A stretch of 35,111 nucleotides of DNA, taken from a virus. The notes beneath the pieces were generated by a model, which saw only the letters and a program-made list of their open reading frames with translations, ran no database searches and was not told where the DNA came from. Numbering within the stretch: the stretch's first letter is position 1; every line of letters starts with the position of its first letter. The stretch lies in the IMG/VR virus record IMGVR_UViG_3300035703_000254, positions 1-35,111 of that record, one strand, 5' to 3'. Shown here one piece after another: positions 1-35,111 of this stretch. Both the position numbers and the translations under genes were made by a program.

Positions 1-28
1 GGATCGCTCCCCGTGGGGGCACCTGGTG

Positions 29-367
29 ATGGCGAAAGATCCGCTGGTTCCGGTGGGCGAATTGCGCGAGCGCTGGGCGCTCCAGTCGTGCACGGTCACC
101 AAATCCAACGGCAAGGCGATTGAGTCCTGGACCACCTACAAGACGGTCTGGGCCGCATCGGTGGAGGTCGCCGCGGCGGAGGCCACCATCGGTTTGCAAC
201 TCCAGGAGCGGGCCACCCACATCCTCACCATCCATTACCGGGCCGATGTTCGGGCGCATCATCGAGCCACCCGCGATGGCCGCACCCTCAACATCATCGG
301 CGTCATCAACCCTGATGGCGTCCGTGGGCGGCTCCTGTTGGCCTGCGTTGAAATCAAATCCACCTGA
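29..367 (+). CDS. head-tail adaptor (head closure) protein, SPP1 gp16-like
   Basis: A 112-residue protein. The pattern GELRERWALQ near the N-terminus, VWAASV in the middle, ATHILTIHYR and DGRTLNIIGV follow the phage head-tail joining family (Phage_H_T_join), which forms a ring under the connector and closes the filled head. The length is normal for the family. I chose ATG 29 rather than GTG 26 because a TGA at 27-29 in another frame would make a TGATG overlap with the upstream connector gene, an arrangement used repeatedly in this genome. The gene lies between the connector (right end of the window, if circular) and a gp10-like gene, the usual HK97-type order. Confidence 0.85.
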   Translation: MAKDPLVPVGELRERWALQSCTVTKSNGKAIESWTTYKTVWAASVEVAAAEATIGLQLQERATHILTIHYRADVRAHHRATRDGRTLNIIGVINPDGVRGRLLLACVEIKST

Positions 368-375
368 GGCCAGCC

Positions 376-1164
376 ATGGCCAAGCCGCTCCCCCCCGCAC
401 TCATCGAGACCACCACAGGCGGCAACGGCCTTACCGTCTCCGTTCCGGTTCTGGATGCGGTGTTGGAGCGGGTGCTCAATGAGATCACCGTGGAGCGGGG
501 CTTCGCCATCTACAAAAAGGCGGTCATGGCGGCGGGCCGCATCGGCCTGAAAGAAGTCCAGGCCGAATTGAAAGGCCTGTACGGCAAGCGCAAGAAAAAA
601 GAGGTCATCGACCAGGCCGGTCCTTACGGTCGCACCGGCGCCCTTTATCACGCCATGCGCGTGGCCTTTCGCACGGCCAACAGCAACCTTTTTTCTTATG
701 CGGTCATTGGTGCCGATCGGGATTTCCAGGTAGCCACCCGGCGCGGCAAACAGGCCGCCTACGCTCGACCGGCCAACTATGTCCATCTGGTCAATCGAGG
801 ATTCCAAGCGGTGGCCCGCATCCCGGGCATCAGTGGGCGCCAAACCCATTACAGCGTCGTCAGAGCCTTGCGGGCGATTGCCCGGCGCAAGAAGATTGAG
901 CGGGCCAATTTGCTATCGCTCAAACGCTTGCTCGAAGAAGGAATGGATGTGGACTTCCGCGGTGACATGGTGGGGGATTCCCGCTTCGCCCGCAAAAGCG
1001 CTTACCTGTACCTGTACCGAGGCTCCCGCAAAACCATTGTTCAGGGTCGGCGCTTTCTGGAAAAGGCATCGGCTCGGGCGCAATGGCCCGCGGTGCAACG
1101 GGGAATGCAAGTTCTGCAAGAAGAGTTTGATCGGGCTTTGCGCGACATGGAGGGGCAATCGTGA
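376..1164 (+). CDS. HK97 gp10-like head-tail/tail completion protein
   Basis: A 262-residue protein. The stretch GRTGALYHAMRV (about residues 82-93), followed by YAVIGA and RPANYVHLVNRGFQ, matches the HK97 gp10-like family pattern (R-TGAL-S...YA..V..G). These proteins act at the head-tail junction during tail attachment. At 262 residues it is longer than the usual 120-180, with an extra Arg/Lys-rich C-terminal part. It starts 8 bases after the adaptor and its TGA overlaps the next GTG start, consistent with one late operon. The position-based role is well supported; the extension has no recognised function. Confidence 0.75.
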   Translation: MAKPLPPALIETTTGGNGLTVSVPVLDAVLERVLNEITVERGFAIYKKAVMAAGRIGLKEVQAELKGLYGKRKKKEVIDQAGPYGRTGALYHAMRVAFRTANSNLFSYAVIGADRDFQVATRRGKQAAYARPANYVHLVNRGFQAVARIPGISGRQTHYSVVRALRAIARRKKIERANLLSLKRLLEEGMDVDFRGDMVGDSRFARKSAYLYLYRGSRKTIVQGRRFLEKASARAQWPAVQRGMQVLQEEFDRALRDMEGQS

Positions 1165-1601
1165 GCTTCGAATTTGGCAATGCCATCGCCACCATGCTGG
1201 GCAACAATGCGGCGATCGCGGCGGCGCTTCCGGGTGGCTTCTACTGGGAGTTCCTACCTCCCAATCATGCCCACGCTCAGGACTCGCCCGCGGCGGTCTG
1301 GCGCATCGCCAACGCCAACCGGCCGATGTCGATGGCGGGGATGCTCTCCCATCGCGAATGCGTGATGGAAATCGAGTTTGTGGGCGCAGGGCCTGAGGAA
1401 GCGGTGGACGCTTACAACGCCATCGAAGATCTCATGGCGACCAAAGACAACCAGACGGCCACCACGATCGGATCGGTCAAGGTCAATTCGCTTGTGTTGA
1501 GCGAGTTTGTTACCAGGTCCGAGCCGGTCAATGATGGCAGTGGCAACGAGATTTGCCATTTCACCACGACGATAGCGGGGGACCTGATATTGGAGGAGTG
1601 A
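1161..1601 (+). CDS. tail completion / tail terminator-like protein
   Basis: A 146-residue protein starting at GTG 1161 in a GTGA overlap with the upstream stop. The pattern of an N-terminal helix, a short aromatic strand (GGFYWEFLPPNH), a mid region with VMEIEFVG and AVDAYNAIEDLM, and a C-terminal strand (EICHFTTTIAGDLILEE) fits the DUF3168/gp17-like tail completion fold. Similarity is by pattern and not by a strict motif. The slot between a gp10-like gene and the tail tube gene is where siphophages encode the protein capping the head-proximal end of the tail tube. Confidence 0.6.
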   Translation: MSFEFGNAIATMLGNNAAIAAALPGGFYWEFLPPNHAHAQDSPAAVWRIANANRPMSMAGMLSHRECVMEIEFVGAGPEEAVDAYNAIEDLMATKDNQTATTIGSVKVNSLVLSEFVTRSEPVNDGSGNEICHFTTTIAGDLILEE

Positions 1602-1605
1602 GCCC

Positions 1606-2055
1606 TTGGCCGCCATCAATGTCACCCGGTCCCGTTCGTCCACAATTGTCGTCACTCCCGCCGCGGGCACACCCACGATCAACGCGATCACCCCGGCGCA
1701 TCCCAAGAAAATCTCCGGCATCACCATGGAGCGCGAGGTGATCGAATTCACCTCGCTCACTGTGGATCAGATTCGGCGCATCCTGGGTGAGAAAAAGTTT
1801 GAGCTTATCGTGGTGACGATGCTCTACTTCAAATCCGAGTTCACCGCTTTCAAGTCGTGCTGGGACAATAACCGCGATTGCTCCACGGTGATCACCAAGC
1901 CCACCGACATCGCCAACACCGGAAGCACCGGCCAAACCATCACCGTCACCGGTCGCATCTCCAAGATCATGCTGGACGAAATCAGCGATGAAGGCAACCG
2001 GGCTCCCGATGTCCTGGAAGTGACCATCGCGGCCGATGAGTTCACCTTCGCGTAA
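1606..2055 (+). CDS. major tail tube protein (probable)
   Basis: A 149-residue, beta-rich, Thr/Ile-rich protein starting at TTG 1606 with a GGAGGAG Shine-Dalgarno just upstream inside the preceding stop region. No catalytic motif is visible. It lies directly before the tail chaperone frameshift pair and the tape measure gene, the usual place of the tube protein, and its size is at the small end for that family. Segments such as GQTITVTGRISKIMLDEI and VLEVTIAADEFTFA read as the closing strands of a tube-like beta-sandwich. The assignment rests mainly on order. Confidence 0.6.
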   Translation: MAAINVTRSRSSTIVVTPAAGTPTINAITPAHPKKISGITMEREVIEFTSLTVDQIRRILGEKKFELIVVTMLYFKSEFTAFKSCWDNNRDCSTVITKPTDIANTGSTGQTITVTGRISKIMLDEISDEGNRAPDVLEVTIAADEFTFA

Positions 2056-2113
2056 TCCCGATTCTTTTCTTTCTCCTGTCTGTCTGCCCTGACTCTTTGA
2101 AGGGGGGTGATCC

Positions 2114-2299
2114 GTGCGGTTGAAGGTGGTCAAGCCGGTGGTGTGTGGCAATGTCGAACTGGCCGCGGGTGTGGTTCTGGACAGTGACGACAAGTCCTGT
2201 CCCCTGCCTGCCAAGTATCTGGCCAAGTTCGCGGCGGCCTGGGTTGCGGCGGGGATCTGTCAAGACCTCGAAGCGCCCGAGCCCGAGCCGGTGGTTTGA
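2114..2299 (+). CDS. small conserved phage protein, paralogue of the gene at 34282
   Basis: A 61-residue protein starting at GTG 2114, with a strong GGGGGGTGA ribosome-binding site at 2101-2109. It aligns with the 66-residue protein at 34282-34482: both begin MRxxVV, have V..G..LD..D..CP.P in the centre followed by L....A, and end in a charged or Pro/Glu-rich tail. The two copies sit either side of the head-tail joining genes, each behind a structural gene (tail tube and capsid). The function is not recognised. The C-terminus EAPEPEPVV is probably disordered. Confidence 0.6.
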   Translation: MRLKVVKPVVCGNVELAAGVVLDSDDKSCPLPAKYLAKFAAAWVAAGICQDLEAPEPEPVV

Positions 2300-2334
2300 G
2301 TTTCTCTTTCTGTTTCCCAAACAAGGTGTTTTTC

Positions 2335-2661
2335 ATGCCGTTGCCGTTCAAGGTCAAAGCCCGCCCGGTGGTCACGCTTTCCAGCGTGGTGGGAATCGAG
2401 GGGCAAGTCTTTGCTCGTCCCTGGTCGCTTCAAGAGTTCGAGGCGATCAGCCCCGAAATCGAAGAGCTCAAAGTTGACCCCGCTGGGATCAAGCGCATCC
2501 GCGAGATTTTGGCGGATCGGCTCACCGATGAGGTGGGCAATCCCGGCGTGGTCAGCGCTGAGGACCTGGAATCCTTGCCCACTCCCACCGTTGCCGATCT
2601 GTTCCGGCAGATTTGCCGCCGCTGTGGGTTTGCTTCCGCGAGTGATGCGGAAAAAAACTAA
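2335..2661 (+). CDS. tail assembly chaperone, short form (gpG-like)
   Basis: A 108-residue protein. I chose ATG 2335, with AAGGTG 7-13 bases upstream. Earlier non-ATG codons lack a binding site. It precedes the tape measure gene by one reading frame, as lambda gpG-type chaperones do. The central part (EEFEAISPEIEEL-like acidic helices, IKRIREILADRL) is helical. The coding end reads GAA AAA AAC TAA, a slippery heptamer set directly before the stop, so this short form and the longer -1 product should both be made. The role, inferred from the family, is folding and delivery of tube subunits to the tape measure protein. Confidence 0.7.
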   Translation: MPLPFKVKARPVVTLSSVVGIEGQVFARPWSLQEFEAISPEIEELKVDPAGIKRIREILADRLTDEVGNPGVVSAEDLESLPTPTVADLFRQICRRCGFASASDAEKN

Positions 2662-2984
2662 CCGAGCGCCAGCGGATCAAGTTCTCTCTGGCCGCTCACC
2701 TGGGAATGACGGTGGAGCGGCTGGAGCGCGAAATGAGCGCTCAGGAGTTTTCCCACTGGGAATACCTCCGCTGGCGTGAGCCGTGGGGGCCGTATCGCTG
2801 GGATTTTCTGGTGGGGCTGATCCGGCTTTCGCTGGCGGCCCAGTGGGCGAGCAAGGACAGCCCGCTCCCCTCACTCAAGGATTTCATTCCCCAGTGGGAT
2901 CCTGTCCCCGAAAAGTCGCGCGAGGACTGGGAGCGCGAGGCGGACGAAGAGTGGGAGCGCTCCACCGCGAAACTGTTTGCATAA
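2335..2984 (+). CDS. tail assembly chaperone, -1 frameshift fusion (gpGT-like)
   Basis: The -1 frame is open from the slippery site at 2652-2658 through the TAA at 2982-2984. It adds about 108 residues, beginning LTERQRIKFSLAAHLGMTV. The added part, with LGMTVERLEREMSAQEF, HWEYLRW and EPWG, is the lambda gpT/DUF4035-type helical domain, normally produced only as a frameshift fusion. The internal ATG at 2706 has no convincing ribosome-binding site and would lose the SLAAHLG segment that belongs to the domain, which favours fusion over a separate gene. The next gene, the tape measure, starts 12 bases downstream. Confidence 0.75.
2652..2658 (+). other. programmed -1 ribosomal frameshift site A_AAA_AAC
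   Basis: The zero-frame codons are GAA AAA AAC TAA, so the heptamer A AAA AAC follows the X_XXY_YYZ rule exactly and the zero frame ends at the next codon. The -1 frame carries the gpT-like domain. A run of seven A also permits transcriptional slippage as an alternative way to reach the same frame. Confidence 0.75.
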
Positions 2985-2996
2985 CCAGGAGGTTCT

Positions 2997-4805
2997 GTGG
3001 CTCGTACCGTCGCTTTCCCCGTCATCGGCATCGGCCTCGATTCGAGCCCCCTCAAAAAGGGTTTGAACGAGGCCAAGGCCGCTGTCGGCGCGGCGGCGGC
3101 GGACATCAAGAAAAGCACCAAGGCCCTGACCAGCGCCCCGGGAGATGTCTATGCTCTCAAGCCCGATGATCGCCCCACCGGGGCCAGCGTCATGGATGTG
3201 GTCGATCGGTTCAACGCACGCCGGGCGCAAGACATGGCGGCGAAGAAAGCGGCCCAGGCCGCCAAAGTTGCGGAGAAGGCCGCGGCGGATGCGGCAAAAC
3301 GGGCGGATAGTTTCTTCGAGGGTTCAAGCGCCAGCCTGATTCCCCCCGATGTCCAGAGCGCCCTGGACGATCTGTTGCGCGAAGAGCGTACCCTCAAAAA
3401 GATCACCGACAACCGGTTGGCTCGTGGCCTTGAAATCGCCGCTGATCGGGTCATTGAGATCCGTGGCCGGGTGGAACAGCGCCTGGGTTCCTGGTCTCAG
3501 TCACTGGGTCAAACCGGCCTGGCCCGTTTCCTGCGTGGCTCCGGGGCAACTTCCGTTCCTGGCATGGCGCTTGGCGGTGGCCTTGCTGTGGGCCGTGGCG
3601 CCCTGGGTGTCGCCGGTTCGGGCATTTCCGCTCTGGCCAATTTGCCTGGCACGCTCTCCAGCATGGCGTTGCCACTCAATCAAACCCTGGAATTGGCCGG
3701 CAAGGCTCAGCGTCTTTTGGGCGCCCCGGTTCGTTCCGCCATGGCGATTGAAGCCAACAGCAATCAAGCGGTGTGGGAGGGTGGCCGATCAGCGCTCAAT
3801 GACAAAGGTTGGAGTGGGACGCTTCAGCGGTTCAGCATTGGACTCGACCGGGCGCTTTCCAAGGGCCTCGAAATCCTGGACAAGGGCTTCAATCTTCGCG
3901 GCTGGATGGAGGCGGGGCGTGGGGTGATCGATGGCTTCACCCGGGTGGCCGATGCGTTTAGCTCGTTGATGGGCCCGCAAAATGAAAACTTCGAAGAGAT
4001 GTTCATGGCGGGTCAGGATGTCGCCATCGACCTGACTCATCAGATGGTGGACTTGCTCGCTGACATCTACAACGCTGGCCTGGATACCGTCGAGCGCCTG
4101 GTCTATGTGTACGAGGCGATCCGCAATCCTTTTAGCACCCAGGCTTTTTACAAAGCGCTCCACGAAGATCTGGCCATGCTGGGCCTGAGGGATCGCCAAG
4201 GGAATCAACTGGGGCGCATCGACAAGGGGGAAACGAAAGCCTTCTTTGATGGCGTGCGAGAGCAATTGGAAATTGATCGCATTCATAACTTTTGGCAAGG
4301 TGAGGCCAACAACGCTCTCGATGTCGATCCCAAGGCGGCTCATGAAGCCAGCAAGGCCCTAGACGATCTGGCCGAATCGTTTCACCAGGGCGGCAACACT
4401 ATCGCCAACGCCAACCGCCAATTCGCCAAAGACATGGAGCAAGTGCGCCTTCTGGAAAACCAGGGCGGCAATGCCGTTGCCGGTCAGGCCAAGCTTGCCC
4501 GCGATGCGGCCGAGCTTCGCCGGGCTGATGCCGTGTTGGGAATGGTCCGTTCCTTCGAGGGGATGCAACGCGAGGCGGCCATGGGCGCCCGCATGATGGA
4601 GGCGGGATCGTCGGAACTGATCGAGGCGATCTACCGGGCCAACACCCAAACAACCCAAGGCGACATGCAAAGCCGGATCGCCGCGGCGACGGAACACAGC
4701 GCCCGGCAACAAGAGGTCAACAACGGTTTGCTCCAACAGGTGATCCGGGCGATCCAGGGCCAACCCGGGCCTGCCTTCGCGGTCGGCATGATCCCGGGGA
4801 ACTGA
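2997..4805 (+). CDS. tail tape measure protein
   Basis: A 602-residue protein starting at GTG 2997 behind AGGAGG (2987-2992). The N-terminus (VIGIGLDSSPLKKGLNEAKA) has the signature of phage tape measure proteins, followed by Ala/Lys-rich helices (AAKKAAQAAKVAEKAAADAA), a Gly/Ala-rich hydrophobic stretch around residues 180-215 that may insert in the host membrane, and further amphipathic helix to the C-terminus. Tail length scales with this protein, so a fairly short siphovirus tail of roughly 90 nm is expected (estimate at about 0.15 nm per residue). It directly follows the tail chaperones, as expected. Confidence 0.88.
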   Translation: MARTVAFPVIGIGLDSSPLKKGLNEAKAAVGAAAADIKKSTKALTSAPGDVYALKPDDRPTGASVMDVVDRFNARRAQDMAAKKAAQAAKVAEKAAADAAKRADSFFEGSSASLIPPDVQSALDDLLREERTLKKITDNRLARGLEIAADRVIEIRGRVEQRLGSWSQSLGQTGLARFLRGSGATSVPGMALGGGLAVGRGALGVAGSGISALANLPGTLSSMALPLNQTLELAGKAQRLLGAPVRSAMAIEANSNQAVWEGGRSALNDKGWSGTLQRFSIGLDRALSKGLEILDKGFNLRGWMEAGRGVIDGFTRVADAFSSLMGPQNENFEEMFMAGQDVAIDLTHQMVDLLADIYNAGLDTVERLVYVYEAIRNPFSTQAFYKALHEDLAMLGLRDRQGNQLGRIDKGETKAFFDGVREQLEIDRIHNFWQGEANNALDVDPKAAHEASKALDDLAESFHQGGNTIANANRQFAKDMEQVRLLENQGGNAVAGQAKLARDAAELRRADAVLGMVRSFEGMQREAAMGARMMEAGSSELIEAIYRANTQTTQGDMQSRIAAATEHSARQQEVNNGLLQQVIRAIQGQPGPAFAVGMIPGN

Positions 4806-4806
4806 C

Positions 4807-5808
4807 ATGCCAATCTACACCTACACGATTGATGGGCCAACCGAGCGCAAGGACAGCTTCACCGGGTCCGGGCGCAACCAAAGCCACAATTACACCCTGG
4901 TCACCGATGACCCGGACATGGATGAGTTCCTGGCTTCGGCCAAATTCTCCGATGTCACCGGGATCGTCAAGGGCGTGGCCCATCCTTCGTGCGATTACTC
5001 CTACTGCCAAACGGTGGACAGCGAAGAAGAGAGCAAATCCAAGCCACCGCAAAAGCTCTTTCGGATCCGGGTGACCTATTCGACGGCACCGGACACCGGC
5101 GCGGGTGGAGGTGTTGCGGGTGGGTCGTTTTCCCCGGCGACCGGTCCGGCGGCGCCCCAGGTCGCGGGTCAGCAAATGGGCCTGCCTCCAGCCGAGCGGG
5201 TGGACAATCCCCTCTTGCGGCCCTGGGACTGGTCAAGTGAGTGTGACACGGTTGAGATCGCGCTGTACTGTGATCGCAACAAAAAGATGTTCACCAACAC
5301 CTTGGGGGATCCGATGCTTCCCCCGATGAAGATCCAGGCTCCGGTGGTGAAATACAGTTTGGGGAAAAATTTTCTGTTCCCCAAAGAGAACCACTACGCC
5401 AGCGTTGGTGCGGTCAACAACCAGGCCATCGCCCTGCCTGGATCGTCCATCGTTTGGGGCGTCGAGACGCTCAAGCTGGTTCATCTGGGCATCAGCCGCA
5501 TTTACGAAAACGGCCTGTCCTATTATCGCCACAATTACTCGATCAAATCGGGTCCGTACTGGAGTTGGGATTTTGCGGAGTATTTGGGCTGGGTGCGGGA
5601 TGTTCCGAACATGGGGCGCCGGGCCAAGGTGGGGACAGGTGGCTCCGCCAAGGTTGGCGTGATCCTGGACGACTACGGCCAACCGGTGAGCGAACCCCGC
5701 TTCCTGGACCACAACAGTTACGAACTGGGTTATGTCTCCGGTGATGACATCCACTGGATCCGGTTTCACCCTGAGTTTTTGTTCTTCATGAATGGGATCT
5801 TCGTATGA
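4807..5808 (+). CDS. tail tip/baseplate protein of unknown family
   Basis: A 333-residue protein beginning one base after the tape measure stop. No family is recognised. It has an N-terminal part with scattered Cys residues (HPSCDYSYCQ), a Gly/Pro-rich linker around residues 98-125, and an aromatic-rich beta C-terminal half (YYRHNYSIKSGPYWSWDFAEYL and HWIRFHPEFLFFMNGIFV). The place straight after the tape measure is where distal-tail and hub proteins are encoded, so a tail-tip role is the best inference. Its stop overlaps the next start as ATGA. Confidence 0.5.
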   Translation: MPIYTYTIDGPTERKDSFTGSGRNQSHNYTLVTDDPDMDEFLASAKFSDVTGIVKGVAHPSCDYSYCQTVDSEEESKSKPPQKLFRIRVTYSTAPDTGAGGGVAGGSFSPATGPAAPQVAGQQMGLPPAERVDNPLLRPWDWSSECDTVEIALYCDRNKKMFTNTLGDPMLPPMKIQAPVVKYSLGKNFLFPKENHYASVGAVNNQAIALPGSSIVWGVETLKLVHLGISRIYENGLSYYRHNYSIKSGPYWSWDFAEYLGWVRDVPNMGRRAKVGTGGSAKVGVILDDYGQPVSEPRFLDHNSYELGYVSGDDIHWIRFHPEFLFFMNGIFV

Positions 5809-6761
5809 GTGGGCTGGTCTGGGATTTCCAGAGCGCGGCCCGTATCTCCCGGGTGGTCCGCAAAGTCGAGCAAACTGGCCAGAGCCAGTTTGATGAGATG
5901 GGTTTCGCCTCGAACTTGGGCGGTTCGCGGGACTGGGTCAAAACGCCAAGCACCTTGCCCGGTGGCTACGATGGCACGGAACCTCTGGATGGCGTCAAGG
6001 TGGTTCGCTTGCCCGATGGGACGATCCACGAACATCCCCAATCGGTGTTCATTTTGGATCCCAACGGGACAGCCCTCGCCGCTGACACGATTTACCCAGC
6101 CCAGTTTGCCGGAACCTACGACGATGGCTCCACCATCCAGGGCCTGTACCTGGTGCAGGCTGGGGGATCGGGAACAGGTTCGGGGTTGGTGGTAGGCTAT
6201 TACAATGGCGGGAATGTAAATCAAACCGGAGGAACCGGAACAACAACAATAACGGTAAATGGTGAACCAAAAACAATTGCATATAATCCTTGGGGCTTTG
6301 ATGCTAACATATCGTGGCTCCATCTTGGCGACAATTTGCCACCATTGGGGAGCAGTAGATTTGCAGTAATTTTGCGGGACACAAACTCAGGAACAACAAA
6401 TTATAGCTTAATACCATTTTCAAGGCCTTGTGTTGTAAAATTTTCACACGCAAACCCAAATCGTGTTGTTTTGGCAAAAACCACAAATTCATATTCTTAC
6501 GGTTATGGTTTTTATGCTACTGATCCTTTAGGAATTGTTCCTAATTTTGGTGAATACCGTGCTGTTGTGACAAATTGGCCAACTAACATTATGCTTCCTG
6601 ATTTTACTTTAAGAACTTGCGGTTTTATGGTGGTTTCCGTCAACACGGCCAATCCTGTTTCCGCTGGCTCTGGCGTTTCCCTTTCCGGCGCCGCGTTTCC
6701 CAGTGGTATGGGCGGGGCGTTTCCTGGACCGAAAACAACCAATCTTAACGGGGTGGAATAG
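5805..6761 (+). CDS. tail protein with a recombined AT-rich middle domain (probable receptor-binding)
   Basis: A 318-residue protein. The N-terminal 125 residues and the last 35 use the GC-rich codons of the neighbours, but the part encoded by about 6190-6640 (residues 129-279) is clearly AT-rich, with codons such as AAT, ACA, TTA and GTT. That segment is Asn/Thr/Tyr-rich and beta-like (TTITVNGEP, SYSYGYGFYATD). A mosaic tail-tip or receptor-binding protein with an imported domain explains this best. The family is not recognised. Translation is coupled to the gene before it (ATGA) and the one after it (TAGTG). Confidence 0.55.
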   Translation: MSGLVWDFQSAARISRVVRKVEQTGQSQFDEMGFASNLGGSRDWVKTPSTLPGGYDGTEPLDGVKVVRLPDGTIHEHPQSVFILDPNGTALAADTIYPAQFAGTYDDGSTIQGLYLVQAGGSGTGSGLVVGYYNGGNVNQTGGTGTTTITVNGEPKTIAYNPWGFDANISWLHLGDNLPPLGSSRFAVILRDTNSGTTNYSLIPFSRPCVVKFSHANPNRVVLAKTTNSYSYGYGFYATDPLGIVPNFGEYRAVVTNWPTNIMLPDFTLRTCGFMVVSVNTANPVSAGSGVSLSGAAFPSGMGGAFPGPKTTNLNGVE

Positions 6762-7144
6762 TGGCGACTTCAACCAACATCATCCAGATCCAAAAAGGCG
6801 TCCTGGAAACCAAAGAACTGGCCGACACCGACACCACCAGCACCATCGATTTGTTGGCTGGCGTGGCGGATGGTCGCCGCATCATGCGCATCATGGTGTC
6901 TTCAAATAATGTGGCACCAGGCGGAACCTACACTCTGATCATTGAATCTTACAACGGGACCACGGCCGCACCCTTGGCCATCGTCACGCTGGCCAACACC
7001 GCTGACACGATCCAGTTTAATGAGGTTTTCAACGATTTGGTTTTACCAAGCACCTCGCACAAGCTTCGGGCCAAGATGCGGACAACATTGGCCACTGGCG
7101 CCAAGCTGCTTTTTGAAATCCGTGGCGGCGATTACACAGCGTAA
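6761..7144 (+). CDS. small beta-rich structural protein, unknown
   Basis: A 127-residue protein starting at GTG 6761, sharing one base with the preceding TAG. It has alternating short strands (RRIMRIMVSSNNV, TYTLIIESYNG, APLAIVTLAN, HKLRAKMRTTL, AKLLFEIRGGDYTA), Thr/Asn-rich linkers, no Cys and no catalytic motif. It resembles the small beta-sandwich accessory proteins found between tail-tip and fibre genes. A fibre-associated or virion decoration role is inferred from position only. Confidence 0.5.
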   Translation: MATSTNIIQIQKGVLETKELADTDTTSTIDLLAGVADGRRIMRIMVSSNNVAPGGTYTLIIESYNGTTAAPLAIVTLANTADTIQFNEVFNDLVLPSTSHKLRAKMRTTLATGAKLLFEIRGGDYTA

Positions 7145-7159
7145 CACTGAGGGAAAATC

Positions 7160-7657
7160 ATGTCGATCCAAGCCACGATCAACTCCGCCTTTTCCGCCTT
7201 GCTCGCCGGGTTGGCTGGCAACTATTCGTGGAATTCCGGCGCCGCCTCGATTCCCAATCTGTCCCGCAACTACACCGATGGGACAGGCGCGGCCAAGGCC
7301 AACAAGGTTTACGCGGCCTATCGCACGCTCACGACGGGAGCCAACGAAGAACTGGATCTGACCAGCGGGGCGCTCAAGGATGCCGAGCAAACCGGCCTGG
7401 CGTTCACAGGTTTGAAAGAGGTGATCATTGCGGTGGTGTCCCCGGATGGCACGAAGAAGCTAACCATCGGCAACGCCACCGCGAACAGTTTCCAGGGGCC
7501 GCTGTCATCAGGTGGCACGGTTGATGTTCATTACAGCGAGAACTGGACCAAACCCGATGCGCCCGGGTATGTCGTCAACAGTTCCAACCGCTACCTCAAA
7601 ATCGCCAACCCTGGCGCGAACACGGTCAACTACTTCATTCTGCTGATCGGCATCTGA
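7160..7657 (+). CDS. structural/tail-associated protein, unknown
   Basis: A 165-residue protein with GAGGGAAAA upstream of ATG 7160. An N-terminal helix (MSIQATINSAFSALLAGLAG) is followed by beta strands. The segment from EEVIIAV-like (LKEVIIAVVSPDGTKKLTIG) to the end reads as a small sandwich domain ending in a hydrophobic strand (YFILLIGI). I do not recognise the family. The gene is within the run of fibre and spike genes, so a virion role is likely. Confidence 0.5.
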   Translation: MSIQATINSAFSALLAGLAGNYSWNSGAASIPNLSRNYTDGTGAAKANKVYAAYRTLTTGANEELDLTSGALKDAEQTGLAFTGLKEVIIAVVSPDGTKKLTIGNATANSFQGPLSSGGTVDVHYSENWTKPDAPGYVVNSSNRYLKIANPGANTVNYFILLIGI

Positions 7658-7706
7658 CGATCTGGTCACTTTCTTGGGAGTAGTCATTCCCCCAAGAGGT
7701 GTCGGG

Positions 7707-8060
7707 ATGCCCGCAACAGATCAATTCGAGGATCGCGTGGTGGGGCTGGAAAGCCCCGCCGAAGATTTTTTCGCGATCACGCCGTCAGACAATGTCGAGC
7801 TGGAATACCGCACCCGTGCGATCTTTGTTGGGGCTGGTGGCACCATCACGGCGGTGCGCGGAAAGTACGCTCCGGTGATTCGCTACGGGCCAGGCGTGGA
7901 AGATGCGATCCGTTTTGGCGCGGGCGCCAGTGACATGATCAAGTACGCCGCCGAGTTGACCTGCCAGTTTACAGTCCAGGCGGGGCAGATCCTGCCGATT
8001 CGCACCCGGCGCGTGAATGCGACCGGGACCACGGCCACTGGTTTGGATGCGCTCATTTAA
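7707..8060 (+). CDS. spike base protein, RCAP_Rcc01079-like
   Basis: A 117-residue protein. ATG 7707 is preferred because AAGAGG (7694-7699) is correctly spaced; an upstream GTG is in frame but has no site. The N-terminus (GLESPAEDFFAITPSDN), RTRAIFVGAGGTI and the C-terminus (AGQILPIRTRRVNATGTTATG) follow the small spike-base family known from gene transfer agents and related phages, which anchors head spikes or fibres. This copy carries an extra segment of about 25 residues (RYGPGVEDAIRFGAG...) between the usual strands. Its neighbours are fibre genes. Confidence 0.7.
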   Translation: MPATDQFEDRVVGLESPAEDFFAITPSDNVELEYRTRAIFVGAGGTITAVRGKYAPVIRYGPGVEDAIRFGAGASDMIKYAAELTCQFTVQAGQILPIRTRRVNATGTTATGLDALI

Positions 8061-8094
8061 GGTTTTGGATTTTTAGGACCCAAGGAGATCGCAA

Positions 8095-8664
8095 ATGTCG
8101 AGTGGACTGCAATACATCAAGGACATCGGAGCGCAGACGGCTCCGGCCGCGACGGGGCTTTTGCCTGTGGGCAACCCGTCCACCGGGGTGGCGCTACCCG
8201 CTTCGATCACCCAGGTCGTGGTGGCTGGTCTGGGCGCCGCCGCGTTTGGGGCGCTAACTGACAGCGCTCCGGTGTTGGTCACCCAGACATGGAACGATTC
8301 CAACGATCTTTTCACCGCTTTTCGGATCAATATCACCGACAGCGCAAGCAAGGCCAACAGCCTTTTGTGCGACCTCCAGGTAGGCGGGTCGTCCCGGTTT
8401 ACTGTGGACAAGGATGGTGATGCTGTCGTGGCGGGCACTTTGTCGGTCACCGGCGCATCGACCTTGACCGGCAATGTCAGCGCGGGCGGAACCCTTTCCG
8501 TGACCGGCGTGAGCACCTTGACCGGTGGCATGGTCCTCAACACCGCGACCCCTGCCAGCGCAAGCGCCACTGGCGCCAAGGGAACCGTCGTCTGGGATGC
8601 TGATTACATCTATGTCTGCACTGCCACCAATACCTGGAAGCGGGCCGCCATCGCAACCTGGTAA
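8095..8664 (+). CDS. fibre protein with tandem beta repeats
   Basis: A 189-residue protein with a strong AAGGAGA site 8 bases before ATG 8095. Around residues 120-145 it has a tandem repeat of the form GTLSVTG.STLTG, separated by NVSAG, typical of intertwined trimeric fibre stems. The end (GTVVWDADYIYVCTATNTWKRAAIATW) matches the short C-terminal cap domain common in phage fibre and head-fibre proteins. It probably works with the spike base protein just upstream and the larger fibre downstream. Confidence 0.65.
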   Translation: MSSGLQYIKDIGAQTAPAATGLLPVGNPSTGVALPASITQVVVAGLGAAAFGALTDSAPVLVTQTWNDSNDLFTAFRINITDSASKANSLLCDLQVGGSSRFTVDKDGDAVVAGTLSVTGASTLTGNVSAGGTLSVTGVSTLTGGMVLNTATPASASATGAKGTVVWDADYIYVCTATNTWKRAAIATW

Positions 8665-8681
8665 TCAGCAAGGGGCGTTCT

Positions 8682-9947
8682 ATGGGCTTGGGTCTGGGTC
8701 TTGGTTTGCGCTTGGGTGGGGGCGGGGTGTTTGGCCCCGTCCTCGATCTCAATTTCGCGTCTTCTCTTGCGCTTCCTGCGTCTGTCACCTTTTCCCGCGC
8801 ATCGGCTGGCACCCGCTTCAATGCGTCTGGTGTGTTGGAATCGGTCAGCACCAATAACCCGCGCTTCGGCTACCTTTACAACGGGTCTTCGTGGGTCAGT
8901 CGTGGCTTGCTGATTGAAGAGCAAAGAATCAATCTCGCGGTTCGAAGCGAAGATTTTTCCAATGCGTCGTGGTCGAAGAGCGGATTGACTGTTTCGGCAA
9001 ATTCGGTGACCGCGCCGGATGGGACAACGACCGCGGACACGCTTACAGAAAACACTTCGACCAGCAATCACGAAACTTTCCAATCCATTTCTGTCACTGC
9101 GCAAACATATACATTCTCCTGCTTTTTTAAAGCAAAGCCAGGGACAACCAGAAATATCGCTTTGTACCCGATAACCTCGGGCGGGCTAGGAAACAATCGT
9201 TATGCTTTATTTGGCCCTGATGGCACCTACATTTCTTCGGGGGGAAGCACAGGAACCGGACCAACTTACACGGTCCAGCAAGTTGGCGACGGTTGGGTGC
9301 GAATCGCTGTGACGGCAACCACCACGGGATCCGGCACAGCGTCGCCGCTTGTTGGGCTTTTTGATGGCACGACAGTTAGTTACCTGGGCGACGGCTCCTC
9401 TGGCTACTATTTGTGGGGAGCACAGTTTGCCACCGGAGCAAACCCATCCACCTACATTCCCAATCTGACCACAGGATCGACCACCCGAAGCGCCGATGTA
9501 GGCGCCATGACTGGCTCTAGTTTTACCGACTTTTTTCATGGCACGGAAGGAACGATAGTTTTTGAAGGAATCAGCCCTGCGGTTGGAACAAGAGCCCTTG
9601 CCGCATTCGATGACAACACGGCAAATGAATCTTTGATTTTGTCCACCAATGGCACTAATGCAAAATTTGATGTGGTTGATGGTGGCGTTTCCCAGGCATC
9701 CATCACCGCCGGAACCATCACCGCCAACACGGCGTTTAAGTTGGCGGTAGCGTACAAAGCCAACGACTTTGCCGCCAGTCTCAACGGCGCCGCTTGCGTG
9801 ACCGATACCAGCGGGACGATCCCTTCTGTGGACCGAATGCGGCTGGGCGTGGATCAGGCCGGGAATTACCTCAACGGGTTTGTTTCTCGCATCCGCTACT
9901 ACCGGACCCGCTTGACCAACGCTCAGCTACAGGGGCTCAGCGCATGA
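8682..9947 (+). CDS. tail fibre with lectin-like (concanavalin A/LamG) domains
   Basis: A 421-residue protein. After a Gly/Leu repeat N-terminus (MGLGLGLGLRLGGGG), residues about 20-90 (LDLNFASS..VTFSRASAGT, GLLIEEQRINL) are the common N-terminal module of a phage fibre family. Next comes a carbohydrate-binding-like sandwich (SEDFSNASWSKSG, GWVRIAVTA, GYYLWGAQFATG..STYIP) and then a second LamG-like domain (GTIVFEG..., FVSRIRYYRTRLTNAQLQ). The sandwich domains presumably bind host surface glycans. The start is supported by AAGGGG at 8670-8675. The stop overlaps the next start as ATGA. Confidence 0.75.
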   Translation: MGLGLGLGLRLGGGGVFGPVLDLNFASSLALPASVTFSRASAGTRFNASGVLESVSTNNPRFGYLYNGSSWVSRGLLIEEQRINLAVRSEDFSNASWSKSGLTVSANSVTAPDGTTTADTLTENTSTSNHETFQSISVTAQTYTFSCFFKAKPGTTRNIALYPITSGGLGNNRYALFGPDGTYISSGGSTGTGPTYTVQQVGDGWVRIAVTATTTGSGTASPLVGLFDGTTVSYLGDGSSGYYLWGAQFATGANPSTYIPNLTTGSTTRSADVGAMTGSSFTDFFHGTEGTIVFEGISPAVGTRALAAFDDNTANESLILSTNGTNAKFDVVDGGVSQASITAGTITANTAFKLAVAYKANDFAASLNGAACVTDTSGTIPSVDRMRLGVDQAGNYLNGFVSRIRYYRTRLTNAQLQGLSA

Positions 9948-10273
9948 TTGATTTGCTGCTTTGCTTCCCGGATTACAGCACAGCCGCTCAGGTCGGCGTG
10001 GCGCTTGGTTTCACCGCACAAAATGGCGATGGGACTTACCGCACGACCCAGGCAACCGAGACGCTCGGGATCTGTGTCATCGGCGAGCATTTTTATCAGA
10101 CGGGCAACACTATCACGATTGACGGGCGGACCGTGCCGGAGTTTGCGGGCGATGGGAAATGGTGGGTGATGGTGCGGGGCCTGGTGGAATTGCCGGTGCC
10201 GGAAGCGATCCAGCCGTATGTGGTCACGCCCAACCCAGCTGACCCACTAATTCCTAATGTGAGGTGGGCATGA
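9944..10273 (+). CDS. small protein of unknown function between fibre and peptidase genes
   Basis: A 109-residue protein in an ATGA overlap with the fibre gene upstream and again with the gene downstream, so it is translationally tied to both. It has mixed alpha/beta character (FPDYSTAAQVGVALGF; ETLGICVIGEHF; WWVMVRGLVELP) and no motif I recognise. The tight coupling between the last fibre and a membrane-anchored peptidase suggests an accessory role in fibre assembly or host entry, but the sequence does not show it. Confidence 0.5.
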   Translation: MIDLLLCFPDYSTAAQVGVALGFTAQNGDGTYRTTQATETLGICVIGEHFYQTGNTITIDGRTVPEFAGDGKWWVMVRGLVELPVPEAIQPYVVTPNPADPLIPNVRWA

Positions 10274-11115
10274 TCGCTTACTGGGTTGCCTACGCCCTGG
10301 GATTGATCGCGGCATTTTTGAGGGGGTGGACTTTGCAAAAGTCGCTTGTCTTTGTCGTTGATGTCGGCAAGTGGATTGGCGCCATCGCGCTCCTGGTGGT
10401 CCTTGGTTGCTGGGCGGAGCGCACCCCGGTGATCACCACGCCCAAGCCTGAGGCGGAAAAGCCCGCCCGCAAGCGAATCTTCCCCATCCTAAAAGGCGAG
10501 CTTGACGACCTCCAGGCGGAGGCCCCAGGCGACCGGATCCAGCTTGGCGACACGCATCCCCCCGATGGCTCGACGATCCAGATCGATTTCCCGATCGAGA
10601 GGGACATGCGCAACATTGGATCCCGGGTCGATGGCGCGGGCATGTGCGTCACCACATCGGCGGAGATGAGCGCGGACTGGTGCGGATTGCTTGAGCTTAA
10701 AGGTTTCCGGGACTGGTGCGCGCGTTTCCCCGGCGGCGCCGACATGGAGAAATTTGATCGGCAGCTCAAACAGTTCTGCAAAGAAAAAAAGATCGAGATC
10801 CCCAACTACCTTTTCTACCAGGGCAGGGACCCCGAAGTCCTGGAACTGGCGCTTCGGTCCGGGCGGATGCCAGCGATCTCCTACGGTGGACAAGACGGGG
10901 TCCAGTACCGGGGGCCGATCGCCCACATGAACAATTTGGTCCACTTCAAAAACGGGTGGGCGGGAGTCTACGACAACAACTACGATCCCCGGCGCCGCAT
11001 CTGGTTGCCGGAGCGGGAATTTCTGGCGCGGTGGGCCATGGGGCGGAGCTTGGGGTGGGCCATTGTGTGGCTCGACCCGCCCCCGCCGCCGGCCTTGAAA
11101 GGCGGTGGACAATGA
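10270..11115 (+). CDS. membrane-anchored papain/C39-like cysteine peptidase (candidate lysis or entry enzyme)
   Basis: A 281-residue protein with two hydrophobic segments near residues 1-18 and 35-48 (the second ending LVVLGC, a possible lipobox-like end), a charged linker, then a globular domain. DGAGMCVTTSAEM (Cys about 126) resembles a catalytic Cys at the start of a helix. IAHMNNLVHFKNGWAGVYDNNYDP gives candidate His (219 or 225) and Asn/Asp (about 236) residues of a papain-like triad in the usual order Cys-His-Asn. Substrate is unknown: peptidoglycan peptide or protein. It lies after the fibres and before small membrane proteins, a typical lysis position. Start ATG 10270 overlaps the upstream stop. 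Confidence 0.55.
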   Translation: MIAYWVAYALGLIAAFLRGWTLQKSLVFVVDVGKWIGAIALLVVLGCWAERTPVITTPKPEAEKPARKRIFPILKGELDDLQAEAPGDRIQLGDTHPPDGSTIQIDFPIERDMRNIGSRVDGAGMCVTTSAEMSADWCGLLELKGFRDWCARFPGGADMEKFDRQLKQFCKEKKIEIPNYLFYQGRDPEVLELALRSGRMPAISYGGQDGVQYRGPIAHMNNLVHFKNGWAGVYDNNYDPRRRIWLPEREFLARWAMGRSLGWAIVWLDPPPPPALKGGGQ

Positions 11116-11996
11116 TGGTTTTGTTTGCTTTCATCCTGGCGGCGGTCGGTGACTGGGCCTGGGGCACCACCGGCGACCCCAACCAAAAAAGCCTCTGGCA
11201 CGAAGGGCGCCAGGTGGGCGCCTGGAAAATTGCTGAGCGGGAATACTGGGCGCTTCAGGGGCGATCCTGGGTTCGGGCCGAATGTCCCGTTGAAGAGCCC
11301 GATCCGATCAAGCCGAGTGAGCCGATGGGCCCGCCCGAATCCCTCAAGGGGGAAATGTCCCCCAAGGTGGATCGAGGCGGGGCGGTGATCAACTACGGGC
11401 TAGACCTGAGCAAGTGCCCCAAGGATGGGGAACATTACGCCTACAACGGCGAGCCGATCACCAAGATGCAAGCGGAGGCGCTCTTGGGCGCGACCGATTC
11501 CGCCGGCGCCAAGGTATCGCCGGACCAACTCACCGATGATAAGGGCCACGCCCGCCTTACGATCGTGGGCAAGGGCGGCGCCAAGCTCCTGGAGTCAATC
11601 AAGGCTGATGCCAGGTGGGCGGATCTGGGCAAGGGCGTTCTGGCGGCGGACTACCCGGCTGACTCCTGGCATGTTCGCGGGAAAGGGTACAAGCAACTTT
11701 CCCCGGACAAACCCACCATCTACTTGACCGATGCCGAGGGCGCGGTCATCTACCAGGGTGAGGACATGGAGGGCCTGTTTGACGGCTTGCGCCGACGCCG
11801 GGACCCTTATTCGATCAACTGGGTTTCCAACTGGTTTGGCATCAACCCGTTCACCTGGGGCCTGAGTTTCGGCTGGTCCCGGCTGAACATCCCGATCGAG
11901 TTTGTGCTTTTGGTAATCGGCGCGGTGGTGATGGCAATTCTTGTTCTGCGGGGAAAGCCCGCTCAGAAACCGAAAGGGCAAGGTGATCTCTCGTGA
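11112..11996 (+). CDS. exported, C-terminally membrane-anchored protein of unknown function
   Basis: A 294-residue protein starting at ATG 11112 in an ATGA overlap with the peptidase gene. It has an N-terminal hydrophobic, signal-like segment (MMVLFAFILAAVG), a long soluble part with a Pro/Glu linker around 55-75, a segment (KPTIYLTDAEGAVIYQGEDM) that reads as two strands of an alpha/beta fold, and a C-terminal membrane helix (FVLLVIGAVVMAILVL) followed by a basic tail. Both hydrophobic ends suggest it faces the periplasm while held in the inner membrane. Position next to the peptidase suggests a shared lysis or entry role; this is inference. Confidence 0.5.
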   Translation: MMVLFAFILAAVGDWAWGTTGDPNQKSLWHEGRQVGAWKIAEREYWALQGRSWVRAECPVEEPDPIKPSEPMGPPESLKGEMSPKVDRGGAVINYGLDLSKCPKDGEHYAYNGEPITKMQAEALLGATDSAGAKVSPDQLTDDKGHARLTIVGKGGAKLLESIKADARWADLGKGVLAADYPADSWHVRGKGYKQLSPDKPTIYLTDAEGAVIYQGEDMEGLFDGLRRRRDPYSINWVSNWFGINPFTWGLSFGWSRLNIPIEFVLLVIGAVVMAILVLRGKPAQKPKGQGDLS

Positions 11997-12226
11997 ACCT
12001 GTCATTGATCCATCTGATTTTCTGGAGCTTCCTTTTGTGGGTCGGCTGGTGGGCCCGGGGTCGCTACGGCGCCCAAGTCGGCCAAGCGGTGGCGCCGATT
12101 GCCGCCGACCCCGAAGAGATCGAGGTCCTGAAGATCTTCCGCGAGAGCAAGCGGGCCGAACAAGAAGCGGCCGCAAAAAAGCGCCAAGAAGAATTCCGCG
12201 ACAGTTTGAAAAAGCGTATTTCCTGA
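11993..12226 (+). CDS. small membrane protein with charged coil (holin- or spanin-like candidate)
   Basis: A 77-residue protein starting at GTG 11993 (GTGA overlap). One N-terminal membrane helix (LIHLIFWSFLLWVGWWA) is followed by a charged helical tail (EIEVLKIFRESKRAEQEAAAKKRQEEFRDSLKKRI). One helix plus a coil fits a pinholin- or inner-membrane-spanin-like shape, but many small membrane proteins look like this. Its position at the end of the peptidase-membrane protein cluster is the main reason to consider lysis. Confidence 0.5.
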   Translation: MNLSLIHLIFWSFLLWVGWWARGRYGAQVGQAVAPIAADPEEIEVLKIFRESKRAEQEAAAKKRQEEFRDSLKKRIS

Positions 12227-12256
12227 AGGCAACCCACCAACCCCTGGGAGATCGAA

Positions 12257-12427
12257 ATGGAAAAGGTTCAATTGTCGAAGTCGGATGTCCTGGTTTTGCG
12301 GTTCAAAGGAACGCCACCTGATGAGGTGGTCAAAACCGCTTACGACCAAATCAAAGCGGCATTACCCGACAACAAGGTCCTGATGATCACCGACCAGGTG
12401 GAACTGACCATCCTCGAACAATCCTGA
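12257..12427 (+). CDS. small conserved phage protein (56 residues)
   Basis: A 56-residue ORF from ATG 12257 with GGGAG at 12246-12250. It begins MEKVQLSKSDVLVLRFKG and ends KVLMITDQVELTILE. The layout DVLVLRF.G..P.E........I....P...VL....ELTIL fits a small phage family that I recognise by pattern only and whose function is unknown. It is the last gene of the late operon: a strong terminator starts 31 bases after its stop. Confidence 0.6.
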   Translation: MEKVQLSKSDVLVLRFKGTPPDEVVKTAYDQIKAALPDNKVLMITDQVELTILEQS

Positions 12428-12434
12428 TCCACCG

Positions 12435-12611
12435 TTACCTTGCCGGTGGACCGTCAGCCCCCTGGGTGCGCAACCACTCAGGGGGTTTTTCTCGTTTCCA
12501 GGGCAGGGGGCCTGGGCCGGAGTTCCGCACCCACCAATCCCGGGCAAAGAGCGCCAGGGCGATGATGAGCCAGGTGATCGCAACGGACTGGGCAGGGGAA
12601 AGAGGTTTCAT
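12435..12611 (-). CDS. small membrane protein coupled to the zinc-ribbon gene
   Basis: A 58-residue reverse-strand ORF. ATG (12611-12609) overlaps the TGA of the upstream gene (12610-12608) as ATGA, the same coupling used through this genome. It has one membrane helix (SVAITWLIIALALFA) and a Pro/Arg-rich tail after DWWVRN. Function is unknown. Because its partner is also a membrane protein, the two may form a complex. The late-operon terminator lies within its last third. Confidence 0.5.
   Translation of the reverse strand: MKPLSPAQSVAITWLIIALALFARDWWVRNSGPGPLPWKREKPPEWLRTQGADGPPAR
12458..12490 (+). terminator. intrinsic terminator ending the late operon
   Basis: CCCCCTGGGTG (12458-12468) pairs with CACTCAGGGGG (12475-12485) over 11 base pairs with one G-U, around loop CGCAAC, and is followed directly by TTTTT. 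It also lies in the 3' part of a small reverse-strand gene, so it may act between convergent transcripts. Confidence 0.85.
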
Positions 12612-12994
12612 GCCGCGGCGCTGATCAAATCAAAGGGGAACTTGCCAAAGACGAAAATGCCCCATGCGATGGGGCCAATCACCCAGGCCCAACCCCCGAT
12701 GGCAAACACCAAAACCCACAGGGTGATGCCAACCGACAATGACAAAAACAAGCTCCCGGATCCTTTGCGGGCAATCGTTTTTCCCAGCCCACCCAAAAAG
12801 CCCAGCGAGCCAAAGGTAAAAATTCCCTCGACCAGCATGGGCGCACAGCCTGCCTTATCACCGACCGTGACCGCTGGGCCAAAAGCCCCACCGATGCGGA
12901 ACTTTCGCCCGCATTGACAACTTCCCACACAGCCAGCCGCCGCATCGGGCAGATCCTGGATCGATCCACAGCCCGGGCATTCCGCCTGGATCAT
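12608..12994 (-). CDS. zinc-ribbon membrane protein (moron-like cargo)
   Basis: A 128-residue protein. I chose the ATG at 12994 because GGAGGA (complement of 13002-13007) lies 7 bases upstream; an in-frame ATG at 13024 has no such site. Cys6, Cys9, Cys26 and Cys28 form a zinc ribbon of the type CPxCG..PDxxAG..CxCGxxF. After it come hydrophobic segments (IFTFGSLGFLGGLG, LFLSLSVGITLWVLVFAIGGWAWVI). Zinc ribbon plus membrane helices is a frequent layout in planctomycete proteins. Transcribed against the late operon, it is probably expressed in the prophage state; superinfection exclusion or host modulation is a guess. Confidence 0.65.
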   Translation of the reverse strand: MIQAECPGCGSIQDLPDAAAGCVGSCQCGRKFRIGGAFGPAVTVGDKAGCAPMLVEGIFTFGSLGFLGGLGKTIARKGSGSLFLSLSVGITLWVLVFAIGGWAWVIGPIAWGIFVFGKFPFDLISAAA

Positions 12995-13044
12995 TTTCTC
13001 ATCCTCCGTTTGTTGAAACTCCAACCCCTATCCATGGTATCACC

Positions 13045-13080
13045 TGACACTTTGACACTTGTTACAGGCCGAAAGTGTCA
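13045..13080. promoter_or_regulatory. cluster of three TGACACTT octamers
   Basis: TGACACTT occurs at 13045-13052 and 13053-13060, and in reverse orientation at 13073-13080. TTGACA elements are embedded on both strands (13052-13057 forward, 13082-13077 reverse), but I see no good -10 box at the right distance. It lies 50 bases upstream of the reverse-strand cargo gene. With the related palindrome at 13291-13310 it looks like an operator set for one DNA-binding protein. Confidence 0.5.
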
Positions 13081-13234
13081 ACTTTCTTGCAAAATCTGCA
13101 ATCGCCGCAAAAACTATAAGCGTAAATCTGGAAAGGCTTTGCGGCTAACAGTCCGTCTAAGGCATTGCCTTTCCTGGGTCTGTTTTCACCCCCGGTTTCT
13201 CTTTTTTATGGTTTGCTCGTAAGTCCTTTCTGGT

Positions 13235-13262
13235 TTGACATTTCCGGGCTGTAGAGTAGATT
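13235..13262 (+). promoter_or_regulatory. sigma70-like promoter for the integrase
   Basis: TTGACA at 13235-13240, a 16-base spacer and TAGATT at 13257-13262. The start point would be near 13269, upstream of a perfect inverted repeat and the integrase gene. Between 13081 and 13234 I see no gene. Confidence 0.5.
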
Positions 13263-13290
13263 TGTTTTCGGGAATTTGCGCATAGCGTCC

Positions 13291-13310
13291 CAAGTGTCAA
13301 CTGACACTTG
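13291..13310. promoter_or_regulatory. operator palindrome before the integrase
   Basis: CAAGTGTCA (13291-13299) and TGACACTTG (13302-13310) form a 9-base inverted repeat separated by AC. The half-site is the octamer found three times at 13045-13080. It sits between the predicted start point and the integrase ribosome-binding site, where a bound repressor would block transcription. Confidence 0.6.
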
Positions 13311-13330
13311 ACCCTGAGCGAGGAGGGGAC

Positions 13331-14395
13331 ATGGGACCAAAAATCAGCCATCACCGGTGGTCAGGCCGGGCGTATGTAACCATCGATGGAAAAAGGACTT
13401 ACCTTGGAAAGTGGAACGGAGAGTATCCGATCCCCAAAGAGATCCAGGCCGAATACCGGAGGGTCGTGGCGGCGGCGTTTTCCGGGTCGCCTCCGCCCGA
13501 TCCCACTCCCGAAGATCCCACCGTGGCCGAGCTCTGCGTTTTGTTCCTGGACAACGAGGCGGCAAAGCTTGATAAGTCCGACCGAAACGGTTATCGGCGG
13601 GTTGCGGCTGATCTGGTGGCGCATTGCGGCCGGCTTCCCGCCAAGGCATTGGGGGCGGCCCACGCTAAGGCGTTGCTGGGGATCTGGCAAGGGAAAGGCC
13701 TGGCTCGAACGACGATCAACAAAAACCTTAAGAAGCTACAGCGGATCGTTCGCTACGGTGTCGCGGAGGAGGTGGTTACCCCCGGTTGCCAGGTAGCGGT
13801 GGAGGCAGTTCAAACGCTTCGAGGTGGGCTGCCTGGCGTCCGGGAAGTTCCCCGGGTCCAACCTGTCAGCCGGGAAAGGGTTCTCGAGACCCTCCCATTT
13901 CTTCGACCTGTCCCCAGAGGCATCATCCAGTTGCTTTTGACGACCGGAGCGAGGCCGGGAGAAATCTGCAAGATGCGGATGCGGGATATCGATCGGAGCG
14001 GGGTGGTTTGGAAATACATCCCGGCGAGTCACAAAACCCAATGGCGAGGCCGGGAACGGGTGATCCCCTTGGGGCCAGCGGCGCAAGCGGCGTTAGGGCC
14101 CTGGCTCAGTGCGGATCCAGAAAAGTATCTGTTTGCGGTATCGAGGGTGGGGAAACCGTATTCGGTCGATGCGTTGCACCATCAAGTTCAGCGGGCTTGC
14201 CAAGACAACGGCATCCCGCCCTGGTCACCCAGGCAAATCAGAAAGCTCGTTGCGCAATACCTGAGGGATCAGATCGGAATCGAAGCGGCTCAATCGGTCC
14301 TTGGCCATAGCACACCCACGCTCACCGCCGAAATCTACGCAGCCAAGACCTGGGAACAGGCCGCCAAAGCAGCCAAAGCCATTCCGGGAATGTGA
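13331..14395 (+). CDS. int: tyrosine recombinase (phage integrase)
   Basis: A 354-residue protein with GAGGAGGGG just before ATG 13331. The N-terminal segment (HRWSGRAYVTIDGKRTYLGKW) is the short arm-binding type seen in planctomycete integrases, followed by a SAM-like core-binding domain (about 65-160) and the catalytic domain. Visible catalytic residues are Arg208 (TTGARPGEI), Lys235 (SHKTQ), Arg304, His326 (LGHS) and the nucleophile Tyr336 (AEIYA). The box II His is Arg301 here (SPRQIRK), and the following His is Lys305. It integrates and, with an excisionase, excises the phage. Its promoter carries the octamer palindrome, suggesting repression. Confidence 0.92.
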   Translation: MGPKISHHRWSGRAYVTIDGKRTYLGKWNGEYPIPKEIQAEYRRVVAAAFSGSPPPDPTPEDPTVAELCVLFLDNEAAKLDKSDRNGYRRVAADLVAHCGRLPAKALGAAHAKALLGIWQGKGLARTTINKNLKKLQRIVRYGVAEEVVTPGCQVAVEAVQTLRGGLPGVREVPRVQPVSRERVLETLPFLRPVPRGIIQLLLTTGARPGEICKMRMRDIDRSGVVWKYIPASHKTQWRGRERVIPLGPAAQAALGPWLSADPEKYLFAVSRVGKPYSVDALHHQVQRACQDNGIPPWSPRQIRKLVAQYLRDQIGIEAAQSVLGHSTPTLTAEIYAAKTWEQAAKAAKAIPGM

Positions 14396-14423
14396 GGGAC
14401 CTTTCAGCTGGAGACAGTTCAAA

Positions 14424-14454
14424 AGCCCGGGCTCTTGCCGGGCTGTTTTTGTTT
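14424..14454 (+). terminator. intrinsic terminator after the integrase
   Basis: AGCCCGG (14424-14430) pairs with CCGGGCT (14438-14444) over 7 bases, loop GCTCTTG, followed by GTTTTTGTTT. It begins 28 bases after the integrase stop. The stretch to 14526 holds nothing else I can identify. Confidence 0.75.
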
Positions 14455-14526
14455 CTGGATTTTGCGGGATTTTCCGAAAAGGCAAACCGGACACTGGGAA
14501 TAAACCTTTGGAGGGTGAACGGCTGT

Positions 14527-14727
14527 TCACTCCGGGTCTGGCCAAACAACGCCCTGGCTTCCCAAATGCTCCTTTAATGCTGCGTTTACTATCTGCTTGA
14601 TTTCGGGCTTGTATTGTAGGCTGGCGCGGAACTGATTCAGCACCCTTTCCTGTTCATCGGTTAGGTTCACAACAATTCGAGGCTGAGGTTTTTCCTTACC
14701 CCGTTTCCCTGGCTTGGCTGGTGACAT
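14527..14727 (-). CDS. small ribbon-helix-helix-like regulator (candidate)
   Basis: A 66-residue basic protein. ATG at 14727 has AAGGAA 8 bases upstream; the longer open frame to 14868 would run through the promoter region. PRIVVNLTDEQERVLNQFRASLQYKPEIKQIVNAALKEHL reads as one strand then two helices, the CopG/Arc-like arrangement. It is transcribed away from the HTH gene at 14862, with a shared control region containing a perfect 16-base palindrome across its own -35 element. This fits an autoregulated lysogeny switch protein. No CI-type repressor is seen elsewhere in the window. Confidence 0.55.
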   Translation of the reverse strand: MSPAKPGKRGKEKPQPRIVVNLTDEQERVLNQFRASLQYKPEIKQIVNAALKEHLGSQGVVWPDPE

Positions 14728-14767
14728 GATTGGTTTCCTTCGGTTGTAAATCGTTGCAACTGAAGGC

Positions 14768-14796
14768 ATTCTACCACAAATTTGGAAATTTCCAAA
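14768..14796 (-). promoter_or_regulatory. reverse promoter with palindromic operator
   Basis: On the reverse strand TTGGAA (14795-14790), a 16-base spacer and TAGAAT (14773-14768) make a plausible promoter for the RHH-like gene. The perfect palindrome TTTGGAAATTTCCAAA (14781-14796) covers the -35 element and is a likely binding site for a dimeric repressor. Confidence 0.5.
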
Positions 14797-14803
14797 ATTT
14801 CCG

Positions 14804-14831
14804 TTGACACACATGGCAATGGAATTACCAT
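14804..14831 (+). promoter_or_regulatory. forward promoter for the HTH gene and early operon
   Basis: TTGACA (14804-14809), a 16-base spacer and TACCAT (14826-14831). Within it lies an imperfect inverted repeat, ATGGCAAT / ATTACCAT (14813-14820 and 14824-14831), a second possible operator. It is divergent from the promoter at 14768-14796. Confidence 0.45.
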
Positions 14832-14861
14832 GAGTGCATCGGATTACCACGGAGGTCAGCG

Positions 14862-15167
14862 GTGACATACGACGAAGCGATACAGCAAATCAAGGCAAGT
14901 TTTTTGGCCGGTAGTGATCGGGTTATTCCCGTTGGTGAAGCGCTTCCAAGGGTTAGTAAGGCTCACCTCTACCGTCTTGTTTCAGCTGGTGGTATCCCGG
15001 CAATCAGAAGCGGCGGCCGGCTTCTTACGATTGCCGCAATTGCACAAAAGTTCTTTGCCGAATCGATTCAACCGGCTGCAAAGAAGCCAACTCCACGACT
15101 CCCCAAAGCCAAGGGCAAGCGCCTCCAGGAGATCGAGGCGGCGGAAGCCAAGGTCCTTCGCAAGTAA
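14862..15167 (+). CDS. helix-turn-helix protein, excisionase-like
   Basis: A 101-residue protein starting at GTG 14862 behind GGAGG (14851-14855). SKAHLYRLVSAGGIPAIRSGGRLLTI (about 36-61) is the MerR/excisionase-type helix-turn-helix with a wing (HTH_17-like). A basic linker (KKPTPRLPKAKGKR) and a C-terminal helix follow. It lies next to the integrase module and is the first gene rightward from the divergent control region, so excisionase or early regulator are both possible. After its stop there are nine T (15168-15176), preceded by a weak GC stem, a possible terminator. Confidence 0.65.
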   Translation: MTYDEAIQQIKASFLAGSDRVIPVGEALPRVSKAHLYRLVSAGGIPAIRSGGRLLTIAAIAQKFFAESIQPAAKKPTPRLPKAKGKRLQEIEAAEAKVLRK

Positions 15168-15205
15168 TTTTTTTTTGGAATGAAACAAGAGTTTGGGGAC
15201 CTTTG

Positions 15206-15600
15206 AAAATGCACATGGCGAGGGCGGTGGGGCGAGTTTCGGCCTGAAGTGGCATGGCAGGCGAGGCGTGTTACGGACGGGCCGGACCAGGCTAGGCTTG
15301 AAACGGCATGGCAGGCGCGGCAGGGATTGGCCCGGATGGTTGAGGCTTGGGTTGGCAGGGCAGCCTTGGCTGGTTCAAGGCGGGGCAGGTATGGCGGGGC
15401 AGGTCCGGGATGGTGGGTTCTGGCAAGGCTTGGCAGTCACGGCTAGGAGGTGCTTGGCAAGAGTGGCTGGTCATGGCAGGCGAGGCGAGGTGGGTTCAGG
15501 CGGGGCGAGGATTGTGGGGCTCGACAGAACTTGGCAGGCCAGGCGCGAAGTGGCAGGTTCGGGCGGGGCATGTTGTGGCTTGGCAGGCGAGGCAAGGCCG
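15206..15600 (+). repeat. degenerate GGCAGG-rich repeat tract, non-coding
   Basis: About 400 bases of strand-asymmetric, G-rich sequence. The core TGGCAGGCGAGGC or a near version recurs near 15255, 15309, 15475, 15531 and 15581, and GGTTC followed by a GGCGGGGC-type block recurs near 15373, 15493 and 15557. A long open frame exists, but its translation is low-complexity Gly/Arg/Trp/Leu with no family resemblance, as expected from the base repeat alone. It is not a CRISPR array: units and spacers are irregular. An RNA, origin or recombination function is possible. Confidence 0.6.
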
Positions 15601-15611
15601 GTTGGCGGCTA

Positions 15612-15700
15612 CCTGGGTTCGATTCCCAGGCTTGCAATCCCCGCAACGGGGAAACCCGCAATCAACCTGATTGCGGTTCACAAGGCGGGCTAATGGCCCG
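15612..15700 (+). ncRNA. four tandem stem-loops, the first tRNA T-arm-like (candidate structured leader or attachment core)
   Basis: Stem 1: CCTGGG (15612-15617), loop TTCGATT, CCCAGG (15625-15630), a perfect tRNA T-arm (GGTTCGATTCC). Stem 2: CCCCG/CGGGG (15639-15651). Stem 3: CCGCAATCA/TGATTGCGG (15656-15676), loop ACC. Stem 4: CGGGC/GCCCG (15686-15700), whose loop holds the upstream ATG 15693. They end at the ribosome-binding site of the next gene. No matching 5' acceptor strand is present, so it is not a whole tRNA. Either a cis-acting RNA or a tRNA 3'-end copy used as attP core could explain stem 1. Confidence 0.5.
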
Positions 15701-15713
15701 GAGGGTTGGAACG

Positions 15714-16361
15714 ATGGCGGTAGCGATGAAGAAGCCGGAAGCGAGTATCCCCACGGAAACGAGGCTTTTGGAACTGGATCTCAAAACGATTGAGATCCGG
15801 ATCGAGGGGACCAGCCCCTTGATCACCCATGCCTGGAGCGAAAAGGCGAGGCGCATGATCCTCGACAAGCAGATGGGCAAGGCTTCCAAGGGAAAGGAGA
15901 AAAAGGATCCCAATCAGGAATACGAAAACGCTTTTTATCGAATGCCTGATGGGGCGCCTGCGTTCCCGATCCTGGCATTCAAGGCGGCGGCGGTTACGGC
16001 GGTGACCTCGCTGGGCAAAGAGTACACCAAGGTTGCCGCAAGGCAGGCCTTTCACATCATGCCCGATCCCAAGGGCGGGGATTATGTCGAGATCAATTAC
16101 CCCAAGGACTGTCCCCCACGCATGAGGGAGGACATGGTTCGGGTTGGCGCGGGCGTGGCAGACATCCGTTTTCGTCCTGAGTTCGCCCAGTGGGGTTGCA
16201 AGATCCGCATGCAGTTTAACCAACGGGCGATCAGCCAGGAACAGGTGATCAACCTCATCAACCTGGGTGGATTCGCGGTCGGTGTGGGTGAGCATCGTCC
16301 CGAAAAGGACGGGCAAAACGGGCGGTATCAAGTGGTCAGCAAGTTTTCCTGGGAGAAGTAA
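15714..16361 (+). CDS. conserved early phage protein, first of a pair
   Basis: A 215-residue protein. ATG 15714 follows GGAGGG (15700-15705) with ideal spacing; ATG 15693 is in frame but lies in a hairpin loop. The start of the fold (IEIRIEGTSPLITHAWSEKARRMILDKQ), FPILAFKAAAVTAV, and the end (GFAVGVGEHRPEKDGQNGRYQVV) are the conserved marks of a family common beside phage recombination genes. Function is unknown to me. The opening strand pattern faintly recalls RAMP-type nucleic-acid binding folds, which is only a suggestion. It is followed 3 bases later by its usual partner. Confidence 0.6.
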   Translation: MAVAMKKPEASIPTETRLLELDLKTIEIRIEGTSPLITHAWSEKARRMILDKQMGKASKGKEKKDPNQEYENAFYRMPDGAPAFPILAFKAAAVTAVTSLGKEYTKVAARQAFHIMPDPKGGDYVEINYPKDCPPRMREDMVRVGAGVADIRFRPEFAQWGCKIRMQFNQRAISQEQVINLINLGGFAVGVGEHRPEKDGQNGRYQVVSKFSWEK

Positions 16362-16364
16362 GAG

Positions 16365-16850
16365 ATGCACTACGGGTGGAAGCCAGGACGGGCTTTGGGT
16401 GAAATCGATGCCCAATCGGTCGGCGAGGAACTGGAGCGGATTCACCGCAAGCACAAAGCGATTGTCCCCAAAAAAGTGGTGGAAGAGAGCCGGCCCAAAA
16501 CGGCCGTTCTTCATCCTCACTTTGAATGGAACGACAAAGTTGCGGCGGAGGAATACCGGGTACACCAAGCCAGGCAGATCATTGGTTCGGTTGTGGTTGT
16601 TCCGGAAACGGAAAACAAAAGGCCCGTCCAGGCTTTCATCAATGTCTCAGTGGTTCCTGAAGGGGAAAGCTCCGGGGATCATGAGAATCGAGGCCGAGCC
16701 TATTTGCCGGCTCAACAAGTTGCGGATGATCCAGCTTTGAGAGATCAGCATCTTGCCAATTTGAAACTGAGGCTCAAAAACATGCGCCGAGAACATGCGG
16801 CCTTTGAAGAGCTTGCGGAGGTTTGGTCTGCTGTGGACAGCCTTCCCTAA
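16365..16850 (+). CDS. conserved early phage protein, second of the pair
   Basis: A 161-residue protein starting 3 bases after the previous stop. The pattern LHPHFEWNDKVAAEEYRVHQARQIIGSVVVVPE, then a strand pair with QAFINVSV, a short RAYLPAQQVADDPALRDQ segment and a C-terminal helix (LRLKNMRREHAAFEELAEVWSAVD) corresponds to a phage protein family that I recognise as companion of the gene before. No enzymatic motif is visible. The first 45 residues are basic and vary between phages as far as I recall. A role in recombination or replication is inferred from gene neighbourhood. Confidence 0.6.
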   Translation: MHYGWKPGRALGEIDAQSVGEELERIHRKHKAIVPKKVVEESRPKTAVLHPHFEWNDKVAAEEYRVHQARQIIGSVVVVPETENKRPVQAFINVSVVPEGESSGDHENRGRAYLPAQQVADDPALRDQHLANLKLRLKNMRREHAAFEELAEVWSAVDSLP

Positions 16851-16946
16851 TCCACTTGTGGCCCGTCGCTCGCGGGATACCTGAGCCGTTGCAACTTACG
16901 CAAAGCGGGTCTAAGCCGGGTCTGACCTTAATGGATCCCGGCACTA
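16851..16946 (+). other. non-coding stretch with hairpins upstream of the tRNA-like element
   Basis: No gene is seen. GCCGGG (16915-16920) pairs with CCCGGC (16937-16942) around a 16-base loop containing AATGGAT, and GGGTCT occurs twice close together. It reads as the upstream part of a longer structured RNA region that runs to about 17290. Confidence 0.4.
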
Positions 16947-17087
16947 CCACGGTGGGCGGGCACGGTGACCCGCAGGCGTCCAGCGTTAGCAACCCAGCGG
17001 CTGGAATACTTCATTTGCCTCAAGTGTACATAGGGGCTTGATGAATGAGCAAACAGGTTGCACCCGGCTCGACTCCGGGACCGTGGA
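16947..17087 (+). ncRNA. tRNA-like structured RNA candidate (141 nt)
   Basis: CCACGGT (16947-16953) can pair with ACCGTGG (17080-17086) as a 7-bp acceptor-like helix followed by A 17087. Directly 5' of the closing strand is a T-arm: CCCGG, loop CTCGACT, CCGGG (17063-17079), keeping G53, T55, C56, A58 and C61 equivalents. After the first acceptor strand comes a D-arm-like hairpin, GCGGG/CCCGC with loop CACGGTGA (16956-16973). GCAACC (16989-16994) pairs with GGTTGC (17056-17061), enclosing further hairpins. This resembles the layout of the tRNA-like half of tmRNA, but is far shorter and has no tag frame or CCA. Confidence 0.4.
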
Positions 17088-17098
17088 CTTTCAAGAGC

Positions 17099-17118
17099 AC
17101 ACCTTAGCAGGTGTTTTT
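17099..17118 (+). terminator. short intrinsic terminator after the tRNA-like element
   Basis: ACACCT (17099-17104), loop TAGC, AGGTGT (17109-17114), then a run of T to 17118. It starts 12 bases after the tRNA-like element, as expected for a separate small RNA. Confidence 0.5.
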
Positions 17119-17131
17119 GGCGCGAGTGCTC

Positions 17132-17150
17132 CACCTCACGGATGGAGGTG
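17132..17150 (+). promoter_or_regulatory. CsrA-type binding hairpin candidate
   Basis: CACCTC (17132-17137) and GAGGTG (17145-17150) form a 6-bp stem presenting loop ACGGATG. This carries the ANGGA core that CsrA proteins bind in hairpin loops. A csrA gene lies 560 bases downstream. GNRA-capped GCCGC-GAGA-GCGGC at 17258-17271 is another hairpin in the same leader-like region. Confidence 0.4.
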
Positions 17151-17235
17151 ATTTGAGACGGTCCGAGAGGATCAGCGTCAGCGCGAGTTCCCCGCCCCTA
17201 GCAGGGTGATTTGGGACGGGTCGAGAGATCCAGCG
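17147..17235 (+). repeat. 31-bp imperfect direct repeat
   Basis: 17147-17177 and 17205-17235 both read GGTGATTTG(A/G)GACGG followed by a CGAGAG and an AGCG block with few mismatches. Each copy follows a small hairpin (CACCTC/GAGGTG and CCC/GGG around TAG). Together with the hairpins this suggests a duplicated RNA unit or protein-binding module. I see no gene here. Confidence 0.5.
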
Positions 17236-17293
17236 CATGGTGGTGTGGGATGTTTGCCGCGAGAGCGGCGGGGAATCGAGGGAGGGGGAGCCA

Positions 17294-17797
17294 GTGGCGA
17301 TACGGTGGTTTCCAAAGTGGTGGCACCGAGAACAGCCGGTTGGCTGGTTTGAGTGGCCACTTGTTTGGCGCAAGGATTACCTGGCTGTTCGCAGGCACCG
17401 TCTTGATGTGCTCTGGGAACTAAATGGTGCCAGGAATGAGTTGGCCAAAGCCAAGGACAACCTGCAAAAGGCCGAAACGAGAATCGAGCTCTTGAAGGCT
17501 GAGCGGGACCAGATCAAGGACAGCTACCAGCGCCTGGTTGAACTCGCAAAGGCCAAGAAAGCCATACGCCGGGCGCAACTCGAAGCGTACCGCCTTTGGT
17601 TTCATGGTCAGCGCAAGGATTTCTTGGCTTTGTCGAAGCGGTTTTTGGAGATCTCAAACGACAACGGCATGCAGGAAAAGCATGTCGAGGACCTCTTGAA
17701 AGGAGTCGAGGATGCTGGTGCTGAGCAGGAAGCTGGGCGAGAAAATCCAAATCGGGGAATCGATCACGATCACCCTGGTACGCATCAAGGGGGATAA
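17294..17797 (+). CDS. coiled-coil protein of unknown function
   Basis: A 167-residue protein. GTG 17294 is preferred, with GGAGGGGG directly upstream; ATG 17237 in the same frame lies in the structured leader. An aromatic, Trp-rich N-terminus (IRWFPKWWHREQPVGWFEWPL) is followed by a long charged coiled coil (about 45-120: AKDNLQKAETRIELLKAE...). The last 28 residues overlap csrA in another frame and look like ordinary read-through (Glu/Asp/Gly/His-rich). A scaffold or host-interaction role is possible, but nothing specific is seen. Confidence 0.55.
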   Translation: MAIRWFPKWWHREQPVGWFEWPLVWRKDYLAVRRHRLDVLWELNGARNELAKAKDNLQKAETRIELLKAERDQIKDSYQRLVELAKAKKAIRRAQLEAYRLWFHGQRKDFLALSKRFLEISNDNGMQEKHVEDLLKGVEDAGAEQEAGRENPNRGIDHDHPGTHQGG

Positions 17798-17873
17798 GGT
17801 GCGTTTGGGAATCGAGGCCCCGAAAGCCACTCCTGTCACCAGGCCGGAAGCGAAGGCGCGTAAAGCGGGGTAG
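17712..17873 (+). CDS. csrA: CsrA-like global translational regulator
   Basis: A 53-residue ORF from ATG 17712 to TAG 17871-17873. MLVLSRKLGEKIQIGESI, then VRIKGDKVRLGIEAPK, is the complete CsrA fold signature, including Leu4, the GxxIxIG turn and Arg44, both needed for RNA binding in known CsrA. The tail after residue 45 is shorter and more basic than in host proteins (usual length about 60-65). CsrA dimers bind GGA motifs in mRNA leaders and alter translation and stability. The ribosome-binding site AAAGGAG and start GAGGATG contain GGA, so self-control is plausible. It overlaps the coiled-coil gene by 86 bases in another frame. Confidence 0.9.
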   Translation: MLVLSRKLGEKIQIGESITITLVRIKGDKVRLGIEAPKATPVTRPEAKARKAG

Positions 17874-17931
17874 GGGTTTTTTTGGACTTGTAAAAGAGTT
17901 TTCAGACCGGAAAAGTTGAAAGGAAATTGCA

Positions 17932-18186
17932 ATGCGTAAATGGTTTAAGTTGGCTTCGGGCTTGCAGCCCATCCGGGATCCGAACAGCCGCAACCAAAGG
18001 CGGAAGCATCACCGAGCCTTAGCCGAGCGGATCAAAAGAGATGCGCTTTTGGACCGGGTAAAAGCCAGGGTGTATCGGGACCTGAAAAAACAGAGCGGGC
18101 GAATTACCGCTGAAGAGGTGATGCAACTCGAAGCGCTTCTTGAAAAGCACAAAGAATCGGGCCGATACACCGTGGCGGTGGATTGA
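17932..18186 (+). CDS. small basic protein, unknown
   Basis: An 84-residue, strongly basic and helical protein (NQRRKHHRALAERIKRDALLDRVKARVYRDLKK) with AAAGGAAA before ATG 17932. The C-terminal part (ITAEEVMQLEALLEKHK) looks like a helical hairpin. The charge suggests nucleic-acid contact, but no family is recognised. Its stop overlaps the next start as TGATG, linking it to an early operon downstream of csrA. Confidence 0.5.
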   Translation: MRKWFKLASGLQPIRDPNSRNQRRKHHRALAERIKRDALLDRVKARVYRDLKKQSGRITAEEVMQLEALLEKHKESGRYTVAVD

Positions 18187-18632
18187 TGGAACCACAAGAA
18201 GCACGAGCCATCCGGGAAGCGATGGCGAAAGGAGCGGGTGAAGCAATGAGCGGGCCACCAGTAAGCCAGGACGCCTTGAAAGGGCTGGAGCTTTTTGCGG
18301 CTCCAGGCACCCGGTACAAGGGAACTGAAGCCTGGCAGATGATGCTGGATCTGGGCGTGGTCATGGAATCGGATTTCTATGTGGCGCACAAGATCCGGGA
18401 TTCCAAGGTGTACCGCTGGATCATGGCGGATCACCGCTGGATGGAAACGGAGTCCCTCATTGAGTTGGGGATGCTGGTGGATCGGCACTGGCGCATTGTC
18501 CCCGACCCTGCCGAGCCGGAAGCCAGGCCCACTCCGGGACCATGGGCCCGCGAGTTTTTGACCAGTATCCGCGATCAGATCAACAAATTCCTGGAAGCGA
18601 GCACTTGTGATAACCCAAAGAACGGACGGTGA
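18186..18632 (+). CDS. early phage protein, unknown
   Basis: A 148-residue protein starting at ATG 18186 inside the TGATG junction. Mostly helical with Trp/Met-rich segments (YKGTEAWQMMLDLGVVMESDFYVAHKIRD, YRWIMADHRWMETESLIELGMLV). No known motif is seen. It is flanked by other small early genes on the same strand with overlapping start/stop codons, the usual setting of host-takeover genes. Confidence 0.5.
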   Translation: MEPQEARAIREAMAKGAGEAMSGPPVSQDALKGLELFAAPGTRYKGTEAWQMMLDLGVVMESDFYVAHKIRDSKVYRWIMADHRWMETESLIELGMLVDRHWRIVPDPAEPEARPTPGPWAREFLTSIRDQINKFLEASTCDNPKNGR

Positions 18633-18635
18633 GTG

Positions 18636-18839
18636 ATGACCGATGAAGAGTTTCAGAACTTTGAAAAACAATGTCTTACACGATGGAAAACTAGCCAAGA
18701 GGGCAAATGCTCAAATTGTTGTGCAAGATGTAAAAAAACCTTTTTGACATTTTCCTCTGATGGAGCTGTTTCCTTTTGTTCGTTCTGTGGCGCGGATGGT
18801 TGGGAACAGAAAAACATGCCCCTGGAAGCGAGCCAATGA
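18636..18839 (+). CDS. small zinc-finger protein with AT-rich coding sequence
   Basis: A 67-residue protein starting at ATG 18636 (GTG 18633 adjacent is also possible). Two CxxC-type pairs (CSNCCARC about 25-32 and CSFC about 48-51) predict a small zinc ribbon. Its DNA is visibly richer in A and T than the flanking genes, with A- and T-runs, suggesting recent acquisition. The stop is overlapped by the next ATG (ATGA). The partner or target is unknown. Confidence 0.55.
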   Translation: MTDEEFQNFEKQCLTRWKTSQEGKCSNCCARCKKTFLTFSSDGAVSFCSFCGADGWEQKNMPLEASQ

Positions 18840-19330
18840 GCCAGATCAAACTGAAATCGGGCAGGCTATTTGACTTCTCCCGACCTGATTCAACGCCCCT
18901 CCAGATCGAGGATATTGCGTGGGCTTTGGCCCGGGAGCGGCGCTACTCGAACCAGTCGCCGCTGGCCATCACGGTGGCTCAACACTCTTGTGATGCGGTC
19001 ATGCTGGACTGTGTGCAAAAGCATTCCCGGGAAGTGCAGCGGGGGATCCTGCTTCACGATGCCAGTGAAGCAGTGATGCGCGACATCGCCGCCCCGCTCA
19101 AGGCGCTACTGCCTGATTACCAGGCTTTGGAAAAGAAGATTCAGGCCTCGATCCTTCGTGGCCTGGGAATCACTCCGGCTCCCCCGTCACTCATTGAAAG
19201 GGTCGATTGGGAACTCAGGGAATGGGAGATGGGCCGCCTGTGGGATCCCTCCCCCTGTCACCTGTACCAGATCTGGGGCGAGGACAGGGCTCGCTCAGAG
19301 TTCCTGTACCTGTGGGGGATGCTTCGATGA
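18836..19330 (+). CDS. HD-domain phosphohydrolase (YfbR-like nucleotidase candidate)
   Basis: A 164-residue protein. His50 (TVAQHS), His74-Asp75 (LLHDASEA) and Asp124 (RVDWEL) are the metal ligands of the HD superfamily in the right order, and the YSNQSPLAITVAQHS context with Glu78 recalls phage-borne relatives of 5'-deoxynucleotidase YfbR. Such enzymes dephosphorylate deoxynucleoside monophosphates and could adjust nucleotide pools during infection. Substrate cannot be read from the sequence. It is translationally coupled to the genes on both sides. Confidence 0.8.
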   Translation: MSQIKLKSGRLFDFSRPDSTPLQIEDIAWALARERRYSNQSPLAITVAQHSCDAVMLDCVQKHSREVQRGILLHDASEAVMRDIAAPLKALLPDYQALEKKIQASILRGLGITPAPPSLIERVDWELREWEMGRLWDPSPCHLYQIWGEDRARSEFLYLWGMLR

Positions 19331-19530
19331 AACTGGTTGACTTACGCAAGAGGATCGTGGGCCATTTCGCGATCAGCACCAATCGACTGATCAAGATGGA
19401 CTGTGATGGCGTGGACGACATCAAACAGTTGCAGATCCAAAAGCGTTGCCTCATCCGCGAGTGTTGGCGACTGAGAGCCAGGCTGGCGGAACTCAGGGCC
19501 GAACTGAAGCTGGCGCGGCGAGGGTTTTGA
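19327..19530 (+). CDS. small basic coiled protein, unknown
   Basis: A 67-residue protein in an ATGA overlap with the HD gene. Two basic helices (LRKRIVGHFAISTNRLIKM; IQKRCLIRECWRLRARLAELRAELKLARR). No recognised family. It ends the early operon; a 350-base hairpin-rich region follows. Confidence 0.5.
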   Translation: MKLVDLRKRIVGHFAISTNRLIKMDCDGVDDIKQLQIQKRCLIRECWRLRARLAELRAELKLARRGF

Positions 19531-19535
19531 AACAA

Positions 19536-19827
19536 GGGGCGTTGGTCGTTGCGTCAGGGACGATGCGTCACCACCCGATCAACGCCCCTCCAATGTCCGG
19601 CAACTTGCCTTTCCCCTCATTCCTTGTTCCAAGGAAAGGCAGGTCCAGACACACGGTGCGTTGCCGTGGCCGGATCGGGGGTGAGGGACCTGCGACCCCT
19701 CACCCCCACTTTGAACAACCTGGTGAGCGACACAGAGGATGGGGCAGCCCTCTGATCCTCGCTCACCAGGTCTCTCATACCAGGGGCCGACGGAATGGGT
19801 AGCCGTTGCCCGGTTTGATCTTGGTTT
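19536..19827 (+). other. hairpin-rich intergenic region with four long inverted repeats
   Basis: No gene is seen. Perfect or near-perfect stems: GGGGCGTTG/CAACGCCCC (19536-19544 with 19580-19588); an 11-bp stem around TGCCTTTCC/GGAAAGGCA (19604-19614 with 19633-19643); GGGGGTGAGGG/CCCTCACCCCC (19677-19687 with 19697-19707); and ACCTGGTGAGCG/CGCTCACCAGGT (19718-19729 with 19760-19771) enclosing a smaller hairpin. A run of such stems suggests a structured RNA, an origin or a protein-binding array. It lies between the early genes and the recombination operon. Confidence 0.55.
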
Positions 19828-19861
19828 GGGGTGAGGGTGTACCTCACGCCCCTGGTTTTTC
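19828..19861 (+). terminator. intrinsic terminator before the Sak4-like gene
   Basis: GGGGTGAGG (19828-19836), loop GTGTA, CCTCA then CCCC (19842-19852, two bases bulged), followed by TGGTTTTTCTTC. The GGGGTGAGG stem repeats the sequence of the 19677-19707 hairpin, so the two could also exchange partners. Confidence 0.6.
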
Positions 19862-19878
19862 TTCTAGCGGGGTGGCCT

Positions 19879-20658
19879 GTGCAATTTGATGTGAGTGTGA
19901 GCAACGAGGAAACCAATGAGCCCTTGCGGATGCTGCTTTACGGTGGCCAAGGGATCGGCAAAACGACCTTTGCCGCGGGTGCTCCTGACCCCGTTATCAT
20001 CAAAGCGGAAGATGGCACAGGGTGCCTGATCGACCCCTACACGGGCCAGCGATTGCAACCGGCACGGATCCCAAGCAAGGGAACCATCACCAGTTTTAAC
20101 CATTACTGTGCCGTTCTCGACCATCTACGCCGCAACCAAAACCCGTTTCGGACGATCATCACCGATTCCGCCGACTGGCTCGAAAGGCTGATCCACGATG
20201 AGATCCTTGCCGAGTATCGAGGCCAAGCCATGGCCAAGGTGGCTGGTGGCTACGGCGCCGGCTATGAGATCGCCCTCAAGAAATGGACACATGCCCTCAA
20301 CCTCATCAAGGCGCTTTGGCACCAGGGCAAGGCGATCATCTTTATCGCTCATGCCGACCCTGTGAAATTCGAGAGCCCCGATTCAGCCGCTTATGATCGC
20401 TGGGTTCCCAGGCTCCACAAGAAGAGTTGTGCCTTGCTCACTGAGTGGGTCGATGTCGTGGGCTTCGCCACCCAAAAGGTTTACCTGCGATCGATCGAGG
20501 GGGAAGAGCGCAAGATCGCCCACAGTGGGATCCAGGATGAGCGGGTCTTGAAATGCACGGTTCACGCGACGGCCTTGGCGAAGACCCGCTTCCCCATGCC
20601 CCCAGAGATCCCGCTGAGTTGGAGTTACTTTTCCCGTTACCTTCCCAGGAGTGCTTGA
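19879..20658 (+). CDS. Sak4-like RecA-fold ATPase (single-strand annealing/recombination)
   Basis: About 259 residues from GTG 19879, chosen because GGGG lies 6 bases upstream and the terminator ends at 19861; GTG 19891 is an alternative. Walker A GGQGIGKT near residues 23-30, Walker B-like TIITDSADW, and IIFIAHADPVKF as sensor region mark the AAA_24/Sak4 group of phage recombination ATPases. These act with a single-strand DNA-binding partner to pair DNA during replication and repair. Neighbours DUF669-like and SF2 helicase support this. Confidence 0.82.
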   Translation: MQFDVSVSNEETNEPLRMLLYGGQGIGKTTFAAGAPDPVIIKAEDGTGCLIDPYTGQRLQPARIPSKGTITSFNHYCAVLDHLRRNQNPFRTIITDSADWLERLIHDEILAEYRGQAMAKVAGGYGAGYEIALKKWTHALNLIKALWHQGKAIIFIAHADPVKFESPDSAAYDRWVPRLHKKSCALLTEWVDVVGFATQKVYLRSIEGEERKIAHSGIQDERVLKCTVHATALAKTRFPMPPEIPLSWSYFSRYLPRSA

Positions 20659-20659
20659 A

Positions 20660-20887
20660 ATGGAGCCGGTTGAAATTGAGATCACCCACATTGAAGGGGC
20701 GCCTGCCACCCGCGTGGCGATCACTGAATGGGGCAATGAGAATCTGGCCATCGCTTATGAGGCGCCCGATGGATCGGTATTCCTCAATGCCGGGGTCAAC
20801 AGTAGCGCCCCGGAAGTCCAGGTCAGAGGGACCTGGGAATACGCGGTCGAAAAGCTCCAGGAGTTGAAATCCAAGGGAAGCATGTGA
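20660..20887 (+). CDS. small acidic protein, unknown
   Basis: A 75-residue protein starting two bases after the Sak4-like stop. Beta-rich first half (VEIEITHIEGAPATRVAITEW, NLAIAYEAPDGSVFLNAGV), helix at the end (WEYAVEKLQELKSKG). No family recognised. Coupled transcription with the recombination genes is likely; a strong terminator follows. Confidence 0.5.
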   Translation: MEPVEIEITHIEGAPATRVAITEWGNENLAIAYEAPDGSVFLNAGVNSSAPEVQVRGTWEYAVEKLQELKSKGSM

Positions 20888-20890
20888 GCC

Positions 20891-20957
20891 AACTCCCCGG
20901 GCCTGGTGGTGTGGGAGCCAGGAGAGGCCGGGTTCGGGGAGTTTTTCTTTTTTTTTT
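20891..20957 (+). terminator. strong intrinsic terminator
   Basis: AACTCCCCG (20891-20899) pairs with CGGGGAGTT (20935-20943), with an inner CCTGG/CCAGG stem (20902-20906 with 20918-20922), followed by T5-C-T10. It separates the Sak4-like pair from the DUF669-like gene, and could serve to lower downstream expression. Confidence 0.75.
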
Positions 20958-20985
20958 CGTGGTCTGTTTTTCAGGAGATGCAGCG

Positions 20986-21828
20986 ATGAGTGGATATCCG
21001 CAAAGTTGGGATCAGCCGTTTACAACACCGTTTGACCAGGGACATCAGCGCTCCGCCCAAGCTGGCCATCCGGCCTATGGGCAACAGCCCCAAGGCTATG
21101 CGCCTCAGGGCTACCCGCAGCAGCCCCAAGGGTACGCCCCGCAAGGCTACGGGGCGCCCGGGCAAGATCCTGGGTATGACTGGAGCGGCTTCGATCCCAA
21201 CGAGTACGAAGATAATTTGGCACCTCAGGGAACGCATGTTTTCCAGATCACCGATGCCGAAATGAAGACCACCAAGAAAGGCGGCCTGATGCTGGCGCTG
21301 AGGCTGGAGTTTCAAAACGGCCTGTCTGCCTTCACGAATTTCAACATCAGGAACGACAACCCGGACGCCGAGCGGATTGGCAAACAACAACTGGTCAAGC
21401 TGTTGAAATGCGTTGGCCTTACTGACATGCGGGGTGGGATCCAAAGCCTGGTGAAAAGGACGGGCACGGTCACTGTGACGCACAAGGAGGACAAGACCGG
21501 CACCATGAGGGATAACTTCGCGTGGAAGCCTGCCCAGGCTCAGGCGCCGATGGGGGCCCCAGTTCCCCAGCCGATGGCGCAACCGATGCCACAAATGGCG
21601 CCGGCTCCCCAGTGGGCACAACCTGCACCGCAACCGGTGCAACAACCGGTTCCCCAGCCTCAGCCGGTCCAGTACCCCCAACCTGTCCCCGGGATGAGCA
21701 CCGCTCCTGGTTTGCCTCAAGATGGATCCGGCATGATGCGCCCCATCGAGCAATTGCCCAGCCAGCAATTGCCGCCCCTGGATCCTCAGTTTGCCCAACC
21801 TCGCCCCAATCCTTTTCAGCAAAGGTAA
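20986..21828 (+). CDS. DUF669-like single-strand DNA-binding candidate with low-complexity tails
   Basis: A 280-residue protein with AGGAGA before ATG 20986. The core (about residues 65-180: GTHVFQITDAEMKTTKKGGLMLALRLEF... GKQQLVKLLKCVGL) has the marks of the DUF669 family, which often follows Sak4-like ATPases. The N-terminus holds tandem QQPQGYAPQGY repeats (about 32-60), and the C-terminal 100 residues are Pro/Gln/Met/Ala-rich with PVPQP repeats. Such Gln/Gly/Tyr and Pro/Gln tails are predicted to be disordered, like the acidic tails of SSB proteins in position but different in composition. Confidence 0.65.
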   Translation: MSGYPQSWDQPFTTPFDQGHQRSAQAGHPAYGQQPQGYAPQGYPQQPQGYAPQGYGAPGQDPGYDWSGFDPNEYEDNLAPQGTHVFQITDAEMKTTKKGGLMLALRLEFQNGLSAFTNFNIRNDNPDAERIGKQQLVKLLKCVGLTDMRGGIQSLVKRTGTVTVTHKEDKTGTMRDNFAWKPAQAQAPMGAPVPQPMAQPMPQMAPAPQWAQPAPQPVQQPVPQPQPVQYPQPVPGMSTAPGLPQDGSGMMRPIEQLPSQQLPPLDPQFAQPRPNPFQQR

Positions 21829-21834
21829 CCCCCC

Positions 21835-21942
21835 ATGGGCCATGATGTGGTGTTTTGGACGATGCTCATCATGGCCCTGTTGAATCTTCTCCCGCTTGGT
21901 TTTGTCGTCAGTGTTTTCGTTTCCTCCTGTCGCTCCCGGTAA
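21835..21942 (+). CDS. 35-residue membrane peptide (candidate)
   Basis: ATG 21835 to TAA 21940-21942, with AAAGG 8 bases upstream. The product is one hydrophobic helix (FWTMLIMALLNLLPLGFVVS) with a short basic end. It fills exactly the gap between the DUF669-like and helicase genes. Small hydrophobic phage peptides are common, but a chance ORF cannot be excluded. Confidence 0.4.
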   Translation: MGHDVVFWTMLIMALLNLLPLGFVVSVFVSSCRSR

Positions 21943-21947
21943 ACCTC

Positions 21948-23600
21948 ATGGAACTCAGAGACTACCAGCTTCAGGCCGTTGAGGCCTGTTGGGATGCTGT
22001 TGCCGCCGGGGAAAATCCCTTGCTGGTTTTGCCCTGTGGCGCGGGCAAAACACCCGTGGGCGCCAAACTATTGAGTGATGCCAAGGGCTGGGGCGGTCGG
22101 GCCGTGTTGTCGGTGCATGTCAAAGAACTGGCCTCGCAAATGTGCCATAAGCTCCAGTTGCTCGACCCCAACCTTTACCCCTCGATTTGCTCCGCCAGTT
22201 TGGGCTCCCATGATGCGGATGGTCCGGTGGTGATCGGCACAATCCAGACGCTCGTTCGCCGGATCAAGCAGCTTGACCATCGGGATTTGCTGTTGGTGGA
22301 TGAGGCTCACCTCTTGAGCACCGATCCCCAAAGCAGCTACCAAAAGCTGGTCAAAGGACTGAAAGAGATCAACCCGAAGCTGGCCATTGTTGGCATGACA
22401 GCCACGCCCTGGAGGCTCAAACAAGGCGAGATCTGGGGACAGGAAGGATCGACCTTTACCAAGGTCTCTTTTGAGATCGGGATCCGCGAACTCATTGACC
22501 GGGGTTACCTGGTGCCTGTCGTTTCCAAGGATTGCTTTGAGGTTGATATTTCCCAGGTGGGGATTGCTTCGACGGGCGATTACAAAGAGGGCGAACTTCA
22601 GGCCGCGTTTCGGGCCGTGGACAATGTGAGCCGGGCGGTGGATGACATGCTGACCCGGGCCGCCAAGCGTCGCCTGGGAATCGTGTTTTGCACCGGGAAA
22701 GAACATGCGGTCGATGTCCGCGAGGCTCTCAGGGATCGTGGAAAGCGGGCGGAAACGATCTTTGGCGATACGCCCATAGGCCAGCGGGATTCAGTCGTGG
22801 CCGGTTTTCGCCGTGGTGAGTTTGATTACCTGGTTGCGGTCCGTTGCTTGACGACCGGTTTTGATGCTCCGGCCGCTGATCATGTCGCGCTCATGACTTC
22901 AACTACCAGCCCCGTCCTTTATTCCCAGATGGTGGGGCGGGTGATGCGGCCCAGCGAGGGGAAATCGACGGCGCTCCTTTTGGACTATGGCGGCAACGCG
23001 ATGAGGCATGGGCCTGTGGATCGGATTTGCCCACCTCGGCGGGCGGGTGAGCGCAAAGGTGATGCGCCAACCAAACGCTGTCCCCAGTGCCGCGAGGTGA
23101 TCTTTGCGGGCTTTCGCATTTGCCCGGATCCCGAATGTGGCTTTGAGTTTCCCGTGACGGATCGACTGGAGGCGATCGGCACCCAGGCTGATGACCTGCC
23201 CATGATGACCCAGGACGAAACACCCCTGGAACTGCCCATCCTCAACTGGTCGTACAGCATCCACCGCAAGCCCGGCAAGCCACCCGTCCTACGGGTGACC
23301 TACGGCTTTGAGCTTTACCCGGACGCATCGGAATGGATCCCGTTTGAATCGCCACACAGCTTTGGCCAACGCAAGGCCCGGCACTGGTGGAAGGCCCGGA
23401 GCCATTTCCCGGTGCCCACGACTTGTGAGGAAGCGTTGGCGATTGCCCGGCAAGGCGGTCTGGCCAAGCCCTTGCTGGCCAGAGTCAAGCTGGGTGGCCA
23501 GTACCCCGAAGTCGTGAGCGTGGAAGTGGATCGGCGCCCACCGATGAGCGCGGAGAATGTTGGGCCGGTATCTTTGGGACACCAAACGGAGCCGTTTTGA
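21948..23600 (+). CDS. SF2 DEAD/DEAH helicase with C-terminal zinc ribbon (RadD-like)
   Basis: A 550-residue protein from ATG 21948; the open frame upstream has no start with a binding site. ELRDYQLQAVEACWDAV is the Q-like motif, Walker A is PCGAGKT (29-35), motif II DEAH (118-121), motif III TATP (151-154), and motif VI QMVGRVMRP near 327. A four-Cys ribbon (CPQC...CPDPECGF) lies around 383-405. The C-terminal 140 residues resemble phage RadD-type helicases. The role is DNA unwinding in replication or branch processing next to the Sak4-like ATPase. Confidence 0.85.
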   Translation: MELRDYQLQAVEACWDAVAAGENPLLVLPCGAGKTPVGAKLLSDAKGWGGRAVLSVHVKELASQMCHKLQLLDPNLYPSICSASLGSHDADGPVVIGTIQTLVRRIKQLDHRDLLLVDEAHLLSTDPQSSYQKLVKGLKEINPKLAIVGMTATPWRLKQGEIWGQEGSTFTKVSFEIGIRELIDRGYLVPVVSKDCFEVDISQVGIASTGDYKEGELQAAFRAVDNVSRAVDDMLTRAAKRRLGIVFCTGKEHAVDVREALRDRGKRAETIFGDTPIGQRDSVVAGFRRGEFDYLVAVRCLTTGFDAPAADHVALMTSTTSPVLYSQMVGRVMRPSEGKSTALLLDYGGNAMRHGPVDRICPPRRAGERKGDAPTKRCPQCREVIFAGFRICPDPECGFEFPVTDRLEAIGTQADDLPMMTQDETPLELPILNWSYSIHRKPGKPPVLRVTYGFELYPDASEWIPFESPHSFGQRKARHWWKARSHFPVPTTCEEALAIARQGGLAKPLLARVKLGGQYPEVVSVEVDRRPPMSAENVGPVSLGHQTEPF

Positions 23601-23601
23601 A

Positions 23602-23871
23602 ATGAAGCGTGAAATGTTGAACCCAGTCAAACTTCCCTACAAGCCCAAAAAGTACAAGCAGGGTGACCATCCGTTGCCGGTTTGTGAGGTTCACAGGATG
23701 GTGAGCTATCCCAAGAGAAGAACCAATGCCATCGGTTCCTCTGTTGCGGGATCTTCGCGGGTTGGGAGCTTTTGCCTGATCCGCATGGAAGGGGAAAAGG
23801 CGATCCTTGCCGCACCAGGGCGGTGCGGATGCGACAAGGATTTTTTCGTGGTGGATGCGTGTGAGGTGTGA
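23602..23871 (+). CDS. small protein, unknown
   Basis: An 89-residue protein beginning two bases after the helicase stop. The N-terminus is basic (MKREMLNPVKLPYKPKKYKQ), the middle Ser/Gly-rich, and Cys occurs at PVCEVH, SFCLIR and RCGCDKD, which might bind a metal. No family recognised. It is in the replication operon between helicase and primase-helicase. Confidence 0.5.
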   Translation: MKREMLNPVKLPYKPKKYKQGDHPLPVCEVHRMVSYPKRRTNAIGSSVAGSSRVGSFCLIRMEGEKAILAAPGRCGCDKDFFVVDACEV

Positions 23872-23874
23872 TTG

Positions 23875-26103
23875 ATGCCGGCCATGATCGAGCAAACCCC
23901 CGATAAGTTGTTGGTGGATCGTGCCACCCTCGCCAAGAAGCGCCACCAGTTTTCCCCGGGGATGCCTGGGTGGGTGCCTCAGTGGATGGCTCAGCGGGCT
24001 TGCTGGGGCTTTCACGATGAGACGAAGCGCCCCTTGACTCCCGCCCGGGGACGGGAAGGGGGAGACCTGAAACCAGGCGGGCAAACCGTCGAGGATCGGC
24101 ACCGGTGGTTGCCGTTTCCCCTTGCCATCAAGCTGGGGGAATACAAGCTCAGCAAAGGCCGACAAATCGGCCTTTCTTTTTTTCTGGGCGAGGGTGTCGG
24201 TGGGATCGACCTGGACAAGGTGCGGGACCCGGAGACGGGCAACCTCACCACCATCGCCCACCAGGTCTATCGGCTGGCCGCCCAGCTTGGGGCCTATGTC
24301 GAAATCAGCCCCAGCGGGACAGGGTTCAAAATCTACGGGCTGTTGGGTCGGGTGTTTCGCGAAGATCGATCCAGCCTTTCCATACCGATGGGCACCGTCA
24401 CCGATGACCAGGGCCAAAGCCTTACCAGTTCCATGGAATTTGAATGCTGGCTCGCTGATCGGCATTTCTGTGTGACGGGGCGGCCGATCGGGGAGCCAGG
24501 ATCCACGGAGCCGGTGCGGCTGGAGCCGATCTTGGAGTTGATCGAGTCGCTCTTGCTCCCCCCTCCTGCCCCCGAAGCCCAGCCACCCACCAACCCGGAA
24601 GAGGCCAAGCTTTGCCAGGAGATCACTGGCCTGATGAATCAGCCAGTGGAGGATGGGGAATCGATCGGCAAATGGTTCAACCGGCTGGAACCTCGTGGGA
24701 TCGGGGCGTGGTTGATCCAGGGCCTTGGCTGGCAATTCCACAGCGAGGAAACCTCGTGCTCTCACTGGACCAGGCCGGGCAAGGACCCGCGAGCGGGATC
24801 CTCTGGGACGCTCTATTTTGACCGGGGGATCTTTCAGGTCTTCAGCCCCAACGGGAACTTGACCCGGGGAACCCATAGCCTTTTCGACCTGTACAAGATC
24901 GCCTATCACTCAGGTGATGGTCGCCTTGCGGCTCGGACCCTGGGAGACTGGAAACGGGCGGGCGCCTTGGGATCGGTGCCGATCAGCCCGGTGAGCAAAC
25001 CACCTGTTCCCGCGGCCCTCGCTCAACCTCAACCACCCAAGCCTCCCTCCAATTGCCTGGGACGGGGAACGAGCCTTGCGGAACTCAGAGCCCGCTATGG
25101 CGCACTGGAATGGGTGTGGAAAGATTGGATCGCCAAGGGCACTGTGCACCTGGTGACGGGGGACAGTGGAGCGGGCAAAACCACCGTTTTGGCCGACATC
25201 CTCATGAATGTCCACAATGATGGGCGTCTTCCCGATGGCTCCCATACCAGCATGGGACGCGGGCAAAAGATCCTGGTGGTCGATTCGGATGTTCGGGCCC
25301 ACCGTCAACTGGCCGACCTGGTGGGGAAATACGATCCCAGCCCGAACTTTGAGCCCTTCCATGTTTTCGAGCTCCTGGACCGTCCTGCCCCCCGAACAGC
25401 CACCAACTGGGAGGATCACGAAGCGTTTTTCGCGATCCTCGCCCAGACGATCCGCGAGGGCAACTATTGGGCCCTGGTTGTGGACACGGTCAGCCGGTTT
25501 GCCGGCTCCAGCCGGCTCGAAGTCGTCAACGAGCTCACCAAGTTCGTCACCCCTTTGAACATCATCGCCCGCGACCTTGGGATCCCGATCTTTTTGGTGG
25601 GCCACGCCAACGCCTCAGGGTCAGCCATGGGGCGCCACCTGGTGGGAGCCTGTGATATCGGGTGGAAGATCGGCAAACGCAAAGGCGGCGGGGATCTAAC
25701 ATGCGCTAGATCGCAAGGGGCGCCCCCGGAGCCTGGTTGCTGGCGCTTTCGCTTCTCGAAGGCGGGGCCCCTGGAATGGATCCCCCAGCGGATCCAGGAG
25801 CCCGAAGACGGCACCGATCCTGTCCCCGGAGAGGACGATGACAGCGCCGCCCTGGAGGCCTGGGTGGTCGAGTTTTTGGGAACCCAACGGGCCAGCGAAG
25901 TGGGGTACTATTCGAACACATGGGGCCAGCTTTTTCGGTCGGCGATCGATGCAGGGAAAACGACCGGGAAGAGTAAGAGCGTTTTCGGAAACGCGGTGAC
26001 CAGATTGGTCAACGCAGGGGCGATCATCGAGGTGCTCAAACCGGGCTACCAAGGCCGGCTCCAGAAGACCTACGAAATCCCGCAATCCAAACAAAGCGAC
26101 TGA
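23875..26103 (+). CDS. primase-helicase (PrimPol-like domain plus RepA/AAA_25 ATPase)
   Basis: A 742-residue protein from ATG 23875. The N-terminal half has the prim-pol core: GIDLD (near 109) with the metal-binding Asp residues, and EISPSGTGFKIYG (near 143) typical of phage and plasmid primases. The C-terminal half has Walker A VTGDSGAGKTTV (near 425), Walker B LVVDTVSRF (near 534) and LVGHANASGSAMG, the RepA-like hexameric helicase type. An extra C-terminal winged-helix-like end is possible. It would open the origin, prime and unwind. A terminator and repeats follow it. Confidence 0.85.
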   Translation: MPAMIEQTPDKLLVDRATLAKKRHQFSPGMPGWVPQWMAQRACWGFHDETKRPLTPARGREGGDLKPGGQTVEDRHRWLPFPLAIKLGEYKLSKGRQIGLSFFLGEGVGGIDLDKVRDPETGNLTTIAHQVYRLAAQLGAYVEISPSGTGFKIYGLLGRVFREDRSSLSIPMGTVTDDQGQSLTSSMEFECWLADRHFCVTGRPIGEPGSTEPVRLEPILELIESLLLPPPAPEAQPPTNPEEAKLCQEITGLMNQPVEDGESIGKWFNRLEPRGIGAWLIQGLGWQFHSEETSCSHWTRPGKDPRAGSSGTLYFDRGIFQVFSPNGNLTRGTHSLFDLYKIAYHSGDGRLAARTLGDWKRAGALGSVPISPVSKPPVPAALAQPQPPKPPSNCLGRGTSLAELRARYGALEWVWKDWIAKGTVHLVTGDSGAGKTTVLADILMNVHNDGRLPDGSHTSMGRGQKILVVDSDVRAHRQLADLVGKYDPSPNFEPFHVFELLDRPAPRTATNWEDHEAFFAILAQTIREGNYWALVVDTVSRFAGSSRLEVVNELTKFVTPLNIIARDLGIPIFLVGHANASGSAMGRHLVGACDIGWKIGKRKGGGDLTCARSQGAPPEPGCWRFRFSKAGPLEWIPQRIQEPEDGTDPVPGEDDDSAALEAWVVEFLGTQRASEVGYYSNTWGQLFRSAIDAGKTTGKSKSVFGNAVTRLVNAGAIIEVLKPGYQGRLQKTYEIPQSKQSD

Positions 26104-26128
26104 TAAGCGTTAATGTCAACGGATACCA

Positions 26129-26157
26129 AAAGGGGCTCCCAAGCCGGGGGCCCCTTT
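26129..26157 (+). terminator. hairpin terminator after the primase-helicase
   Basis: AAAGGGGC (26129-26136... reading A29 to C36) pairs with GCCCCTTT (26150-26157), with an inner CCC/GGG. The T run is short (TTTGTCGTT), so termination may be partial. Confidence 0.55.
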
Positions 26158-26174
26158 GTCGTTCTCATCATTCT

Positions 26175-26404
26175 TTAATGCTGGTCCACGCAAAAGACCG
26201 TGGACCAGTCGTGGACCAGTGCTTGGACCAGCATTAAGATTCTCTCATCTTGTTTTGTAGGTTGTCCACGAATAAGGACTTACGACCGAAGCCAACCTTC
26301 CCCCTCTCTTCGTAGTCCATATACACCCGGAATATAAGATTCCGGGGGTTTTGGACGAAGAAGAAAAGAGGGGGAGAAGGCTTGAGATTTCGAGTCTGGA
26401 CCAG
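26175..26404. repeat. iteron-like TGGACCAG repeats (candidate replication origin)
   Basis: TTAATGCTGGTCCA (26175-26188) and TGGACCAGCATTAA (26224-26237) form a perfect 14-base inverted repeat. Between them are two tandem GTGGACCAGT copies (26200-26209, 26211-26220), and a further TGGACCAG lies at 26397-26404. The sequence after it is AT-rich compared with the genome. Repeats plus AT-rich DNA immediately behind the primase-helicase are what one expects of an origin bound by its initiator. I see no gene from 26104 to 26637. Confidence 0.5.
26326..26352 (+). terminator. hairpin with T run inside the AT-rich region
   Basis: CCCGGAAT (26326-26333), loop ATAAG, ATTCCGGG (26339-26346), then GGTTTT. 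It could be an intrinsic terminator for a transcript through the origin region, or a hairpin of the origin itself. Confidence 0.45.
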
Positions 26405-26637
26405 TCTTGGATAGAAAACAAACCAAATACCGCAAATTATCAATCTTTTGAAGGTTTCCTAAGTTTACAGCCGGCTTGAAAATGCCCTGGTGGTTTCCAG
26501 GGCTCCAGCTGACGATCTTTCCCATGGGTCGGGCTGAGAGTCGAAATTTCCAAAAAATCGTCTCTTTTGGCCTTTTTTGGCCAGCTGGCGGCCTGTAGCT
26601 TGGCCGTGCTGCCTCGCATTTTCCCAAACGAGGGACC

Positions 26638-27000
26638 ATGGCCGAAAAGAAGGCCTCGAAGAAGGCCGGCGCAAAGCCGGCTGAAAAGGTTGATAGATTC
26701 TTATCACAAGTCGCAAGAGCAGGGCTTCCCAGCCCGGAAATTGAGTTTCCTTTCGCTCCAGATCGCAAGTGGCGATTTGATTACGCATGGCCCGATTTGA
26801 TGCTGGCCGTGGAGCGCGAAGGCGGCGCCTGGGTGGCAGGTCGCCACACCCGGGGCAAAGGCTTCAAAAACGATCTTGAAAAATACCTCGCCGCAACGGT
26901 GGCAGGTTGGACTATCCTTCGTGTCGATCTCGAAATGATCGAAACCGGGCAGGCGATCCAGGCCACCCAGACGATCCTCACCCGGCTCATGGATTCCTGA
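26638..27000 (+). CDS. PD-(D/E)XK-like nuclease (candidate resolvase)
   Basis: A 120-residue protein. After a Lys/Ala-rich tail (about 1-17), the pattern PEIEFPFAPDRKWRFDYAWPDLMLAVEREGGAW gives Glu34/36, Asp48 and Glu59 with a following GRHTRGKGFKNDLEKYLAATVAGWTILRV helix-strand. This is the VSR/DUF559-like restriction fold used by several phage nucleases, with Asp48 and Glu59-x-Glu61 as likely metal ligands. Placement after replication genes and before packaging suits a junction-cleaving role, but specificity cannot be read. Confidence 0.6.
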   Translation: MAEKKASKKAGAKPAEKVDRFLSQVARAGLPSPEIEFPFAPDRKWRFDYAWPDLMLAVEREGGAWVAGRHTRGKGFKNDLEKYLAATVAGWTILRVDLEMIETGQAIQATQTILTRLMDS

Positions 27001-27051
27001 GCCCTCACACCATCCGCACAAGATGCCATTTGTTTGAAACGAGGAGTTACT

Positions 27052-27261
27052 ATGCAATGCCAGCAACAGCAATCCAAGGATTTCTTTTCTCAGGAGATGG
27101 ATTTCATCCAGGCCCAGCAAAAGGTTTGCGTGGAGCGAATGCAACGGCTGGTGTCTCAGCCGGGCGTAGGCGCCCAAACCGCAAAGAGGATGCGCCAGTG
27201 GATCGAGGACGCCCGGTTCCTGTTGAGCGAAATGGGCGAAAGCCAAAGCTCACACCTCTGA
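27052..27261 (+). CDS. small helical protein, unknown
   Basis: A 69-residue protein with GAGGAG before ATG 27052. Gln-rich N-terminus (MQCQQQQSKDF) and two helices (MDFIQAQQKVCVERMQRLV, TAKRMRQWIEDARFLLSEMG). No family recognised. Its last 64 bases overlap the start of the sigma-like gene in another frame. Confidence 0.5.
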   Translation: MQCQQQQSKDFFSQEMDFIQAQQKVCVERMQRLVSQPGVGAQTAKRMRQWIEDARFLLSEMGESQSSHL

Positions 27262-27806
27262 CGCCTGAGCAACAGCGTCTGGTCGAAGATCCTGAAGTCT
27301 GGGCCATGGTGCGGCGCCTGGTCGCAAGGGCCAAGCGACGGGGCCACCCGATCACGGATGAAGTCTGGTCGGATGCTCAGTGGTCCCTTGTTCAAGCGGC
27401 ACAGGGTTACCGGCCCGAGCGGGGATCCACCTGGTGCTCATGCGCATTCCCCTGGGTGCAAGGGGCTATTGGGCGAAGCTTGAGGCGAGCACAGCGCCAC
27501 ACAGGCACCGAATCCGATCCGGCTGCCAGGCCAACCTGGGAACCAAACGAAGAGCGGGAAAGCCAAATCAAGCTGATCCGGCTCGCCATCGCCCGGATGG
27601 ACTCACCGCTCAAAGAGGTGGCCGAGCTCCGTATGGAAGGCCTGGGAATCCGGCGCATTGCCGCAAGGCTGGGCCGGTCATTCCATGTTGTCCGCGAGCA
27701 ATACACCGAAACCACCGAAAGCATTGCCCGGGCCATTGGTTACCGTTGGGACGAAGCCAGCGGGCGCCTGGTGACCGCCCAGCGGGCTCTCTTCGAGGGC
27801 ATCTGA
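27198..27806 (+). CDS. sigma-70-like factor, candidate late-gene regulator
   Basis: A 202-residue protein. GTG 27198 is chosen with AGAGG about 9 bases upstream; the open frame upstream lacks a site. Region-2-like sequence (SDAQWSLVQAAQGYRPERGSTWCSCAFPWVQGAIGRSLRRAQ, about 55-97) is followed by a linker and a region-4-like helix-turn-helix (LKEVAELRMEGLGIRRIAARLGRSFHVVREQY). That is the two-domain layout of small sigma factors. It stands directly before HNH and terminase genes, so redirecting RNA polymerase to late promoters is the likely role. Confidence 0.7.
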   Translation: MDRGRPVPVERNGRKPKLTPLTPEQQRLVEDPEVWAMVRRLVARAKRRGHPITDEVWSDAQWSLVQAAQGYRPERGSTWCSCAFPWVQGAIGRSLRRAQRHTGTESDPAARPTWEPNEERESQIKLIRLAIARMDSPLKEVAELRMEGLGIRRIAARLGRSFHVVREQYTETTESIARAIGYRWDEASGRLVTAQRALFEGI

Positions 27807-28111
27807 TGGAGCGATCGGTGGAACCATTCCGGTACAGCGAACAGCCCCAAAGCCCCCGGGTCCAATCGCGAGGCACGACAACGCAGCGAGGCTACGGGCA
27901 CAGGCACCAGGTGATCCGGCGCCTGACCCTCCAACGGGATCCGATCTGTAAGCGATGCAACCGGCTCCCATCCACCATCAGCGATCACATCCACCCAATC
28001 CTCGACGGTGGTGATCCATGGTCACTGTCCAACCGACAAGGTCTTTGCCGGTCATGTCATGATCAGAAAACCAAAGAGGATTTGGCTAAGCGCAAATGCC
28101 GTGCCAAATGA
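27806..28111 (+). CDS. HNH endonuclease of the packaging module
   Basis: A 101-residue protein in a TGATG overlap with the sigma-like gene. CKRC (about 48-51), SDHIHPILDGGDPWSLSNRQGLCRSCHDQK: the first His pair, Asn and the second Cys pair make a complete HNH motif with a structural zinc. In HK97-type phages such a protein encoded next to the terminase is needed for cos cleavage together with the terminase. The position here is exactly that. Confidence 0.85.
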   Translation: MERSVEPFRYSEQPQSPRVQSRGTTTQRGYGHRHQVIRRLTLQRDPICKRCNRLPSTISDHIHPILDGGDPWSLSNRQGLCRSCHDQKTKEDLAKRKCRAK

Positions 28112-28239
28112 CTGCTCTCATCCTAATCCATATAGACGCCCACCATATGGGGGTGAAAATTTATATGAGGGATTCAGTCTGACCGCATGGGGTCTGTGAG
28201 TGTTTAATTTTTTGCCAAAATCAGACATAGGGGGCAGGG
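28112..28239. other. AT-rich gap between HNH and small terminase, candidate cos region
   Basis: No gene is seen. It contains CCATAT twice (28137-28142 and 28143-28151 region, the second as palindrome CCATATGG), an AT-rich centre (AAAATTTATATGAGG) and a TTTAATTTTTT run near 28204. In phages with HNH plus P27-type terminase genes the cohesive-end site is usually in this gap. The exact cut cannot be read. Confidence 0.35.
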
Positions 28240-28749
28240 GTGGCCGAAAAAAAATCAAAAGCTGGCAGAAAGAAAGCCTTTGGTATCATCGTCGATTTTC
28301 CCCCAATGGATCCGCCCACCCTGACCAAAGCGCCTGAAGTCGCCGCCTACCGGGCCCTGCGAAAGTTGCTCACGGAAAGTCCGTTTTGCACGGCGGCGAT
28401 GACCGAATCGATCGAACAAGCGGCGCGGCTGAAGGTCAGGATCGAGAAGTTGCGCGAAGCGGTGGACGCCCTGGAATCTGAGGTGATCGAGCGGGAACAG
28501 GGCACATACATCCACCCGCTGGTGAAGCAACTCCATGCGGCTGAGATCAGCTACCGGGTGAGCCTGGGCGCTCTCACGCTCACGCCCAAATCAATTGCGT
28601 CCAGTCGTCTCACGGCTGGTCAGCGTGGCACCCTTGTCCCCGGTGCTCAGGGAGATGAGCCAGAGAAGCCCAGCCGCAAGCCCAGCGGGAAACGGGCCCG
28701 GGTGCTCAAAATGATGGGGCTCACCGGTGAAGCCACTCAAACAGGCTGA
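28240..28749 (+). CDS. terS: small terminase subunit (P27-type)
   Basis: A 169-residue protein starting at GTG 28240 behind AGGGG. N-terminal basic tail (AEKKSKAGRKKAF), a helical middle and ISYRVSLGALTLTPKSIASSRL near 115-135, the LTP-S-R-L signature of the P27/HK97 small terminase family. The last 35 residues are basic and disordered-like. It recognises phage DNA for packaging. It overlaps the large terminase start by 23 bases. Confidence 0.8.
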   Translation: MAEKKSKAGRKKAFGIIVDFPPMDPPTLTKAPEVAAYRALRKLLTESPFCTAAMTESIEQAARLKVRIEKLREAVDALESEVIEREQGTYIHPLVKQLHAAEISYRVSLGALTLTPKSIASSRLTAGQRGTLVPGAQGDEPEKPSRKPSGKRARVLKMMGLTGEATQTG

Positions 28750-29665
28750 TGGGCTCCGGCTGTACGGCAAGCGTGGCTGGGAAGCGGCCAAGGACACCCA
28801 ACTTTGGTTCGAGGAATGCCTGGTCCACTTTGACGATCAGTGGGCGGGCCAGCCATTTCGGTTCTTTCCCTGGCAGCTCAATGACCTGATCTATCCTATT
28901 TTCGGCACCTTGCACCCACAGACGGGGCGGCGGCGGTTCAAGATCGCCTATGTCGAGATTCCAAAGAAAAACGGTAAGTCCATCCTTGCCGCGGGGATCG
29001 CGCTCAAACTGCTTTTGGCCGATGGCGTCAGCAATCCCCATGTGGTGAGCGCGGCCGCTGACAAGGAAAACGCCAAAGTCGTCTTCGATATGGCCGTCAA
29101 ACTGGTCGAAGCATCGCCCATCCTCAAGCCGCTTTGCCGTGTTTTCAAAGATGAGATCGTCACCCGCACTGGCGGTGTTTACAAAGCGATCTCCAAAGGC
29201 GCCCTCAACAAGCACGGTCCCTCGTTTTCTGGCATCATCTTCGATGAGCTCCACACCGTCCGGGATCGCGAGATCTGGGATGTCATCACGCCCGGCATCA
29301 TGGCCCGGCAACAGGGCTTGATCTTCGCCATTTCGACCGCTGGCTACGACAAAAACAGCCTTTGTTGGCAAATTCATCAGCGGGCCGAGAGAGCCATCAA
29401 AGATCCCGCCAGTGATCCCACCTTCTTTGGAAAGATTTACCAGCGTGATGAAACCCTTGCCTGGGATTCCCTGGAAGCGTTTCAGAGCGTCAACCCTTCC
29501 TATGGCAAAGCCTTTGGCCGCGAGGCCTGGGAGTACCTGGTGGCCAAGGCAAAACAAAGCGAGGCCGACCAGGCCAAGTACCGCCAGCTTCACCTCAACG
29601 AGTGGGACACGATGGATCTGGCGGTGCGGTGGATCCCGTCTGAGGTGTGGGCGCTATGCGCGTAA
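28727..29665 (+). CDS. terL: large terminase, ATPase half
   Basis: A 312-residue protein. PFRFFPWQ, the Walker A variant VEIPKKNGKS (about 75-84), GIIFDELHT as Walker B with catalytic Glu, and IFAISTAGYD as coupling motif are those of HK97/P27-type large terminase motors. It ends at TAA 29663-29665 just after the conserved RWIPSEVW, where a normal large terminase would continue into its nuclease domain. The nuclease domain is present downstream in another frame, so the gene is split. The ATPase translocates DNA into the head. Confidence 0.85.
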   Translation: MKPLKQADGLRLYGKRGWEAAKDTQLWFEECLVHFDDQWAGQPFRFFPWQLNDLIYPIFGTLHPQTGRRRFKIAYVEIPKKNGKSILAAGIALKLLLADGVSNPHVVSAAADKENAKVVFDMAVKLVEASPILKPLCRVFKDEIVTRTGGVYKAISKGALNKHGPSFSGIIFDELHTVRDREIWDVITPGIMARQQGLIFAISTAGYDKNSLCWQIHQRAERAIKDPASDPTFFGKIYQRDETLAWDSLEAFQSVNPSYGKAFGREAWEYLVAKAKQSEADQAKYRQLHLNEWDTMDLAVRWIPSEVWALCA

Positions 29666-30333
29666 GTCGCCCCCTTGCTGGGAAAAACCTGATCGCCTAC
29701 GGCGGCGGGGACCTCGCCAGCCATCTCGATTTGCTGGCGGTCACGCTTTGCATCCCGTTTGAAAAGCGCTACCACCTCGATGTCTATTGTTGGATTCCCG
29801 AAGCCGCCTACGAAGAGCGGCAAACCGCTAACCGTGACCTGTTTCGCCGCTGGCGCGCTGAGGGTTGGCTCACGGTTCACCCGGGTCAAGAGATCAATTA
29901 CGATCTCTTCCTCTCTGATCTGATCGGGCTCAAAAGCCAATACCAGATCAGGGAAATTGCTTTCGATACCTGGAATGTGGCGATGCCGGCGCAACAGATG
30001 CGCAAGGCTGGCTTCCGCGTTTACGGCTTCCGCCAAGGCGAAAAAACGATGTCGCCCGCCTGCAAGGATTTCGAGGCCGGCGTCTACGGTCAACGGATCA
30101 AGCACCACGGCAACCCAATCCTGGAATGGGCCGTCGCCAATGTCATGATGACCAAGGGCAAACAGGGCAACTACACGCCCGACAAACGCAAATCAACCGG
30201 GAAAATCGACCCGCTTATTTCTTCAATCATGGCTTACGCCCTGGCTCTTCAATCCGAAACCAAACCGAAAAGCGCCTACAGCGAAGGGCCACGGATCTAC
30301 GGTCGCAAGAAGCCTGAACAGGAAACCAAGTGA
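29656..30333 (+). CDS. large terminase, nuclease half
   Basis: A 225-residue protein. ATG 29656 lies inside the end of the ATPase gene with GAGGTG (29642-29647) 8 bases upstream, an excellent ribosome-binding site, so it can be made as a separate protein. YGGGDLASHLDLLAVTL gives the first Asp of the RNase H-like nuclease site; AFDTWNVAMPAQQM gives the second Asp region; KIDPLISSIMAYALALQ supplies the third near the C-terminus. These match the C-terminal half of HK97-type terminases. A natural split or a one-base assembly error could explain the frame. Confidence 0.8.
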   Translation: MRVSRPLAGKNLIAYGGGDLASHLDLLAVTLCIPFEKRYHLDVYCWIPEAAYEERQTANRDLFRRWRAEGWLTVHPGQEINYDLFLSDLIGLKSQYQIREIAFDTWNVAMPAQQMRKAGFRVYGFRQGEKTMSPACKDFEAGVYGQRIKHHGNPILEWAVANVMMTKGKQGNYTPDKRKSTGKIDPLISSIMAYALALQSETKPKSAYSEGPRIYGRKKPEQETK

Positions 30334-30349
30334 GCGCCACTCTTGGGGT

Positions 30350-31918
30350 ATGCCAGCCAGTCAACCCAAGCGCTCCCTGTGGGGGCGGATGATCTCCGGC
30401 GTCAAGGCGTTCACCAGGGCGGTGAGCCTTGCCGATGAAACCGTGAACTGGCGGCGCTTTTTTGGCATCCCGTTTCGTGGCGATCGCGGGCCCAACACCC
30501 GCTACATCACCGCCAACGAGGCCCTTACCGTCGAGCCCTTTTTTCAGGCTTGCCGGATCAAATCGGAAGCCTTCGCTGATTGCGTGATCAGTCTGGCCGA
30601 GCGTGGCCCCAAAGGTCCTCGCGAGGCAAAAAACCACCCGGCCTACTGGCGGCTGTTGCTCAATCCCTCGCTGGATCACACCCGTTCCGAGTTCTGGCGG
30701 CTGATGGGCTTTTGGGTTTCGTGGCGTGGCAATGCTTTTGCCTCGATCAAACGGGATCCCGAGACGGGGCAATGGCTCAACCTCACCCCCATGTTCCCGG
30801 ACTGGGTGAAGCCCGACATCGCCAAGGAAACCGGCGAGCTTGTTTGGTATTACCAGCAACCCGGCAAAGGCCGCATCGGGCCCATTTCTGATCGTGACAT
30901 CTTCCACCTCATGGGTCCGTCTCTTGATGGCCGCATGGGCTTGGATCCCGTCCATCTGCACCAACGGGTCTTTTCCCAGGCCCTTTCCGTCTCGGATTAC
31001 CAATTGGATTTCTTTGAGCGTGGCCATGCTCTGACTGGCGTGGTCAAGTTCCAACACGCTTTGGATGAATCAGCTCGGGCCAACTGGGATCAAACGCTCA
31101 GCGCCTTCCAGGAGGGCGGCAACCGGCGCCATGGGATCCTGACTGTCGAGGATGGTGGTGAGTTCACGGGCGTCAGCAATGACCCCGAGCGGGCTCAGCT
31201 CAGCCAAACCGATGAGCGGATTGTGCACAAAATCTCCCGGATCACCGGGGTGCCGTTGTCGTTTCTGATGGTGCCAGGATCGTCTTATTCGACAGCCGAA
31301 CAAGAGGACCTCCGCCTTCTCAAATACTGCCTGGGTCCGCTGTTCACTTCGTCCACCGATGAGGTGGGCGACAAGCTCATGACCGAGCCAGAGCGGCGCC
31401 GTTACTTCGCCCGCGTCAACACCGATGCTCTCGATCGTGCCGACTCACTGACCAGGGCGCGGGTCTTTGCCCTGGAATCGAACTGGGGCGCCCGCCTCAT
31501 CGACGAATGGCGCAACGCCAACGGACTCGAAAGTATCCCGGGCGGGGACAAGCCAATGCGGCCGGCCAACATGGTTGCCGTTGGTGTCGATGTCAATCCG
31601 GGATCGGCTCCCGCCAACAACCCGGCTGTGGCTTTGGTGGATCCGGTCGATGCCCCTGATGTCCTGGTGCCTGATGCGGTGCCCGCGGATGGGGCGCCTG
31701 TGGTGGCCGATGTCGCCTCAACGGGACTCAATGGCGCCCAGATGGATTCCCTGGTGGGCATCATCACCCAGGTGATGATGGGCGCCATCCCGCTTGGGAC
31801 GGGCAAACAACTGGTTACAGTCGCCTTCCCGTTCCTGGATGCGGCGTCCATCGAAGCCTTGTTCCGGGATGTCAAACCGGGCTCTCTCACTCCACCCAAC
31901 CCAGGGGCCAAGCCATGA
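30350..31918 (+). CDS. portal protein (HK97 type)
   Basis: A 522-residue protein. NEALTVEPFFQACRIKSEAFADCVISL, GNAFASIKRD, DIFHLMG, and TDERIVHKISRITGVPLSFL followed by QEDLRLLKYCLGPL are the usual HK97 portal landmarks. The first 420 residues cover the normal portal fold; the extra C-terminal 100 residues are rich in Pro/Val/Ala/Asp and end in a helix. Twelve copies form the DNA entry ring. It starts 16 bases after the terminase and overlaps the protease start. Confidence 0.92.
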   Translation: MPASQPKRSLWGRMISGVKAFTRAVSLADETVNWRRFFGIPFRGDRGPNTRYITANEALTVEPFFQACRIKSEAFADCVISLAERGPKGPREAKNHPAYWRLLLNPSLDHTRSEFWRLMGFWVSWRGNAFASIKRDPETGQWLNLTPMFPDWVKPDIAKETGELVWYYQQPGKGRIGPISDRDIFHLMGPSLDGRMGLDPVHLHQRVFSQALSVSDYQLDFFERGHALTGVVKFQHALDESARANWDQTLSAFQEGGNRRHGILTVEDGGEFTGVSNDPERAQLSQTDERIVHKISRITGVPLSFLMVPGSSYSTAEQEDLRLLKYCLGPLFTSSTDEVGDKLMTEPERRRYFARVNTDALDRADSLTRARVFALESNWGARLIDEWRNANGLESIPGGDKPMRPANMVAVGVDVNPGSAPANNPAVALVDPVDAPDVLVPDAVPADGAPVVADVASTGLNGAQMDSLVGIITQVMMGAIPLGTGKQLVTVAFPFLDAASIEALFRDVKPGSLTPPNPGAKP

Positions 31919-32538
31919 CCCACCCCAAACGCGAGCGGCGCACTCTGGGGGCCAGCCCCCTTGGCGCTCCTGGTCATTACGAGTTCCGGGCTCCGGTCGA
32001 ACTGCAAACCGATGGGAAAACCATTTTCGGCTACGCGGCGGTCTTCAACTCGCTTTCCCAGGATCTGGGCGGCTTCCGTGAAAAGATCGCCCCGGGTGCC
32101 TTCAAGCGCACCTTGGGTGATGGCCTCGAAAAGTTTTGCCTCTGGTCCCACATCGACCACTACATCCTGGGTGCCCTGGGAAATAGCACCCTTCGCCTGA
32201 GCGAGGATGCCAAAGGTTTGCGCTTCGAGGCCGATCTTCCCGATGGTGTCTCTTATGCCAACGATGTCCGCAATTTGCTCAAGCAAAGGTACATCTCGAA
32301 ATGCTCCTTTGGTTTTCGCTGTTACGAAAACGGTTCGACCTGGTTTGAGGATGTTGATGGGTCGGTGACTCGCACCTTGGTAGCGGTGCAACTGTTTGAG
32401 GTGTCTGTGCTTGGGTCTCCGGCCTATTTGGAGACCGAAGCCGACATCCGAACAGCCAGGGATGAACTTGCCACTTACAAGAGAAGCAAAAGGTCTCCAC
32501 TGGAGACTCGTTTGAAATTGATCGAGCTTTCCGCCTAG
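31915..32538 (+). CDS. prohead maturation protease (HK97 type)
   Basis: A 207-residue protein in an ATGA overlap with the portal gene. FGYAAVFNSLS, FREKIAPGAFKRTL, LWSHIDHYILG (catalytic His) and ISKCSFGF (catalytic Ser) are the expected motifs of the U35/HK97 protease, which removes the capsid N-terminal delta domain and then itself. Length is normal. Its TAG stop lies within a hairpin (32531-32554) that separates it from the capsid gene. Confidence 0.9.
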   Translation: MTHPKRERRTLGASPLGAPGHYEFRAPVELQTDGKTIFGYAAVFNSLSQDLGGFREKIAPGAFKRTLGDGLEKFCLWSHIDHYILGALGNSTLRLSEDAKGLRFEADLPDGVSYANDVRNLLKQRYISKCSFGFRCYENGSTWFEDVDGSVTRTLVAVQLFEVSVLGSPAYLETEADIRTARDELATYKRSKRSPLETRLKLIELSA

Positions 32539-32558
32539 TGCGTTTGCTAGGCGGTTTT
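32531..32558 (+). terminator. hairpin across the protease stop, before the capsid gene
   Basis: CCGCCTAG (32531-32538), loop TGCGTTTG, CTAGGCGG (32547-32554), then TTTT. The stop codon is part of the stem. A short T run suggests partial termination or an RNA-stability element that raises capsid over upstream gene expression. Confidence 0.55.
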
Positions 32559-32596
32559 AGGGCCAAAAGGTGTGCCCTGGTTTTCTGGAGGACGCT

Positions 32597-34195
32597 ATGT
32601 CCTTGTCCGTGGATACTCTGTTTGCGCCTCCGGTCGCCGGTGGCGCCCCCGAATATCGCGGGGCGGGCGGATCGCCCAGTCCCAAGGAAAAGCTGGCGGG
32701 CCTCGAATCCGAGCGCGACCAGCTCAAGCAAGAGGCCCGCACTCTGGCGGCCAAGTACCGCGAAAAGCGCGAACTGACCCCCGAAGAAGACGCCCGCGTC
32801 ACCGCGATCGAAACCCGCTTGGGTCAGATCGAGGCTGAGCTCCAGGCGATGAAAACCGCCATGGCGCAGGAGCCGATGGACGATGCCGGCAAAAACGGCG
32901 CGTCCAAGGCTGGCCAGCAAAGCCGGGGCCTGGGTGATCGCCTTGCCGCTTTGGAACAACGCTTCGCCGCCGAAGAAAACGCCAACCTGGAGCGGCGCTT
33001 GTTGGCCCTTGAGCGGGTCGCCAATGGCAACCCGATCGATACCCGGGGGACCCCCCCTGTCCCCGTTCGTCCCACGGCTCCCAATTACACCGAAGACCTC
33101 GACGACCGCAAGGCCGAGCAAATGCACTCGGATGCGTTCCGGGCCTGGTGTGGTGCCACCGTTTCTGGTGCGGTCACTCGCAACGGTTACGAGGCCGCTC
33201 AACGCTTGGGCGTCGATCTTTACTCCAATGATCTTCGGGTGCGGATCGATCCCACCTGGGTGCGGTCGGGTCAGCGTGATCGCGATGTCCGCAACGATCG
33301 CCGCAAGATCGAGCAACGCAACGCCATCGAGAATCGGGCGGTGCTCACGGTGGCCAACACCGGCGCCTACCTGGTGCCCACCATCCTCATGGACAAGTTC
33401 ATCGAGAAGATGGTGGCCTTCAACAAACTGCGTGACCATTGCTCCGTTTTCCAAACGGCTGATGGCAACGCGATGACTTACCCGACCTTCGATGACACGG
33501 CCAACACCGGTTCAACGGTCACCACCGAAGACACCGACCGGGCCCAAACGGACATCGTCGCGGGGCAGGGGACTTTCAGTTCCAGCGAGTTCAACAGCGA
33601 TATCGCGCTGTTTTCGCACAAGCTGTTGCGGGATTCGACCTTTGATGTCGAGTCTTTGGCGGGCGCCATGCTGGGTCGCCGCATCGGTCGGCGTCAATCG
33701 ACTCTTTACACCACGGGCACCGGTTCAGGTCAGCCTCAGGGTGTGGTGACGGGTGCCAGCGCTGGCGCCACCGCGGCGGGTGCTTCAGCCATTGCTTATG
33801 GCGACATCGTCAACTTGATGATGTCCCTGGACGATGCCTACGATGCCAACGCCAAATTCGCGTTCAACAAAGCCAGTGTCCTTGCGGCGCTGTTGAAGTT
33901 GGCCGAATCGACTGGCAAGCCTCTGTTTGGAAACCTGGTGGATGGTGTGCCTCGCACCTTGCTTGGCAAAGAGATCATCCTCCTTTACGGCATGGCCAAC
34001 ATTGGCACCACCAATGTGTCGATGCTGTATGGCGATTTCGAGGAAGCGGTCATGATCCGCGAAGTGGGCGAGCTCATCATCAGCCGCTCCACGGAATACA
34101 AGTGGGTGAAGCGCCAGATCGCCCTCACGGCGGACTGGGCTGGCGATTGCCGGGTGGTCCAATCGGCCGCCCTCAAGAAGCTGACGCACCCCTAA
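32597..34195 (+). CDS. major capsid protein (HK97 fold) with delta domain
   Basis: A 532-residue protein; ATG 32597 follows GGAGG. Residues about 30-150 are a charged coiled coil (KLAGLESERDQLKQEARTLAAKYREK; LGDRLAALEQRFAAEE), the scaffold-like delta domain that the protease removes. The rest has the capsid fold: an N-arm, YLVPTILMDKFIEKM, MTYPTFDDTANTGSTV, SSEFNSDIALFSHKLLRDS, GQPQGVVTGAS, and the C-terminal EYKWVKRQIALTADWAGD. Full length is longer than most HK97-type precursors because of a large delta domain. Flanking hairpins on both sides suggest separate dosage control. Confidence 0.93.
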   Translation: MSLSVDTLFAPPVAGGAPEYRGAGGSPSPKEKLAGLESERDQLKQEARTLAAKYREKRELTPEEDARVTAIETRLGQIEAELQAMKTAMAQEPMDDAGKNGASKAGQQSRGLGDRLAALEQRFAAEENANLERRLLALERVANGNPIDTRGTPPVPVRPTAPNYTEDLDDRKAEQMHSDAFRAWCGATVSGAVTRNGYEAAQRLGVDLYSNDLRVRIDPTWVRSGQRDRDVRNDRRKIEQRNAIENRAVLTVANTGAYLVPTILMDKFIEKMVAFNKLRDHCSVFQTADGNAMTYPTFDDTANTGSTVTTEDTDRAQTDIVAGQGTFSSSEFNSDIALFSHKLLRDSTFDVESLAGAMLGRRIGRRQSTLYTTGTGSGQPQGVVTGASAGATAAGASAIAYGDIVNLMMSLDDAYDANAKFAFNKASVLAALLKLAESTGKPLFGNLVDGVPRTLLGKEIILLYGMANIGTTNVSMLYGDFEEAVMIREVGELIISRSTEYKWVKRQIALTADWAGDCRVVQSAALKKLTHP

Positions 34196-34212
34196 TCGGG
34201 AGCGTCCCGGGT

Positions 34213-34255
34213 GGGGCGGTGGCTGTTTTCCTCGTTCGCAGCCGCCGCCCCTTTT
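34213..34255 (+). terminator. intrinsic terminator after the capsid gene
   Basis: GGGGCGGTGGCTG (34213-34225) pairs with CAGCCGCCGCCCC (34239-34251), 13 bp with one G-U, loop of 13 bases, then TTTT and a T/C-rich run. It probably reduces read-through from capsid into the head-tail genes. Confidence 0.75.
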
Positions 34256-34281
34256 CTTTCTCCTTTGCTGGATCTTTCGTT

Positions 34282-34482
34282 ATGCGCTACCAGGTTGTTT
34301 CCGTCATGGCCCTGGCTCAGGGATCGGTGGTCCCGGGTGACATCCTCGACGATGCCGACCCCAAGTGCCCGATCCCTCCGGTGGATCTGGTTCGGTTGGC
34401 TGATGCCGGGCATCTGCGAGCGTTGACCAGTGCGCCCGAAGTGCCCGAAGCCCGGGCCAAAAAGGGCAAAGAGACTCGCTAA
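34282..34482 (+). CDS. small conserved phage protein, paralogue of the gene at 2114
   Basis: A 66-residue protein from ATG 34282; the binding site is weak (CTGGA). It begins MRYQVVSVMALAQGSVVPGDIL and has DPKCPIPPVDLVRLADAG, corresponding to the 2114 protein. The Lys/Glu-rich tail differs. Small proteins of this kind after the capsid gene may relate to head completion, but no function is established. Confidence 0.55.
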   Translation: MRYQVVSVMALAQGSVVPGDILDDADPKCPIPPVDLVRLADAGHLRALTSAPEVPEARAKKGKETR

Positions 34483-34509
34483 GCGTGGTTGGATTTCGGG
34501 GGGCATGGT

Positions 34510-35111
34510 GTGAAAAGCTACTGGAGCGGGGAAACCGAATACGCCTTCGATGTCGTCACCCCCGGCGCGGCGGTGCTCACCACTTCGCAGCTCAAAACCG
34601 CTTGCCGTATCGAGCTCACCGATGACAATCCTTCTGATCCTGATGTTGTCGCTCGCAACGCCGAACTGGTCAGCCATGAGGCCGCGGCCCGCGATTATTG
34701 CGAGCGCTTGACCGGGCGGCTGTTCTCGCCCACCACGGTGCGCCTGGTGGCGCCTTTTCCCTCCAAGGACGGGCGGATCTACCTTCGCCGTTTCCCGGTC
34801 ACCTCGATCACCTCGTTCAAATGCCGCGGCACCGATGGCAACTATGTGACCCAGGTAGCGGGTACCGACTACTACGCCAACCTGGTCGGCACCGACCCGT
34901 TCTTGTCCCCGACTGGGACCAATCTTTTCTTCAACTACTCGCTCAATTGGCCGGTTCGCCAAGACGCCATTGAGGTGATTTTTGTGGCCGGCTACGCCAC
35001 CGGGACCTTGCCGGCCATGCTCCTGGACTGCGTTCGGGCCCTGGTGGTCTGGCGCTTTGAAAATCCATCGAACATCGACAAGGTTCCCGAGGGGATCAAC
35101 CGGCGTTTGGC
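34510..35111 (+). CDS. gp6-like head-tail connector, cut by the window end
   Basis: Open from GTG 34510 (GGGGGG upstream) to the right edge, 200 residues without a stop. The features LTTSQLKTACRIELTDDNPSDPDVVARNAELVSHEAAARDYCERLTGR, IYLRRFPVTSITSFKCRG and a DAIEVIFVAGYAT segment are those of the gp6-like head-tail connector family. On a circular map it continues at base 1. In the frame starting at base 3, the first bases give IAPRGGTW then a stop at 27-29, a typical end for this family, but the direct join is off by one base. Confidence 0.85.
   Translation, partial: MKSYWSGETEYAFDVVTPGAAVLTTSQLKTACRIELTDDNPSDPDVVARNAELVSHEAAARDYCERLTGRLFSPTTVRLVAPFPSKDGRIYLRRFPVTSITSFKCRGTDGNYVTQVAGTDYYANLVGTDPFLSPTGTNLFFNYSLNWPVRQDAIEVIFVAGYATGTLPAMLLDCVRALVVWRFENPSNIDKVPEGINRRL

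Follow-up and report, generated by a model that had tools for sequence, protein, structure and literature searches.

Does a non-coding gap in a phage genome encode an RNA that imitates tRNA? The window analysed here, 35,111 bases long, comprises a single IMG/VR virus record and comes from a tailed, temperate-type phage. Between two of its genes lies a 443-nt gap with a 141-nt stretch (element B) whose arms follow the order of those in tRNA. Our preferred reading, held tentatively and with a little less than even confidence, is that element B is a candidate tRNA-like RNA that does not decode.

The upstream gene ends at 16850, directly before the gap. Every open frame in the gap had a coding score near or below zero, and a hidden gene was rejected on these scores. 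The next gene most plausibly begins at GTG 17294, preceded by the ribosome site GGGAGGGGGAG. The promoter scanner found no sigma-70-like promoter for element B, which counts against a tRNA-like RNA. GC skew was markedly positive (0.14-0.16) over much of 14000-19500, from the integrase to the Sak4 gene, and close to 0 elsewhere.

Table 1. Coordinates of the phage genes, of both tRNA-like elements and their parts, and of the aligned mini-tRNA copies.
Feature	Position	Strand	Basis or remark
Tyrosine integrase gene	13331-14395		
Sak4-like annealing ATPase gene	19831		
Helicase gene	21855		
Primase gene	23872		
Terminase gene	28727		
Portal gene	30350		
Major head protein gene	32570		
Non-coding gap, 443 nt, contains element B	16851-17293	+	coding scores of all open frames
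Element A, probable mini-tRNA: closing GCAAG/CTTGC, T-stem CCTGGG/CCCAGG, T-loop TTCGATT	15592-15638	+	covariance model R1
Element B, 141-nt tRNA-like element	16947-17087	+	MFE fold; descriptor statistics
Acceptor-like 5' strand CCACGGT	16947-16953	+	7 Watson-Crick pairs with 17080-17086
D-like arm GCGGG-CACGGTGA-CCCGC, loop with GG	16956-16973	+	fold, pair probabilities
Alternative anticodon-like arm UCCAGC(GUU)...(AGC)GCUGGA, 8-nt loop AGCAACCC	16979-17005	+	constrained folds; probability 0.50
Long-range helix GCAACC (16989-16994)/GGTTGC (17056-17061), adjoins T-arm	16989-17061	+	probability 0.45
Inner hairpin UUCAU/AUGAA + GCCUC/GGGGC, variable-arm-like position	17010-17045	+	probability 0.71-0.76
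T-arm CCCGG-CTCGACT-CCGGG, flush with acceptor	17063-17079	+	1 mismatch to GGTTCGANTCC
Acceptor-like 3' strand ACCGTGG (17080-17086), then A73, C74, T75	17080-17089	+	
Weak intrinsic-terminator-like hairpin ACACCT-TAGC-AGGTGT + U-run	17099-17118	+	probability 0.6
Mini-tRNA copies aligned	L031, L032, L033, L034, L036, L037 (e.g. L032:4550-10816)		

The initial annotation had proposed a 7-bp acceptor-like helix, a T-arm flush with its closing strand, a discriminator A, a D-arm-like hairpin past the opening strand and a long-range helix, all in tRNA-like order. Each of these parts is present (Table 1). The acceptor-like helix is Watson-Crick throughout, the T-arm abuts it when checked base by base, the discriminator A stands at 17087, and the minimum free energy (MFE) fold of the 141 nt has the same topology. 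The terminator that had been placed 3' of the element stood only in part: a 6-bp stem and 4-5 T are there, but the hairpin is weak and absent from the scanner list. Among the conserved tRNA bases, GG, U55, C56, G57 and A58 are present. At three tertiary positions the element deviates (U8 to G, A14 to C, T54 to C), which argues against a tRNA-like RNA; because it has C54 and lacks U8 and A14, a normal elbow is not guaranteed. The alternative arm carries an 8-nt loop, AGCAACCC, without U33, as opposed to the 7-nt anticodon loop with U33 of a tRNA.

The stability of element B is not exceptional (MFE −56.2 kcal/mol, z −1.58; z −0.93 for the 443-nt gap). In a transcript beginning at the element, the acceptor, T and D pairs form with probabilities of 0.98-0.99. 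In transcripts from 16927 or 16851, the probability of the acceptor and T-arm drops to 0.00-0.19. The T-arm strand pairs otherwise in these upstream-starting transcripts, and it has other partners when the entire 443 nt are folded. Whether the tRNA-like form arises thus hinges on the start of the RNA or on its cleavage. The interior is near-degenerate: in constrained folds, the GCAACC/GGTTGC helix gave −56.2 kcal/mol and the UCCAGC/GCUGGA arm −55.0/−54.6 kcal/mol. The 8-nt loop of this arm includes GCAACC, and in these models the arm and the helix could coexist as a pseudoknot. Downstream, two tandem repeats of 58-61 nt (17119-17180 and 17181-17236) share an identical three-way junction, an AUUU bulge and a GAGA tetraloop helix, in which compensatory changes turn UA into GU and CG into UA. 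Rfam gave no match to these repeats.

How readily such an arrangement arises by chance was estimated with a descriptor comprising a T-arm (five Watson-Crick pairs, T-loop agreeing with at least 4/5 consensus bases) and a flush acceptor of seven Watson-Crick pairs, 70-200 nt in total. It is expected ~0.01 times per window on both strands (1 in 7 Mb of Markov sequence), or, by our own arithmetic, up to ~0.05 times if based on the six such T-arms actually in the window. No match occurred in 100 shuffled windows. When the interior was shuffled with the acceptor and T-arm fixed, a D-arm appeared in 5.8% of the shuffles, an adjacent 6-bp helix in 4.2% and both in 0.27%. For the descriptor as defined, the features have a combined probability of at most ~1e-4, a figure whose true value is less extreme because the features were chosen by the reader. 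Applied to both strands of ~340 kb of real phage sequence, the descriptor found only T4 tRNAs, T4 rnaC, one spurious place in T4 and element B. A further 200 kb of phage DNA, carrying 69 T-arms, contained no match.

Rfam scans of the window, the gap and element B yielded no relevant match. The tRNA and tmRNA models called for at the outset (RF00005 and RF00023) did not match element B even at E 10, which leaves the suggestion of a decayed tmRNA without a family match. The tRNA-Sec model did not match either. ARAGORN was silent at element B by default and reported nothing in its default tmRNA mode. Alanyl-tRNA synthetase requires G-U as the 3-70 pair. Element B has A-U there and no tag frame, which disfavours a tmRNA; together with the missing RF00023 match, this led us to reject that identity. 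An intron-containing tRNA was reported only at the 90% threshold of ARAGORN, with nine calls in the real window vs 5.95 per shuffled window, and was discarded. A YrlA Y RNA was likewise rejected, as RF02553 did not match element B and no Ro60/TROVE protein was found in the record.

No relatives of element B were detected in the phages, plasmids and IMG/VR records searched, and its exact T-arm/acceptor 22-mer had no match in IMG/VR. Searching IMG/VR and public phages with neighbouring proteins returned distant phages (L002, L003, Cy-LDV1, Brocalys and UmaThurman) that do not carry element B. It also returned near relatives, but their contigs end before the element B region. No prophage was found in bacterial genomes scanned with the head protein and the adjacent gene. 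One relative of this phage (L018) has the tRNA 3'-end sequence CCTAAACCGGGGGTCGTAGGTTCGAATCCTACCGGG at ~1318 on the minus strand, just upstream of its integrase gene, and this site is likely attP.

A second tRNA-like element (element A) is located 1.3 kb upstream of element B. It contains a perfect T-arm at about 15613-15629, which ARAGORN includes in a dubious tRNA-Ala. Using this T-arm, blastn found matches at intergenic places of Streptomyces phages, among which phiCAM has the same structure ~9 times within one gene cluster. One phiCAM copy as query matched 318 phage records at 1,109 places, ordinary tRNA genes among them; 122 records matched over at least 80% of the query. Six phages (phiCAM, Hydra, Amela, Rope, Candle and Konstantine) contributed the 38 copies that align without gaps (alignment A5, covariance model R1).

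Each mini-tRNA spans ~40 nt. Its 5-bp closing helix abuts a 6-bp T-stem, which gives 11 stacked bp; the D-like strand measures 11 nt and has an invariant GG, and the T-loop TTCGAGT (TTCGA core) is followed by R73-C74. Pairing is kept in 99.4% of the alignment cells, double-sided changes affect 12/13 pairs, and covariation is 0.751 vs 0.157 in shuffled and at most 0.13 in slid alignments. The covarying pairs include one inside the D-strand and one joining the D-strand to the last T-loop base. Covariation of this extent, D-strand pairs included, strongly supports an RNA whose elbow resembles that of tRNA. In annotated stretches, 42/44 copies are intergenic and on the coding strand, mostly 6-20 nt past a stop codon and ~42 nt (median) ahead of the next start. 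R73 and C74 occur in 45/45 copies, and N-1 is A in 37/45. Whole-record searches gave 15 matches in Rope, 15 in Candle, seven in Konstantine and one in Streptococcus phage IPP16, and no match in T4, PaV-LD or relatives of the window's phage. The family extends over ~120 Streptomyces/Mycobacterium phages and 35 Streptococcus phages (IPP16 form), with weaker, partial candidate matches in Arthrobacter and other Mycobacterium phages. Rfam 15 produced no relevant match to the phiCAM copies. The open-licence PMC literature, which omits most subscription papers, contained nothing on intercistronic mini-tRNAs, and the family is apparently unnamed so far.

On the window, R1 scored element A at 25.2 bits (E 5.6e-4), with 12.6 bits for the next best place. 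Element A has the 5+6 bp stack and the GG strand, and lies 54 nt upstream of ATG 15693. Its position 74 is A, unlike the C74 of the family, and its closing strand GCAAG derives from a GGC-rich array. Judged from its sequence, it is probably a member of the family, although it may instead be an attachment site derived from a tRNA 3' end. Degenerate long arrays of GGCAAGGCA-like units occur in the window (~15215-15610), in L002 (3735-3930 and 4475-4560) and in L003 (4490-4930), adjoining the same recombination-module gene pair in otherwise distant phages. The array of the window terminates at element A.

The two elements have in common only a principle, an acceptor/T-arm stack within a gene leader. 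Element B as a mini-tRNA with a long insert was rejected, as R1 aligned its T-arm only (6.9 bits), and no long elements with a 7-bp acceptor were found in the mini-tRNA phages. The A73-C74-T75 trailer of element B is the most frequent trailer in the family and speaks for a tRNA-like RNA. The 206 nt between element B and the next start exceed the distance of every measured mini-tRNA (median 42, longest 170) and speak against it.

RNase P recognises the T-loop/acceptor stack and base-pairs to R73-C74-C75. Our leading hypothesis is that the mini-tRNAs serve as processing punctuation recognised by host RNase P. The invariant C74 outside the helix fits such recognition. Simple cleavage by RNase P is less favoured, because a base other than C occupies position 75 and N-1 is usually A instead of U. 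Alternatively, the mini-tRNAs may protect 3' ends, insulate translated genes from one another or bind another factor that recognises the elbow.

Of the readings first offered for element B, a tRNA mimic or new phage RNA is still the best: its full topology is improbable by chance, but relatives in the collections searched and a match to a family model are lacking, the missing relatives being the main weakness. That phages widely use tRNA-like intercistronic elements also counts for it. We infer that element B is transcribed, that it takes this fold in vivo, and that the tRNA machinery processes or binds it. It would be part of a plus-strand transcript of the phage early region and would present an acceptor/T-arm stack of 12 bp with its T-loop, a D-arm with GG and the terminal R73-C74. 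This surface may be one recognised by tRNA-binding host machinery, RNase P foremost, with a long private domain in place of the anticodon. Element B would then most likely act in the leader of gene 17294 as a recognition or processing element, or be a stable RNA that such processing releases; it would share its principle with the intercistronic mini-tRNAs and be comparable with T4 RNA C. By analogy, the RNase P reasoning for the mini-tRNAs may extend to element B, with lower confidence. It is equally open that element B is released as a stable RNA resembling T4 RNA C, perhaps acting as a decoy for enzymes that target tRNAs. A more general proposal, that minimal ~40-nt tRNA mimics punctuate the polycistronic early transcripts of phages, that host RNase P or another tRNA-binding factor cuts or protects the mRNA there, and that element B is an enlarged version with an additional domain, seems to us unlikely.

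Against this preference stands, as a considerable if doubtful possibility, that a GC-rich, hairpin-prone gap fits a tRNA-shaped description by chance and has no tRNA-related function. The ordinary MFE z-scores of element B and the gap, the competing folds in longer transcripts, the lack of conservation in the collections searched, the missing T54, U8 and A14 and the reader's choice of the features counted all point this way. The joint probability of the features under the descriptor and the near silence of the controls on real sequence point the other way. The gap may also be a leader or regulatory region that acts through other structures, such as the hairpin at 16915-16942, the weak terminator and the tandem repeats at 17119-17236, for example by controlling transcription or translation of gene 17294 or as a DNA site such as an origin. 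The two repeats are 81% identical and share one fold, whose GAGA-loop helix carries two double-sided compensatory changes, and folding all 443 nt gives the T-arm strand other partners. Yet the repeats fall outside element B, GC skew does not switch sign at the gap, and the ordered acceptor, D-arm and T-arm are left unexplained; we regard this reading as quite improbable. Very improbable is a tRNA-derived remnant, be it a tRNA gene, possibly of class II, or a tmRNA gene that gained a central insertion and no longer decodes, or an attachment-site fragment of a tRNA. The T-arm is one transition away from the bacterial consensus GGTTCGACTCC, and the phage is temperate with a tyrosine integrase. 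However, both acceptor strands are intact, unlike in an attP fragment, Rfam gives no tRNA or tmRNA signal, the intron-tRNA calls of ARAGORN are at noise level, and the 3-70 pair is A-U.

The mini-tRNA family matters more than element B, as it covaries, is present between genes of well over a hundred phages, with as many as 15 copies in a single genome, and has no Rfam hit. The claim that it makes is testable, namely tRNA-style punctuation of phage mRNA, otherwise linked with mitochondrial transcripts. If element B is real, it would be a phage tRNA mimic with a private domain in place of the anticodon arm.

Several known RNAs resemble these elements. RNase P cuts intercistronic and phage tRNA-like RNAs, including the his operon mRNA, phage M3 RNA and the P1/P7 C4 antisense RNA (PMC11143913). 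As proposed here, a tRNA-like fold lies in or between non-tRNA transcripts. Recognition of those RNAs relies, among other features, on the acceptor/T stack and R73-C74. The mascRNA/menRNA (RF01684) is a small RNA with acceptor, D-like arm and T-arm but no anticodon arm, released by RNase P. Its model scored element A at 18.3 bits, under the cut-off, and did not match element B. These RNAs are metazoan and lie downstream of a long non-coding RNA, and we note the likeness without claiming homology. In tmRNA and YrlA Y RNA, as in element B, a tRNA-like domain comprises an acceptor, a D-like arm and a T-arm; tmRNA also has a long helix adjoining the T-arm. Element B differs from them in lacking G3-U70, a tag, an Rfam match and Ro60/TROVE in the record.

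The closest described counterpart of element B is T4 RNA C (rnaC, species 1 RNA), a stable phage RNA whose role is unknown (PMC3014915, PMC9697503). Unlike element B, it is known to be expressed and its gene stands among clustered tRNA genes; no more than 91 nt lie within its acceptor, 48 nt extend it on the 5' side, its T-loop is the canonical TTCGAAT, and there is no apparent sequence similarity between the two. The last 91 nt of T4 rnaC (L027:1409-1547) form a class II-like tRNA body with a 7-bp acceptor, a canonical T-arm and a 10-bp variable-arm-like hairpin, which the tRNA-Sec model scored at 17.5 bits, below its cut-off. Like element B, T4 RNA C is phage-encoded and exceeds tRNA length (139 nt vs 141); in both, a T-arm close to the 3' end directly adjoins an acceptor-like helix of 7 bp. 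Element B, if real, would be the second example of a kind of RNA so far represented by T4 RNA C.
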